DNA of 64,000 nucleotides from an uncultured Phycisphaerae bacterium (GTDB lineage: Bacteria; Planctomycetota; Phycisphaerae; UBA1845; Fen-1342). Both the position numbers and the translations under genes were made by a program. A model generated the notes under the pieces. It searched no databases. It had not been told where the DNA came from and was given only the letters and a program-made list of their open reading frames with translations. This document shows positions 1-64,000 of this stretch, piece after piece. Numbering within the stretch: position 1 is the stretch's first letter; each line of letters opens with the position of its first letter. The DNA is taken from assembly GCA_937928595.1 (NCBI GenBank), contig CALGJV010000015.1, positions 1 through 64,000 of the forward strand, in the 5' to 3' direction.

Positions 1-9
1 GGTCGCCGC

Positions 10-37
10 TTGACAGCAGCTTGCATAAAGTTACAAT
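10..37 (+). promoter_or_regulatory. sigma-70-type promoter of argR and the arginine operon
   Basis: TTGACA (10-15), a 16-nt spacer and TACAAT (32-37) give a near-consensus housekeeping promoter. Transcription would start near 44, about 23 nt before the argR GTG. The interval 21-57 is unusually A+T-rich for this window. It holds a loose TTG...CAA dyad (21-36) and a TTTATTCA stretch resembling half an ARG box, so ArgR may autoregulate here. The operator reading is weak; the promoter reading is good. Confidence 0.68.
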
Positions 38-66
38 CCGCGTGTTTTATTCATTCGGAGCGGTGT

Positions 67-519
67 GTGCGCGAGAAACGACACCGGCAGGCCGCCCTGC
101 TGCGACTCGTTCGCGAGCGGGCGGTCGCCAACCAACGACAGTTGGTCCGCACGCTGCGCCAGCTCGGGTTCGCCGCGACGCAGGCCTCGGTCAGTCGCGA
201 CCTGCGCGAACTCGGCCTCGTCAAGGTCGACGGCGTTTACCGCCCTTTGCCGCGCCTCGGCTCCGGGCGCGCCGTCCCAGCGTCTGCGGACCCGCTCTCC
301 CAGCTCATCACCGCCGTCGAGCCCGTCGGCGCCAACCTGATCGTCGTGCGCACCCGTGTGGGCGCGGCCAGCACCGTCGCCGTTGAGCTGGACCGCCGGC
401 AATGCCCCGAGATCGCCGGCACCATCGCCGGTGATGACACCATCTTTGTCGCCGTCCGCAGTCGCAGCGCCCAGGGCCGCGCCGTCGCCCTGCTCCAGCG
501 CGTGGCCACGGCCGGATGA
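67..519 (+). CDS. argR: arginine repressor ArgR
   Basis: Arginine-responsive DNA-binding repressor of 150 residues, the usual family length. The N-terminal winged helix carries the family pattern QASVSRDLRELGLVKV. The C-terminal oligomerisation/arginine-binding domain ends with the diagnostic GTIAGDDTI segment, whose two Asp contact arginine in known ArgR proteins. I chose GTG at 67 because GGAG (57-60) lies six bases upstream and the protein then starts like other ArgR (basic residues, then the first helix). A longer reading from TTG at 10 would put the start inside the promoter. It is the first gene of the arginine unit it presumably controls and sits 50 nt before argG. Confidence 0.9.
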   Translation: MREKRHRQAALLRLVRERAVANQRQLVRTLRQLGFAATQASVSRDLRELGLVKVDGVYRPLPRLGSGRAVPASADPLSQLITAVEPVGANLIVVRTRVGAASTVAVELDRRQCPEIAGTIAGDDTIFVAVRSRSAQGRAVALLQRVATAG

Positions 520-569
520 GCGCCCGTCGGCCGCGTGCCGCCGCATCCCCGCAGCAAGGAGCGCGCAAG

Positions 570-1772
570 ATGCCTCAGACCGTCATGGTCGCTTTCTCCG
601 GCGGACTCGACACGACGTACTGCGTCGTCTGGCTGCGCGAGCAGGGCTGGACCGTCCACACCTGCACGGTGCAGACGGGCGGCTTCGACGCGGACGAGCT
701 CCGCCGCATCGAAACCCGCGCTCGGGCCCTGGGCGTGGCCGCGCACCACACGCTCGACGCCCGCGCGGAACTGTTCGACGAGTACCTCCGCTACCTGATC
801 TTCGCCAACGCCCTGCGGGGCGACGTGTACCCCCTCAGCGTCTCGGCCGAACGCATCGCACAGGCCCAGCGCTGTGCCCGGCAGGCGGTCGCGGTCGGGG
901 CGGCCGCCCTGGCCCACGGCTCGACCGGAGCCGGCAACGACCAGGTGCGCTTCGACGTCGGTTTCCGCGTCTTCGCCCCCGGCCTCGAGATCCTCACGCC
1001 CGTCCGCGACCAGGCGCTGACGCGCGAAGCCGAGGTCGCCTACCTCGCGGCGCGCGGCGTCCACGTGCCGCCGAGGACGGCCGTGTACTCGGTCAACCGC
1101 GGCCTGTGGGGCACGACCATCGGCGGCGCCGAGACGCACCGCAGCGACGGCGTCCTGCCGGAGTCCGCCTGGGTACTGACGCCCCCGCCGGACCGCCGCC
1201 CCACCGCCCCGGAGGACATCGTGATCCGCTTTGAGCGCGGCGTCCCGGCGGGGCTCGACGGCCGCACGCTCGACCCGGTCACGCTGATCGAGACGCTCAA
1301 TGAGCGCGCGGGGCGGCACGGAGTCGGGCGGGGCGTGCACGTCGGGGACACGATCCTCGGGATCAAGGGGCGCGTCGCGTTCGAGGCCCCGGCGGCCGTG
1401 ACGCTGATCGCGGCCCACCGTGAGCTCGAGAAACTCGTGCTCTCGCGGCACCAGCTTCTGTGGAAGCGGACGCTCGGCGACCTGTACGGCGCTTTTCTGC
1501 ACGAGGCCCGCTTCTTCGACCCGCTCATGCGCGACATCGAAGCGTTTCTGGCGTCGTCCCAGCGGCTCGTGATCGGCGACGTCACCGTGCGTCTGTTCCA
1601 GGGACAGGCCACGGTGCTGGGCGCGACGAGCCCGTACTCGCTGCTCGGCACCCGGGCGCGTTACGGCGAAACCAGCGCTCTGTGGACCGGCGCCGAAGCG
1701 GCCGCGTTCTCCCGAATCTACGGGCTGGCCGACGAGCTCCACGCGCAGGCCGCCGCGGCGGCGGGAGAGTGA
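570..1772 (+). CDS. argG: argininosuccinate synthase
   Basis: ATP-dependent condensation of citrulline with aspartate to argininosuccinate, the penultimate step of arginine synthesis. The 400-residue protein opens with the N-type ATP pyrophosphatase loop (AFSGGLDTTY) and continues with the family's citrulline/aspartate-binding core. The ATG at 570 is preceded by AAGGAG at 556-561, eight bases away, which is better than the in-frame upstream ATG at 516 that would overlap argR. The stop overlaps the next start by four bases (GTGA), so translation of the two is probably coupled. Confidence 0.93.
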   Translation: MPQTVMVAFSGGLDTTYCVVWLREQGWTVHTCTVQTGGFDADELRRIETRARALGVAAHHTLDARAELFDEYLRYLIFANALRGDVYPLSVSAERIAQAQRCARQAVAVGAAALAHGSTGAGNDQVRFDVGFRVFAPGLEILTPVRDQALTREAEVAYLAARGVHVPPRTAVYSVNRGLWGTTIGGAETHRSDGVLPESAWVLTPPPDRRPTAPEDIVIRFERGVPAGLDGRTLDPVTLIETLNERAGRHGVGRGVHVGDTILGIKGRVAFEAPAAVTLIAAHRELEKLVLSRHQLLWKRTLGDLYGAFLHEARFFDPLMRDIEAFLASSQRLVIGDVTVRLFQGQATVLGATSPYSLLGTRARYGETSALWTGAEAAAFSRIYGLADELHAQAAAAAGE

Positions 1773-2836
1773 CCGTGCGACTGTGGCTCGACAAGATTGC
1801 GTCGGCGACCGCGAACGTGCCCCTGCGCCGCGACGCCCGCCTCACGCCCGACATCGTCGCGTCCGAGGGCTACATCGTCGCAGGCCGCGTACACGGCGAG
1901 AAGACCGTCTACAACCAGCTCGAGGACATCCACGGGCGCATGGTGACCGTGCACGAGGGCGACCTGATCGCGGGCGTGCTGGGCCAGCGGAACGCGCTGC
2001 ACGGCTACTCGGGCTATGTGCCCGACACGATCCGCGTGGGCGACACGCTCCAGTTGCTCAACCTCGGCGGCGTCATCGGCCGCTGCACCTCGCACAACCC
2101 GGACGTCGGGCGGCCGTTCGACGTCGAGGTGCTGGGCGGAGTGCTCGTGTTTCCGGAGTTCGAAGACCGCGCGGGCGTCCCCGCGCACATCGGCATGAAC
2201 GCCGTCACGGCCCCGGAGGGCCCTCTGCCGCCCGTGCCGGTCGTGTACGTCGCCGGCACGTGCATGAGCAGCGGCAAGACGTCGGCCGCGTGCCAGCTCG
2301 TACGGCAGCTCGACAAGCGCGGGCTGGCGGTGGGCGGGTGCAAGCTGACCGGCGTGGCACTGCGGCGGGACACGCTGCACATGCGCGACTACGGCGCCCG
2401 CTGGGCCCTGTCGTTCACGGACGCGGGCGTCGTCTCCACTACGCGCGCCACGGGGGTGCCGGTCGCGCGGACGCTGCTGCGGCACCTGGCGCAGGTCGGC
2501 GCTGAGGTCATCGTTGCCGAGCTGGGCGACGGCATCCTGGGCGAGTACGGCGTCTCCGAGATCCTGGGCGATCCCGAGCTGCGCGGGCGGGCCACGGTCG
2601 TCGTCCTCTGCGCCAACGACCCGGTCGGCGCGTGGGGCGGCGTCGAGGTCATGCGCGACCGCTTCGGACTGACGATCGACGTGATCAGCGGTCCGACGAC
2701 CGACAACGCCGTCGGCACGCGCTACGTCCGGGAGCAGCTCGGTTTGGCGGCGATCAACGCCCGCACGCACGGTGCGGAACTGGGTGAGTTCGTGGCCGCG
2801 CGAATCCTGGCGCGCACCGCGGAGAAACCGGCATGA
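1769..2836 (+). CDS. P-loop protein of unknown function inside the arginine operon (DUF1611-like)
   Basis: Protein of 355 residues. The first ~150 residues form a probable beta-rich domain (GYIVAGRVHGEKTVYNQLED, then repeated GD.L..LN.GG patterns). A nucleotide-binding domain follows with a Walker A-like loop, AGTCMSSGKTSAACQL, of the kind seen in dethiobiotin-synthetase-like and DUF1611 proteins. Later motifs include GGCKLTGVALRRD and VIVAELGDGILGEYGVSE. It is locked between argG and argC by GTGA and ATGA overlaps, so it must be made together with the arginine enzymes. I do not recognise an assigned function. No argA, argJ or argD is visible here, so it is a candidate for an unassigned step, for example glutamate acylation. 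DUF1611 membership is a tentative assignment by eye. Confidence 0.72.
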   Translation: MTVRLWLDKIASATANVPLRRDARLTPDIVASEGYIVAGRVHGEKTVYNQLEDIHGRMVTVHEGDLIAGVLGQRNALHGYSGYVPDTIRVGDTLQLLNLGGVIGRCTSHNPDVGRPFDVEVLGGVLVFPEFEDRAGVPAHIGMNAVTAPEGPLPPVPVVYVAGTCMSSGKTSAACQLVRQLDKRGLAVGGCKLTGVALRRDTLHMRDYGARWALSFTDAGVVSTTRATGVPVARTLLRHLAQVGAEVIVAELGDGILGEYGVSEILGDPELRGRATVVVLCANDPVGAWGGVEVMRDRFGLTIDVISGPTTDNAVGTRYVREQLGLAAINARTHGAELGEFVAARILARTAEKPA

Positions 2837-3897
2837 GCCGCCCGATTCGCGTCGGCATCCTCGGGGCCAGCGGCTACGGCGCCGGCGAGCTGCTGCGTCT
2901 GCTGACCCAGCACCCGGCGGCCGAGGTCGTGAGCCTCACCACGACGTCGCAGGCCGGTCAGCCGGTCGAACGCGTGCATCCGCACCTGCGCGGCTTCTAT
3001 GACCTGCGGCTGTCGGAAGCGCTCGACCTCTCCGCACTCCTCGCCGGAGACTTCGGCGTGGTGCTCTCGGCCCTGCCGCACGGCGTCAGCGCGACGGCGC
3101 TCGACGGACTGTTGCGAACGGCCGCGGACCACCCGCGGTGCGAGCGCCTCCGCGTCATCGACCTGTCCGGCGACTTCCGCCTCGCGGACGCCGGGCTCCA
3201 CGAGCGTTACTACCCGAAGTCACCGCTTCTGCCCGGGCGGCGGCACGAGTTCGTGTACGGCCTGCCCGAGCTGTACCGCGACCGCATCCGCGCGGCCCGC
3301 TGTGTGGCGAACCCGGGGTGCCTCGCCACGGCGGCGATCCTCGCTGCCGCCCCGCTCGTCACCGCGGACTTCCGCGGGCCGCTGGCCATCGACGCGAAGA
3401 CGGGCTCCTCGGGCTCCGGCCGGGAGCTGAAGGAGACGACGCACCACCCGACGCGGCACGCCGACTTCCGGGCGTACAAGCCGCTCGAACACCAGCACGA
3501 GCCGGAGATACTCCAGGCGCTGGGTGACCCGCGCGGAGCCCGCATGCAGGTAAGTTTCGTGGCCCACAGCCTCGACCTCGCCCGCGGGATCTTCGTAACC
3601 GTGCACGCCACGCTGCCGGCGGCCGATTCCGCACCGGCCCCAGCAGCCGCGTATCGCGTATTCTACGGCCGCTGCCCGTTCATCCGACTCGTCGAAGAGT
3701 CGCCGGCGCTCCAGAATGTCGTCGGGTCGAACTTCTGCGACATTGCCGTTGCCGTCCGCGGTCGGCAGGTGGTCGCTATGGCTGCACTCGATAACCTCGT
3801 GAAAGGCATGGCCGGCACGGCGCTCCAGAACATGAACCTCATGTGCGGGCTGGACGAAACGACCGGCCTGTGGGCGCCGTCGTTCCGGCCGGTGTGA
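2833..3897 (+). CDS. argC: N-acyl-gamma-glutamyl-phosphate reductase
   Basis: NADPH-dependent reduction of N-acylglutamyl phosphate to the semialdehyde, third step of arginine synthesis. The 354-residue protein has an N-terminal Rossmann fold (GILGASGYGAGELLRLL, residues 8-24). The catalytic cysteine is C163 in VANPGCLATAA, and the C-terminal substrate domain ends with NLVKGMAGTALQNMNLM, typical of the family. The start overlaps the previous stop (ATGA). The acyl group may be succinyl rather than acetyl, judging from the carbamoyltransferase downstream. Confidence 0.93.
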   Translation: MSRPIRVGILGASGYGAGELLRLLTQHPAAEVVSLTTTSQAGQPVERVHPHLRGFYDLRLSEALDLSALLAGDFGVVLSALPHGVSATALDGLLRTAADHPRCERLRVIDLSGDFRLADAGLHERYYPKSPLLPGRRHEFVYGLPELYRDRIRAARCVANPGCLATAAILAAAPLVTADFRGPLAIDAKTGSSGSGRELKETTHHPTRHADFRAYKPLEHQHEPEILQALGDPRGARMQVSFVAHSLDLARGIFVTVHATLPAADSAPAPAAAYRVFYGRCPFIRLVEESPALQNVVGSNFCDIAVAVRGRQVVAMAALDNLVKGMAGTALQNMNLMCGLDETTGLWAPSFRPV

Positions 3898-3920
3898 GGT
3901 CGCGCGGGCAAGGAGTGCTT

Positions 3921-4928
3921 ATGCGGCACTGGATCAGCGTGCTCGAGTGGACGCCGGCGGAAATGGCCGATCTGATCGCGTCGGCGCGACGCATCAAGGC
4001 TGGGAAGGCCCCGGAGGCGGCACGGCTGCGCGACCGCATCCTGACGCTCGTCTTCTTCAATCCCTCGCTCCGGACGCGCACCTCGTTCGAGGCCGCCATG
4101 CTGCGCCACGGCGGGCATTCGATCTGCCTCGATGTCGGCGGCAACACCTGGAGGCTCGAGCACCGCGACGGCGTCGTGATGAACGGCGACTGCGCGGAGC
4201 ACATCCGCGAGGCCGCGCCCGTGCTCTCGCGTTACGGGGACGCACTGGCCGTGCGGACGTTCGCGGGCCTGCGCGACGCCGACGAGGATGCCGCCGACCG
4301 CGTGATCCGGGCCTTCGCCCGGTTCGCGACCGTGCCCGTGATCAACATGGAGTCGGCCAGCGAGCATCCGTGCCAGGGGCTGGGCGACTGGCTCACCGTC
4401 GAGGAGAAACTGGGGGCAGCCCGCGGCCGGAGGTTCACGGTCACCTGGGCGCCGCAGGTGAAGGGGCTGCCGATGGCCGTGCCCCACTCGGCGGTGCTGG
4501 CGGCGGCCGCGGCCGGCATGCACGTGACGGTGGCACATCCGCCGGGTTATGACCTGAACGAGCGGATTCTGGCGCAGGCCCGCGCCTGGTGTGCCGCGGC
4601 CGGCACGGGGCTGACGGTCACCCACGACCAGGCGGCGGCGTGCGCCGGGGCGGACGTGGTGTACGTCAAGAGCTGGGGCAGTGCCGCGCTGTACGGCCGC
4701 CCCGAGGCCCAGGCGGAGAGCTTCCAGAAGCACGCCGACTGGCTCGTGCGGCGCCGGCACCTTGGTTCGCACGCGTTGCTGATGCACTGCCTGCCCGTGC
4801 GGCGGAACGTCGTCATCGCGGATGATGCGCTGGAGGATCCACGGTGCATCGTCGTGGACCAGGCGGAAAACCGGATGTGGGCCCAGGCCGCGATCCTGGC
4901 GCGGCTGCTCCCCGAGCGGGCCGTGTAG
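3921..4928 (+). CDS. argF': N-acyl-L-ornithine carbamoyltransferase (acetyl/succinylornithine type)
   Basis: Transfers carbamoyl phosphate to an N-acylated ornithine rather than free ornithine. It has 335 residues: carbamoyl-phosphate site FFNPSLRTRTSF (45-56), HPCQ (149-152) and HCLPVRRNV near the end. The MNGDxxEH segment (88-94) and the WAPQVKGLPMAVPHS stretch belong to the AOTCase/SOTCase branch, not to normal ArgF. At the position that is Glu92 in Xanthomonas acetylornithine carbamoyltransferase and Pro90 in the Bacteroides succinylornithine enzyme, this protein has Ala92 (GDCAEH). In the Xanthomonas enzyme, replacing that Glu by small residues is known to favour succinylornithine. ATG 3921 follows AAGGAG at 3910-3915. 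Substrate choice is inference. Confidence 0.88.
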   Translation: MRHWISVLEWTPAEMADLIASARRIKAGKAPEAARLRDRILTLVFFNPSLRTRTSFEAAMLRHGGHSICLDVGGNTWRLEHRDGVVMNGDCAEHIREAAPVLSRYGDALAVRTFAGLRDADEDAADRVIRAFARFATVPVINMESASEHPCQGLGDWLTVEEKLGAARGRRFTVTWAPQVKGLPMAVPHSAVLAAAAAGMHVTVAHPPGYDLNERILAQARAWCAAAGTGLTVTHDQAAACAGADVVYVKSWGSAALYGRPEAQAESFQKHADWLVRRRHLGSHALLMHCLPVRRNVVIADDALEDPRCIVVDQAENRMWAQAAILARLLPERAV

Positions 4929-5006
4929 CGCCCCCGGGACAGACACCGATACGGCCGCCCGCCGGCGGCCGCGCGGCGGCCGGGTGCCGCCGAGGGAGAG
5001 ACCGGA

Positions 5007-5939
5007 GTGCAGTTGCAAGCGAGCCTCAATGCCCTGCGAACCGCGATTCCGTACATTCGCGCGTACAAGGGGCGCGTGTTCGTCGTCAAGCTGGGCGGGC
5101 AGCTCTGCGAACCCGGCAAGGTGCTCGACCACCTGATCGAGCAGCTCACGCTCCTGCACCAGCTCGGCATCAAGCTCGTGGTGGTGCACGGCGGCGGCGA
5201 GCAGGCCGACGCCCTGTGCGAGCGGCTCGGCGTGAAGCGTGAGGTGTTCGCGGGCCGCCGCATCACCGACGACGCGACGCTCGAGGTCGTCAAGATGACT
5301 TTTGCCGGAACGGTGAACACCAATCTCGTGGCAGCCTTCCGCAAGGCCGGCGTTCCGGCGCTCGGCCTGAGCGGCATCGACGGCGGGCTCATCACGGTCG
5401 AGAAGCGGCCGCGTCAAACGGTCCGCGACCCGGCGACCGGCGAGACGCGCGAGATCGACTTCGGGCACGTCGGCGACGTCGTGTCGGTGACGGTCGACGT
5501 TCTGCGGCACCTGCTGGCCGGTGAGTGTGTGCCGGTGATCTGCTCGCTGGCCGCCGACGCCGCGGGGCGGATCTACAACGTGAACGCCGACACGGTCGCC
5601 ACGCGGATCGCAATGGCGATCGAGGCTGCGAAGTACTTTCTCCTTACCACGGTGGACGGTGTCCTGCGCAACACTGGCGATCCCCAGACGCTCATCCCGT
5701 ACCTCGACCTCGCCGAACTCGACACGCTGATCCAGTCCGGCGTGGTCTCCGGCGGGATGCTGCCCAAGTTGGCCGCCTGCGCCGAAGCGCTCCGCGGCCG
5801 CGTGCCGCGCGTCCACATCATCAACGGTCTGGCGCGCGACACGCTGCTCGGCGAGGTCTTCACGAACGAGGGCTGCGGCACCCTCATCGTCGAGCAGCGC
5901 AACGGCGCCAAGCCCAATCCGGAGGCCGCGCCCAAGTGA
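5007..5939 (+). CDS. argB: N-acylglutamate kinase
   Basis: Phosphorylates N-acylglutamate, the second step of arginine synthesis. The 310-residue amino-acid-kinase fold shows FVVKLGGQL near residue 30, VVVHGGGEQAD, GRRITDD, the central NVNADTVATRIA nucleotide site and a C-terminal VFTNEGCGTLIV. The GTG start follows GAGGGAGAG at 4992-5000. The gene is separated from the carbamoyltransferase by 78 nt, the largest gap in the first half of the unit, and overlaps the deacylase start by GTGA. The long N-terminal helix (LQASLNALRTAIPYIRAYKG) is usual in arginine-sensitive kinases, so feedback inhibition is possible. Confidence 0.92.
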   Translation: MQLQASLNALRTAIPYIRAYKGRVFVVKLGGQLCEPGKVLDHLIEQLTLLHQLGIKLVVVHGGGEQADALCERLGVKREVFAGRRITDDATLEVVKMTFAGTVNTNLVAAFRKAGVPALGLSGIDGGLITVEKRPRQTVRDPATGETREIDFGHVGDVVSVTVDVLRHLLAGECVPVICSLAADAAGRIYNVNADTVATRIAMAIEAAKYFLLTTVDGVLRNTGDPQTLIPYLDLAELDTLIQSGVVSGGMLPKLAACAEALRGRVPRVHIINGLARDTLLGEVFTNEGCGTLIVEQRNGAKPNPEAAPK

Positions 5940-7045
5940 TCGACCGGCTCGCCCGCTATGTCGCCATCCCGAGCGTCTCCCGCGCTGAGGGACCGCTGGC
6001 CGAGGCGGTCGCCGCCGACCTCGCGGCCGCCGGTCTGACGGTGCAGCGCCAGGAACACAACCTGTGGTCCACGATCGGCGACCGGCCGCGGCCGCGGCTG
6101 CTGTTCAACTCGCATCTCGATACGGTGCCGCCCGGTTCGGGCTGGTCGCACGATCCCTGGGAGCCCCAGTTGCGCGACGGACGCCTGAGCGGGCTCGGCG
6201 CGAACGACGCGAAGGGTTGCGTAGTGGCCCTGGTGGAGGCGTTCCTGCGGCTGCACGCCGCTCTGCGGGCCGGGCAGTCGCTGGGCGGCACGGTCGTGCT
6301 GGCGCTGACCGCCGAGGAGGAGATCAGCGGGCAGGGTCTCGGCGTCGTCCTGCCGCAGCTCCAGCCGCTCGATGCCGCGCTGGTCGGCGAGCCGACCGGG
6401 CTCGTGCCCATGACGGCGCAGCGCGGGCTCCTCGTGGTGAAGGGCCGGGCGCGCGGACGCACCGCCCACCCCGCGAATACGTCGCCGGACGCGGCGGACA
6501 ACGCGATCCTCACGGCCGCCCGCGACCTGCTGGCCCTTCGCGACTTCCACTGGGGGCCCGCGCATCCCCTACTCGGCCGGTGCCATGCCCATGTGACGCG
6601 CATCGAGGGCGGCTTTGCCAACAACGTGATCCCGGACGTGTGCGAGTTCACCCTCGACATCCGCACGACGCCGTGCGAAACGCACGCCGCGCTCTGCGCG
6701 CGGCTCACGTCCGCTCTGCGGAGCGAGCTCCGGGTCCACAGTGACCGGCTGGTCCCGGTGGAAACGCCGGGCGACGCGCCGATCGTGCAGGCTGTCCGCC
6801 GCGCGCTTCCCGATGCCGCACCCGCGGGCAGCCCCGCGATGAGCGACATGGTCTTCCTCACCGGGGTCCCGGCGGTGAAGATCGGCCCCGGCCAGTCCGC
6901 CCGCTCGCATACGCCGGACGAGTACGTGCTCGAAGGCGAGCTCCACGCGGGCGCGGATGCGTACGAGCGCATCGCGCGCGCCTTCTTCGACGGCGCTGCG
7001 GAGAGCGCCACCGCGCGGCTGTGGACCGCGAAGGCGCGCCCATGA
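5936..7045 (+). CDS. M20-family N-acylornithine/N-acylcitrulline deacylase (ArgE/LysK type)
   Basis: Metal-dependent amidohydrolase of 369 residues that would remove the acyl group in the linear pathway. Di-zinc site motifs are visible in order: NSHLDTVPPG (His-x-Asp), GANDAKGCV (bridging Asp) and TAEEEISGQG (catalytic Glu plus ligand). A dimerisation domain and a late ligand region near SHTPDEYV follow. It lacks a signal peptide. With an acylornithine carbamoyltransferase upstream, the expected substrate is acyl-citrulline. The GTG start at 5936 overlaps the argB stop, and its own stop overlaps the argH ATG, giving two consecutive 4-bp overlaps. The argE or lysK name is not decided by sequence alone. 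Confidence 0.85.
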   Translation: MIDRLARYVAIPSVSRAEGPLAEAVAADLAAAGLTVQRQEHNLWSTIGDRPRPRLLFNSHLDTVPPGSGWSHDPWEPQLRDGRLSGLGANDAKGCVVALVEAFLRLHAALRAGQSLGGTVVLALTAEEEISGQGLGVVLPQLQPLDAALVGEPTGLVPMTAQRGLLVVKGRARGRTAHPANTSPDAADNAILTAARDLLALRDFHWGPAHPLLGRCHAHVTRIEGGFANNVIPDVCEFTLDIRTTPCETHAALCARLTSALRSELRVHSDRLVPVETPGDAPIVQAVRRALPDAAPAGSPAMSDMVFLTGVPAVKIGPGQSARSHTPDEYVLEGELHAGADAYERIARAFFDGAAESATARLWTAKARP

Positions 7046-8433
7046 CGACACCGCATCGCCTCTGGGAGAAGGGCACGCCGATCGACGACCGCGTCCACCG
7101 CTTCACCGTGGGGGACGATCCGCTGTGGGACCGTTACCTCGTGCACTGGGACTGCCTCGGCTCCGCCGCCCACGCCCTCACGCTGGCCCGCGCCGGGCTG
7201 CTGACGCCCGACGACCGCGACCGACTGCTGGCGGGCCTGGCCGCCATCGACGCCGAGGACCGCGCCGGCCGCTTCACGATTCCGCCGGAGCTCGAGGACG
7301 TGCACACCGCCCTCGAAGCGGAGCTGACCCGCCGCTGCGGCGATGCCGGGGCCCGTATCCATACCGGCCGCTCGCGCAACGACCAGGTCGCCACCGCCGT
7401 GCGGTTGTTCCTACGGCACCATGCGCTGGCCGTCTGCGACGATCTCGCGACGCTGATCACGGCCCTGCTGGAGCGCATCGACCGCGACGGCCACACGCCG
7501 ATGCCGGGTTACACGCACATGCAGCCCGCAATGCCCTCGAGCGTCGGCCTCTGGCTGCACGCGGTGGCCGAGGCCGCCCTCGAACAGTGGCGGGCCGCGC
7601 TCGAGCTGCTGCACCGGCTCGACGCGTGTCCGCTCGGCACCGGCGCCGGCTACGGCGTGCCGCTGCCGCTGGACCGGGCCTACACCGCGGCCCTGCTTGG
7701 CTTCACCCGTGTGCAGCGCAACCCGATCGACGTGCAGAACAGCCGCGGTCGCCTCGAGACCGGCTTCGTCCGCGTGGCCGCCGACACGGCCGGGCTGCTC
7801 GACCGTTTCGCGAGCGATCTGCTCCTGTTCTCCACCGCGGAGTTCGGGTTCTTCGCGCTGGCGCCGGCCCACACCACCGGGTCGTCGATCATGCCGCAGA
7901 AGCAGAACCCCGACGTCCTCGAACTCATGCGGGCCTGGGCCGCGCGCCTGCGGAGCTGGGTGGTCGAGCTGGAGGCCCTGCGGGCGCGGCTGCCGTCCGG
8001 CTACGCGCGCGACCTCCAGCTTACGAAGGAGCCGACAATCCGGGCCGCGCTCGAGATTCACGAGCTGGCAGCCGTCGCGGCGGCCATCATCCGCGCGTTC
8101 ACGATTCACCGCGACCGGCTCGCGGCGGCGCTGCGCCCCGAACTGTACGCCACGCAGGCCGCGCTGGAGCTGGCCCAGCGCGGCGTGCCGTTCCGGGAGG
8201 CGTACCGCCGGATCGCCGCCTTGCTGGCCGGCGGGCAGTTCGAGGCCGAGTACGAAAACGCGCTGGCGGACTGGCGCGCGACGGCCGGCCGCGTGCCGTC
8301 GGCCGACGTGCTCGCCGTGCGCGACGAGCTTCGCGATCTGGCCGCGCGGACGGCCCACGAGCGCAGCCGCGTGACGGCCGCCGAGACGACGCTGCTGCCG
8401 GCGCGGAACGCGGCGGCCTCTGGCGCGCCATGA
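7042..8433 (+). CDS. argH: argininosuccinate lyase
   Basis: Cleaves argininosuccinate to arginine and fumarate, the last step. The 463-residue protein has RCGDAGARIHTGRSRNDQV (near 110-128), MPGYTHMQPAMPSS and the fumarase/aspartase signature GSSIMPQKQNPD containing the catalytic Ser loop. ATG 7042 overlaps the previous stop (ATGA). An in-frame ATG at 7021 exists but would extend further into the deacylase gene. The gene ends 84 nt before carB. Confidence 0.93.
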   Translation: MTTPHRLWEKGTPIDDRVHRFTVGDDPLWDRYLVHWDCLGSAAHALTLARAGLLTPDDRDRLLAGLAAIDAEDRAGRFTIPPELEDVHTALEAELTRRCGDAGARIHTGRSRNDQVATAVRLFLRHHALAVCDDLATLITALLERIDRDGHTPMPGYTHMQPAMPSSVGLWLHAVAEAALEQWRAALELLHRLDACPLGTGAGYGVPLPLDRAYTAALLGFTRVQRNPIDVQNSRGRLETGFVRVAADTAGLLDRFASDLLLFSTAEFGFFALAPAHTTGSSIMPQKQNPDVLELMRAWAARLRSWVVELEALRARLPSGYARDLQLTKEPTIRAALEIHELAAVAAAIIRAFTIHRDRLAAALRPELYATQAALELAQRGVPFREAYRRIAALLAGGQFEAEYENALADWRATAGRVPSADVLAVRDELRDLAARTAHERSRVTAAETTLLPARNAAASGAP

Positions 8434-8450
8434 AACGTTTTCAGTAGAAT
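8421..8450 (+). promoter_or_regulatory. possible internal promoter before carB
   Basis: TAGAAT (8445-8450) followed by CCCCGC lies in the 84-nt argH-carB gap, with a poor -35 (TGGCGC, 8421-8426, 18-nt spacer). The same -10/discriminator wording recurs at 63079. It would allow carbamoyl-phosphate synthesis for pyrimidines to be uncoupled from the arginine promoter. No start site can be verified from sequence. Confidence 0.35.
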
Positions 8451-8517
8451 CCCCGCTCGGCGCGGCAACACCGACGGCCGCCGTGCAGCGCAACGGGCGC
8501 GAACCAGGCGAGAGCGA

Positions 8518-12218
<3,701 letters not shown>

Positions 12219-12222
<4 letters not shown>

Positions 12223-13367
12223 TCGCCAAGCTCGCGCTCGAGGACGGCTCGGTCTTCACCGGGCGGGCGCTCGGCCCCCGCGGCACCCGCACCGGCGAGG
12301 TCGTCTTCAACACCGCCATGACCGGCTACCAGGAGGTCTTCACCGACCCGTCGTACTGCGGCCAGATCGTCACCATGACCTTCCCGCTGCTCGGCAACTA
12401 CGGCGTCAATCCCGACGACTTCGAATCGACGCAGCCGTACCTCTCGGGTGTCGTACTCAAGGAGCTCCCCCCGCGCCCCAGCAACTTCCGGGCGACGCTC
12501 AGCCTCCCCGAGTTCCTCGAGAAGCACGGCATCCTCGGTATCGCCGGCGTCGACACCCGCGCGGTCACACGTCGCATCCGCACGCAGGGCGCCCTCCGCG
12601 GCATCCTCTCCAGCGAGATCTTCGACGACCTCGAGCTCGTCCACCGGGCCCGCAACGCCCAGCCCATGGCCGGCACCAACCTCGTCGCCGCCGTCAGCCC
12701 CGCCCGCCCCGGCCCCTGGACCGAGCCGCTGTGGAAACCCGACGTTGACGGCCGCGGCCCGGCCGCGCCGTCCGGGCCGTGCCACATCGTCGCGCTCGAC
12801 TGCGGCATCAAGCACAACATCCTTCGCCACCTCGCCGAGCACGGCTGCCGCGTCACGCATGTCCCGTCCACCGCCACCGCCGCGGACATCCGCGCGCTCC
12901 GGCCGAATGGGCTGCTGGCCGGCAACGGCCCGGGCGACCCGGCCGCAGTCACCGGCACGATCGAGACGTTGCGGGGGCTGCTCGGCGAGCTGCCGATCTT
13001 CGGCATCTGCCTCGGCCACCAGCTCCTCGCGCTGGCCCTCGGGGCGAAGACGTACAAGCTGCCGTTCGGCCACCACGGCGCGAACCTGCCGGTGGAGAAC
13101 CGCCCGGCCGGCCGCATCGAGATCACCAGCCAGAATCACGGCTTCGCCGTCGATGTGCCGTCGCTCGAGCGGGTCGGCGGCACGCCGACGCACGTCAACC
13201 TGAACGACGGCAGCCTCGAGGGCTACATCCACCGGGACCTGCGACTCGCCGCCCTTCAGTTCCACCCCGAGGCCAGCCCCGGCCCGCACGACGCGAGCTA
13301 CGTCTTCGGCCGGTTCGTGCAGGCCGTGGCCGCCGGCCGGGCGGTGGATGAGAGCGTGTTCGCGTAG
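12219..13367 (+). CDS. carA: carbamoyl-phosphate synthase small (glutaminase) subunit
   Basis: Class I glutamine amidotransferase subunit supplying ammonia to CarB. The 382-residue protein has the CPSase small-chain N-terminal domain ([21 protein letters not shown]) and a C-terminal triad: nucleophile Cys in [16 protein letters not shown], and His/Glu in [13 protein letters not shown]. The gene order carB-carA is the reverse of E. coli. It is the last gene of the unit; three hairpin-forming sequences follow within 170 bp. Confidence 0.95.
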
Positions 13368-13384
13368 CGCCAGCCGTCCGGGAA

Positions 13385-13404
13385 CCCGTAGCTCGCGCTC
13401 CGGG
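13385..13404. repeat. short intergenic palindrome (CCCGTAGC-tcgc-GCTCCGGG)
   Basis: An imperfect inverted repeat, 7 of 8 pairs, with a 4-nt loop, 18 bp after the carA stop. The 'CCGTAGCTCGCGCT' wording resembles dispersed palindromes I associate with planctomycete intergenic DNA; copy number cannot be counted from one window. It could also help end carA transcription. Confidence 0.5.
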
Positions 13405-13481
13405 CTCGGATCCTACGCGGCTCCGCGCCTGCCGGCTGAGCCGGCCGTCCATGCTTCTCTTCCGAGCCCTCCCCGTCCGAG

Positions 13482-13534
13482 CCCCGGCCGCAAGGCCGGG
13501 GTCTGCTCAATCCAAGCCCCCGCCGCGCGGGGGC
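13482..13534. terminator. two tandem GC hairpins between convergent genes
   Basis: CCCCGGCC-GCAA-GGCCGGGG (13482-13501) is a perfect 8-bp stem closed by a GNRA tetraloop. GCCCCCGC-CGC-GCGGGGGC (13516-13534) is another perfect 8-bp stem 14 nt later. They lie between carA (+) and the zinc-ribbon gene (minus), where a bidirectional terminator is expected. Neither has a U-tract on either strand, so intrinsic termination is not certain; RNA 3'-end protection is an alternative. Confidence 0.5.
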
Positions 13535-13623
13535 CTCGCCCGCTATGCGTCAGCGGCCGATGCAGCCCGTCGCCGGCGCTCCGCGTTCGGGTCCGGGCGC
13601 TTTCGTGCCGACTCGGCCAGCGC

Positions 13624-14154
13624 CTACTCCGCCGATGGCTTGGGCTCAGGGTTGGGCACCTGCTGATCGGGCGGGATTTCCGGCTCCTCCACATCCCCCG
13701 GCTTCAGCGCCGCCCGCGGCGCTTCGGCCACGTCGAGCATTCGGCCGCACTTCGGACAAGTGAAGCCGAACTTGTTCGTTGCCGGGTCGAAATACGGCAC
13801 CCAAGGCCCGTCGGCAACCTTCACCCGTTCCGGTTTCCCCTTATCGTTGTAGTCGAACGCGACCATGAACTCGCCGTGCTCCGGACATGTGTGCCGGAAG
13901 CGGACGTACATCTCGTTCTTGCCGCACTTGGGGCATGTCCGTGGCCCCCGGTCCGCTACATCGTCGAGCTCGTTCCCGCAACCCAGGCAGCGCCACGTCA
14001 CCATGAAGTTCGTGGCCGTGCGGCTGTGCGGCTTAACGTTGACCGCGGCGCTGCGAGCGAAGTTCCAGATCAGCGATCCCGCCAGCAGTACGACCAAACC
14101 ACCCAGCACGCACACTTTGATTAGTTGGGATCTCTGCTCCGAGTTCGCGATCAT
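13624..14154 (-). CDS. membrane-anchored zinc-ribbon protein, function unknown
   Basis: 176 residues. One N-terminal transmembrane helix (about residues 12-28, VCVLGGLVVLLAGSLIWNF) is followed by a soluble region with three cysteine pairs: CLGCGNEL, TCPKCGKNEM and FTCPKCGRML, plus HTCPEHGE. These look like zinc ribbons resembling rubredoxin or regulatory-protein ribbons. The tail is Pro/Glu-rich. GAGGTG just before the ATG is a good ribosome site. It lies 164 bp downstream of the prepilin gene on the same strand but beyond a strong terminator, so it is probably a separate unit. I do not recognise the family. Confidence 0.72.
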   Translation of the reverse strand: MIANSEQRSQLIKVCVLGGLVVLLAGSLIWNFARSAAVNVKPHSRTATNFMVTWRCLGCGNELDDVADRGPRTCPKCGKNEMYVRFRHTCPEHGEFMVAFDYNDKGKPERVKVADGPWVPYFDPATNKFGFTCPKCGRMLDVAEAPRAALKPGDVEEPEIPPDQQVPNPEPKPSAE

Positions 14155-14238
14155 GGCACCTCACCTGTTCGCCTGGTTTCGGCATCCACTGGGCGGACGC
14201 GTAGGACGGGCAAGCGGGAGTCTACCCCGATTGGCCGC

Positions 14239-14280
14239 CAAAACAAGACGCCGCGCAGCCTCCCACCGCTGCGCGGCGTC
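14239..14280 (-). terminator. intrinsic terminator of the prepilin gene
   Basis: A perfect 13-bp stem (14247-14259 with 14268-14280) and an 8-nt loop; on the minus strand it is followed by TTGTTTTGG. It starts 39 nt after the prepilin stop. This is the best Rho-independent terminator in the window. Confidence 0.87.
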
Positions 14281-14318
14281 CTCCGCACCGCACTCCGTGC
14301 CACGGGTGGCGCCAACGG

Positions 14319-15284
14319 CTACGGGTTTTCCCACTGCTTCCCCGGGCAAACGTAACCGCGCGGGTCGCCGGTCCACCACCAGAGGCTCGAATCGTCGAAG
14401 AAATAGTGTGGAGTGTTCGTACGACACAGCCAGCAGACGAAGCGCTGCTTGCCACCGACGAACGCCGTGCCGCGGCAGGTCAGCCGGCTCGCCGCAATCG
14501 GGCTCGTGAGCTGCTTGATCGTGCCCACCCGCCGAATCGAGCCGTCCACGGCGGCGATGTTGATCTTGCCGACGTGCCGCGCCGTCAACCAAGTCGGGCC
14601 CGAGTACCAGCCCCGATTGCCGTCGTCCCACAGCATCCGCCCACCGTCACGCCATGGCACGCCGACTTGATCAACGTCCGCACTCCCGTATAGCGGCTGG
14701 ACCGTCAACTCGTCGTCCGGCCCGACATCGGCCAGCATGATCGTGTTGGCGGGGCGCGAAGGAGCGTAGCGGTCGATCTGCATGAGGTTACGCGGCTCCG
14801 TGGTTCCGCTTCCGCAAGCGTACGCCAGCCCAAAGTGCCGGAAGAGGTAGTTCATGCCGTAGCCGCACGATGCCTTTTTCGTGTCGGTCTGGGGTGGCGA
14901 TGTGTCCGTCCGCTTGGCTTCAAAGTCGAACCGTGCGCCGAACGGGTCGCCCGGACACACGTAGACCTTCGGGTCGCCCACGTACTTGGGCACGAGCAGG
15001 TTGAACCACAAGTCTTTCTTCGGCACACCCCAAGCGGCTTCGCTCCACAGCGAGCCGTTCGCAGCATCCGGTAGATAGCCCCGCTCGTCCTGCCGGTACA
15101 TCCCGAGCGCGAGGACGACCTGCTTCATGTTGGACATGCAGGCCGCTGCGGCCGCCTGTTTCTTCGCGTTCGACAGCGACGGCAGCAGGATCGAGATCAG
15201 CAGCGCGATGATGGCCACCACGACCAGCAGCTCGATCAAGGTGAAACCTTTCAGCCTCCTGATATACAGATTTGCATGCTGCAT
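14319..15284 (-). CDS. prepilin-type N-terminal methylation domain protein with H-X9-DG motif
   Basis: 321 residues from the ATG at 15284, which has TGAAGGAGTC eight bases upstream; a longer in-frame start at 15377 lacks a site and adds no conserved residues. The N-terminus RRLKGFTLIELLVVVAIIAL is a classic type IV prepilin/type II pseudopilin signal: cleavage after Gly, Phe at +1, Glu at +5. The C-terminal part contains RHVGKINIAAVDGS, an exact His-X9-Asp-Gly motif found in the large planctomycete families of such proteins. Many cysteines are present (VCPGDP, YVCPGK). It is probably an exported pseudopilin-like surface protein; the partner secretion genes are not in this window. Confidence 0.85.
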   Translation of the reverse strand: MQHANLYIRRLKGFTLIELLVVVAIIALLISILLPSLSNAKKQAAAAACMSNMKQVVLALGMYRQDERGYLPDAANGSLWSEAAWGVPKKDLWFNLLVPKYVGDPKVYVCPGDPFGARFDFEAKRTDTSPPQTDTKKASCGYGMNYLFRHFGLAYACGSGTTEPRNLMQIDRYAPSRPANTIMLADVGPDDELTVQPLYGSADVDQVGVPWRDGGRMLWDDGNRGWYSGPTWLTARHVGKINIAAVDGSIRRVGTIKQLTSPIAASRLTCRGTAFVGGKQRFVCWLCRTNTPHYFFDDSSLWWWTGDPRGYVCPGKQWENP

Positions 15285-15524
15285 GTTGGCGACTCCTTCA
15301 CATGCTCTAGCACCGGCGCGCCCGCCGGTCGGCTCGTCCGCCGTATTTGGAGGTGCGTCTCCCATATTGTTGCACAACGGGAGCAGACATTCAACTAGCG
15401 CCCCGCAAATGCTTCGCGCACTTTTTTCTTATCGGGCGTTCACTTATCACAACTCACCGCGCCGAGAAATTTCGCCGTCCCGTGCAGAAAACCGCCGATC
15501 GTAACCGCGCCCGAGCAGTTGAAC

Positions 15525-15549
15525 CGCCAAGACGCCAAGAAACGCCAAG
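15525..15549. repeat. three CGCCAAG repeats
   Basis: CGCCAAG occurs at 15525, 15533 and 15543 (period 8 then 10), followed by the related CGCGGAG. It resembles the degenerate CCGC(A/C)AAGACGC(A/C)AAG-type repeats seen between genes in diverse environmental bacteria. Function is unknown. Confidence 0.6.
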
Positions 15550-15566
15550 GACGCGGAGAAAGGAGA

Positions 15567-15616
15567 GGGGCCCAGGGGCCAAGGGGCCGAGGGATTGAGG
15601 GTCGGAGGGTTGAGGG
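15567..15616 (+). repeat. seven G-tracts at 8-bp spacing (G-quadruplex-prone)
   Basis: Runs of three or four G begin at 15567, 15575, 15583, 15591, 15599, 15607 and 15614. Spacing is 8 bp five times, then 7. The units drift from GGGGCCCA to GGGTTGA. The + strand satisfies the usual quadruplex rule several times over. It sits between the ends of two minus-strand units, about 150 bp past the stop of the enolase-type gene on its + side. Confidence 0.7.
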
Positions 15617-15723
15617 TGCGGCGCCGCGACGCGCCGCCTGAAACCCGCTATTCGCTTTAACCCTCCACCCGCGCTACCCGCCGCACTTCGCGCCTCCCAC
15701 TTCCCCATTCCCACGTCGCTCCG

Positions 15724-15758
15724 CAACTCGCTACTCGCTCTTCGCCACTCGCCACTCG
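15724..15758. repeat. dispersed 'CAACTCGCT...CTTCGCCACTCGC' element, copy 1
   Basis: An ACTCGC-based repeat immediately beyond the enolase-type gene. A closely matching copy lies at 55592-55624 before the UbiD gene; both read CAACTCGCT, CTCTTCGCCAYTCGC and ACTCGC in order. It is probably a small dispersed intergenic repeat. Confidence 0.55.
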
Positions 15759-15768
15759 GCCGACCGGG

Positions 15769-16971
15769 CTACAGCCCCAGCACCCGCGGGCGCTCGGCCG
15801 CCAGCGCCTCCACCCGTGCCGGATCGACCTCCACCCCCAGACCCACCCCCTTCCGCCGCGAGACACGGCCGCCGCACCCGAACCGCACCGGCCGCCGCGT
15901 GATGTCCTGACGCAGCAGCCACCGGCCGTACGCCCCCTCGACGAACCGCACCTTCGGACAGGCCTCGAGAAACGCCACGCCCGCGGCGCTCAAGATGCTC
16001 GTCTCACCCACCAGGCAGCCGAGCTGCACGTCGCGACCGGCCGAGAGTGCCAGCCGGGCCATGCGCAGGGCCGGCAGGAGCCCGCCGTTCTTCGCCAGCC
16101 GCAGGTTGAACACCCCGACGCCGTCGCCGGCCGCGATCAGTCGTTCGGCGTCGTCCGGCGTGATGAGCGACTCGTCCACGACGAGATCGCAGCCGGACTG
16201 GGTGGCCAGGTACGGCAGGTCGGCATCCTGCGTCTCCGACAGTGGCTGCTCAACCGCACACACGCCGTGCTTCTCCAGCAGCGGGAGCGCAGTGACGGCG
16301 TCGGCCAGCGACCAGCCGGCGTTGGCATCCACCCTGAGCGTCGCCCGGCCGCGCGCCAGCGGCCCGCGGAGCACCTCGTAGGCCCACCGCAGCCGGTCCT
16401 GCCAGCCCTCCGTCGCGACTTTCAGCTTGAAATCCCGCAGCCCCGCAAGCCGCTGGAGCCGCAGCGCACGCTGCAATCGGCTGCGCGTCCGCCCCACCAC
16501 CATACCCGAGTAACGCGCGGACCGAAGGCAACCCGGCGGCCCGAAGCCCGGCAGGCCCAGCCAGCCCACTGCCTCGACCGGCCGCCGATGGTAGATCCGC
16601 CCTCCGAGGTCGAGCAGTGCCAGCTCGACGGCACAACGGGCGGCAGTGATGACTCGGCCGCCGACCTGGAGGGGCAGCTTCTCCAGGATTTCCAGCACCT
16701 CGAAGAAGCTGGACACCCGGAAATCGGCGAGCAGCGGCGCGAACACATGCGAGATGTCGTCCACAACCGATTCCGGCGTCTCCCCGGTCACGTACGGGCG
16801 CGCCACCGTCTCGCCGTAGCCCAGCACGTGCGCGTGCGGCGCGGCCGCGGCAATCGACACGATGATCGGATCGGCCGTGTCGCGGGCGGCGGCGGCGTGC
16901 TCGAAGCGCAGCCGCAGCGGGATGCGGAGGCGGTGAATCCGCAGCTCGCGCAGCCGCAGGGGGACGCTCAT
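15769..16971 (-). CDS. enolase-superfamily enzyme (MLE/dipeptide-epimerase-like), substrate unknown
   Basis: 400 residues. An N-terminal capping domain is followed by a (beta/alpha)7 barrel with all the expected acid/base and metal residues: K182-x-K184 (FKLKVA), D215 (RVDANAGW), E241 (AVEQPLS), D266 (VVDESL) and K294 (LAKNGG). This pattern fits the muconate-lactonising subgroup (epimerases, OSBS, NSAR). The late region (VRFVEGAYGRWLL) lacks the DxD motif that binds the substrate ammonium in classical Ala-Glu epimerases, so I would not call it ykfB-like. Its ATG overlaps the stop of the upstream binding-protein gene (ATGA), implying coupled synthesis. Plausible roles are epimerisation or racemisation of an amino-acid derivative. 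Confidence 0.82.
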   Translation of the reverse strand: MSVPLRLRELRIHRLRIPLRLRFEHAAAARDTADPIIVSIAAAAPHAHVLGYGETVARPYVTGETPESVVDDISHVFAPLLADFRVSSFFEVLEILEKLPLQVGGRVITAARCAVELALLDLGGRIYHRRPVEAVGWLGLPGFGPPGCLRSARYSGMVVGRTRSRLQRALRLQRLAGLRDFKLKVATEGWQDRLRWAYEVLRGPLARGRATLRVDANAGWSLADAVTALPLLEKHGVCAVEQPLSETQDADLPYLATQSGCDLVVDESLITPDDAERLIAAGDGVGVFNLRLAKNGGLLPALRMARLALSAGRDVQLGCLVGETSILSAAGVAFLEACPKVRFVEGAYGRWLLRQDITRRPVRFGCGGRVSRRKGVGLGVEVDPARVEALAAERPRVLGL

Positions 16972-17846
16972 GGCGTGGCGGCGACCGCGCTGCGGTCGCG
17001 GGGGACCGGCCAAACAGCGCTGCGCTCCATGGCCGCCTGCCCGGCCGGGCTGAAGAGGAAGTCGAGCACGGCCTGTGCAGCCGGACCGGGCGGGTCCGGC
17101 GCGTAGACGTAGATGAGCTTGGCGAGGCCGTAGCGTTCGGTCTCGATTTCCTCGAGCGACGGGAACGCGGGCGTCGCGGTGCGTTCCATGCGTAGGCCGA
17201 GGTATCGGACGCCGTCGTCGTAGCCGAGGGCGGCGAAGCCAAGTGCCTGCGGGTCTTCGGACACGCGCTGCACCACGGCCGCGTCGTTGGGCAGGACCTC
17301 CCAGGTGGCGTCGGCGAACCAGATGTTCGCCAGCGGGCTGAGCACCATGCCGCCGCGGCTGCTCTTGGGCGGGCCGTACAGGTGAATGGGCCCGGACAGG
17401 TTCGGGATCGGCTCGGCCGCGAGCTGCGACCAGTCCGCGATCTTCTTCTGGAACACGAGCTTCATGTGCTTGACGAACACGGCGTCCAGCGGGTTCGACG
17501 GATGTACGTACAGCGCGTACCCGTAGAACGCGACGCGGTAGCCGCGGATAGGGCGCCCCTCGAACTGGGCCAGCTCGCGGGCCGTGATCGGCCGGTCGGT
17601 GCAGGCCAGGTCGCAGGCCCCGTCACGCAGCCGCTCGAAACCGTCCAGCGAGAAACGCATCGGCCAGACCTTTGTCACGCTGAACGACTGCGGGCGGGCC
17701 TCGCCGAGCCAGGACTCGATGAACTCCACCGGCACCTGTGCCCCGGCGAGCGTCACCCGCACGGTCGGCGGCGGGGCGGCGCCGCGGCAGCCGATCAGGC
17801 CGAGCATCAGCGCCAGCCCGGCCGCGGCGGCGGCTTTGGCGAACAC
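16968..17846 (-). CDS. PstS-like periplasmic substrate-binding lipoprotein
   Basis: 292 residues from the GTG at 17846. The N-terminus FAKAAAAAGLALMLGLIGCRG is a lipoprotein signal with lipobox LIGC. The mature part reads as a PBP-like domain of the phosphate-binding type (LAGAQVPVEFIESWLGEARP, DLACTDRPI, PLDAVFVKHMKLVFQKKI-ADW, then a C-terminal FLFSPAGQAAMERS). No pst permease or ATPase is nearby; instead it is translationally coupled to an enolase-superfamily enzyme. It may be a stand-alone sensor or binding protein. The start is my choice: no ATG precedes the signal peptide, and AAAGG lies about 9 bases upstream. Confidence 0.72.
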   Translation of the reverse strand: MFAKAAAAAGLALMLGLIGCRGAAPPPTVRVTLAGAQVPVEFIESWLGEARPQSFSVTKVWPMRFSLDGFERLRDGACDLACTDRPITARELAQFEGRPIRGYRVAFYGYALYVHPSNPLDAVFVKHMKLVFQKKIADWSQLAAEPIPNLSGPIHLYGPPKSSRGGMVLSPLANIWFADATWEVLPNDAAVVQRVSEDPQALGFAALGYDDGVRYLGLRMERTATPAFPSLEEIETERYGLAKLIYVYAPDPPGPAAQAVLDFLFSPAGQAAMERSAVWPVPRDRSAVAATP

Positions 17847-17864
17847 CGACCGTGCCTTTACACT
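17836..17864 (+). promoter_or_regulatory. promoter of asnS
   Basis: TTGGCG (17836-17841), a 17-nt spacer and TACACT (17859-17864). Transcription would start near 17871 and run through a small CGCCCG-AAG-CGGGCG hairpin (17870-17884) before the ATG at 17904. It overlaps the start of the divergent binding-protein gene, whose own promoter must lie in the same 60 bp. Confidence 0.5.
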
Positions 17865-17903
17865 GGAGCCGCCCGAAGCGGGCGACGGAAAGGACGAGGG
17901 TGC

Positions 17904-19412
17904 ATGGCGACGGTGACGACGATTGCGAAACTCGGGGAGCATGTCGGAGAAACGGTAACGCTCCGCGGCTGGCTGTACAACAGCCGGTCGAGCGGCAAGC
18001 TGCTGTTCCTCGTGGTGCGGGACGGCACGGGTTTGTGCCAGTGCGTGCTGGAGAAGAGTGAGGCGACCGCCGCGGCCTTCGAGGCGGCCCGACACCTCGG
18101 ACAGGAATCGTCGCTGCACGTGACGGGCACGGTGCGGGCCGATCCGCGCAGCCCCGGCGGGCACGAGCTGGCCGCGACCGACGTCCACGTCGTGCAGAAC
18201 GCCTCCGGCTATCCGATCACGCCCAAGGCGCACGGGATCGACTTCCTGATGAAAAACCGGCACCTGTGGTTCCGGTCGCAGCGGCAGTGGGCCATCCTGC
18301 GTGTGCGGCACACGATCGTGGAGGGCATCCGCGAGTACTTCAACCGCAACGGATTCATCCTGATCGACACGCCGATCTTCGCGCCGGCCGCGGGTGAAGG
18401 CGCCCAAACGCTCTTCGCCGTCGATTACTTCGGCGAACCGGTGTACCTTGCCCAGACCGGGCAGCTCTACGTCGAAGCGGCCTGCATGGCCCATGGAAAG
18501 GTGTACTGCTTCGGGCCGACGTTCCGGGCGGAGAAGAGCAAGACCCGCCGGCACCTCACCGAGTTCTGGATGGTCGAGCCGGAGATCGCCTACGCCGACC
18601 TCGACGACGTCTGCGCCCTGGCCGAGGACCTCGTATGTTACCTGGTGCAGAAAACCCTGCGCGAGCGGCGTCCGGAACTCGAACTGCTCGGTCGCGACCT
18701 GGCGAAGCTCGAGGCCGTGCAGAAGCCGTTCTATCGCATCACGTACTCGCAGGCGGCGGAGATCCTCCACTCCGAACGCGTGCGACAGCTTCTGACCGAC
18801 GACCTCGCGCGGGCCGCGGCGCGCGTGGTTGAGCTGAAGAAGCTGATGGAGGAGAAGGAGCAAGAGCGCACCGCCCCGGGCGTGAAGGAGTGGAAGGCCG
18901 ACAAGCTCGCGCACGAGTTGCTCGAGGCCCGCGACGAGCTGGCCGACCAGGAGGAGGCCGTCCGCAACATCCCCAAGCACATGGAGCTGGCGGCGAACTT
19001 CCAGTGGGGCGGCGACCTGGGCGGCTCGGACGAGACGATCATCGCCCGCCTGCACGACCGGCCGGTATTCGTGACGCATTATCCGCGCGGCTGCAAGGCG
19101 TTCTACATGAAACGAAATGCGGCGGACCCGCGGGTCGTCAACAACCTCGACCTGCTGGCGCCCGAGGGCTACGGCGAGATCATCGGTGGCAGCCAGCGCG
19201 AGGACGACCTCGAAATGCTGCTCGAGCGGATGCGCGAAGAGGGTCTGAAGGAGGAGGACTACGCGTGGTACCTCGACCTGCGCCGCTACGGCACGGTCCC
19301 GCACGGCGGGTTCGGGCTGGGTGTCGAACGGACCGTCGCCTGGATCTGCGGTCTTAAGCACATTCGCGAGACGATCCCCTTCGCGCGCATGATGGGGCGG
19401 ATCTACCCGTAG
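17904..19412 (+). CDS. asnS: asparaginyl-tRNA synthetase
   Basis: Charges tRNA-Asn. The 502-residue class IIb enzyme has an N-terminal OB fold (VTLRGWLYNSRSSGKLLFLVVRDG). Motif 2 is CFGPTFRAEKSKTRRHLTEFWMVEPE, including the His that reads Asn over Asp. Motif 3 is HGGFGLGVERTVAWICG. It is about 35 residues longer than E. coli AsnS because of a charged, coiled-coil-like insertion at roughly residues 290-360 (RAAARVVELKKLMEEKEQER..., LLEARDELADQEEA). The start is set by GACGAGGG upstream and the normal N-terminus. Confidence 0.93.
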   Translation: MATVTTIAKLGEHVGETVTLRGWLYNSRSSGKLLFLVVRDGTGLCQCVLEKSEATAAAFEAARHLGQESSLHVTGTVRADPRSPGGHELAATDVHVVQNASGYPITPKAHGIDFLMKNRHLWFRSQRQWAILRVRHTIVEGIREYFNRNGFILIDTPIFAPAAGEGAQTLFAVDYFGEPVYLAQTGQLYVEAACMAHGKVYCFGPTFRAEKSKTRRHLTEFWMVEPEIAYADLDDVCALAEDLVCYLVQKTLRERRPELELLGRDLAKLEAVQKPFYRITYSQAAEILHSERVRQLLTDDLARAAARVVELKKLMEEKEQERTAPGVKEWKADKLAHELLEARDELADQEEAVRNIPKHMELAANFQWGGDLGGSDETIIARLHDRPVFVTHYPRGCKAFYMKRNAADPRVVNNLDLLAPEGYGEIIGGSQREDDLEMLLERMREEGLKEEDYAWYLDLRRYGTVPHGGFGLGVERTVAWICGLKHIRETIPFARMMGRIYP

Positions 19413-19552
19413 GCTCGGAGGCACGACGACGGGCAGTGCGGGACGGAGGGAATCGGGGCCGACTGCGCCTACGACCTTGAGCACCGAGCGGTCCCGCAAC
19501 CGATAAGAAAGCTCGAAGCGACGCGGGCGGCGCGAGACGCCGGTCGGATTGC

Positions 19553-19580
19553 GCCGCACGGTTGCCGGACCTCGTGCGGC
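19553..19580. promoter_or_regulatory. 8-bp inverted repeat upstream of the stress-protein promoter
   Basis: GCCGCACG (19553-19560) and CGTGCGGC (19573-19580) form a perfect dyad with a 12-nt spacer, ending 9 bp before the -35 box of the next gene. It may be an operator or the asnS transcription end; there is no U-tract. Confidence 0.45.
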
Positions 19581-19589
19581 CGACTGTGC

Positions 19590-19618
19590 TTGTCGGGACT
19601 CGGCCGGCGGAGTAGAAT
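19590..19618 (+). promoter_or_regulatory. promoter of the universal stress protein gene
   Basis: TTGTCG (19590-19595), a 17-nt spacer and TAGAAT (19613-19618). The same -35 with the same spacing is used before the DUF3467 gene. Expected start near 19625, leader about 60 nt. Confidence 0.62.
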
Positions 19619-19687
19619 GTCCGTGTTCGGCGCGTAACTGCTTGCTCAGGAGCCTCTTACGACACCCATCTCCCGGGAGGTCCCGCC

Positions 19688-20587
19688 ATGGAACAGCTCA
19701 AAAAGCTCGGCATCTACCTGACGGCCGAACCCGGCGACGACGAAGCGCTGGCCTTCGCCGCGCTGCTGGCGCGCGCCGAGAAGCCCGAGTCGATCCACTG
19801 CATCCACGTGCGCGGGATCGAGGGGCCCGCCGAAACGCCGATTCCCAGTCCCGAGGCGATCCAGGCGCAGCTTCTGGAGGCGTTGCCCGCCGAGTTCGCG
19901 GCCAGCACGCAGGTGCATATCTCAGCGGCGACCGGCCTGCCCGAGATCCTCCGGACGGCGCGCGACTGCGACCTCGACTTGCTGGTCGTCGGTCGTCGGC
20001 TGCCGACCGACCAGCTCGGACTGGGTTCCGTGTTCTACCGCCTGGCCCGCAAGACGCCGTGCGACGTGCTGGTCGTTCCGCAGCACGCCCATGCCCACCT
20101 GAACCGCTTGCTGGTGCTCGTGGACGGCTCCGAACACTCGCTCATGGCGCTGCGCACCGCGCTGCGGCTGGCGCGTTCGACGGGCGGCCCCCCGCAGGTA
20201 GTGGTCCAGTCCGTGTTCGACCTGCCGTACGGCTACCGCAAGACCGGCATGACCATGCAGGAGGCGATCCGCCAGCGGGAGACGCTGCGGCGGAAGGAAA
20301 TCGAGGCCTGCCTCGCCGGGCTCGATACCAGCGGCGTCGACTTTCAGGCCGTCTATACGTGCGCCCGGGATGCCGCCGCCGCCGCCCACAACCTGGCATC
20401 CGCCGATCACATGGACGCTATCGTCCTGGGGAGCCGCGGCGCGACGCTTCCCGCGATTGCCCTGCTCGGCGGCACGACCGAGCGCGTCCTGCTGAACGCG
20501 CCGACGCCGGTCCTCGTCGTGAAGCGCAAGGGCGAGACTTTCGGTTTTCTGGACGCCGTGCTGGCGCAATTCAAAAACCCGGACTGA
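19688..20587 (+). CDS. tandem universal stress protein (UspA fold)
   Basis: 299 residues in two Usp-like halves. The first (about 1-135) ends LLVVGRRLPTDQLGLGSVF...CDVLVVP. The second (about 138-290) starts NRLLVLVDGSEHSLMALRTAL and ends IVLGSRGATLPAIALLGGTTERVLLNAPTPVLVVK. The second half has a near-canonical G-2x-G-9x-G nucleotide loop, whereas the first is degenerate. Such tandem proteins are cytosolic and help cells through stress or growth arrest. GGGAGG lies just before the ATG. It stands alone, convergent with clpB. Confidence 0.85.
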   Translation: MEQLKKLGIYLTAEPGDDEALAFAALLARAEKPESIHCIHVRGIEGPAETPIPSPEAIQAQLLEALPAEFAASTQVHISAATGLPEILRTARDCDLDLLVVGRRLPTDQLGLGSVFYRLARKTPCDVLVVPQHAHAHLNRLLVLVDGSEHSLMALRTALRLARSTGGPPQVVVQSVFDLPYGYRKTGMTMQEAIRQRETLRRKEIEACLAGLDTSGVDFQAVYTCARDAAAAAHNLASADHMDAIVLGSRGATLPAIALLGGTTERVLLNAPTPVLVVKRKGETFGFLDAVLAQFKNPD

Positions 20588-20680
20588 CCGCGCGCCGTCC
20601 CCGCCGCCCGGACCGCCGACGCAGTGCAACGCTGCCCCCGCTCGAGCACGCCGTGCGGGTGGAGCGCACGCCCGGTAAAC

Positions 20681-23314
<2,634 letters not shown>

Positions 23315-23863
23315 CGCTGGATTCCTTCCCGGCGGCGCGCACGCCGCCGCTGGCGCTGAGCGGCACACCGTGTGCCGGGGCGAGTCGCGTGCAAACCCTT
23401 GTGAACAAAGAACTAGCAACACCATGGCGCCAGAGCTGCGGTGCCAGATTGGCAGCGGTGTCGGCACGCGTTAGCGCGGCCTACGGGGCTGGCCATGCCG
23501 CCTGTCCCCGCCCTGCCTTCTGGAAACGCATACACCCACCCCCCGCGCCGACTGAACCGCGCCGGTGTTACCGCTTCGGTTGTGGTCGGTGCCGCGACAC
23601 GCGCAGCCTCCTCGCCCGGCGTTACGCACTCCGCTGAAGATGCGCTGGACGCCCAGCCGGGCCGGGTCCGCAGAAGTTTCCGTGAGGCCGGTCACAGGCC
23701 GCAATTGCGGGAACGCATGGTGTCCCTCGCCGCGGCGCGGTAAGATGCCGGGTGGCCTGCGTTTCCCGCGGACCGCGGCGTACCCTGCCGCGCAAGCTTC
23801 TGTCTGTTCGCAACCCGCGCGGCGTACGTATCCGATAATACCTGAGGGCCGCGGAGACTCCGC
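23315..23863. other. 549-bp divergent intergenic region between clpB and the hybrid kinase
   Basis: No coding frame is convincing. The clpB side carries two perfect hairpins: GGCGGCG-CGCA-CGCCGCC at 23331-23348, directly before the clpB ribosome site, and CGGCACA-CCG-TGTGCCG at 23361-23377. The kinase side has TAAGAT (23741-23746) followed by GCCGGG, a -10-like element with a poor -35, about 118 bp before the kinase ATG. CCGATAATACC (23832-23842) is a second possible -10. Confidence 0.5.
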
Positions 23864-26575
<2,712 letters not shown>

Positions 26576-26584
26576 GCTGCTCCT

Positions 26585-27112
26585 GTGTCCGACCGTCCGT
26601 CCGAGCGCGACCTCCCCGCCCAGGCCGCATCGCCCGCAGGCGATGACGCCCCGGTGAGCGCGTCCGTGTCCGCCCCGCCCCCGCGCGTGCTGGTGCAGCG
26701 TGCAGCGCGGAGCGGCCTGCTCGCGCTGCTCCTGCTCGCCGTGCTGGGTGCGATAGCGCTCGCGGCGCCGACCCACCCCCGCTGGCACCCGCTGCTGGCG
26801 CTGGTCGCCACGGTCGCGATCGTCGTCATCGCCATCGTGCGCGCCGAGGACCGCCTCGACCGCACCGCCCTCTGGACCATTGTCGGACTGGCCTGGATCG
26901 CCTTCGTGCTCACGGGGCTGTTCGGACTCAAGACGCCCGCCATCCTGGCCACGGCCGCCATGCTGTACGGTTGGGCTTGCCTCGTGCGGGCCGCTCGCAG
27001 CGCAAACAGCTCGGCGGACAGGCCCGGACGCGGCGTGCGGAGCGCCGCCCTCGTGTGGCTGCTGCTCGCCACAGCGGGAAGCGTCCTGGTCTGGCGCGCC
27101 CTGCTGCAATGA
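26585..27112 (+). CDS. small integral membrane protein, unknown function
   Basis: 175 residues with a disordered Pro/Ala-rich N-terminus (1-40) and four predicted membrane helices: GLLALLLLAVLGAIALAA, LLALVATVAIVVIAIV, LWTIVGLAWIAFVLTGLFG and, near the end, AALVWLLLATAGSVLVW, with a weaker one at ILATAAMLYGWACLV. GTG start at 26585, ten bases after the kinase stop, so it is probably cotranscribed with it. No recognisable family. Confidence 0.6.
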   Translation: MSDRPSERDLPAQAASPAGDDAPVSASVSAPPPRVLVQRAARSGLLALLLLAVLGAIALAAPTHPRWHPLLALVATVAIVVIAIVRAEDRLDRTALWTIVGLAWIAFVLTGLFGLKTPAILATAAMLYGWACLVRAARSANSSADRPGRGVRSAALVWLLLATAGSVLVWRALLQ

Positions 27113-27236
27113 CGCAGCGGATCGCTCGCGCGCCCCGTCACGCGACCGGCCCGCGGCCGCACGCAGCGGACACGGGCCGGTTCGAGCTGCTCAGGGTGGC
27201 AGGCTGCCGCCACCACTCGGAGGCCGGATCAGCGCA

Positions 27237-28697
27237 TCAGTCGCACACCGCGCCGATCCGCGCCACGAACAGGTCGATGTCGTCGAAGTTGACCTCCGAG
27301 TCGCCGTTGCAGTCGCCGTTCAGCCACGGGCAGCTGTACGGCCAGCCGGCGCCGCCGGGGTAGTTGAGCGCGTCCACGAACAGATCGATGTCGTCAAAAT
27401 CGACCGTCCCGCTGCAATCCAGATCGCCGGCGCACAGCGCGGGCCCCGGGACTGTCTTCGTAAACGAGCCGTCCGAACCCGTAATGCACAGCCAGTCGCC
27501 GCCCGGCGTCCAGAACCGCGCGTATTCGGTCAGGTTGTCGACCGTCACAATGTTGCCGGCGATGTCGAACGCCAGTTCGCGCGCCCGGCTGCCCGCGTCG
27601 AACCCGCCGACGTACGCGCCGTCTGCCAGAGCGAAAATGTGGACGAAGCCATTGTTCCACTTGCCGTACGCGACCACACCGTCCGTGTCGCTCACGTCAA
27701 TGCCATACGCGTAGCTGAAAGGTTCCGCCTTGGGGACTTCCCAGGCCGCGGTGTTGATCGGTGGCGGGCCGTCCAGGAACTTCGTGATGGCCGACGCCTG
27801 CGTCGGGTTCGCCCGGTACTGGTTCATATACCAGTTGCCTTCGGCGTCGCGGGCCACGTCCCGCGGATAGTACCCAAAATACGTCGGGCCGATGTACTGT
27901 ACGCCGAGGTCGCCGCTCGTCGCCGTCGCCTGCGCGCCGAGCGTATACTCGATCAAGCCCTTGCGGCCGGGCGCGCCGCTGTAATAGTTGCTGTCCACCA
28001 GGTAAATCTTCCGGTCGCCGTTCGCCTGCGTACCGCTCACGTAGATGCTCTCCACGTACTGGTTGGCGGTCTTGTTCGTGCCGTCGATGAGCTGCGTGGC
28101 GACGGACAGGTCGTCATTGAACTCCCAGGCCAGGTCGCGCGAGAAATCGGCGACGTACAGGTGATCGTCCGGCCCGATCACGCTCTTGAACGGGGCGGCG
28201 TCGCCGGCTAACGCCCAGTCGACGCCGCCCGTCGCGAAACCCGCGTCGGACCCGTCGGCCAGCAGCACGTAAATCCCGTCCAGCGTCGCCCGCCCCGCCG
28301 AGGTCGTGCCGCTTTTGGCGTTCGAGATGTACACTTTGCCAAAGTTGGAGCTGGCGGGGTTCTTGTTGATGGAGACGCCCGCCGGCAGGAAGAAGTTGCG
28401 GGACGGCTCGTCGGGCATATACTGCGCCCATCCGACCGGCGTCGTCGTGCGGACCCGGATGGCGAAGCCCGTGCCGCTGCCGATGTTGAACGTGTGCACG
28501 CCACGGGTTAGCGCCCCCAGATTCAGCGATGTGTCGCCGTATCGCTCGATCACCACGCTCGCCGCGTCCTCATTCAGCACGAACGAGTACGTGCCGCCGC
28601 CCAGGTTTTGAATCGCAGACGCATAACCCACGGCCAGCGCCGCGGGCACGACCGCACCGACCAATGCCAGCCCAAGCCACAGTTTCGTCAGTCGCAT
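27237..28697 (-). CDS. secreted protein with C-terminal dockerin-like calcium repeats
   Basis: 486 residues. The signal peptide is RLTKLWLGLALVGAVVPAALA with probable cleavage after ALA. The body (30-420) has repeated beta-strand segments of NHL/beta-propeller character (SVIGPDDHLYVADFSRD, IGPTYFGYYPRDVARDAEGNWYMNQY, ELAFDIAGNIVTVDNLTEYARF). The tail has two 'GDLDCSGTVDFDDIDLFV' and 'GDCNGDSEVNFDDIDLFV' repeats separated by a Cys-containing linker, the dockerin-like terminal module typical of planctomycete exported proteins. ATG at 28697 follows GAGGAGAGAAAG. It has its own promoter and a leader of about 140 nt. Ligand and location (envelope or outside) are unknown. Confidence 0.82.
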   Translation of the reverse strand: MRLTKLWLGLALVGAVVPAALAVGYASAIQNLGGGTYSFVLNEDAASVVIERYGDTSLNLGALTRGVHTFNIGSGTGFAIRVRTTTPVGWAQYMPDEPSRNFFLPAGVSINKNPASSNFGKVYISNAKSGTTSAGRATLDGIYVLLADGSDAGFATGGVDWALAGDAAPFKSVIGPDDHLYVADFSRDLAWEFNDDLSVATQLIDGTNKTANQYVESIYVSGTQANGDRKIYLVDSNYYSGAPGRKGLIEYTLGAQATATSGDLGVQYIGPTYFGYYPRDVARDAEGNWYMNQYRANPTQASAITKFLDGPPPINTAAWEVPKAEPFSYAYGIDVSDTDGVVAYGKWNNGFVHIFALADGAYVGGFDAGSRARELAFDIAGNIVTVDNLTEYARFWTPGGDWLCITGSDGSFTKTVPGPALCAGDLDCSGTVDFDDIDLFVDALNYPGGAGWPYSCPWLNGDCNGDSEVNFDDIDLFVARIGAVCD

Positions 28698-29000
28698 CTT
28701 TCTCTCCTCTACGAACGCGAAAAAAGTCGCCACGCACCCTCAGGCACAAGCCTCCCCGGGGGCCGCCGCGCCACACGCGCGAGGACCGCGCTAACTTTCT
28801 GGAGGGTGTGGATGCGGCGTCAACCCGTCGCTCGCATCCACTGCAAGTATAGCCCCATCGACCCGAGCGACGCAACCGAGGCCGCGTCTTTGCGGAATAT
28901 TCACACAGCGCTCTCCCCGACCCCGCACACCTGTCTGACCGCGCGGTCAGCGCCCCTCGGTCACAACAGCCGCCACCGCGTGGCAGCGGCTGTGCACTGC
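28698..29000. other. 303-bp intergenic region with a long leader for the dockerin-tailed gene
   Basis: Holds the minus-strand promoter at 28846-28875 and, downstream of it, about 140 nt of untranslated leader. The leader is GC-rich with a run of six U just before the ribosome site (around 28725-28730). No known riboswitch core is recognisable by eye. The rest (28880-29000) follows the end of the dockerin gene's promoter and shows no gene. Confidence 0.5.
28846..28875 (-). promoter_or_regulatory. promoter of the dockerin-tailed secreted protein
   Basis: On the minus strand: TTGCGT (28875-28870), an 18-nt spacer and TATACT (28851-28846). Transcription would begin near 28839. Confidence 0.6.
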
Positions 29001-30044
29001 TCACGGTGCGAGGAACTCCTGCTCCACGAACCGGGCCGCGCGCTGGAACGCCTCCGCCGCCGCGCCGAAGTCCACTACCATGGGACGCAGGTCCGCAAGC
29101 CGCCCCACGCGCGAAGTCGCCGAGGCGTTCACGTGCAGCGGGATCTGGGCCGACGGTCCGCGGGCCAGTTCCGCCTCCACCTCGGGCGAGAGCAGATACT
29201 CGATCAGCCGCCGTCCGGCCTCCGCGTGCGGCGCGCCCTTGATCAGCGCAACGGTGTTCGGAAAGACGAGCGTTCCCATTCCATCCGGCTCTGAGTCCGG
29301 AAAGATGATCGCGACCGGCCGCCCCGCATCCAGCTCGGCCACCGCGTCGTCGGTGTCGGTCAGCCCGAAAGCCAACCGTCCGGCGGCGACCGCCTCTGCC
29401 ACCCCCTTGTTGCCGCTCAGTACCTGCACCTCATTCGCGCGTATCGCTTTCAGCAACGCGGCCGCTTCCGCATCCCCGAGCTTGGCGAACAGGAACGCCA
29501 CGTGCGTCGCCGTGCTGCCGAAGAGCGGCTTGGCCATGCCAACCCGGCCGCGCCACCGCGGGTCGGCCAGCGCGCGGATGCTCGTCGGGCGCTGATCCGC
29601 TGGGACGAGATCGGTGTTCACAAGCAGCACCCGCGCCCGGGCGGCGAACCCGCACCAGTAGCCGTCCGGGTCGCGCAGCGCCGCCGGAATGTGGCTCGCG
29701 TCCGCCAGCCCCAGCGGCTGAAGCAGCCCTTCTTCCTTGAGCCGAACCGTATTGACCACCTCGTTGTTCCAGAAGACGTCGCAGCGGGGGCGGGCCGCCT
29801 CGGCCCGGATGCGGTTGGCCAGTCCCACCGTCTTCGTCGATTCCGTGTCGTATGCCGGCCGAACCGCGATGCCCGTGCGGCGTGTGAACTCACGCAGGAT
29901 CGGCTCCGCGAACTGCTGGTCGAGCGACGTGTACGCCACGACTTCGGGCCCCGGACCGGCCGCCTGTGTGGGGGGCGGCGACTCCCGCTCGCAGCCCGCC
30001 AGGCAGAGCAGCAGCACACCGGCTCCGATTCGCACCGTCCACAT
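29001..30044 (-). CDS. iron(III)-type ABC transporter substrate-binding lipoprotein
   Basis: 347 residues. Lipoprotein signal MWTVRIGAGVLLLCLAGC with lipobox LAGC. The mature protein has the FbpA/AfuA-type order: EVVAYTSLDQQFAEPILREF, DVFWNNEVVNTVRLKEEGLL, GRVGMAKPLFGSTATHVA, VLSGNKGVAEAVAAGRLAFGLTDTDDA and FPNTVALIKGAPHAEAGRRLIEYLLSPE. It should capture Fe(III) or a similar ligand in the periplasm. The gene starts one base after the permease stop on the same strand, so the two form an operon. There is no ATPase gene next to them. Confidence 0.85.
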   Translation of the reverse strand: MWTVRIGAGVLLLCLAGCERESPPPTQAAGPGPEVVAYTSLDQQFAEPILREFTRRTGIAVRPAYDTESTKTVGLANRIRAEAARPRCDVFWNNEVVNTVRLKEEGLLQPLGLADASHIPAALRDPDGYWCGFAARARVLLVNTDLVPADQRPTSIRALADPRWRGRVGMAKPLFGSTATHVAFLFAKLGDAEAAALLKAIRANEVQVLSGNKGVAEAVAAGRLAFGLTDTDDAVAELDAGRPVAIIFPDSEPDGMGTLVFPNTVALIKGAPHAEAGRRLIEYLLSPEVEAELARGPSAQIPLHVNASATSRVGRLADLRPMVVDFGAAAEAFQRAARFVEQEFLAP

Positions 30045-30045
30045 G

Positions 30046-31635
30046 TCAAGTCCCCTGTTGCACCGACTCCGCAGACGGGGCCGGGACGGGCCGCCGCGCG
30101 CCGCTCAGCAGGATCAGGCCAGGCGGCACCACCAGTCCGGCACCTACGAGCGCCAATACCGCGAGGTCATGGTACACACCAAAGTGCAGAAGCGTGAAGG
30201 CCCGCACGGACAGCAGCGGCACCGCGGGCGGCACGACCAGCTTCGACGCGGCCACCTCTGCGAGGCACAGCACGAATTGAATAACCCAGACGAGGCCGAG
30301 CGTGCGCGCGCCGGCCGGCCACGCCACGTGACGCCACAATCCCGCCGCACCGCACCCGTCCAGACGGGCCTGCGCCAGGAGGTCGTCGGGCACGCGCCGC
30401 AGCGCGGGCATCAGCAACAGCACCGCCAGGCCGAGAAACCGTACGACGTACGCCAGCACGACGATCGCCGACGAGTCATACACCGCGGCGAACGCGTCGC
30501 GGTTCAGCAACTCGATCAGCGTGATGCCCGTGACGGGTGCGGGCAGCGCCAGGAGCAGCACACATGCGGTCCGAATCGCCCGCGGTGCCCAGCCGCAACG
30601 CGTCGCCTGCCACGCCAGCCCCAGCGCCGGCAGCGACAGCAGTGTCGCCGCGATGGCACCCAGCACGAGCGAGGAGCGCGCATTCGGCCACACCTCGCCC
30701 AGGCTGCGGATGAGCCTTGGCCCGATCTCGAGGTGGCGGACCAACCCGGCCACGGGCACCGCCAGCGCGCCCAGCATCAGCAGGCCGCAGGCCGCACCGA
30801 CCGCTTGACGCGCCCGGCCGAGTCGAAATACCCGCGGGGCCTCGCCAAAACGCGTCGCTTCGTGGGAGCCATAGTCCCGCCAGCGGCGCTCCGCCAGCGC
30901 GAGCAGCCCGGCGCAGGCCGCGAGCACCGGCAGCGCCGTCAGGAGCGGCCCGGCGCGCCGCGGGTCGAGCTGGTATGCCAGGTACACCTCCTCCGCGAAC
31001 GTGCGGACCACCACCAGATCGCTGAGCGTGAAATCCGTGGCGACCAGCAGCAGCACGAGGAGCGTCCCCGCGAGCAACGTCCGGCGGACCATCGGCAGCG
31101 ACACGCGCAGCAGCACCGTGCGCGGCGTCGCATCGAGCAAGGCCGTGTCCTCCAGCGCCCGATCCGTGTCGCGCAGCGCCCGCGCCAGCAGCAGCAGCAC
31201 GAGCGGGGTCGCCGTCAGGCCGTAGAGCGCCCCGCACACCCACACCGACCCGTTCACCGCCCACAGCGGCACGAGCGCGAAGACGAAGACCGCCCAGATG
31301 TACACGGGCGTGCTGGCGCCCAGCACGGCCAGCCCCAACAGCAGACGCCGCCCCGGCAGGTCCGTGCGGGCCGCGAGCAGCGCCAGCGGCGTCGCCAGGG
31401 TCAGCGTCACCAGCACGGCCACCGCCGCCACGGCCCCCGTCTGCTTCAGCAGCGCCCCCCAGCGCGCCCAATTCACCGCGAGCGATGCCGCCTCCGGATC
31501 GCGCACCCCCTTGAGCACCGCCAGTACGACCGCCCCGACCGGAACCGCTGCCGCCGTCAGCAGTACCAACGCATGCGATCCCACGACCAGCGCGTCCGCC
31601 AGCCGCACCCGCGTCGCGCCGTGCCGCCCGCTCAT
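30046..31635 (-). CDS. fused two-domain ABC permease (FbpB-like)
   Basis: 529 residues with about twelve hydrophobic helices in two BPD_transp_1 halves. EAA-loop-like segments are ALEDTALLDATPRTVLLRVSLPM and LAQARLDGCGAAGLWRHVAWPAG. Such fused permeases occur in iron(III) importers. ATG at 31635 lies 26 nt after the SDR stop. A longer open frame continues upstream but overlaps the SDR gene and is not coding. The cognate ATPase is missing from the window and may be encoded elsewhere. Confidence 0.85.
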   Translation of the reverse strand: MSGRHGATRVRLADALVVGSHALVLLTAAAVPVGAVVLAVLKGVRDPEAASLAVNWARWGALLKQTGAVAAVAVLVTLTLATPLALLAARTDLPGRRLLLGLAVLGASTPVYIWAVFVFALVPLWAVNGSVWVCGALYGLTATPLVLLLLARALRDTDRALEDTALLDATPRTVLLRVSLPMVRRTLLAGTLLVLLLVATDFTLSDLVVVRTFAEEVYLAYQLDPRRAGPLLTALPVLAACAGLLALAERRWRDYGSHEATRFGEAPRVFRLGRARQAVGAACGLLMLGALAVPVAGLVRHLEIGPRLIRSLGEVWPNARSSLVLGAIAATLLSLPALGLAWQATRCGWAPRAIRTACVLLLALPAPVTGITLIELLNRDAFAAVYDSSAIVVLAYVVRFLGLAVLLLMPALRRVPDDLLAQARLDGCGAAGLWRHVAWPAGARTLGLVWVIQFVLCLAEVAASKLVVPPAVPLLSVRAFTLLHFGVYHDLAVLALVGAGLVVPPGLILLSGARRPVPAPSAESVQQGT

Positions 31636-31661
31636 CCGCGGCCTCCCGCCCGCTGGCCGTC

Positions 31662-32360
31662 TCAGGCTCGCACGAACAGCGTCTCGCCCGAGCAGCGCGC
31701 CATCCGCGGGTCGCAAGCTGTTTCGATCACGGCGGCCACGTCGTCCGGCGCGAGCGTCTCGTCGGCCGGGAAGTTCGGAAACAGCCCGCGCATGAGCTTC
31801 GTTTCCACCGCGCCGGGCGCAACGGAGAACACCTGGATGCCGTGCGGCTTGCCCTCGGCGGCCAGGCCCCGCGAGAACAGGTTCACCCAGGCCTTGCTGG
31901 CTCCGTACACCGTGAAACCGGGGAACGGGTCGACCGAGGCCAGCGACGAGACGTTCACGATCACGCCGCCCCCCTGCCGACACAGCACCGGCCACGCCGC
32001 GCGGCACGTCTGAAAGATCGCCGTCATGTTGAGCGCGGTGACCGCATCGAAGTCGGCATCGCTCATCTTGTCGATCGACGCCAACGGCGCGCAGCCCGCG
32101 TTGTTCACCAGCGCGTCGATCCGGCCGGTGCGCGCCACCGCTTCCTCGATCAGCCGCCGGGCTTCCCCGGGGCGGCTCACGTCCAGCGCGAGCGTCTCGC
32201 ACCGCCCGTTGGCGGCGCGCACCTGCTCGGCCGCGGCCGCCAGGTCCGCCGCCTGCCGCGCCGCCGCCACGATCGTCCAGCCGGCCCTCGCCAAACGGAG
32301 CGCCGTGGCCAGCCCGATGCCCCGGCTCGCCCCGGTGATCACAGCCACTCTTGTCGTCAT
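31662..32360 (-). CDS. short-chain dehydrogenase/reductase
   Basis: 232 residues, a classical SDR: cofactor motif TGASRGIG (10-17), NNAG, and catalytic Ser and YGASK in the usual spacing (VNVSSLASV... FTVYGASKAWVN). The Arg/Ala-rich turn after the first strand (AAARQAADL) suggests NADP(H). Substrate unknown. It precedes the permease-binding-protein pair on the same strand by 26 nt and is probably cotranscribed, though a functional link is unclear. Confidence 0.85.
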   Translation of the reverse strand: MTTRVAVITGASRGIGLATALRLARAGWTIVAAARQAADLAAAAEQVRAANGRCETLALDVSRPGEARRLIEEAVARTGRIDALVNNAGCAPLASIDKMSDADFDAVTALNMTAIFQTCRAAWPVLCRQGGGVIVNVSSLASVDPFPGFTVYGASKAWVNLFSRGLAAEGKPHGIQVFSVAPGAVETKLMRGLFPNFPADETLAPDDVAAVIETACDPRMARCSGETLFVRA

Positions 32361-32393
32361 GGAAGCCTCCGCAGCGTCGGGGACGCCGCTCGT

Positions 32394-33763
<1,370 letters not shown>

Positions 33764-33767
<4 letters not shown>

Positions 33768-34978
33768 CGCTCGTCCGTTCCCTGCCCCGCGGCCGGCGCC
33801 GTCCGCGGAAGTTCCACCACCACGATCGTGCCCACGCCGGGCGCGCTGCGGATCGCCAGCTGCCCCCCGTGCGCTTCCACGATCTTCCGGCAGATCGGCA
33901 GCCCCAACCCCGTTCCGCGAGCCTTGGTCGTGTAGAACGGCTCCAACGCCCGCCGCAGGACATCCGGCGTCATCCCGCTTCCGCGGTCCTCGACCACCAC
34001 CCGCACCTCGTCCTCGTCAGCCGCCGTCGTGGTCAAGCGCACGAGCCCGCCTTCGCTCGACGCCTGCGCCGCGTTCAGCACGAGGTTCATCAGCACCTGC
34101 TCGAGCTGGTGCTCGTCCGCCTCCACCAGCGGCACCGGCCCCGGCGTCACGACGTCGAACCGCAGCTTCTGGAACAGCGGGTCCTCGCGCACGATCCGCA
34201 CCACGCGCTCCGCCACCCCCGCCACGTCGCACTTCTGGAGCCGCGGCGGCTTCGGCCGCGAGTACACCAGCAGGTCCTTGACCGTCCGGTCCACGCGCCC
34301 GATCTGCCGCAGGATCTCCCCCAGCACGGGCCAATGCGGATCCGTCCGTTTCAAGCTGTCGCGGATCACCTCGATCGCCCCGCTGATCCCCGCCAGCGGG
34401 TTCTTGATCTCGTGCGCCAGCGAAGCCGCCAGTTGCCCGATCTGGGCCATCTGCTCGGCCTCGTTCAGGCGGGCCTGCATCGCCTCGCGCTCGAGCTGCC
34501 GCACATGCTGCGTATGGCTCTGCTTGTAGCTCTCGGCCATCATCCCGATCTCGAGCGTGAGCAACCGATGCAACGCCGCGCGCTTCGCCTCGAGTTCCGG
34601 CGGCGCCGCCTCCCTCAAGAGCGCATCGAGCTCCGCCCGCACGATCTCCATTGCCGCAAGCGCGAAGTGCTGCGGCAGGCCGATCCGCACGTGGGCCCGA
34701 CCGATCCGATCCCGGTCGTGGCAGTACGCCGCCCCGTACTCCCCGCCGAACAAGCCGCGCAGCCACGTCAGCAACGTCGCCCGCAGCCGCCGCATCTGCT
34801 CCGGCGTCCCGTCCAGCACCGCGCGCGTCCCGGCGTGCGACTGCACCGCCTCGTAGAACCGGCTCACCACCCGGTCCAGCCCCGGCTCGAGCAGGGGGCG
34901 CAGCTCGCGCAGGGCCGCCGCATCCACGGCCGTGAACCCCACGTACGCCTTCATTTCCTCGAACACCGCTTCGATCAT
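33764..34978 (-). CDS. globin-coupled histidine kinase (probable oxygen/redox sensor)
   Basis: 404 residues, soluble. Residues 1-155 form a sensor globin (protoglobin/HemAT-like), with proximal haem His H96 in RIGRAHVRIGLP and FYEAVQSHAGTRAVL upstream. A coiled coil follows. HisKA has phospho-acceptor H189 in SLAHEIKNPLAGISGAIEVI. The HATPase shows NLVLNAAQASSEGG, DRGSGM and GTGLGLPICRKIVEAHGG. Globin-coupled kinases respond to O2 or haem redox state. It is translationally coupled to the NtrC-type regulator, its obvious partner. A -10-like TACAAT lies eight bases before the ATG and there is no ribosome site, so the mRNA may be leaderless. Confidence 0.9.
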
Positions 34979-34986
34979 TCGGCGGG

Positions 34987-34992
34987 ATTGTA
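34987..34992 (-). promoter_or_regulatory. -10 element for the globin kinase/NtrC operon
   Basis: TACAAT on the minus strand followed by CCCGCCGA and then the ATG at 34978, so transcription would begin within about 3 nt of the start codon. The -35 is poor. Confidence 0.42.
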
Positions 34993-35092
34993 TCGGCCGG
35001 CCGCCCCGCGCGGGGACCGGACTCGGACCGGCCTGGGCCGGTGGGGCAACTTTCGCACCGCGGGGGATTTCCCACGATCCGCGGCCGTACCG

Positions 35093-35112
35093 GTGTTGCC
35101 CCGCCGCAACAC
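35093..35112. promoter_or_regulatory. perfect dyad, candidate NtrC-type activator site
   Basis: GTGTTGC-N6-GCAACAC: a 7-bp perfect inverted repeat, about 103 bp upstream of the -24 element of the receiver gene. That distance and symmetry suit a sigma-54 enhancer site for the neighbouring NtrC-type regulator. A second CGGTG...CACCG dyad (35038-35060) lies further up. Confidence 0.6.
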
Positions 35113-35202
35113 AACCCGCCGGTCAGCCCCCGCCCCGCCGCCGGAGCCGCCCCCCGCTCGGATTCCCGGAGTGCCCGGCGCAAGCTCCACGTAGCGCGCC
35201 GC

Positions 35203-35220
35203 TTGGCACGCCGCGTGCAA
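35203..35220 (+). promoter_or_regulatory. sigma-54 (-24/-12) promoter of the degenerate receiver gene
   Basis: TTGGCACG-CCGC-GTGCAA: the GG at 35205-35206 and GC at 35217-35218 are exactly 10 nt apart, and TGGCACG is full consensus for the -24 box. Expected start near 35230, 20 nt before the ATG. Confidence 0.75.
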
Positions 35221-35249
35221 CCCCCGCATCGCGTGCCGACGCGGCAGGT

Positions 35250-35663
35250 ATGAGCATGTCGGTTTCGAGCTACGCGGACAACTCGGAATCCACCCCGGCA
35301 AGCCGGGCGCTCCCGCGGCTCCTGGTTGTGGAGCCCGACCGGCTCACCCAGTGGTCCATCGCGAAGTTCCTCGCCCGCTGGTTCACCATCCGGCGGACCG
35401 GGTCCGTGGACGGCGCCCGCGCGCTGCTGCGCGAGCAGCCGGTCGACGACCTCCTGCTTTCCGGCAACCTCCCGGCCGGCGCGGCCGAGGCCCTGGACGC
35501 CTTCGCACGCGAGCAGAATCCCGCCGTCCGCACAATCCTGATGGTTACGGGCGAAGGGGAGCTCCCCCGGCTGCCCGGGGCGGATCTGATCGAGAAGCCC
35601 TTCGAGCTGTCGGCCCTGGCGCGGCTTCTGGGAGTACCGGCCGCCGAGTTGGCGCAGGCCTGA
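35250..35663 (+). CDS. stand-alone degenerate receiver domain protein
   Basis: 137 residues. After a ~20-residue Ser-rich N-terminus the protein reads as a CheY-like receiver: LLVVEPDRLTQWSIAKFL, DDLLLSGNLPAG, VRTILMVTG and DLIEKPFELSALARLL. The phospho-acceptor Asp is replaced by Ser (S71), and the acidic pair is E28-P29. The switch Thr (T100) and conserved Lys (K116) remain. It probably works without phosphorylation, as a binding partner or titrator. It is the single gene between the globin kinase operon (divergent) and malic enzyme (convergent), and has its own sigma-54 promoter. ATG at 35250 is used; 35256 is an alternative. Confidence 0.75.
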   Translation: MSMSVSSYADNSESTPASRALPRLLVVEPDRLTQWSIAKFLARWFTIRRTGSVDGARALLREQPVDDLLLSGNLPAGAAEALDAFAREQNPAVRTILMVTGEGELPRLPGADLIEKPFELSALARLLGVPAAELAQA

Positions 35664-35764
35664 TTCCCTCCCGCGACTGCCCCCCTGTCGTCGGCCTCGA
35701 AACAGAAGCGGGCGCCGCGCCCCAACGCGCGACGCCTGCGGTTGCTGTACATCGATCTCCGCCG

Positions 35765-37477
35765 TCAGTCGGCGGGTTCGTACGGCTGGTAGTCGGGGTA
35801 CCACATGGCCCCGCGGACCAGCGGCTCGATCTCCGCTTCGGGAATCATCCGCCCGAGGTTGAGCCGCCGCGCCTCGCGGATCACGTTCATTGCGATGCGG
35901 GCGCTGATCTCACGCAGCATGCTCTGCTCCGGGTAGAGCGCGTGGAGCTTGAGCCGGTCGGGCGTGATGCACTCGGCCAGCGTCTTGGCCGCGACCATGA
36001 AGAACGACTCGGGCACCTCGGTCGCCTCGGACAGGATCGCCCCCAGGCCGACGCCCGGGAAGATGAACACGTTGTTGCCCTGCCCGATGACGTGCCTCTG
36101 CCCGTTGTACTCCACCGGTTCGAACGGGCTGCCGGTCGCCACCAGCGCCCGGCCGTCGGTCCAGCGAATCGCCTCGGCCGGCGTGCACTCCGCCTTGGAA
36201 GTGGGGTTGCTGAACGCGTAGATGATCGGCCGTTCGACATGCTTGGCCATCTCGCGGACGATCTCCTCGGTGAACGTGCCGGCGCGGGCCGTGGTGCCCA
36301 GCAGGATCGTCGGTTTGACGTGCCGGACGACCTCGAGCAGGTCCCAGGGGCCGTTGCCCTTAAATCCGTAATCGCGCAGCTCGGCCTTGGTCAGGGCGAA
36401 CGGTCGCTTGTGCGGGTCCTTGATTGGCTCCCCGTCGTGGACCAGACCCACGGAGTCGACGAACACCTGGTTGCGGTGCACCTGCGCCTTGTCGTCCGTC
36501 TCCAACAGCATCGCGTCGGCCACGAGCCGCCCGATGCCGACGCCGGCCGCGCCGGCCCCCGCGTAGACGATCCGCTGCTCGCAGAGCTTGCCGCCCGTGA
36601 TGCGCAGACCGCCGTACAGGCCCGCCAGAGCCACGGCGGCGGTGCCCTGAATGTCGTCATTGAAGCACGGGATGCGCCGCCGGTAACGGTCCAGCACCAT
36701 GAACGCGATGTTCTTGTGGAAGTCCTCCCACTGCACCAGCGCGCGCGGGAAGACCTCCTTGACGCCGTTTACGAACGCCTCCACGACCCGCTCGTACGCC
36801 TCCCCCCGCAGACGCCGGTTGCGCCAGCCCATGTAGTACGGGTCGTTGAGCAGGTCGGGGTTGTCGGTCCCGACGTCGAGGCTGATCGGCAGCGTGGCGG
36901 ACGGGTGAATGCCCGCCCCGGCACAGTACAGGGCGATCTTGCCGATCGGGATGCCCATGCCGCCCGCCCCCTGGTCCCCCAGGCCCAGGATGCGCTCGTT
37001 GTCCGTCACGACGATCAGGCGAATTTCGGTGCTCGCGGCGTTACGCAGCACCTCCGGCACCCGCTCGATGTCGTCCGGCGTGATCCACAGCCCGCGCGTC
37101 CGGCGGAGGATGTGACTGAACTGCTGGCACGCCTGCCCGACCGTCGGCGTGTAGACGATCGGCAGCAACTCCGCCGTGTTCTCGACCAGCACGCGGTAGA
37201 ACAGCGTTTCGTTGAGGTCCTGCAGTGCAGCCAGCCCAATGTACTTCTCCAGCGGCGTGCCTTTCGCCCGCAGGTGCTCCAGTTCGAGCTGCACCTGCTC
37301 CTCGATCGTCAGCACGCGCCATGGCAGCAGCCCGCGAAGGCCGAAGCGCTCGCGCTCTTCAGCCGTGAAGGCCCGCCCCTTGTTCAGCAGCGGGTTGCGC
37401 AGCAGCTCCCGGCCGCGCAGCGGCACGCGCAGGCGCTGGCCGGCTTTCCAGTAATTCGGCGGTAGTCTGAAGTTCAT
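35765..37477 (-). CDS. maeA: malic enzyme (malate to pyruvate + CO2)
   Basis: 570 residues, the long bacterial/eukaryotic form. Visible motifs: [40 protein letters not shown], the metal site [11 protein letters not shown], the Rossmann fold [13 protein letters not shown] and late [17 protein letters not shown]. The form usually prefers NAD. ATG at 37477 has AGGAG upstream. It is the third gene of a minus-strand run after PFOR and the DHOD-like gene, with about 100-nt gaps, and would supply pyruvate for PFOR. Confidence 0.92.
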
Positions 37478-37576
37478 CGGATGCGCTCCTTCTGCGCGGC
37501 CGTGCACGCCACGCAATCCGCCCCTACGGTAACCGCCCGGGCCGGTCCCCGCCAAGGGCGGCCGCGCAGCGCCACC

Positions 37577-38566
37577 TCAGGCGTAGCTGGCGAGGACCTT
37601 CATGTAGTTCGCCCGCTCGAACGCCGCCGGGTCCGCGACCGCGCGCTGGCTCATGCTGCCCTTCATCTGGGCCAGCGATTCGTATTCGTGGTCCCGCATC
37701 CACGTCGTCAACTCGTCGAGGATCACTTTCAGCTCGCCCGGCCCCTTGCGCAGCAGCACCGAGCAGAGCTGCGTGACGTCCGCGCCGGCCATCACGAGCT
37801 TCAGCACATCGTGGGCCGTCGCCACACCGGTCGTCGCCGCGAGGCTCGCCTTGACCTGCGTGTAAAGAATCGCGATCCAGCGCAGCGGAAGCCGCATCTC
37901 GTGCGGCGTGCTCAGCACGAGGTTCGGGAACACCTCGAGCTTCTCCAGGTCGATGTCCGGCTGGTAGAACCGGTTGAACAGCACCAGCCCGTCGGCCCCC
38001 GCCTCGTCCAGCCGCCGGCACATCGCCCCGGTCGCGCTGAAGAACGGACTGAGCTTCATCGCCACCGGGATCGACACGACGCGCTTCACGGCTGCCAGGA
38101 TGTCAACGTAGAGCGCCTCGACCGCCTGCGACGTCAGGCTCGGGTTCGTCGCGACGTAGTAAACGTTCAACTCGAGCGCGTCGGCGCCGGCCTGCTGCAT
38201 CTGCCGGGCGTACTCCGTCCACCCCCCGACCGTCACGCCGTTCAGGCTGGCGATGACCGGGATCCGCACGGCCGACTTGGCCTTGCGGATGTGCTCGAGG
38301 TACTCCTCCGGACCGAGTCGGAACTCCTCCGGCTTCGGAAAGTAGGTCAGCGATTCGGCGAACGATTCCGTGCCGGCGCTCAGGTGGTGGTCGAGCGCCG
38401 CGGCCTCGTGCGTGAGCTGCTCCTCGAACAGCGAGTGCAGGACGACCGCGGAGGCACCGGCGTCCTCGAGCCGCCGGATCGAGTCGAGACTGGCCGTCAA
38501 GGGACTGGACGAGGGCACCAGCGGGTTCTTCAGCCGCAGGCCCAGGTAAGTTGTCGAGAGATCCAT
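37577..38566 (-). CDS. dihydroorotate dehydrogenase-like flavoprotein
   Basis: 329-residue FMN-type TIM barrel: [63 protein letters not shown] and [32 protein letters not shown]. It resembles PyrD but belongs to the 'DHOD-like' group often seen next to pyruvate:ferredoxin oxidoreductase in anaerobes. Here it is the gene directly after PFOR. The true substrate is unknown; a redox role with ferredoxin or in anaerobic pyrimidine synthesis are both possible. Confidence 0.82.
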
Positions 38567-38587
38567 CGCTGCCGTTTCCTTTCTGAC

Positions 38588-38605
38588 GCCGGCCCGCAGG
38601 CCGGC
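38588..38605. other. 7-bp hairpin between PFOR and the DHOD-like gene
   Basis: GCCGGCC-CGCA-GGCCGGC, perfect stem, in the 81-nt gap. No U-tract follows on the minus strand, so it is more likely an mRNA processing or stability element than a terminator. Confidence 0.45.
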
Positions 38606-38647
38606 GGGGTCCCGTCCGAAGTGTGCCCGGCGCCGCCGGGTCGCCGA

Positions 38648-41600
38648 CTAGTGCCCGTTGCCGCCGGCCGTCGCGTTCTCGCCGCTCGCGGGGGCGAACA
38701 GCGTTGCCAGCTGCTCGTACATCCGCCAGCGCTGGAGGGCATCCTGCTGGCCAAGCTGGAGCAGCACCCGGGCATCCTCGGGCTTGCTCTTGGTGAGCAT
38801 CTTGAAACGCGTCTGCTCGTACGCGAAGTCCTCGTACCGGAGCGAAGGCTTCCGCGAGTCGAGCTGGAGCGGGTTCTGCCCCGCCGCCGCCAGCTCCGGA
38901 TTGAATCGGAGGAGCGGGAAGTGCCCGCTCTCGACGGCCTTCTTCTGCGTGTCGAGGCCCAGCCGCATGTTGATGCCGTGCGCGATGCAGTGGCTGTAGG
39001 CGATGATCAGCGACGGTCCGTCGTACGCCTCGGCCTCGATGAACGCCTTGACCGTCTGCTGGTCGTTGGCGCCCATCGCCACCTTGGCGACGTAGATGTT
39101 GCCGTAGGTCATGGCGATCAGCGCCATGTCCTTCTTGTTCATGGGCTTGCCGCCCGCCGCGAACTTGGCCACCGCCCCGCGGGGCGTCGACTTCGAGCAC
39201 TGCCCGCCGGTGTTCGAGTACACCTCGGTGTCGAGCACCAGCACATTCACGTTCCGGCCCGTCGCCAGCACGTGGTCCAGCCCGCCGTAGCCGATGTCGT
39301 AGGCCCAGCCGTCGCCGCCCACGATCCACACGCTCTTCTTCACGAGCACGTCAGCCAGCTCCAGCAGGCTGCGGGCCTCGGTCGACGTCTGGCCGGCGAG
39401 CTTCTTCTTCAGCGCGGCCACGCGCTCGCGCTGCGCCGCGATGTCGGCGTCGGTCTTCTGCGGGGCCTTCAGCAGCGCGTCGGCCAGGTCACCGCCCAGC
39501 GTGTCGCGCAGTCGGGTCAGCAGCTCGCGGGCGTATTCCGCGTGCTTGTCCAAGGTCAGCCGATAACCCAGGCCGAACTCGGCGTTGTCCTCGAACAGCG
39601 AGTTGCACCAGGCCGGGCCGCGGCCGTCCTTGTTCACGACCCAGGGCGCCGTCGGCAGGTTGCCGCCGTAGATCGACGAGCAGCCGGTCGCGTTGGCGAT
39701 GATGGCGCGGTCGCCGAAAAGCTGGGTCAGCAGCTTGATGTACGGCGTCTCGCCGCAGCCCGAGCAGGCGCCGGAGTACTCGAACAGGGGCTGAAGGAAC
39801 TGCGAGCCCTTGACCGTGTTCACCTTGACCTTCTGCCGGTCGACCTCCGGCAGGTCCAGGAAGAACGCGTAGTTCGCCCGCTCGCGCTCGCGGATCGGCG
39901 GCTGGAACTCCATGTTGATGGCCTTGAGCCGCGTCTCCCTCTTGTTCTTGGCCGGGCAGGCCTCGACGCACACGCCGCAGCCGGTGCAGTCCTCCGGCGC
40001 GACCTGCACCGTCACGACACAGCCCTCCAGCTCCTTGCCGATGTACTTCTTCGACTTGAAGCCCGCCGGAGCGTCCTTCAGCAACGCCGGGTCGTAGGCC
40101 TTCATCCGGATCGCCGCGTGCGGGCACACCAGCGCGCACTTGCCGCACTGCACGCACGTGTCCGCGTCCCATACCGGGATCTCGATCCCGATGTTCCGCT
40201 TCTCCCAGCGGGTCGTGTGCGTCGGGAACGTCCCGTCCGACGGCAGCTTGCTGGTCGGCAGCTCGTCGCCCCGGAAGACCATCATGGGCCCCAGCACTTC
40301 CTTGACGAAGGCCGGCGCCTCCTCCGGGACCGGCGGCCGCACGTGCAGCGTGCTCGTCGCCCGCGCCGGCACGGGAATCTCGTGCAGGTTGTCGAGCGTC
40401 TGGTCGACGGCCGCCCAGTTCTTCTTGACGACCTCCTCGCCTTTGCGCCCGTACTCCTTCTTGATGGCGTTCTTGATGGCCGTGATGGCCTGATCCTTCG
40501 GCAGAATGCCCGAGATCGCGAAGAAGCACGTCTGCATGATCGTGTTCACGCGGCCGCCCATCCCCGTGTCCTTGGCGACCTTGTAACCGTCGATTGCGTA
40601 CAGCTTGAGCTTCTTGGCGATGATCTGCTGCTGCACCTCGAACGGGAGTTTGTCCCACGTCTCGGACGCCGGATACGGCGTGTTCAGCAGGAACACCGCG
40701 CCGGGCAGGGCGCTGGAGAGCATGTCATACCGCTCCAGGAACGCCCAGTTGTGACAGGCGACGAAGTTCGCTTCGGTGATCAGGTAGCTCGAGCGGATCG
40801 GCTTCGGCCCGAACCGCAGGTGCGACACCGTCATCGAGCCGGCCTTCTTCGAGTCGTACACGAAGTAACCCTGGGCGTAGTTCGGCGTGTCTTCGCCGAT
40901 GATCTTGATCGAGTTCTTGTTGGCCCCGACCGTGCCGTCCGCCCCCAGCCCGTAGAACAGCGCCCGCACGACGCCCGGGTCCTCGGTCGAAAACTTCGGG
41001 TCGTACGGCAGGCTCGAATGCGTAACGTCCTCGTGGATGCCGATCGTGAAGTGGTTCTTAGGCGTCGCCGCGGCCAGGTTGTCGAGCACGCCCTTGACCA
41101 TCGCCGGCGTGAACTCCTTGCTCGACAGCCCGTACCGCCCGCCGACGATCCGCGGCAGACCCGTCCGCTGGCCGCTCGCGACCGCCTCACCAAACGCGCT
41201 GAGCACGTCCTTGTACAGCGGCTCGCCCGCCGCGCCCGGCTCCTTCGTGCGGTCCAGCACCGCCACGGCCTTGACGGTGGGCGGAATCGCCGCCAGCAGC
41301 GCCGCCGGCGCCCAGGGGCGATACAGCCGCACTTTCACGACGCCGACCTTCGCCCCGCGGGAGTTCAGCGCTTCGACAGCCTCGTGCGCGACCTCGGCGC
41401 CCGAGCCCATCAGCACGATGACCCGCTCGGCGTCCGGGGCGCCCACGTAGTCGAACAGGTGATAGGAGCGCCCGACGACCTCCGCGAAGCGGTCCATCAC
41501 GCGCTGCACCACGGCCGGGCAATCGCGGTAAAACGGGTTGACCGTCTCGCGTGCCTGGAAGAACACGTCCGGGTTCTGGGCTGTGCCACGGAGCATCGGC

Positions 41601-42238
41601 CGGTCCGGCGTCAGCGCCCGCGCCCGGTGGGCCGCCAGCGCCTCCGCGTTCAGCATCGCCCGCATGTCCTCGAGCGTCAGCTCCTCGATCTTCTGCACCT
41701 CGTGCGACGTGCGGAAGCCGTCGAAAAAGTGCATGAACGGGACGCGGCTCTCGAGCGTCGCGGCGTGCGACACGAGCGCGAGGTCCATCGCCTCCTGCAC
41801 GGAGCCCGAGGCCAGCATGCCGAAGCCGGTGGAGCGGCAGGCCATCACGTCGCTGTGGTCGCCGAAGATCGACAGCGCGTGCGTCGCCACCGTCCGGGCC
41901 GTGATGTGAAACACGGTCGGTAGCAGCTCGCCCGCCATCTTGAACATCGTCGGGATCATCAGCAGCAGGCCCTGCGACGCCGTGAACGTGCAGGTCAGCG
42001 CGCCGGTCGTCGCGGCGCCGTGCACGGAGGCGCACGCCCCGCCCTCGCTCTGCATCTCGATCACGTGCGGGATCGTGCCCCAGAGGTTCGCCCGACCACC
42101 CGCGGACCACTCGTCCGACCACTCGCCCATCGGCGACGACGGCGTGATCGGGTAAATGGCAATCACCTCGCTCAACGCGTGCGCGACGTGGGCCGCCGCC
42201 TGATTGCCGTCGATCGTGACCATGCGACGTTTGCTCAT
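38648..42238 (-). CDS. nifJ: pyruvate:ferredoxin (flavodoxin) oxidoreductase
   Basis: Oxygen-sensitive conversion of pyruvate + CoA to acetyl-CoA + CO2 with electrons to ferredoxin. 1,196 residues in the fused domain order: domain I pyruvate/TPP (IYPITPSSPMGEWSDEW), the gamma domain, an 8Fe ferredoxin insert (CVQCGKCALVCPHA and CTGCGVCVEACPAK), then the TPP domain. That domain has the proximal-cluster cysteines (GACSGCGETPY) and GGDGWAYDIGYGGLDHVLATG. ATG at 42238 follows GGAGAG by eight bases; a GTG nine bases earlier is less likely. Intact cluster ligands suggest a working enzyme and at least facultatively anaerobic metabolism. Confidence 0.95.
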   Translation of the reverse strand: MSKRRMVTIDGNQAAAHVAHALSEVIAIYPITPSSPMGEWSDEWSAGGRANLWGTIPHVIEMQSEGGACASVHGAATTGALTCTFTASQGLLLMIPTMFKMAGELLPTVFHITARTVATHALSIFGDHSDVMACRSTGFGMLASGSVQEAMDLALVSHAATLESRVPFMHFFDGFRTSHEVQKIEELTLEDMRAMLNAEALAAHRARALTPDRPMLRGTAQNPDVFFQARETVNPFYRDCPAVVQRVMDRFAEVVGRSYHLFDYVGAPDAERVIVLMGSGAEVAHEAVEALNSRGAKVGVVKVRLYRPWAPAALLAAIPPTVKAVAVLDRTKEPGAAGEPLYKDVLSAFGEAVASGQRTGLPRIVGGRYGLSSKEFTPAMVKGVLDNLAAATPKNHFTIGIHEDVTHSSLPYDPKFSTEDPGVVRALFYGLGADGTVGANKNSIKIIGEDTPNYAQGYFVYDSKKAGSMTVSHLRFGPKPIRSSYLITEANFVACHNWAFLERYDMLSSALPGAVFLLNTPYPASETWDKLPFEVQQQIIAKKLKLYAIDGYKVAKDTGMGGRVNTIMQTCFFAISGILPKDQAITAIKNAIKKEYGRKGEEVVKKNWAAVDQTLDNLHEIPVPARATSTLHVRPPVPEEAPAFVKEVLGPMMVFRGDELPTSKLPSDGTFPTHTTRWEKRNIGIEIPVWDADTCVQCGKCALVCPHAAIRMKAYDPALLKDAPAGFKSKKYIGKELEGCVVTVQVAPEDCTGCGVCVEACPAKNKRETRLKAINMEFQPPIRERERANYAFFLDLPEVDRQKVKVNTVKGSQFLQPLFEYSGACSGCGETPYIKLLTQLFGDRAIIANATGCSSIYGGNLPTAPWVVNKDGRGPAWCNSLFEDNAEFGLGYRLTLDKHAEYARELLTRLRDTLGGDLADALLKAPQKTDADIAAQRERVAALKKKLAGQTSTEARSLLELADVLVKKSVWIVGGDGWAYDIGYGGLDHVLATGRNVNVLVLDTEVYSNTGGQCSKSTPRGAVAKFAAGGKPMNKKDMALIAMTYGNIYVAKVAMGANDQQTVKAFIEAEAYDGPSLIIAYSHCIAHGINMRLGLDTQKKAVESGHFPLLRFNPELAAAGQNPLQLDSRKPSLRYEDFAYEQTRFKMLTKSKPEDARVLLQLGQQDALQRWRMYEQLATLFAPASGENATAGGNGH

Positions 42239-42570
42239 GCGACTCACTCTCCGAAGGGACCAACCGCCGGCCGACAGCCGCGACTGGTCCTGTGCTGCAA
42301 CTGCGGTCCTTCACGTGCCGCAAACGCTCCCGACCTGGCGGGGACGGCCGCGCCTGGGGCGGCGTTCGCCGCTGGGGTGAACGCCGTATCCGAACCGCGC
42401 TCTGTACCGCGCGCCGGACTCCCCTGCAAGCAGCGTTCCTTCGGTGAATGTCCAGAGTGCTGGAACTCGGACCGCGCCCCCGCGTCGCCACCCCGCAGTT
42501 GCGGAAATCCGCGCACTCGTCGGCTGTGAAAGCCCGACAACTGACGTATCACCGCCGCAACAGGCTCGCG
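42239..42570. other. 332-bp intergenic region upstream of PFOR
   Basis: No gene seen. It contains the sigma-54-like site at 42425-42440 (minus strand) and CCGCCGCAACA at 42552-42562. That 11-mer is identical to the right half of the dyad at 35093-35112 and lies about 120 bp upstream of the -24 box. A small CCGCA-GT-TGCGG dyad (42489-42500) is also present. Confidence 0.5.
42425..42440 (-). promoter_or_regulatory. possible sigma-54 promoter of PFOR
   Basis: On the minus strand AGGAACG-CTGC-TTGCA: GG and GC are 10 nt apart and TTGCA is the consensus -12 box; the -24 box matches TGGCACG at five of seven. The leader would be about 175 nt. Confidence 0.42.
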
Positions 42571-44112
42571 TCAGCCCCCACCGACCGCCATGCCCGCCGG
42601 CTCACCGGCTCTTCCCCCGAGGGAACCCTCCTCGATGACCGGGAACGCCACGGTAAAGTTCGACCCCCGCCCCGGCTCCGAGTACGCATGCAGGTAGCCA
42701 CCGGCCTGTTCCACCACCTCGCGGACAATCGACAGCCCCAGTCCCGTCCCCGGGATCCCCGCCGCGACCGCCGCGTGCCCCCGTCGGAAGGCGTCGAAGA
42801 TCGAGCCCGCCCCCGTTGCGGAGGAGGCCGCCAACTCCGGGATGCCCATGCCCGTGTCCCGCACGACGACGAACGCGAATTCCTGCCGCCGCCCGTCGCC
42901 GTCCGGGCGATCCGGCAGCCGGCGCTGGCCGCGCAGCGCGACGATGCGCACGTGCCCGCCGGCGGGCGTGTACTTGACCGCGTTGTCCACGAGGTTCCCA
43001 ACGCAATCGGCCACGTCTTGTGGGTCCACCCGAACCTGCATGGACTGGCTCGTCCGGCACTGCCACGTGAGCTCCACCCCCTTCTCGCGCGCCACCGGCA
43101 GGTACCGCCCGTATAGCTCGGTGACGACCACAGCCAGATCGCACCTCGCCTTGCTATGCCGCCGTGGGTCGGCTTCCTGCACGCGCGCGAGAGCGAGCAG
43201 CTCCGAAACCTGCGACATACCGTCGCGGCAGCGGTGCACGATCTTGTCGCACGTGGCCAGGATGCCCGCCTTGTCCGTGACGATCCCGTCCCGGATGAGG
43301 TTCGCGAGCGTCTGCACCATCGCCAGCGGGCTCTTGAGCTGATGTGCCGCCGTCTGCATGAAGCGCGAGCGCCGCTGCTGGAGCTCTTGGATGGCCTGCC
43401 GCGATTCAACCAGCGCCGCATTCAGCCGGATGAGCATGTCCTCGCGCTGATCCAGGATGCGCCCGATGCGGTCGGTGAAGTACATCGTGCCGAAGATCGC
43501 CAGCGCCACCGTGACGGTGGTCAGCACGACGTAGTCCGCGTCGCCCTGGAGCCTCGTCGGCTCCAGGTGCGGCAGCAGCGGGTACCAGGGCAGGAGGCCC
43601 GCGAGCTGTCCGAGCGCCATGGCGGCAAACAGCGCCGCGCCCCAGGCACTGACGGCGAGGGCCTGCCAAGTGCGCAGCACGAGCCCGCTGATCGCGGCGT
43701 GGAACAGGTAGAACAGCACCATCGGGCTTTCGACCCCGCCCGTGAGGCTGAGAATCCACGTCAGGAGCAGCAGGTCGCTGGCGATCTGCGCGCCGGCGAA
43801 GAACTGCCCGCTGCGGATCGCCTGACGCTGTTCCCCTCCCGGAGCCTCGAGCTGCCGCCGCAGCAGCCCCGAGACGGCAGTCCACACCAGGTTGCTGGCC
43901 CCCACCGCCAGCACCGCCACAAGCAGCGCTGCCGGCCGACGCGTGTCCGGCAGCACGAAGCGTTCGACCGCGAGGGCGGCCAAAGCGCCGCCCATGAACA
44001 CCCAGCGAAGTCGCAGAAACCAATGCAGTTGCAGCAGCACGACGACCGCGTACGGCTTGCCTGCCGTGATGCTCGCCGGCACGTCCGGCAGCGGTGCGCG
44101 CGCGCTCAGCAT
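42571..44112 (-). CDS. membrane-bound histidine kinase
   Basis: 513 residues. Five to six hydrophobic helices lie in residues 20-240 (LLQLHWFLRLRWVFMGGALAAL, ALLVAVLAVGASNLVW, IASDLLLLTWILSL, VVLTTVTVALAIFGTMYF). A coiled coil follows, then HisKA with phospho-acceptor His in QTAAHQLKSPLAMVQTLANLI. The HATPase has NLVDNAVKYTPAGG, DTGMGIPELA and GTGLGLSIVREVVEQAGG. The input domain is not a recognised sensor. It overlaps the upstream receiver gene by seven bases, so the two are a two-component pair without a DNA-binding output. Confidence 0.87.
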   Translation of the reverse strand: MLSARAPLPDVPASITAGKPYAVVVLLQLHWFLRLRWVFMGGALAALAVERFVLPDTRRPAALLVAVLAVGASNLVWTAVSGLLRRQLEAPGGEQRQAIRSGQFFAGAQIASDLLLLTWILSLTGGVESPMVLFYLFHAAISGLVLRTWQALAVSAWGAALFAAMALGQLAGLLPWYPLLPHLEPTRLQGDADYVVLTTVTVALAIFGTMYFTDRIGRILDQREDMLIRLNAALVESRQAIQELQQRRSRFMQTAAHQLKSPLAMVQTLANLIRDGIVTDKAGILATCDKIVHRCRDGMSQVSELLALARVQEADPRRHSKARCDLAVVVTELYGRYLPVAREKGVELTWQCRTSQSMQVRVDPQDVADCVGNLVDNAVKYTPAGGHVRIVALRGQRRLPDRPDGDGRRQEFAFVVVRDTGMGIPELAASSATGAGSIFDAFRRGHAAVAAGIPGTGLGLSIVREVVEQAGGYLHAYSEPGRGSNFTVAFPVIEEGSLGGRAGEPAGMAVGGG

Positions 44113-44504
44113 AGTGCGCCTCCGCCCACATTCCGGAGCACCGCGGCCACGGCCCCGCGGAGCTGCTGGGCGTCCAGGGGTTTCTCCAGGAACCGCGCGC
44201 ACAGCTTCCCGACGGTACCGTCCTCCCGGTCCGCGAGGGGCACCGATGAGATCAGGATCACGGGCCGGCGCAACGCCGGGTCGTCCCGGACCTGCGCGGC
44301 CACTTCCAGCCCCTCCGTCGGCGTCGTGAGCATCACGTCCAGCAGCACGAGGTCCGGCTGCGCTGCGCGGATCAGCGCCAGTCCCTCCGACGCCGTCGTG
44401 CAGGCGAGAACCCGGTAACCCATCGGCTCCAGCACGAGGCGTACGACGTCATGCATGTCCGTGTCATCGTCGATGAGCAGAACCAGGGGGCCCGTCGTCG
44501 GCAT
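44106..44504 (-). CDS. single-domain response regulator
   Basis: 132-residue CheY-like receiver: acidic pocket LLIDDDTDMHDV, phospho-acceptor in LVLLDVMLTTPTEG, switch Ser in VILISSVPL and FLEKPLDAQQL. No output domain. It overlaps the kinase start. The frame remains open well upstream, but residues before the ATG at 44504 are not receiver-like. The 139-nt gap to hypF is A+T-richer and contains a CCTGC-GTGGT-GCAGG hairpin (44600-44614) beyond the hypF stop. Confidence 0.85.
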   Translation of the reverse strand: MPTTGPLVLLIDDDTDMHDVVRLVLEPMGYRVLACTTASEGLALIRAAQPDLVLLDVMLTTPTEGLEVAAQVRDDPALRRPVILISSVPLADREDGTVGKLCARFLEKPLDAQQLRGAVAAVLRNVGGGALC

Positions 44505-44643
44505 CGCACGATCCGCAGCCGGCACAACGCCCGTCGCGGCTCGGCCGGATGCGTCGCGCGGCGAAATGGCATAATCGAACCTACGTATCTGAATCTTAGC
44601 CTGCGTGGTGCAGGAACGCAACGGTCGCGTGAAAAAAGTACAG

Positions 44644-46977
44644 TCACCCTTCGCGTTGCGCCTGCCACGCCGCGACGTACGCCTGTCCCAGGGCGACGCC
44701 CCCGTCCCCCGCCGGAACAACGCGGTTATACAGCACGCGCACCCCCTCCGCCCGCAACGCCGCCACCAGGCGACCGAGCAGCCGCCGGTTCGCGAAGCAC
44801 CCGCCCGACAGCGCCACGGTTCGCACCCCCGTCTCGGAAGCGGCGACCCGCACCGCGGCGTGCAGCGCGAGCGCGATCGTCTCGTGCAGTGCCGCGGCCA
44901 GCACCTGACTCGGCGCGCCTGCGAGGCGGCGGCGAGCCAGCTCCAGCAGCGCAGGAGCAAACGAGAACCGCAGCCCATCCCCCGTAATCCGCATCTCGCA
45001 CGGCAGACTCGCGGCCTCCGCGACGCCGTACGCCGCCGCTTCGACCGCCAACGCGCCCTCGGCCTCGTGCCGATTCCGCGCGCACAGGCCAAGCACAAAC
45101 GCCGCGGCGTCGAACACCCGGCCCAGGCTCGACGTCGGCGGCGCAGCCACGCCGCGCGTCATCTGAAGCTCCGCGCGACGTACGTCCGCGTCCGTCGGCA
45201 GCGTTGCCGCCCCGGCTGCTTCCGACGGTTGCTCCCGCCAGCGCTGCAACAACCGTGTCAGCACCGTCGCCCACTCGTCCGGGGCTGCCGCCCGCAGCAA
45301 AGCGGCCGCCGGCCGCCACGTCTCGAGCGCCGCCGCGTCGCCCCCGACGAGCGGGTAGTACTCGTGCCGCCCAATCCGGCGAAAGTCGCCCCGGTGGCAC
45401 CAGAGGAGTTCGCAGCCCCACACGGCCCCGTCCGTGCCGTGCCCGGTGCCGTCGCACGCCAGCCCGAGCACCGGTCCCGGCTCCGCGTGCTCCGCCATCA
45501 CGCTCGCGATGTGTGCGTGGTGGTGCTGGACCGGCACGCAGGGCAGCCCCCGCGACTGCGCGTACTCCGTGGACAGGTAGCGCGGGTGCAGGTCAGACGC
45601 CAGCCGCTCCGGTCGGATCGCCGTCAGCGCTTCCAGCCGGGCGATCGCCGCGATGTAGTGCCGATACGCCGGGGCGTTGCCCAAATCCCCGAGATGCTCG
45701 CTCACCACGGCCTCGCGGGCGTCGAGCAAGCATACGGCGGCCTTCAGGTCGGCGCCCACCGCCAGGATCACCGGGCCCGGCGGGCGCTGGATCGGTAGCG
45801 GCCGGGGCGCGTAACCGCGCGCCCGGCGTACGGGAATCACGTCGCCCTCGAACGTGAACACGACGGAATCGTCGATCGGCCGCGCGATTTCACGATCATG
45901 CACGAGGAAGGCATCGGCCACGTCGCTCAGATACTCGAGCGCCTCCTCGTCACGATAGGTCAGCGGGTGGCCGGACAGGTTGGCCGACGTGAGGACCAGC
46001 GGCCCGAGCCCGGTCGCCAGCAGCAGGTGATGAACCGGCGCGTACGGCAGCAGCAGGCCGTAATCCACGACACCTGGCGCCACGGACGGGGCGAGCAGCT
46101 CGCCACGCCGCGGCGCCAACACGATCGGCGCCGCGGGCGACGTCAGCGCCGCCGCGTCCGCCGGGGTCAACGCGACCAACTGCTCCGCGGCGGCCACGTC
46201 GCGCACGAGCACCGCGAGCGGCTTGCCGTCGCGCAGCTTTCGCCGTCGCAGGCGCTGCACGACGTCCTCGCGGTCGGCCCGGCACGCCAGGTGATAGCCG
46301 CCGATGCCCTTCACCGCGACGATTTCGCCGGCCGCCAGCCGCTCGGCGGCCGCTTGCAGGGCCGCGTCGCCGCGCGCCGTCGTGGTCCCGCGGACCAGCA
46401 GCCGCAGTTCAGGGCCGCAGACGGCGCACGCGTTCGGCTGCGCGTGGAACCGGCGGTCGGCCGGGTCGGCGTACTCGCGGGCGCAGGCCGCGCACATCGT
46501 GAAGGCCGCCATCGTCGTGTTCGGCCGGTCGTACGGCACGGTGCGGATGATCGAGTACCGCGGGCCGCAGTTCGTGCAGTTCGTGAACGGGTAGCGAAAG
46601 CGGCGATCGCCGGGATCGAAGAGCTCGCGCTGGCAATCGGCACAGGTGGCCGCGTCGGGCGTAACCTCGGGCCGCCCGCCGCCCTCCGTGTCGGACGCGA
46701 CGATCTGGAACCCGGCGGCGCCGTGTGGTGGCCGCTCCTCGACCGTCACGTGCGTGATCCGCGCCAGCGGCGGCAGGCGGTGGTACAGGTCGTGCTCGAA
46801 CGCGGCCAGGCGCTCGGCCGGGCCCTCGACCTCCACCGCCGCCCCGAGGGTGTCGTTGGCCACCCACCCCGCCAGCCCGTGGGCCACGGCCGTGCGAAAA
46901 ACGAACGGCCGGAACCCGACGCCCTGCACCTGCCCGCGCAGGCTGTAGCGGCGGCGGATGTGGACGGGCTCAGGCAT
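44644..46977 (-). CDS. hypF: carbamoyltransferase HypF (NiFe-hydrogenase maturation)
   Basis: 777 residues. Makes the thiocarbamate precursor of the CN ligands of NiFe hydrogenase from carbamoyl phosphate. Domain order is complete. The acylphosphatase domain has GQVQGVGFRPFVFRTA. Two zinc fingers follow (CADCQRELFD...CTNCGPR and CAACAREYAD...CAVCGPE). The YrdC-like domain has AVKGIGGYHLAC. The Kae1-like domain shows VQHHHAHIASVMAEH and ALSGGCFANRRLL. No hypABCDE or hydrogenase gene is in the window, so it is isolated here. It ends with a U-run (TACTTTTTTCACG) just after the stop. Confidence 0.93.
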   Translation of the reverse strand: MPEPVHIRRRYSLRGQVQGVGFRPFVFRTAVAHGLAGWVANDTLGAAVEVEGPAERLAAFEHDLYHRLPPLARITHVTVEERPPHGAAGFQIVASDTEGGGRPEVTPDAATCADCQRELFDPGDRRFRYPFTNCTNCGPRYSIIRTVPYDRPNTTMAAFTMCAACAREYADPADRRFHAQPNACAVCGPELRLLVRGTTTARGDAALQAAAERLAAGEIVAVKGIGGYHLACRADREDVVQRLRRRKLRDGKPLAVLVRDVAAAEQLVALTPADAAALTSPAAPIVLAPRRGELLAPSVAPGVVDYGLLLPYAPVHHLLLATGLGPLVLTSANLSGHPLTYRDEEALEYLSDVADAFLVHDREIARPIDDSVVFTFEGDVIPVRRARGYAPRPLPIQRPPGPVILAVGADLKAAVCLLDAREAVVSEHLGDLGNAPAYRHYIAAIARLEALTAIRPERLASDLHPRYLSTEYAQSRGLPCVPVQHHHAHIASVMAEHAEPGPVLGLACDGTGHGTDGAVWGCELLWCHRGDFRRIGRHEYYPLVGGDAAALETWRPAAALLRAAAPDEWATVLTRLLQRWREQPSEAAGAATLPTDADVRRAELQMTRGVAAPPTSSLGRVFDAAAFVLGLCARNRHEAEGALAVEAAAYGVAEAASLPCEMRITGDGLRFSFAPALLELARRRLAGAPSQVLAAALHETIALALHAAVRVAASETGVRTVALSGGCFANRRLLGRLVAALRAEGVRVLYNRVVPAGDGGVALGQAYVAAWQAQREG

Positions 46978-47068
46978 TCCGGCATGCTCCGGGCGGCGCG
47001 GCGCGTGGAGTAGAGTGCCCGCGCCGCCGCCGCCGGATTCTATCGCCGCCGCTCAGTGCCCGGGGCCC

Positions 47069-47097
47069 GCGACAGCGCCCGCCGTCCGCCGTATAGT
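47069..47097 (+). promoter_or_regulatory. promoter of the second fused permease
   Basis: GCGACA (47069-47074), a 17-nt spacer and TATAGT (47092-47097) followed by CTCGCGG. A further -10-like TAGAGT with GCCCGC lies at 47011-47016. Confidence 0.45.
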
Positions 47098-47144
47098 CTC
47101 GCGGCGACGCCGATGCCGGAGCCTTGTGCCGAGTATTGAGCCGC

Positions 47145-48875
47145 ATGCCGCGACGCCCGTGGAGCCTGTTCCTGACACTGCTGCTGCTGGGCCTGCTCGG
47201 GCTCACGCTGCTCGCTCCGATTTACGCGGTGGTACGGGCCGGCTTCGTCGATTCCGACGGCGGCTTCACGCTAAGCCACCTCCACTGGGTTTTGACCGAT
47301 GACCTCTACCTCGAGGGGCTCTGGAACAGCGTCTGGCTGGGGCTGTGGACAACCGTGCTGTGCCTGGTCGTCTCCATCCCGCTCGCGCTGCTGGCCGAGC
47401 ACTACAGCTTCGCCGGGCGGCGCTGGTGGCTGGCGCTCGTGCAGGTGCCGATGATCCTGCCGCCGTTCGTCGGCGCGATCGGGTTGAAGGGCCTGCTCTC
47501 TCGCAACGGCGGCATCAACCTGCTGCTCATGCACTGGGGGCTGATCGACCCGAGCCAGCCGATCGACTTCCTGAAGTACCCGTTCTGGTCGTGCGTGGTG
47601 CTCGAGGCCCTCTACCTCTACCCCATCACGTTCCTCAACGTGCAGGCGGCGCTGGCCAACATCGACCCGGCCCTCGAGGAAGCCGCCCGCAACCTTGGCT
47701 CGAGCCCCTGGCGGCGCTTCTGGAGCATCACGCTGCCCCTCATGCGGCCGGGCGTCTTCGCCGGCGCCACGATCGTTTTCATCTGGTCGTTTACCGAGCT
47801 CGGCACCCCGCTCATGGTCGGGTTCCGGGCGGTCACGGCGGTGCAGGTCTACGACGACCTCAGCACGACCAATCCCGCGGCCGAAACGTACGCGCTCGTC
47901 GTCGTCATGCTGGTCGCGAGCGTGCTGTTGTACCTTGTCGGCAAGCTCGTGCTCGGGCGACCCACGGCGGGCATGCTGGCCAAGGCCACCGTCGCCGCCC
48001 AGCCGCGGCGGCTCGGCGGGCCCGGGACCCTGGCGGTGACCCTGCCGTTCGCGGCCGTCTTCACGGTCGCCGTTCTGCCGCACGTGGCCGTGGTCCTCGG
48101 CAGCATCACGTCGACCGGCCTGATCGAGCTGGCGCCCGAAAAGCTCACGCTGCGCTTTCACGCCCAGTTGCTGTCCGACCTGTGGCATCCCGGCGACGCC
48201 ACCCGCAACCTGGCCGCGCTCAGCGTCGTCAACAGTTTCAAGTACTCGATCCTCGCGACGGCCGTGGACCTCGTCCTCGGCTTCGCGATCGCCTACCTGG
48301 TTGTCCGGCGCCGCTCGTGGCTCACGGGATTGCTCGACGGCCTGGCCATGCTGCCGCTGGCGGTGCCCGGGCTGGTCATGGCGTTCGGCTACTTTGTCAT
48401 GACCCAGGGCGACGGGCCCTTCTCCGCCCTCAACCCCCTCCGCTCGGCCACCGGCACGACCGTGCTGCTGGTCGTCGCGTACTCCGTGCGCCGTCTGCCG
48501 TTCCTCGTGCGGTCGTGCGCGGCCGGGCTCGAGCAGACCTCCGTCGCCCTGGAGGAAGCCGCCGCGAACCTCGGGGCCCGCTCGCTGCGCACGCTCGGGT
48601 CAATCGTCGTGCCGCTGTTGACCGCGAACTTCATTGCGGGCGGCCTGCTGGTCTTCAGCCGGTCGATGCTCGAGGTATCGGACAGCCTGATCCTCGCGTT
48701 CGACAAGAACGCGTACCCCATGACGAAGGCGATCTACGACCTGGCCGACAACCCGAACGCCGGGCTTCAGATGGCCTCGGCGCTGGGTGTGTGGGGCATG
48801 CTGCTGCTCGTCGTGACGATCGTCGGCGCGTCGCTCGCGCTCGGCAAGCGGCTCGGCGCGCTGTTCCGCGCGTAG
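47145..48875 (+). CDS. fused two-domain ABC permease (iron(III)/2-aminoethylphosphonate-type family)
   Basis: 576 residues with about twelve membrane helices in two BPD_transp_1 halves. EAA loops are LEEAARNLGSSPWRRFWSITLPLM and LEEAAANLGARSLRTLGSIVVPLL. It is closer to canonical than the permease at 30-31.6 kb. It stands alone: no binding protein or ATPase adjoins it. Substrate is likely iron or a phosphonate. ATG at 47145; an upstream TTG adds only seven residues. Confidence 0.85.
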   Translation: MPRRPWSLFLTLLLLGLLGLTLLAPIYAVVRAGFVDSDGGFTLSHLHWVLTDDLYLEGLWNSVWLGLWTTVLCLVVSIPLALLAEHYSFAGRRWWLALVQVPMILPPFVGAIGLKGLLSRNGGINLLLMHWGLIDPSQPIDFLKYPFWSCVVLEALYLYPITFLNVQAALANIDPALEEAARNLGSSPWRRFWSITLPLMRPGVFAGATIVFIWSFTELGTPLMVGFRAVTAVQVYDDLSTTNPAAETYALVVVMLVASVLLYLVGKLVLGRPTAGMLAKATVAAQPRRLGGPGTLAVTLPFAAVFTVAVLPHVAVVLGSITSTGLIELAPEKLTLRFHAQLLSDLWHPGDATRNLAALSVVNSFKYSILATAVDLVLGFAIAYLVVRRRSWLTGLLDGLAMLPLAVPGLVMAFGYFVMTQGDGPFSALNPLRSATGTTVLLVVAYSVRRLPFLVRSCAAGLEQTSVALEEAAANLGARSLRTLGSIVVPLLTANFIAGGLLVFSRSMLEVSDSLILAFDKNAYPMTKAIYDLADNPNAGLQMASALGVWGMLLLVVTIVGASLALGKRLGALFRA

Positions 48876-48897
48876 CCCCGCCCGCCGCTGCGCGTTG

Positions 48898-48913
48898 CGG
48901 CAGCCTTCTGCCG
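48898..48913. terminator. hairpin between convergent permease and P5C dehydrogenase genes
   Basis: CGGCAG-CCTT-CTGCCG, perfect 6-bp stem in a 49-nt convergent gap. No U-tract; a possible bidirectional terminator. Confidence 0.4.
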
Positions 48914-48924
48914 ACCGCCCGCGC

Positions 48925-50508
48925 TTACAGCCGCTCCGTGATGCTCTTGCCCTGCATGAACAGCAGCAGGTAGTCGCGGCCGCCGGCCTTGCTGTCGGTG
49001 CCCGACATGTTGAACCCGCCGAACGGCTGCACGTCGACGAGCGCGCCGGTGCATTTGCGGTTGAGGTACAGGTTGCCGCAGTGAAAATCGTGCCGCGCCC
49101 GCTCGAGCCGGAAGCGATCGTTCGAGTACAGCGCCCCGGTCAGCCCGAACTTCGTCCCGTTCGCGATGTCCAGGCCGTCCTCGAAGCTTCGCGCGCGGAT
49201 CACCGCCAGCACCGGCCCGAAGATCTCCTCCTGCGCGATCCGCGCGTTGCGATCGACCCCCTCGATGATGGTCGGCGGGATGAAGTGGCCGCCGGTGGGC
49301 ACGCAGGCTCCGCCGACCTCTGCCACGCCGCCTTTCACCGCCCCACCGAGCACGAGCCGGCCTTCCTTCCGGCCGATGTCGATGTACCCGTTGATGCTCT
49401 GGAACGCGTGCGCGTCGATGACCGCGCCCATGAAGCAGTTTTCTTCCCCCGTCGTGTCGCCGATGGTCAGCCTCTTGGTCCGCTCCACGACCCGCGCCAG
49501 CACGTCGTCGTACACCGCCTCATGCAGGATCGCCCGCGAGCAGGCCGAGCACTTCTGCCCTTGAAAGCCGAAGGCCGACGCGACGATGCCCTCGGCCGCC
49601 GCCTCGCGGTCGGCGGTTTCGTCCACCAGGATGCAGTCCTTGCCGCCCATCTCCAGGATGGTCCGCTTGAGCCAGATCTGACCCGGCGCGATCTTCCCGC
49701 AGCGCTCGAAGATCCGCAGTCCCACTTCCATCGAGCCGGTGAACGACACGAAACGGGTCTGCGGATGATCCACGAGGTAGTCGCCGACCTCGGCGCCCGA
49801 GCCGGGGCAGTAGTTCAGCACGCCCGGCGGCAGCCCGGCCTGCTCGAACACCTCGGCCATCTTGGCGGCGATCACCGGCGAGGTGCTGGCCGGCTTGAGC
49901 ACCACCGTGTTGCCCGTCACGATCGCGGCGCCGGTCATGCCCGTGCAGATCGCCAGTGGGAAGTTCCACGGCGGGATGACGACGCCCACCCCCAGCGGAA
50001 TGTAGCGCAGCTCGTTCTCCTCGCCCGGATACGGCGTGACCGGCTGCGGACCCCCGAGCCGCAGCATCTCGCGCGCGTAGAAATCGAGAAAGTCGATCGC
50101 CTCGCACACGTCCGCGTAGGCTTCGATCCAGCTCTTGGAGACCTCAAAGCACATCCACGCCGCCAGCTCATAGATCCGACGGCGCATGATCGCCGCCGCC
50201 TTCAACAGCACGCGGGCCCGCGTCTCGTGGTCCACCTTGCGCCACGTCTGGAATGCCGCCGCCGCGACGCGAATCGCCTGCTCCGCCTGCTCCCGCGAGG
50301 CCTTGCCCACGGACCCGACGACCGTATCACTCCGCGCCGGCATGTACGACGCGATCCGCTGGCTCGTCTCGATCCGCTCTGGGCCGATTCGCAGGGGGTA
50401 CGTCCGGCCGAGCTGGCCGCGGACTTCCGCCAGCGCGGCCAGCATCTTCTGCCGCGGTTCCGGTTCGGCGAAATTCACATACGGTTCGGGTCGGTACGGC
50501 GTCAGCAT
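48925..50508 (-). CDS. pruA: L-glutamate gamma-semialdehyde (P5C) dehydrogenase
   Basis: Oxidises glutamate semialdehyde to glutamate with NAD in proline/arginine breakdown. 527 residues, stand-alone RocA type. Motifs: cofactor-site strand VVIPPWNFPLAI, SFTGSMEVG, catalytic Glu in LEMGGKD, catalytic Cys in GFQGQKCSACSR and QEEIFGPVLAVI, then a C-terminal GGRDYLLLF. ATG at 50508. No proline dehydrogenase is fused or adjacent. It shares an upstream region with the divergent HAD gene. Confidence 0.92.
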   Translation of the reverse strand: MLTPYRPEPYVNFAEPEPRQKMLAALAEVRGQLGRTYPLRIGPERIETSQRIASYMPARSDTVVGSVGKASREQAEQAIRVAAAAFQTWRKVDHETRARVLLKAAAIMRRRIYELAAWMCFEVSKSWIEAYADVCEAIDFLDFYAREMLRLGGPQPVTPYPGEENELRYIPLGVGVVIPPWNFPLAICTGMTGAAIVTGNTVVLKPASTSPVIAAKMAEVFEQAGLPPGVLNYCPGSGAEVGDYLVDHPQTRFVSFTGSMEVGLRIFERCGKIAPGQIWLKRTILEMGGKDCILVDETADREAAAEGIVASAFGFQGQKCSACSRAILHEAVYDDVLARVVERTKRLTIGDTTGEENCFMGAVIDAHAFQSINGYIDIGRKEGRLVLGGAVKGGVAEVGGACVPTGGHFIPPTIIEGVDRNARIAQEEIFGPVLAVIRARSFEDGLDIANGTKFGLTGALYSNDRFRLERARHDFHCGNLYLNRKCTGALVDVQPFGGFNMSGTDSKAGGRDYLLLFMQGKSITERL

Positions 50509-50554
50509 GGATCGGGCTCCGAGCGGGGTTGCAACCTCCAGTCAACCGGGCCGC

Positions 50555-50560
50555 ATTATA
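50555..50560 (-). promoter_or_regulatory. -10 element of pruA
   Basis: Perfect TATAAT on the minus strand with a weak -35; expected start near 50548, leader about 40 nt. Confidence 0.5.
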
Positions 50561-50599
50561 CGTCGCGGCCGGGCCGCGCGACGAGCCGCCAGCGGCCGG

Positions 50600-50605
50600 T
50601 ATAAT
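50600..50605 (+). promoter_or_regulatory. -10 element of the HAD phosphatase gene
   Basis: Perfect TATAAT followed by GCCGCC and then directly the ATG at 50612, six bases after the hexamer. Transcription would start at or next to the A of the start codon. Confidence 0.52.
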
Positions 50606-50611
50606 GCCGCC

Positions 50612-51544
50612 ATGTCCCAGCCCCAACGGCGGCGCGCCGTTTTCACGGCGGCCCTGGCGGTCTTCGGCCTACCCACGAGCGCCTGCCGCGGTCCGGTGGT
50701 CAGCGTGGACGACGCGGTCGTCGGCGGCGGCGCCTCGGCGCGTCTCGCCGCGGTCGTCGAGTACGAGCCCGCCTGGGGCCTCCGCAAGAACGCCGAGGGC
50801 ATCCCCGTGGGCTTCTTCATCGACGGCCGCGAGATCGGCCGGGCCAAGACCGATGAGGAGGGTCTCGCGGCGCTCGAGCGGAAAGTCGCGCCGGGCGTCA
50901 CCCACTTCGAGGCGCGGGCCGAATCGGCGGCGGGGCCCGCCCGCGCCACCGGGCGTGTTTTTCGCTGGGAGGCCGACCGCGTCATCATCGCAGTCGATAT
51001 CGATCACACGCTCGCCCGGACGGACTATGACTCTTTGATCCGACCGGACGAAGAGGAGAATAGCGGCACGCTGAAACACTCCGCCGCCACGCTCCGGGAC
51101 CTCGCCGGCAACTTCCACATCTTGTATCTCACGGGGCGACCCCGGATGCTGCTGGACAAGACGCGGGCCTGGCTGCGAGAACGCGGTTACCCTGATGGGC
51201 CCGTCATCACGTCCCGGGGATTACGCGAGATGCTTCGACCGGGCGCGTTCAAGACCCGCGAGCTGCGCAGGCTCCGGTCGCAATGGCCGACACTGCGGAT
51301 CGGCGTGGGCGACAAGGCCAGCGACGCGGAGGCGTACGGCGCTAACGGAATGCTGACGCTCATCATCGCACGCGAGCGCGAGAGCCGCTTCGGCTTCCAC
51401 GCGCTCGTGTTCCGCGACTGGAAGGAGCTCGCGCGCTTCATCGCCGACAACCGGCGCATCCTCGCCGACCCGGTTGCCCTGGAAGCCGCGCTGGACGGCA
51501 AGACACCCTTGGCGTGGACCTTGCCCCGCTACCGCGCCGATTAA
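50612..51544 (+). CDS. exported lipin/LNS2-like HAD phosphatase
   Basis: 310 residues. The N-terminus QPQRRRAVFTAALAVFGLPTSAC looks like a Tat-type export signal, possibly with a cysteine anchor at 25. Residues 30-120 look like a beta-sandwich. From 125 on there is a HAD fold with nucleophile motif D129-I-D131-H-T, LYLTGRP (171-177), K214 and a final acidic motif GDKASDAEAY (D234, D238). The spacing and YLTGRP..TR.WL wording resemble the LNS2/lipin phosphatidate-phosphatase domain. Substrate is uncertain; a phospholipid headgroup or phosphatidate is possible. No ribosome site precedes the ATG. Confidence 0.72.
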   Translation: MSQPQRRRAVFTAALAVFGLPTSACRGPVVSVDDAVVGGGASARLAAVVEYEPAWGLRKNAEGIPVGFFIDGREIGRAKTDEEGLAALERKVAPGVTHFEARAESAAGPARATGRVFRWEADRVIIAVDIDHTLARTDYDSLIRPDEEENSGTLKHSAATLRDLAGNFHILYLTGRPRMLLDKTRAWLRERGYPDGPVITSRGLREMLRPGAFKTRELRRLRSQWPTLRIGVGDKASDAEAYGANGMLTLIIARERESRFGFHALVFRDWKELARFIADNRRILADPVALEAALDGKTPLAWTLPRYRAD

Positions 51545-51568
51545 CCGCGGTACCCGGGACCAACGAAC

Positions 51569-51595
51569 ACGGGCAGCCGCGCCGCCCGTTTCTAT
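51569..51595 (+). terminator. probable terminator of the HAD gene
   Basis: ACGGGC (51569-51574) pairs with GCCCGT (51584-51589), with partial inner pairing, followed by TTCTAT. Located 24 nt after the stop, between convergent genes. Confidence 0.5.
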
Positions 51596-51614
51596 CCGAG
51601 TGCGCGTGCCATCG

Positions 51615-52580
51615 TCACAGCCGCCGGCGCCCGCCCGCGACAAGCGCCCCGCCCAGCGCCACCAGCAAGAGCGTGCCCGGCTCCGGCACGATCGCGCCGG
51701 GGACGGCCTGCGCCGCGGTGGCCGGATCCCCCGGCGTCGCCGTGCTCGCCAGAGCCGTCAGCAGGTCATTGGCCGCGCTGCCGTCGCGCTGGACGACAGC
51801 CTGCATGAGCAGCGCCGCGACGTCGGGATTGTCGGCGGTCGTGCCGGCCACGCGTGTGTTGGCCTGAAGGCTGGCCCGAATCGCGTCGTTGATGCGATCG
51901 ATCGGCGACTGCGGGAAATTGGCCTCCAGCGCCGTCGTGTCAAAACCCAGCGCCGTCAGCAACGCCAACGCCCCGTCGACGAAGATGTTGCCCTGGATGT
52001 TGATCGGACCGACGTCGAAGTTCGTCGGCTGGCTGTCCTTGACCAACACGCCGTCGAGCAGGAACTGCGAGTTCGCGTTCCGCATCGTCAGCGAGAGGTT
52101 GTAGAAGCCGAGCGGGTTCAACTCGAGGTTGCCGCCCATGCTGAACGTCCCCAGCAGTTCCGCGTCCTGCGCGCCGAGCTGCGAGCGGATGTCGTAATTC
52201 AGGTTGTTGATGTTCACGTCCGCCTGCACGTTCCGAAACGAACGGCCGCTGTAGCCCAACGTCATCTGCGTCGTGCCGGACAACGTCATTTCCCCCAGTC
52301 CTGCAAAATGGAAGGTTTCGGCCCGCCCGCGCGCGTCCACGCCGAACGTGCGGTCGACCTCCAGCTGGTACCCGCGACCGAAACCCCGCGGCACGATCCG
52401 CACCCGGCCGGACCGGGCTCCGTTGACGCGCGTGCCGTCGCCGGTCGCGTTGAGCGGGTAGCCGCTCGGCGTCGCCGCCAGCTGGATGCCTCGGTAAATG
52501 TCTTCCCAAACTCCGCCCAGCGCCAGGTCGGCACCCACCAGTCCAACCAGAACGGGCACGGCCCACACCGCTCGGTTCAT
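51615..52580 (-). CDS. PEP-CTERM sorting-signal protein
   Basis: 321 residues. Signal peptide MNRAVWAVPVLVGLVGADLALG. The middle is beta-rich with Asn repeats (NVQADVNINNLNYDI, MGGNLELNPLGFYNLSLTM). The C-terminus VPEPGTLLLVALGGALVAGG-RRRL is a textbook PEP-CTERM signal: PEP, one membrane helix, then basic residues. It should be processed by an exosortase and placed at the cell surface. The body has no recognised family. ATG at 52580 with GAGGTG upstream; longer frames add a basic non-signal stretch. Confidence 0.85.
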   Translation of the reverse strand: MNRAVWAVPVLVGLVGADLALGGVWEDIYRGIQLAATPSGYPLNATGDGTRVNGARSGRVRIVPRGFGRGYQLEVDRTFGVDARGRAETFHFAGLGEMTLSGTTQMTLGYSGRSFRNVQADVNINNLNYDIRSQLGAQDAELLGTFSMGGNLELNPLGFYNLSLTMRNANSQFLLDGVLVKDSQPTNFDVGPINIQGNIFVDGALALLTALGFDTTALEANFPQSPIDRINDAIRASLQANTRVAGTTADNPDVAALLMQAVVQRDGSAANDLLTALASTATPGDPATAAQAVPGAIVPEPGTLLLVALGGALVAGGRRRL

Positions 52581-52623
52581 ACGACACCTCTTGCGGAGTC
52601 CGCGTCGGCGGACCAACCGAAAC

Positions 52624-52652
52624 ACGATAGACCCTCGGCGCGGCGGATTCAA
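52624..52652 (-). promoter_or_regulatory. promoter of the PEP-CTERM gene
   Basis: On the minus strand TTGAAT (52652-52647), a 17-nt spacer and TATCGT (52629-52624). Leader about 37 nt. Confidence 0.58.
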
Positions 52653-52740
52653 CCGCAGGCCGGCCTCTTTGTATCTTATCGGAGAGGGCGCCCCGTGGGT
52701 TCATTCGCCGCCGGGTCAAGACGGCCCTCTTGCTCCGAGG

Positions 52741-52746
52741 TATACT
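52741..52746 (+). promoter_or_regulatory. -10 element of the HEAT-repeat gene
   Basis: TATACT followed by GCCGCTC; no convincing -35. Leader about 80 nt. Confidence 0.38.
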
Positions 52747-52834
52747 GCCGCTCCCGCTCGGGTCGGCCGCCCCGCGGGGCTAACCGCGGAAGCGGCGCGG
52801 GGTCTTACGCTCCGGAAGCGGCCAGGAAGGCGCG

Positions 52835-55051
52835 ATGGTGCGAGTGCGACTGTTTTCGGCGGCAGCGATGCTGATCGCGTGGGCGGCGGCATCTCTTGCG
52901 CAGCCGCCGGCGACGCAACCCGTCACGCGCCCGGCACTTGACGCGCAGGAACGTGTCAACGACCTCTTCACGCTCATCGAAGGTCCCAATGCGCCCGACG
53001 TGCGCCGGACGGGGGCCCGCGAACTGATTCTCCAGCGCTGGCCGGAAGCGCCGGCACGGCTGGCCGCCCTGCTCGCCGGCACGAACAACGGCGCTCGGAT
53101 CGCCGTCGCGTCCGCGCTCGCCGACCTGCCGGATTACCTTGACTCCGCGTACGTCGGCCCTCTGTTGAACATGCTCGGCGATGCCGACGCGGAGGTCCGG
53201 ACCGCGGCGGCGGGAGCGCTTGCGGCATACCGCAACGGCGGCGTGATCTCCCGCCTGCGCACCATCGCGCAGGACGCTGAGCTGCCGCGCGAACAACGTT
53301 TGGCCGCGATCAGCGCGCTTGGCATGATCCCGCGCCGTGAAGCCGTGGATGCGCTGGCGGAATCGCTCGGGGACAGTGAGCCGCCCATCGCCCAAGCCGC
53401 CCTGGTCGCAATCGAACGCGCGACCGGATTCGACTTCAAGTTCGAAATCGGCCCCGCGCGCGCCTGGTGGGAGCAGACGCGCGGATTGTCCGAGGAACGC
53501 TGGCAGCAGGAGGTGATCGACCGCCTCGTGCGCCGCAACCGCGAGTTGCGCCGCCGCCTGGAGGCTACCGAAGACCGCCTCGTGCGGGTGCTCGAGAGCG
53601 CGTTCCAGCGGGCGACGGACACCGAACGCGCGACCCAGATCACGACGTACCTCGGCGACAGCGCCCTGACGATCCGCCTCCTGGGGCTGCGACTCGCCCA
53701 GCTCCACCTCGTGGAGGGCAAGACGCTCAGCCCCGAGTTGCAGGACCAGATCCGCGAAGCGCTCCGCAGCTCGGACCCCCGCGAGCAAGCTGCCGCCGTC
53801 CGCACCGTGACCAGCTTCCGCGCGTCCGCGGACGCCGAACGCTTCCTGGCGATGCTCCAGTCCGCCCCGCAATGGGACGTGATGCAGGCCCTGATCAACG
53901 GGCTCGGCTATGTCGGCGACGACACGGCCGTCGCGCCGCTCCTCGAACTGCTCGATCAGGCCAGCGACGCGACCCGCACGGAGGTCGTAACCGCCCTGGG
54001 TCGCCTGGCCGAACGCCACGTCATCGCCGCGGACCCACGCGGCCCGGTCACCGAGAGCCTCCTGGCCGTCTTCAACGGCACGACACCAGCCCAGGTGGCT
54101 CTTCGCGAGCGCGTCCTCTGGGCCATGAGCCTCGTCGCGGTGCCGGCGTTCGGCCCGGCCTTCGCGGCCGGCGTCGAGCGCAGCGAGGCGGTCGCCGTGA
54201 AGCTGGCCGCGCTGCGCGGAATCGCCGCGCTTGGCGATCCGCAACTGGCCGACGCGCTCACGACGGTGGTCAACGATTCGGACCCCAGCGTACGCAAGCT
54301 GGCCGTCGAGACGCTGGGCGCTCTCGGATCCAGCGACAACGACCGACACGTCGAAGCGCTGTGGCGCCTCATGACATCGCCCGAGGAAACCGACGAGGGC
54401 ATTCGCGTCGCCGCCGCCAAGGCCGTGCAGGACCTGCTCGCCAAGCGTCCGGCCGACCAGATCGAGTCCTGGCTCGCCCGCCTGCCCGGGACCGGCGCCG
54501 ACGCGCGCATTTTGACCCGCGTCGCCGAGTTTCTCGAGCGCTTCGCCCGCCGCGTCCAGGAAGCCGACACGGTCGGACGCGATCGCCTCGGCATCGTGCG
54601 GGCCCGCCTCGCCGCCGTGCGGCTGCTGCTGGGCCAGGCGGCCGAGGCCGTGACCACCTATATTGCCGCCGTGGAGGACCTGACGCTCGCCCGACACGCG
54701 GCCGCGCCGCGCGTGGCGCTGGACCTGCTCCGGGCCGCGGTCGCCACCGGACGGTATGACGAGGCGGTGGCCACCGCGGTCGCGGCGGGCACCGGCGGCG
54801 ACGGGGCTGCTGTCTGGCGCACTGTCGCCAGCGAGGTGGACGCCCGCCTCAAGTTGGCGCCCGCCGACGAAGTGCTGGTGCTCCTGGCGGCACTGGAGCG
54901 ATACCCGCCGGCCCCCCTCGACGCCGACGCCGCGGACCTGCTGCGGCGTCTCCGCGAGCAGGCGGAACGCGCGCGTGCCTTGGGCCCCGCGACGGCGCCC
55001 ACGACCCGCCCCGCGACCGCGCCGCGTCCGGTCGACGACGACCACGATTGA
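52835..55051 (+). CDS. exported HEAT-repeat protein
   Basis: 738 residues. Signal peptide MVRVRLFSAAAMLIAWAAASLAQ. Then come many ~30-40-residue helical pairs of HEAT/Armadillo type (ARIAVASALADLPDYLDSAYVGPLLNML, VAPLLELLDQASDATRTEVVTALGRL, VAVKLAALRGIAALGDPQLADAL, VRKLAVETLGALG). A charged coiled-coil stretch lies around 225-255 (RRNRELRRRLEATEDRL). The C-terminus is Pro/Thr-rich and acidic (TAPTTRPATAPRPVDDDHD). It is probably a periplasmic protein-binding scaffold; the partner is unknown. It sits alone, followed by a strong hairpin. Confidence 0.78.
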   Translation: MVRVRLFSAAAMLIAWAAASLAQPPATQPVTRPALDAQERVNDLFTLIEGPNAPDVRRTGARELILQRWPEAPARLAALLAGTNNGARIAVASALADLPDYLDSAYVGPLLNMLGDADAEVRTAAAGALAAYRNGGVISRLRTIAQDAELPREQRLAAISALGMIPRREAVDALAESLGDSEPPIAQAALVAIERATGFDFKFEIGPARAWWEQTRGLSEERWQQEVIDRLVRRNRELRRRLEATEDRLVRVLESAFQRATDTERATQITTYLGDSALTIRLLGLRLAQLHLVEGKTLSPELQDQIREALRSSDPREQAAAVRTVTSFRASADAERFLAMLQSAPQWDVMQALINGLGYVGDDTAVAPLLELLDQASDATRTEVVTALGRLAERHVIAADPRGPVTESLLAVFNGTTPAQVALRERVLWAMSLVAVPAFGPAFAAGVERSEAVAVKLAALRGIAALGDPQLADALTTVVNDSDPSVRKLAVETLGALGSSDNDRHVEALWRLMTSPEETDEGIRVAAAKAVQDLLAKRPADQIESWLARLPGTGADARILTRVAEFLERFARRVQEADTVGRDRLGIVRARLAAVRLLLGQAAEAVTTYIAAVEDLTLARHAAAPRVALDLLRAAVATGRYDEAVATAVAAGTGGDGAAVWRTVASEVDARLKLAPADEVLVLLAALERYPPAPLDADAADLLRRLREQAERARALGPATAPTTRPATAPRPVDDDHD

Positions 55052-55147
55052 GCATCCGGCCTCCGCGTCGAGCCGGGACGCCTCGACCCGTCCGAGGACC
55101 GGCCGCCGGGGGTTCGGCCGCCGATTCGGGCCCCGCGCGTTCCGAGA

Positions 55148-55171
55148 GCGACCGACACGGGGGTCGGTCGC
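55148..55171. terminator. 9-bp perfect hairpin after the HEAT-repeat gene
   Basis: GCGACCGAC (55148-55156) and GTCGGTCGC (55163-55171) with a 6-nt loop. It is followed by GAACCCCCCC, not U. It may end the HEAT transcript or regulate the next gene, whose TAGAAT -10 candidate (55188-55193) starts 17 nt further. Confidence 0.5.
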
Positions 55172-55211
55172 GAACCCCCCCGGCGGTTAGAATCGGGGTG
55201 GGAGAAAATGC

Positions 55212-55538
55212 ATGCCCAGCCGCCGAAAGCCGCCCGACGCCCGCGTTCCCGACTACTGCGATTTCGACTGCCCGCACGCGGAGTTTCCACCGGCCGACAC
55301 CGCCGGCATCTGCCGTACGATGTCGGCCGTCTGGTGCGGTCAGCTCCGTGAACTGGTGAACAAGAACGCGCCGTGCGAATGGAAGCGCCGCCGCGCCGGC
55401 TCATTGGCCGAAGATGCAGCGGCCGACCCCCGCGTCGGCCGTCGAGCGCCGCCCGACACCGACGCTCCGCCGCCGGGGCGGGTCGCATCGCGACCGTCCC
55501 GGGGCGGCCGACGAAGAAAGGCCACCAAGGGAGAGTAA
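55212..55538 (+). CDS. small Cys-rich protein, unknown function
   Basis: 108 residues. The first 60 carry a pattern of five cysteines, YCDFDCPHAEF, GICRTM, VWCGQL and APCEWKRRR, suggesting metal binding. The last 45 are basic and disordered (RVASRPSRGGRRRKATKGE). No ribosome site stronger than GGGAGAAA is seen before the ATG. The tail quality suggests a nucleic-acid contact, but I do not recognise the family. It is separated from the UbiD gene by 120 nt containing a dispersed repeat. Confidence 0.58.
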   Translation: MPSRRKPPDARVPDYCDFDCPHAEFPPADTAGICRTMSAVWCGQLRELVNKNAPCEWKRRRAGSLAEDAAADPRVGRRAPPDTDAPPPGRVASRPSRGGRRRKATKGE

Positions 55539-55591
55539 CGGACGCCGCGCGAGGAGCGACAATCATCCGCGCCGTGCGCGGTGCTGGTCTA

Positions 55592-55624
55592 CAACTCGCT
55601 CTTCGCCATTCGCGACTCGCAACT
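55592..55624. repeat. dispersed 'CAACTCGCT...CTTCGCCATTCGC' element, copy 2
   Basis: Second copy of the element at 15724-15758, 35 nt before the UbiD start. It lacks one ACTCGCT unit relative to copy 1. Confidence 0.55.
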
Positions 55625-55658
55625 GACGTGTGTACCCCCGACGACGAGGAGACGACCC

Positions 55659-57185
55659 GTGCCCGCCGCCGACCTGCAAACGTTCATCACGGAGCTCGAG
55701 CAGCGCGGCCTGCTTCGCCGCGTCCGGGTGCCCGTCGATCCGATTCTCGAGATCACGGAGATCGCCGACCGGGTGATGAAGGCCGGCGGACCCGCCCTGC
55801 TGTTCGAGCGCGTGAAGGGGTCGGATTATCCGCTGCTGATCAACGCCTTCGGCTCGCGCGAGCGGATGTGCCTGGCCCTCGGCTGCAACGACTTCGACGA
55901 AGTTGCCGCCCGCGTCAAGCACCTCATCAAGCCCGAGATTCCCACGACGCTGATGCAGAAGCTGCGGAGGCTGCCCGAGCTCGCCCAGCTCGGCAGCCTT
56001 CCACCGAGAATCGTCCGCCGCGGCCCCTGCCAGGACGTCGTCCACACCGAAGACGCCGACCTGTTCAAGCTGCCCGTGCTCAAGTGCTGGCCGCTCGACG
56101 GCGATCCCGCCGCCGTGCGCTTCACCGCCGGCGGCACGCCCGTGCCTCCCGCCGCACCCGCCGACGCGCCCGTCGTCCCTGGCCGCTACATTACGCTCGG
56201 CGCCGTCTTCACCAAGCACCCGGAGACGGGCGACCGCAACGTCGGCATGTACCGCGTGCAACTCTTCGGCCCGCGGCTGGCGGCCATGCACTGGCACACG
56301 CATCACGACGGTGCGCGCCATTTTCGCGCGTATCACGCGCTGGGCCGCGGCATGCCGCTCGCCATCGCGCTCGGCGGGCCGGCGATTCTGCCGTACGCCG
56401 CCACCTGCCCCCTGCCGCCCGGGATCGACGAGTGCCTGTTCGCGGGCTTCCTCCAGGGCCGGGCGCTGGAGCTTTGTCCGGCCGTGACACAGCCCGAAAT
56501 CGAGGTGCCGGCCGCGGCCGAGTTCGTGATCGAGGGCTATATCGACCCGGCCGACGAGCCGGTGCTGGAAGGGCCGTTCGGCGACCACACGGGGTTCTAC
56601 TCGCTGCCGGACTGGTTCCCCCGGCTGCACGTCACGGCGATCACGCACCGCCGCAACCCGGTGTACCCGGCCACGATCGTCGGCCCGCCGCCGATGGAGG
56701 ACTACTGGCTGGGCAAGGCGACGGAACGGATCTTCCTGCCGCTGCTCCAGATGCTTATCCCGGACATCCTCGACTACGACCTGCCCCGGTTCGGCTGCTT
56801 CCACAACTGCGCGTTCGTGAAGATCCGCAAGGAGTATCCGTACCAGGCGCGGCGCGTGCTGCACGCGATCTGGGGCGCGGGGCAGATGGCCCTCACGAAG
56901 ATCATCGTCGTCGTCGACGAGGACGTGGACGTGCACAACGCCGACGACGTGCTGTTCCACCTGTGCGCGAACGTGGACCCGGCCCGCGACCTCGAGCTGG
57001 TCCGCGGGCCGCTCGACATCCTCGACCACGCCGCGCTCGAATGCGGTGCGGGCGGCAAGCTCGGCATCGACGCGACGCGCAAGATGCCCGGCGAGGGGCC
57101 GGTCCGCCCGTTTCCGCCGGCGCTGACGATGTCGGCCGACATCCGGGAACTCGTGACGCGCCGCTGGGGCGAGTATGGGCTGTAG
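55659..57185 (+). CDS. UbiD-family (prenylated-FMN) decarboxylase
   Basis: 508 residues; a usual UbiD length. Family segments: LQTFITELEQRGLLRRV at the start, RYITLGAVFTKHPETGDRNVGMYRVQLFGPRLAAMHWH, LPYAATCPLPPGIDECLFAGFLQG, EFVIEGYIDPADEPVLEGPFGDHTGFYSLPDWFP and the GTVGPPPMEDYWLGKATERIFLPLLQ-like block. It would need the UbiX cofactor. Substrate could be an aromatic acid in quinone synthesis; no quinone genes adjoin it. GTG at 55659 follows GAGGAGA by six bases, which fixes the start. Confidence 0.88.
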   Translation: MPAADLQTFITELEQRGLLRRVRVPVDPILEITEIADRVMKAGGPALLFERVKGSDYPLLINAFGSRERMCLALGCNDFDEVAARVKHLIKPEIPTTLMQKLRRLPELAQLGSLPPRIVRRGPCQDVVHTEDADLFKLPVLKCWPLDGDPAAVRFTAGGTPVPPAAPADAPVVPGRYITLGAVFTKHPETGDRNVGMYRVQLFGPRLAAMHWHTHHDGARHFRAYHALGRGMPLAIALGGPAILPYAATCPLPPGIDECLFAGFLQGRALELCPAVTQPEIEVPAAAEFVIEGYIDPADEPVLEGPFGDHTGFYSLPDWFPRLHVTAITHRRNPVYPATIVGPPPMEDYWLGKATERIFLPLLQMLIPDILDYDLPRFGCFHNCAFVKIRKEYPYQARRVLHAIWGAGQMALTKIIVVVDEDVDVHNADDVLFHLCANVDPARDLELVRGPLDILDHAALECGAGGKLGIDATRKMPGEGPVRPFPPALTMSADIRELVTRRWGEYGL

Positions 57186-57310
57186 ACCGGGCGGCGTCGG
57201 GAACGGTTCGAGCCGGGGGTGGTATTCAGGGCCCGGTGCGCTGCGGCGGAGGTGGGTCTCGGGATTACCGTATACGCAGTGACCGCACTTCGAGATTTCA
57301 GATTCGGAAC

Positions 57311-58945
57311 CTACGGTCCTCGATGTCCGTCGCGCACGGCCAGCACGTGCCGCTGAAGCCCCTCCAGCGAACGCCGTATCCGTCCGCACCACGCCGCACG
57401 TCGCTCGAGCGCCACTTTCGCCAGCAGCGCGGCGAACTGCGGGTCGAACTGTTTGCCGGCCTCATGCATGATGACCGCCACGGCCGCGTCGATGTCGCGG
57501 CTCGCCCGGTACGGCCGCTCCGCCGTCAGCGCGTCGAATGCTTCCGCCACCGCCAGCAGTCGCGATCCGACGGGGATCGTGGTGCCGCTCAGCCCGAACG
57601 GGTAGCCCGTGCCGTCGAACCGCTCGCGCAGGTGCCGGATGATGACCGTTTCGGTCTCAAACACGCGCAGCGGCTCGAGAATCTTGCACGTCAGGAGCGG
57701 CACCTGCCGCAGAACCGCAGCCTGATCCTCCGTCAGCACGTCAGTGCTTTGCAGAATCCGGTCCGGCACGCCGATCTTGCCCAGGTCGTGCAGCATGGCG
57801 GCGTTGGCCACCGCCGTGCGAAGCGGCTCCGGCCATCCCGCTGCCTCGGCCAGCTCCATCGCGTAGTACTTGGTGTTGCGCGAATGCCAGGCCGTGTACG
57901 GGTCGCGGGCTTCCAGGGCCTGCACGAGGGCCCACACGCTCTGCAGGCAGAGGTCCTTGGCCTGCAGGCTCAGCGACACGACCTGCTTCTGGAGCCGGTC
58001 CACCTCGACCCGCTCGATGCCGAACGGATCAGGGGCCGCGTCCGGCGCATCCGAGCGTATCACCCGATTGCGGCCTTGGCGTTTCGCGCAATACAGCGCA
58101 TGGTCGGCCCGATCCACCAGGTCGCGTACCGACCGCACGGCCGCGTCGTCGGTGGCACTGACGCCGATCGAGGCCGTGACCCGCAGGTCCGGAAGCCGCG
58201 GGACCTGCACGCGGTCCGGCAACGTGGCCCGGATGCGCTCCGCGAGCTGGGCCGCCTCGTCCAGCCGCGTGGCCGGGCTGATGACGGCGAACTCCTCCCC
58301 GCCGTAGCGGGCCACGATGTCCGTATCGCGCACCATGCTCGACAGGTGCCGGGCCACGGCCGCGAGCACCAGGTTGCCCGTCTCGTGACCGAACGTGTCG
58401 TTGACCGCCTTGAAGTGGTCGAGGTCGAGCATGAGCAGCGCGAGGCCGCCGCCGTAGCGGCGAGTACGTGCGAACTCGCGGTCCAGCAGCTCCCGGAAAT
58501 ACGCGTGGTTCCACAGCCCGGTGAGTCCGTCGGTCACCGCGGCCTGGCGCAGCCGCTCCTGAAGGCGTCCGACCCGCAGACCGTTGCGCAGGCGGGCCTT
58601 GAGCTCCTGTTCGTCGTACGGTTTGGTCAGCAGGTCGTCCGCGCCGGCGCTGAGCGCCGCGGTCTTGAGCTCACGATCGCTCGACGCGGTCACGATGATG
58701 ACGTAGGTGCCGTCCAGTGCGGCATCGGCACGGATGCGACGACACAGCTCGATGCCGTCGATGCCCGGCAGGAACTCGTCGCAGATCACCACGCAGGGGC
58801 GGTGGTCACGAATCAGCCCAAGTCCGGTCTCGGCATCCGCCGCTTCGACGCAGCGCAGGTGCGTACCCCGCAGGCGGAGCGCTAGGAGCCTCCGCTCGTC
58901 CGGGTCGTCCTCGATGATGCAGACGTCGATCGGCTCGTTTCGCAT
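57311..58945 (-). CDS. receiver-GGDEF-HD-GYP c-di-GMP signalling protein
   Basis: 544 residues. Receiver (1-120): D56 phospho-acceptor in VVICDEFLP and K108. GGDEF (135-300): intact active site GGEEF (215-219) and inhibitory RxxD (R206-D209), so it should make c-di-GMP with product control. HD-GYP (about 335-510): H354, H386-D387 (LHDLGKIG) and GTGYP (445-449) are present. The later metal ligands are changed: the His of the usual KxHP motif is V415, and the HH pair before the GYP loop is L439-R440. Phosphodiesterase activity is therefore doubtful. ATG at 58945; earlier in-frame codons are not conserved. No partner kinase adjoins it. Confidence 0.88.
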   Translation of the reverse strand: MRNEPIDVCIIEDDPDERRLLALRLRGTHLRCVEAADAETGLGLIRDHRPCVVICDEFLPGIDGIELCRRIRADAALDGTYVIIVTASSDRELKTAALSAGADDLLTKPYDEQELKARLRNGLRVGRLQERLRQAAVTDGLTGLWNHAYFRELLDREFARTRRYGGGLALLMLDLDHFKAVNDTFGHETGNLVLAAVARHLSSMVRDTDIVARYGGEEFAVISPATRLDEAAQLAERIRATLPDRVQVPRLPDLRVTASIGVSATDDAAVRSVRDLVDRADHALYCAKRQGRNRVIRSDAPDAAPDPFGIERVEVDRLQKQVVSLSLQAKDLCLQSVWALVQALEARDPYTAWHSRNTKYYAMELAEAAGWPEPLRTAVANAAMLHDLGKIGVPDRILQSTDVLTEDQAAVLRQVPLLTCKILEPLRVFETETVIIRHLRERFDGTGYPFGLSGTTIPVGSRLLAVAEAFDALTAERPYRASRDIDAAVAVIMHEAGKQFDPQFAALLAKVALERRAAWCGRIRRSLEGLQRHVLAVRDGHRGP

Positions 58946-59224
58946 GGGCTGCCTGCCGTCCTCGCTCGGGCGGTGTACGCGGGCGCACGTCGGTCGCCGG
59001 GCGGCTACGGTCGCGTCGCGGCATACGTTCTTACGGCGCCCAAGGGCCATGGTTGGGCGCGCTCGGACTGCCGCCGTCGCCGCCCCGCCTTAGGGAATCA
59101 TGCGAAACGCGTACGCCGCCGGGGCGCCCGAATTCGGTCGCGGGCCCGGAAAACGCGCCGTCCCGGTTGCCGCGCCGCAACGGGTCTGATATTGCTGCGG
59201 CCGACACAACGCGAAAGGAACCCC

Positions 59225-60058
59225 ATGAGCCCGCCGTCCGCCGGTCGCGTGACCCTCGACGCCCTGCGTCGCCGCAAGGCCGCCGGCGAGCGCATCGCCA
59301 TGCTGACGGCGTACGATTATCCGACTGCCCGCCGGGCGCAAGCCGCCGGCGTGGACATGCTGCTGATCGGCGACTCCCTGGGCACCGTGCTGCTCGGGCA
59401 CCCGAACACGCGCAGCGTGCCGCTCGAGCTGATGCTGATGCTCGGCGAGGCCGTGCGTCGCGGCGCGCCGGACGTGTATCTGGTGGGGGACTTGCCCTAC
59501 GAGTCGCTGTCGCGCGGGCCCGCGGTGGCCGTGGCGGCAGCGCAACGCTTCCGCGACGCCGCCGGCTGCGACGCCGTCAAGCTCGAGGCCGGCCCCGAGG
59601 ACCAGCCCCTCGTCGCGGCCGTCGTCGCGGCGGGCATCGCCACGATCGCCCACCTCGGCCTCCGCCCGCAGCAGGTGCTTACGCCGGATGGCTACCGCGC
59701 GCAGGCCCGCGACGCGGCCGCGGTGGCGACGCTGGTCGCGCAGGCCCGGCAGATGTGCGCGGCGGGCGCCGTCATGCTGCTGCTCGAGGCCGTGCCGGAC
59801 GAGGCGTCGCGCGCCGTCATGGCGGCGGTGGATGTGCCGGTCATCGGCTGTGGGGCGGGCGCGGCCTGCGACGGGCACGTGCTGGTGACGCAGGACCTGC
59901 TGGGCCTGGGGTTCACGCGACCGCCGCGCTTCGTGCCGGTGCTGGCCGAGCTCGGCCCGCTGATCGACGCGGCGCTTCGGCAATACGTCGAAGCGGTGCG
60001 CGCCGGCACGTACCCCGGCCCCGAGCACGCCTACCCCATGAAATCGCCGCGCGCCTGA
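59225..60058 (+). CDS. panB: ketopantoate hydroxymethyltransferase
   Basis: First step of pantothenate synthesis: 2-oxoisovalerate plus methylene-THF to ketopantoate. 277 residues, TIM barrel with MLTAYDYPTARRAQAAGVDMLLIGDSLG (metal Asp), YLVGDLPYESL, KLEAG, IAHLGLRPQ and catalytic Glu in MLLLEAVPDE. GAAAGGAA precedes the ATG. Followed directly by a promoter for the next unit; panC and panD are not in the window. Confidence 0.95.
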   Translation: MSPPSAGRVTLDALRRRKAAGERIAMLTAYDYPTARRAQAAGVDMLLIGDSLGTVLLGHPNTRSVPLELMLMLGEAVRRGAPDVYLVGDLPYESLSRGPAVAVAAAQRFRDAAGCDAVKLEAGPEDQPLVAAVVAAGIATIAHLGLRPQQVLTPDGYRAQARDAAAVATLVAQARQMCAAGAVMLLLEAVPDEASRAVMAAVDVPVIGCGAGAACDGHVLVTQDLLGLGFTRPPRFVPVLAELGPLIDAALRQYVEAVRAGTYPGPEHAYPMKSPRA

Positions 60059-60061
60059 CGG

Positions 60062-60090
60062 TTGTCGCCGGCGCGGCGCGCGTCTAGACT
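60062..60090 (+). promoter_or_regulatory. promoter of the DUF3467-lipM operon
   Basis: TTGTCG (60062-60067), a 17-nt spacer and TAGACT (60085-60090), four bases after the panB stop. Same -35 and spacing as the stress-protein promoter. Confidence 0.58.
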
Positions 60091-60151
60091 GCGATGATCG
60101 GGCCGACCCGTTGCCAGCGGTGAGCCGGTCGCCCGCGTCGGGAGTGGCCGC

Positions 60152-60481
60152 ATGATCTTCGGCGAGGAAGACTCGCAACCGAAAAACCCCGCGGGCGGAC
60201 AGCCCATCCGCTTCGATCTCACCGAGATGCAGACGGTCTACGCGAACTTCTTCGCGCTGGCCGGCTCGGCCGAGGAGCTCGTCCTGTACTTGGGGGCCAA
60301 CTCGGCACTGCCCGGCGTGACCCAGCCGGTGCTGCGCGTCTCGCACCGGCTGATGCTGCTGCCGCAGAACGCCAAGCGCCTGCTGCTGGCGCTTCAACAG
60401 GCCGTCAAGGCCCACGAGGACCGCTTCGGGCCCATCGAGCTGCCGGCGGCGCGCCGGCCAGAGCCCCCCCGCACGACGTGA
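60152..60481 (+). CDS. DUF3467 family protein
   Basis: 109 residues. The core PIRFDLTEMQTVYANFFALAGSAEELVLYLGANS and the final LLPQNAKRLLLALQQAVKAHEDRFG match the small DUF3467 fold found across bacteria and archaea, function unknown. GGAG lies seven bases before the ATG. The stop overlaps the lipM start (GTGA), so the two are cotranslated. Confidence 0.82.
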   Translation: MIFGEEDSQPKNPAGGQPIRFDLTEMQTVYANFFALAGSAEELVLYLGANSALPGVTQPVLRVSHRLMLLPQNAKRLLLALQQAVKAHEDRFGPIELPAARRPEPPRTT

Positions 60482-61230
60482 CGCCGGCCGTCCCCCCGCT
60501 GCACGTGCTGCACGACCCGCCGCTCGACGGCGCGACCAATATGGCGCGGGACGAAGCACTGCTGCACGCCGACGAATGGCGCCCGGCCGTGCTGCGGCTC
60601 TACGCCTGGACCCCGCCGACCCTCAGTCTCGGCTATTTCCAGCGGGCCGACGATGTTGCCGCGCTCCCACCCGACCTCCGCGGGCTCCCCGTCGTGCGGC
60701 GTCTCACGGGCGGCGGCGCGATTCTGCACGACCGCGAGGTCACGTACTGCCTCGTCCTCGACGACAGCGTGCCCCTGGCCCGTCAATCTCCGCTGGCGCT
60801 CTACGAGGCCGCGCACACCGCGTGGCGCGACGCTCTGGCGGCCGACGGCCTCGCCGCCGATCTGGCCCCGCCCGACTTCCCGCTGCCCACGCCCCGTACC
60901 GGCCCGTTCTTCTGCTTCGAGAAGCCCGGCCGCACCGACCTCGTCGTGGGGCCGCGCAAGCTCCTCGGCAGCGCCCAGCGGCGCGTGCCCGGCCGCGTCC
61001 TGCAACACGGCTCGCTGATGCTCGCCCAGCGCTTTGCGGCGCACCCGGGGGCCGACCTCGGCGATCCCCCCCCCGCGGTCGTGGCGCGCTGGACCGCCCG
61101 GTTCGAAGCGCTCCTCGCGGATGTGCTGGGGCTCGCCTGCCGGCCGGCCGAGTGGGGGCCGGTCCTCCTCGCCGACGTCGCCGCCCGCCGGGCCAAGTAC
61201 GCCGACGCCACCTGGACGCGGCGGCGCTGA
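60478..61230 (+). CDS. lipoate-protein ligase/octanoyltransferase (LipM-like)
   Basis: 250 residues of the BPL_LplA_LipB fold. The ligand loop is RRLTGGGAILHD (74-85). C146 (FFCFEKPGRTDLVV), K161 (GPRKLLGSAQRR) and LQHGSLML follow. The cysteine in this place is the acyl-thioester residue of LipM octanoyltransferases and is absent from LplA ligases, so octanoyl transfer from ACP to lipoyl domains is the likelier reaction. GTG start within the previous stop. Confidence 0.85.
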   Translation: MTPAVPPLHVLHDPPLDGATNMARDEALLHADEWRPAVLRLYAWTPPTLSLGYFQRADDVAALPPDLRGLPVVRRLTGGGAILHDREVTYCLVLDDSVPLARQSPLALYEAAHTAWRDALAADGLAADLAPPDFPLPTPRTGPFFCFEKPGRTDLVVGPRKLLGSAQRRVPGRVLQHGSLMLAQRFAAHPGADLGDPPPAVVARWTARFEALLADVLGLACRPAEWGPVLLADVAARRAKYADATWTRRR

Positions 61231-61255
61231 CGCCGTCCGCCCCGCCGCGTATCAT
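61227..61255 (+). promoter_or_regulatory. promoter of the membrane-anchored unknown protein
   Basis: CTGACG (61227-61232), a 17-nt spacer and TATCAT (61250-61255). The ATG at 61264 lies eight bases after the -10, so the mRNA is probably leaderless. Confidence 0.45.
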
Positions 61256-61263
61256 CCTCGCCT

Positions 61264-62994
61264 ATGCCGCTCGAGGTGGAGTCGGGGTCGCGGCCGGGCC
61301 GTCCCGCGCTGCTCGCCGTGCTGACGGCCGTCGCGCTGGTCGCCATGCTCGCGCTCGCCTGGACCCAAGCGGAGCGCCGCCGGGCGCTCGGTCCGGAGGT
61401 GCGGGTCGCCGACACGCCGCTGCATATCCGCCCGCCGCGGGGCTGGCAGGTGGACCCCCACGACAGTCACAACTTCGTCCTGCCCGTCCGCGACGAGGGC
61501 TGGCGGCGACGGCAGTTCGCGCACGAGCGCCGCATCCGGATCACGTACGAGCGGCAGGAGAGCTTCCTGCCCGTGGAGACGTGGCTCGAGGCGCTCGGCT
61601 CCGGACCGCGCGGCAAGGGTCCGGCGGCACGGCCCGCGCAACTCGGCCCGTTCCCCGCGGTGGAAACGCGCCTGCTGGTTCCCAAGCGCCTGGGCAACAA
61701 GCGCTTCTACGGCGAGGTGCTGGTGCGCGCGGCGCTGCTGCCGCGCGGTGACGTCATCGCGGTCGAGTACGACCCGCTGGTGGACCTGCGGCCGACGGAC
61801 TACGCGATCCTCGAGGATGTCTGCGCGACGCTGCGCGTCGACGACCCGGCGCTGACCGGCGCCGCGGCGGACGTGCTCGCTCGGGCGGGGCTGAGCTTCC
61901 CCGTCGCGCCCCGCTGGACGGTCACCGGGCCCGCGTTCCCGGAAGTACCGGGCGTGTTCGTGGGCGGGCTGTCGGAGGGATTACCGGCCTGGTCCCTTGC
62001 CGTGCTCCGCACCTACCGCGCCCACGACCGAACGCTCGAGGACCTGCTGGCCGACTTCGCCTGGGATCGCTGGATGCAACCGGCGGCCGAGGGGGACATC
62101 CGCAGCCAGTCGCGGGCGCGCGGTGGACAGGTCGCCTACATCCGCCAGCCGCGCGCCGCGCGCGGCAGCGACAACGTCGTCGCCGTCTATGCCGTCGCGA
62201 TCTCGGACCGCGACGCGGCCCTCATCTTTGCCTACGCCGGCCCCAGCGCGGCGGCCGCCGCCGAGGATGCCGCCGCCGAACTGGCCGGTGCGCTCGAGTT
62301 TCGCGAGTATCCGGGCGCGTTCGACTTCGATCGGGCGGTGCAGGACGGCGCACGGCTGATCGAGCGTTTGAACGAACGCGGCGCGGTTCCGCGCTGGGGC
62401 CGCGAAGCGGTCGAGTATGTCTACGACGGGTTCGCCCCCGGGGTCACGCTGCTGCTCCGCACGCAGCGCGCCGCCCTCGGGCGCGACGCGGAACAGGGCT
62501 ATCGCGGCTCGGAGCTGCTCGAATCCAACCGTCGGCAGGAGCAGCAGACCTGGTGGACGCTCGACGGACGTGCGCAAGGCTACGAGAGTCGCACCGAATT
62601 CTGGCGTGCCAACAACAAGGTGACGATCGAGGAACGCCGCGAGGGCGCCGCAGCGCGCGTGCGTCGGAGCACGCGCGTCGCCGACGCGCGCCCGGAAAAC
62701 GCTACGTTTCGCGTCGGCCCTGCTTTCGTGCCGCCCCCGGCCGAGTCGATCATCGAGGGCTGGGCGGCCCGCGGGGACTTCCCGGCCGTCATCGTCGAGT
62801 ACTCGTCCGCGGCGGCCCGCGGCGCGTGTGCCGTTCTGCTGCGTGCGCTGCCCCCGTCGGACGGACGGCCGCGTGCCCTGGTCCAGTTCGATTACCGCCC
62901 GTTCGGCATCCTCGTCACCTACGACGAGGCCCTCGGCGAGCCCGACACCATCGACTGGGGCTCTGCATTGCTGAAACGCGTTCAGCGCCCGTAA
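61264..62994 (+). CDS. membrane-anchored protein of unknown function
   Basis: 576 residues with one N-terminal membrane helix (about 15-33, ALLAVLTAVALVAMLALAW) and a large, probably periplasmic, mixed alpha/beta region. Two segments look alike: both have 'PPRGWQVDP...' or 'VAPRWTVTGPAFPE' openings, followed by strands and ILEDVCATLRV or ELAGALEF endings. This suggests duplicated domains of the kind that test goodness of protein-membrane contact. No catalytic motif is seen and I do not recognise the family. No ribosome site precedes the ATG. Confidence 0.65.
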   Translation: MPLEVESGSRPGRPALLAVLTAVALVAMLALAWTQAERRRALGPEVRVADTPLHIRPPRGWQVDPHDSHNFVLPVRDEGWRRRQFAHERRIRITYERQESFLPVETWLEALGSGPRGKGPAARPAQLGPFPAVETRLLVPKRLGNKRFYGEVLVRAALLPRGDVIAVEYDPLVDLRPTDYAILEDVCATLRVDDPALTGAAADVLARAGLSFPVAPRWTVTGPAFPEVPGVFVGGLSEGLPAWSLAVLRTYRAHDRTLEDLLADFAWDRWMQPAAEGDIRSQSRARGGQVAYIRQPRAARGSDNVVAVYAVAISDRDAALIFAYAGPSAAAAAEDAAAELAGALEFREYPGAFDFDRAVQDGARLIERLNERGAVPRWGREAVEYVYDGFAPGVTLLLRTQRAALGRDAEQGYRGSELLESNRRQEQQTWWTLDGRAQGYESRTEFWRANNKVTIEERREGAAARVRRSTRVADARPENATFRVGPAFVPPPAESIIEGWAARGDFPAVIVEYSSAAARGACAVLLRALPPSDGRPRALVQFDYRPFGILVTYDEALGEPDTIDWGSALLKRVQRP

Positions 62995-63054
62995 TTTTCG
63001 TCCTGCGCGAAGTCGAACCGATGTCGTATAGGCCAATTTCCGTCCCCCCAAGCA

Positions 63055-63084
63055 TTGAGTGGACAGTTGCGGGCCCGGTAGAAT
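63055..63084 (+). promoter_or_regulatory. promoter of the terminal kinase gene
   Basis: TTGAGT (63055-63060), an 18-nt spacer and TAGAAT (63079-63084) followed by CCCGC. Confidence 0.55.
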
Positions 63085-63150
63085 CCCGCTGATACGGCCG
63101 ACCGTGGCGACCGTCGGGGCGGTCGCGTGGCCACGGTTTGGGATTGCTTG

Positions 63151-64000
63151 GTGACAACCACGACCGCGACATCCTCCGCATCAGTCCTCTTGCGCCCCGC
63201 ACCCGCGACCACACCCGTCGGTTCCGGCTCGGCGTGCGTGGACTCGGTCGCCAGCCTGGCGGGCGGGCGCATCTGGCGGCACCGGCCGGCTTTTGAGCGC
63301 TTGCTGGCCGAGATTCCGCCCGAAGCGTGGACCGACCCGGCGGGGCAGGGCTGGGAGTGCGTGAAACACAACAGCCGGCGCGAGGTCTGGCGGGCGCGGC
63401 TGCGGGGCGGAGCGTATTACCTCAAATATTTCGATCAGCGCAACCGCTGGGGCGGCCTCGAGCGGTGGCTCCGGCGGCCGGCCTGCGTCGTCGAATGGGA
63501 GGGCGGGCTTTACGCGCTGCAACACGGTATCGCCGCGGCGGTGCCCGTGGCCTATACGCTGGACGTGCGGCGCGGCGGCCGGCGCTGGGCCGTGCTGATG
63601 ACGGAGGCGCTCGAACCGGCGCTCCCGCTGCACGAGTTCTGGCAGCAGTTGTGCGGCGATGACGACCCGCGGCGCCGGGCGGCCGATACCGCCCGGCTCA
63701 TCGAACAGCTCGCCGAGCTCATCGCCCGCGCGCATCAGGCCGGGTTCGAGCACCTCGACATGCACGCGGCCAACCTGCTCGTGCAGACGGTCGCGCCGCG
63801 CCGCTACCGGCCGGTGTTCGTCGATCTCCAGAGCGCGCGGCGCGGCGTGCCGCTCAGCGACGCCGCGGTCGTCCGCAACCTCGCGCAGCTCAACCAGTGG
63901 TTCCGCCGGCACGCCACGATCGGCGACCGGCTGCGGTTCCTGCGGGCGTACCTCCGCTGGCGGCACGAGTTCGAGGTGCTTGCGCCGCACGGGCGTCCGC
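63151..64000 (+). CDS. WaaP/Kdo-type lipopolysaccharide kinase family protein (5' part, runs off window)
   Basis: At least 283 residues, open at the window end. It reads as a small protein-kinase-like fold: ATP-lysine K91 (YYLKYFDQ), a long helical lobe, catalytic loop HLDMHAANLL (H200, D202, N207) and metal Asp D224 in VFVDLQSARRG. This is the pattern of the lipopolysaccharide kinase (Kdo/WaaP) family, which phosphorylates heptose or Kdo of the LPS core. The first 45 residues are low-complexity. The start is uncertain: GTG at 63127 is an in-frame alternative, and neither has a clear ribosome site. Confidence 0.8.
   Translation, partial: MTTTTATSSASVLLRPAPATTPVGSGSACVDSVASLAGGRIWRHRPAFERLLAEIPPEAWTDPAGQGWECVKHNSRREVWRARLRGGAYYLKYFDQRNRWGGLERWLRRPACVVEWEGGLYALQHGIAAAVPVAYTLDVRRGGRRWAVLMTEALEPALPLHEFWQQLCGDDDPRRRAADTARLIEQLAELIARAHQAGFEHLDMHAANLLVQTVAPRRYRPVFVDLQSARRGVPLSDAAVVRNLAQLNQWFRRHATIGDRLRFLRAYLRWRHEFEVLAPHGRP

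Follow-up and report, generated by a model that had tools for sequence, protein, structure and literature searches.

A lone receiver-like protein encoded in the window (the whole analysed stretch of 64,000 nucleotides) belongs, judging by its alignment, to a lineage-restricted family of pseudo-receivers in which loss of the phospho-accepting aspartate is conserved. Observed in the sequences were this loss of Asp, linkage to a globin-coupled histidine kinase and an NtrC-type regulator, a conserved sigma-54-type site, closeness to the NtrC receiver and the conservation of particular surfaces. For the proposal that the family arose from the receiver of this regulator and turned into a decoy for its oxygen-sensing kinase, expressed from a sigma-54 promoter that the regulator fires, the chances appear about even. 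The features concerned were as follows.

32394..33767, minus strand: NtrC-type response regulator with a receiver (Asp53), a sigma-54 activation domain and HTH_8 (Pfam, profile, tree)
33764..34978, minus strand: globin-coupled histidine kinase (protoglobin, HisKA, HATPase_c), the proposed partner (Pfam, conserved residues, synteny)
34979..35203, no strand: divergent intergenic region from the kinase to the pseudo-receiver promoter (sequence)
35204..35219, plus strand: sigma-54-type promoter TGGCACGCCGCGTGCA, 46 nt before the ATG (exact match; recurs in relatives)
35250..35663, plus strand: pseudo-receiver gene (ORF and translation; family alignment)

The pseudo-receiver ORF runs from ATG to TGA and encodes 137 aa forming a lone receiver-like domain; an in-frame ATG at 35256 is a possible alternative start. 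The preliminary description of this DNA had placed Ser at the position of the acceptor Asp, which was confirmed by the ORF, the translation and the alignment register: the residue is Ser71, and the spacing around it is normal, with Asp at -5 and Leu-Pro at +3 and +4 relative to it. The acidic pair, given there as E-P, was likewise found at E28-P29, followed by D30 (register checked). As for the statement that Thr and Lys of the switch remain, Lys is in place (K116, within a retained K116-P117-F118), whereas Thr corresponds only approximately, as T100 after beta4 lies one residue later than the switch Thr of the neighbouring NtrC receiver in the ungapped register. The protein contains no Cys. 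The definition of a bacterial pseudo-receiver in PMC12632262 includes recognition as a receiver by computation (PF00072) and a receiver fold. The window protein had zero Pfam matches at E ≤ 1; within alignment A1 (14 members), a Response_reg match at E ≤ 0.1 was obtained for 8, the best at 4.6e-5, and a profile of the 14 matched receiver domains of solved structures (best E 8.4e-6). A single-sequence fold model of low confidence (mean pLDDT 53) gave alternating strands and helices without alpha4, and Foldseek returned zero matches to this model at E ≤ 0.001; the single-sequence structure was too poor and was set aside as evidence.

Relatives were searched for in one genome per species. Within the window's family, 16 of 27 genomes matched and 14 were kept, the window genome included, while rows for G010, G024 and another location in G020, all weak matches to other frames, were dropped. 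The order-wide profile search matched 46 of 114 genomes, of which 43 were kept, and three (G033, G037 and G097, 50-56 bits) were judged to lie outside the family. The 43 members comprise 14 in family f1, 28 in family f7 and a marginal one in f8 (G105). A class sample of 397 genomes yielded 40 members, every one within the same order, and a phylum sample of 392 genomes yielded the window genome and one doubtful match (G707, inside a 491-aa frame), with no convincing member outside the order. A scan of named genomes with the pseudo-receiver returned two weak ordinary receivers.

In the alignment of the 43 pseudo-receivers, the acceptor position is occupied by Ser (31), Ala (10), Thr (1) or Gly (1) and never by Asp or Glu; the neighbouring NtrC receivers have the acceptor Asp in 36/36 (rows L121 and L032, with broken frames, excluded). 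The second acid of the acidic pair is Pro in 37 of 42 pseudo-receivers (L128 excluded). The residue after the acceptor position is Asp in 34/42 and Gly in the window protein, so that a displaced acceptor is unlikely as a rule, and the presence of Ala at the acceptor position in 10 members indicates that a hydroxyl is not generally needed. Alignment of orthologues at Ser71 had been named beforehand as the test, and the acceptor Asp was kept by none of the 43, which rules out a mutant copy or sequencing error behind Ser71. Chance or error is excluded because the gene is found in 43 of the 114 genomes of the order and its acceptor position never holds an acidic residue.

The best other match of the family profile in the window genome is the adjacent NtrC receiver (44.4 bits; the next has 30.2). 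A tree was constructed from 18 of the 42 pseudo-receivers, 12 of the 36 NtrC receivers and 28 of the 38 other receivers of the genome that exceeded the cut-off. The pseudo-receivers formed one group (100/100) with a long stem, and together with the NtrC receivers they stood apart from the other 28 (99/98). Both share an L-x-x-W-S motif in alpha1, with Leu, Trp and Ser present in 42/42, 42/42 and 41/42 pseudo-receivers and in 36/36, 36/36 and 35/36 NtrC receivers, respectively, and W-S at this position was found in 0/28 of the other receivers of the genome. The motif also occurs in the NtrC of genomes without a pseudo-receiver (L034, L064-L066) and thus belongs to NtrC first; the shared alpha1 residues may have been inherited rather than kept for docking. 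By sequence, the pseudo-receiver appears to derive from, or to be sister to, the neighbouring NtrC receiver, as part of a feedback-brake reading which as a whole is held with slightly better than even confidence.

Among the kinases at these loci, the phospho-acceptor His is conserved in 39/39 and opens an HExxN arrangement (H189, E190, N193), also in 39/39; HExxN after the phospho-acceptor His is the arrangement of bifunctional HisKA kinases. The globin His and Tyr are conserved in 38/39 and 36/39, respectively, and by position are presumably the haem residues on the proximal and distal sides. GAFTGA is the usual form in sigma-54 activators, whereas the NtrC of the window and its relatives carry GAFTDA in 38/38. 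In one relative (L121, 7322-8713), a break between query residues 216 and 218 divides the NtrC frame in two, by either an assembly error or a real loss.

Of the 43 stretches, 30 have the kinase and the pseudo-receiver in divergent orientation, 2 have the pseudo-receiver downstream of NtrC and on its strand, and 11 lack the kinase. One of the latter (G070) is a contig break, with the kinase start at the end of the same contig in divergent orientation. Consequently, 33/43 pseudo-receivers are linked to the kinase-NtrC pair (31 divergent counting G070, and 2 on the same strand), and 10/43 are unlinked to the kinase on the stretch seen. In L122 and L125 (G088 and G087; one genus), the gene lies just downstream of NtrC on the same strand. 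The kinase is found in 90 of the 114 genomes of the order, 41 of which also have the pseudo-receiver; it is thus present in 41 of the 43 genomes with the pseudo-receiver versus 49 of the 71 without it (Fisher p 7e-4, uncorrected for relatedness). Genome G007 (84% complete) has the pseudo-receiver without the kinase or a close NtrC, and its sister G008 has both. Genome G082 (L120; 97% complete) contains the pseudo-receiver with its promoter and neither a kinase nor an NtrC orthologue; it is genuinely hard to reconcile with a strict kinase partner and is a candidate for a switched partner. A search of 47 more stretches (43 from genomes lacking the gene) for diverged pseudo-receivers beside kinases that apparently have none was negative. 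The sole find among these stretches was a clear ordinary receiver at a distance from the kinase (L156).

The sigma-54-type pattern TGGCACGNNNNNTGCW occurs at 8 sites in the 3.69-Mb genome versus 15 for the reversed control; being no commoner than the control, a single match proves nothing alone, and recurrence is what counts. Upstream regions were therefore compared by the best site within 260 nt, scored with a weighting from general knowledge (maximum 27.5; threshold 24.5). Sites scoring at least 24.5 were found in 38/43 relatives versus 2.5% of about 4000 windows drawn at random from these stretches; upstream of the kinase, 6/39 regions had one (Fisher versus pseudo-receiver upstreams, 1e-11). 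In 39/43, the distance from the best site to the first strand is 81-122 nt. The constancy of GG and GC is partly built in, since both are heavily weighted in the choice of site, whereas the constant position is not. Unlinked copies of the pseudo-receiver retain the site, in a weaker form in L024 and L109, and L114 has no convincing sigma-54-type site in the 260 nt upstream. In L122 and L125, a site is present about 50 nt before the first strand despite the moved gene. Genus g43 (L100, L101 and L106) has an additional sigma-54-like site, TTTGGCACAGCACAT, which follows a TGCGGCA word and is farther upstream than the first. A palindromic operator instead of a promoter (GCACGC-C-GCGTGC at the window site) was considered and rejected, because its five central bases vary in relatives, unlike TGGCACG and TGC of the promoter site, which are largely constant.

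RpoN is encoded in the window genome. In L037 (own genome, C4:65223-65238, minus strand), an exact TGGCACGNNNNNTGCW site lies 87 nt upstream of the rpoN ATG, which suggests that sigma-54 may feed back on its own gene. The intergenic region 34979..35203 is expected to hold an NtrC enhancer; in the 43 upstream regions, no dyad or word exceeded shuffled sequences, and the word TGCGGCA was found in 12/43 of them at no fixed position. As the enhancer searches were negative, we infer from adjacency that NtrC rather than another activator drives the promoter.

The surfaces retained by the pseudo-receiver were assessed by segment identity to NtrC over 29 same-locus pairs. The highest values were obtained for the first half of alpha1 (0.55), beta1 (0.47) and the loop between them (0.38), followed by KPF-alpha5 (0.31) and by alpha2, beta3 and alpha3 (about 0.2), and the lowest for the second half of alpha1 (0.17), the beta4-alpha4 region (0.10) and beta5 (0.06). 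Within the pseudo-receiver family, conservation is lowest in the beta4-alpha4 region (0.22), which is also about four residues shorter than in NtrC (mostly 46 versus 50 residues from the acceptor position to Lys). Receivers touch the DHp helices of kinases through alpha1 and the beta5-alpha5 loop, as in the HK853-RR468 and Spo0B-Spo0F structures, and the conserved beta1-alpha1 and KPF-alpha5 of the pseudo-receiver are taken here to be its kinase-docking face. The preliminary description had offered three options, namely, that such a protein titrates the kinase, binds the NtrC receiver or acts as an anti-activator; since the conserved face is the alpha1 and KPF-alpha5 edge, occupation of the kinase is the best of them, and the shortened, unconserved alpha4 region, part of the usual dimer face, makes binding to the NtrC receiver a poorer fit.

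It seems on balance probable, from these sequence features, that the pseudo-receiver is a docking-competent, non-phosphorylatable decoy which would be made when NtrC is active and would inhibit the kinase by negative feedback. The globin kinase would phosphorylate NtrC, and NtrC-P with RpoN would fire the divergent sigma-54 promoter; the accumulating pseudo-receiver would then occupy the HisKA/DHp domain of the kinase, and the occupied kinase would have lower autophosphorylation or transfer less phosphate to NtrC. The pseudo-receiver, on this view, retains its docking face, whereas the chemistry of phosphorylation and much of the alpha4 portion of the output face are gone. A protein with a retained docking face and a diminished dimer/output face, unable to accept the phosphoryl group and transcribed from a sigma-54-type promoter that lies opposite the gene of a sigma-54 activator, is most simply read as a feedback decoy, in which the binding to the kinase is predicted and the sign of the effect is presumably negative. 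The earlier suggestion of a non-phosphorylatable receiver within the same circuit is well supported by the loss of Asp, linkage to the pair and similarity to the NtrC receiver. As a whole, the earlier interpretation is partly supported, and the sigma-54-type promoter, which was absent from it, adds feedback to that reading.

The most serious competitor, although somewhat unlikely, is that the pseudo-receiver is an output of the circuit, that is, a phosphorylation-independent effector with another target, the level of which is set by the kinase-NtrC pair; an expression-set output of this kind is proposed in one model for CmrT in the cited passages (PMC12632262). The conserved sigma-54-type promoter suits an output as well as a brake, and the gene and promoter are kept in unlinked copies and in G082 without the pair; against this, the protein is a lone domain without an effector part, its conserved parts are the kinase-facing edge common to NtrC, plus KPF, and its co-occurrence with the kinase is near constant (41/43). 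A kinase-bound pseudo-receiver might also stimulate the phosphatase state, or raise signalling as an adaptor, which differs from the decoy in sign or step. This is improbable: the docking evidence is the same as for the brake and the invariant HExxN of the kinase agrees with it, but the tested analogues FixT and Osp leave kinase dephosphorylation unchanged in the available account (PMC9430884), and sequence decides neither way.

Anti-activation, by a heterodimer with the NtrC receiver or a block of the NtrC AAA+ domain, is suggested by the fact that this receiver is the closest paralogue and by the known pseudo-receiver/receiver heterodimers of WhiI/BldM (PMC12632262, passages cited); it appears decidedly improbable, as no part of the family is less conserved than the alpha4 region, which is also shorter by about four residues. 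The output, phosphatase and anti-activation models rank below the feedback decoy. The probability is slighter still that Ser71 is a regulated site, targeted by a Ser/Thr kinase, or that the gene is a decaying copy without function. Ser is present in 31/43 members, and the atypical regulator GlnR is described as Ser/Thr phosphorylated (PMC12632262, in part), but Ala in 10/43 rules out a generally required hydroxyl, and conservation of alpha1, KPF and the promoter across two families argues against decay.

The feedback decoy would work like FixT and Osp, a likeness of proposed function. According to the passages cited, these receiver-like inhibitors block kinase autophosphorylation, were never seen phosphorylated and form negative feedback loops (PMC7078487, PMC9430884). 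FixT of Caulobacter crescentus and Sinorhizobium meliloti is, like the protein studied here, a lone receiver-like protein; it is described as an unphosphorylated negative-feedback inhibitor of the haem oxygen-sensor kinase FixL and as lacking the acidic pair (PMC7078487, PMC9430884). Caulobacter FixT binds Fe-S via a 4-Cys motif in the same excerpts, whereas the window protein has no Cys and the motif is absent; the kinase is a protoglobin kinase instead of FixL, and the promoter is of sigma-54 type. Osp of Rhodobacter sphaeroides binds the transmitter domain of CckA and inhibits autophosphorylation, and osp is transcribed under CtrA, the regulator of its own circuit, with a CtrA site conserved upstream (PMC9430884, passages cited). 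As reported there, Osp keeps Asp (D51) and lacks the acidic pair and Lys, whereas the pseudo-receiver lacks Asp and keeps Lys; CckA is a hybrid kinase with osp not beside it, whereas in the window the pseudo-receiver lies beside the kinase-NtrC pair. Judged by sequence only, the pseudo-receiver agrees with the FixT/Osp type in being a lone domain that cannot be phosphorylated, as the acceptor Asp is absent; since FixT and Osp lack the acidic pair and Osp keeps Asp, the loss of Asp here follows another path.

Two other systems resemble the locus in gene content. NmpT of the NmpRSTU system of Myxococcus xanthus is a receiver-only protein encoded with the protoglobin kinase NmpU, and the last component of the pathway is an NtrC-like regulator (PMC11841059, PMC6211767, passages cited). 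Of the two receivers in NmpT, the first accepts phosphate, and NmpT is proposed there to be a phospho-sink, whereas a single domain without an acceptor is found here; the Nmp path also runs through the hybrid kinase NmpS, and no such kinase lies beside the pair here. CmrT of Clostridioides difficile CmrRST is a pseudo-receiver encoded with an otherwise normal kinase-regulator pair, for which kinase-binding or set-by-expression models are discussed (PMC12632262, in part). It is described as an atypical response regulator in an operon with the pair, whereas the pseudo-receiver is a lone, divergent domain with its own sigma-54-type promoter.

Pseudo-receivers are common and receiver-like kinase inhibitors are already known; in myxobacteria, according to the passages cited (PMC6211767, PMC11841059), globin kinases are known to function in pathways that include NtrC-like regulators. 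In the titles and abstracts of openly licensed PMC literature, neither this pseudo-receiver family nor a decoy receiver acting on a globin kinase was found to be described; what came up was FixT, Osp, the Nmp system and a review of pseudo-receivers. As far as the literature searches reach, the family, its promoter and the combination suggesting partner, switch and origin together are new. If the feedback decoy is correct, the family would be a third, independent instance of a kinase brake shaped like a receiver, and the second such brake to act on a haem oxygen sensor; all members seen have lost the acceptor Asp itself. Globin-coupled oxygen sensing would also gain an extra layer of feedback. 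As the family offers a probable partner, a probable on-switch and a paralogue to compare it with, the decoy idea is testable with three proteins that look soluble.

Dockerin-like repeats were noted in one protein of the window and may point to a planctomycete. A malic enzyme gene (window 35768-37555) is convergent with the pseudo-receiver in several genomes (L021, L025, L026) and lies beside it even where the kinase is elsewhere.
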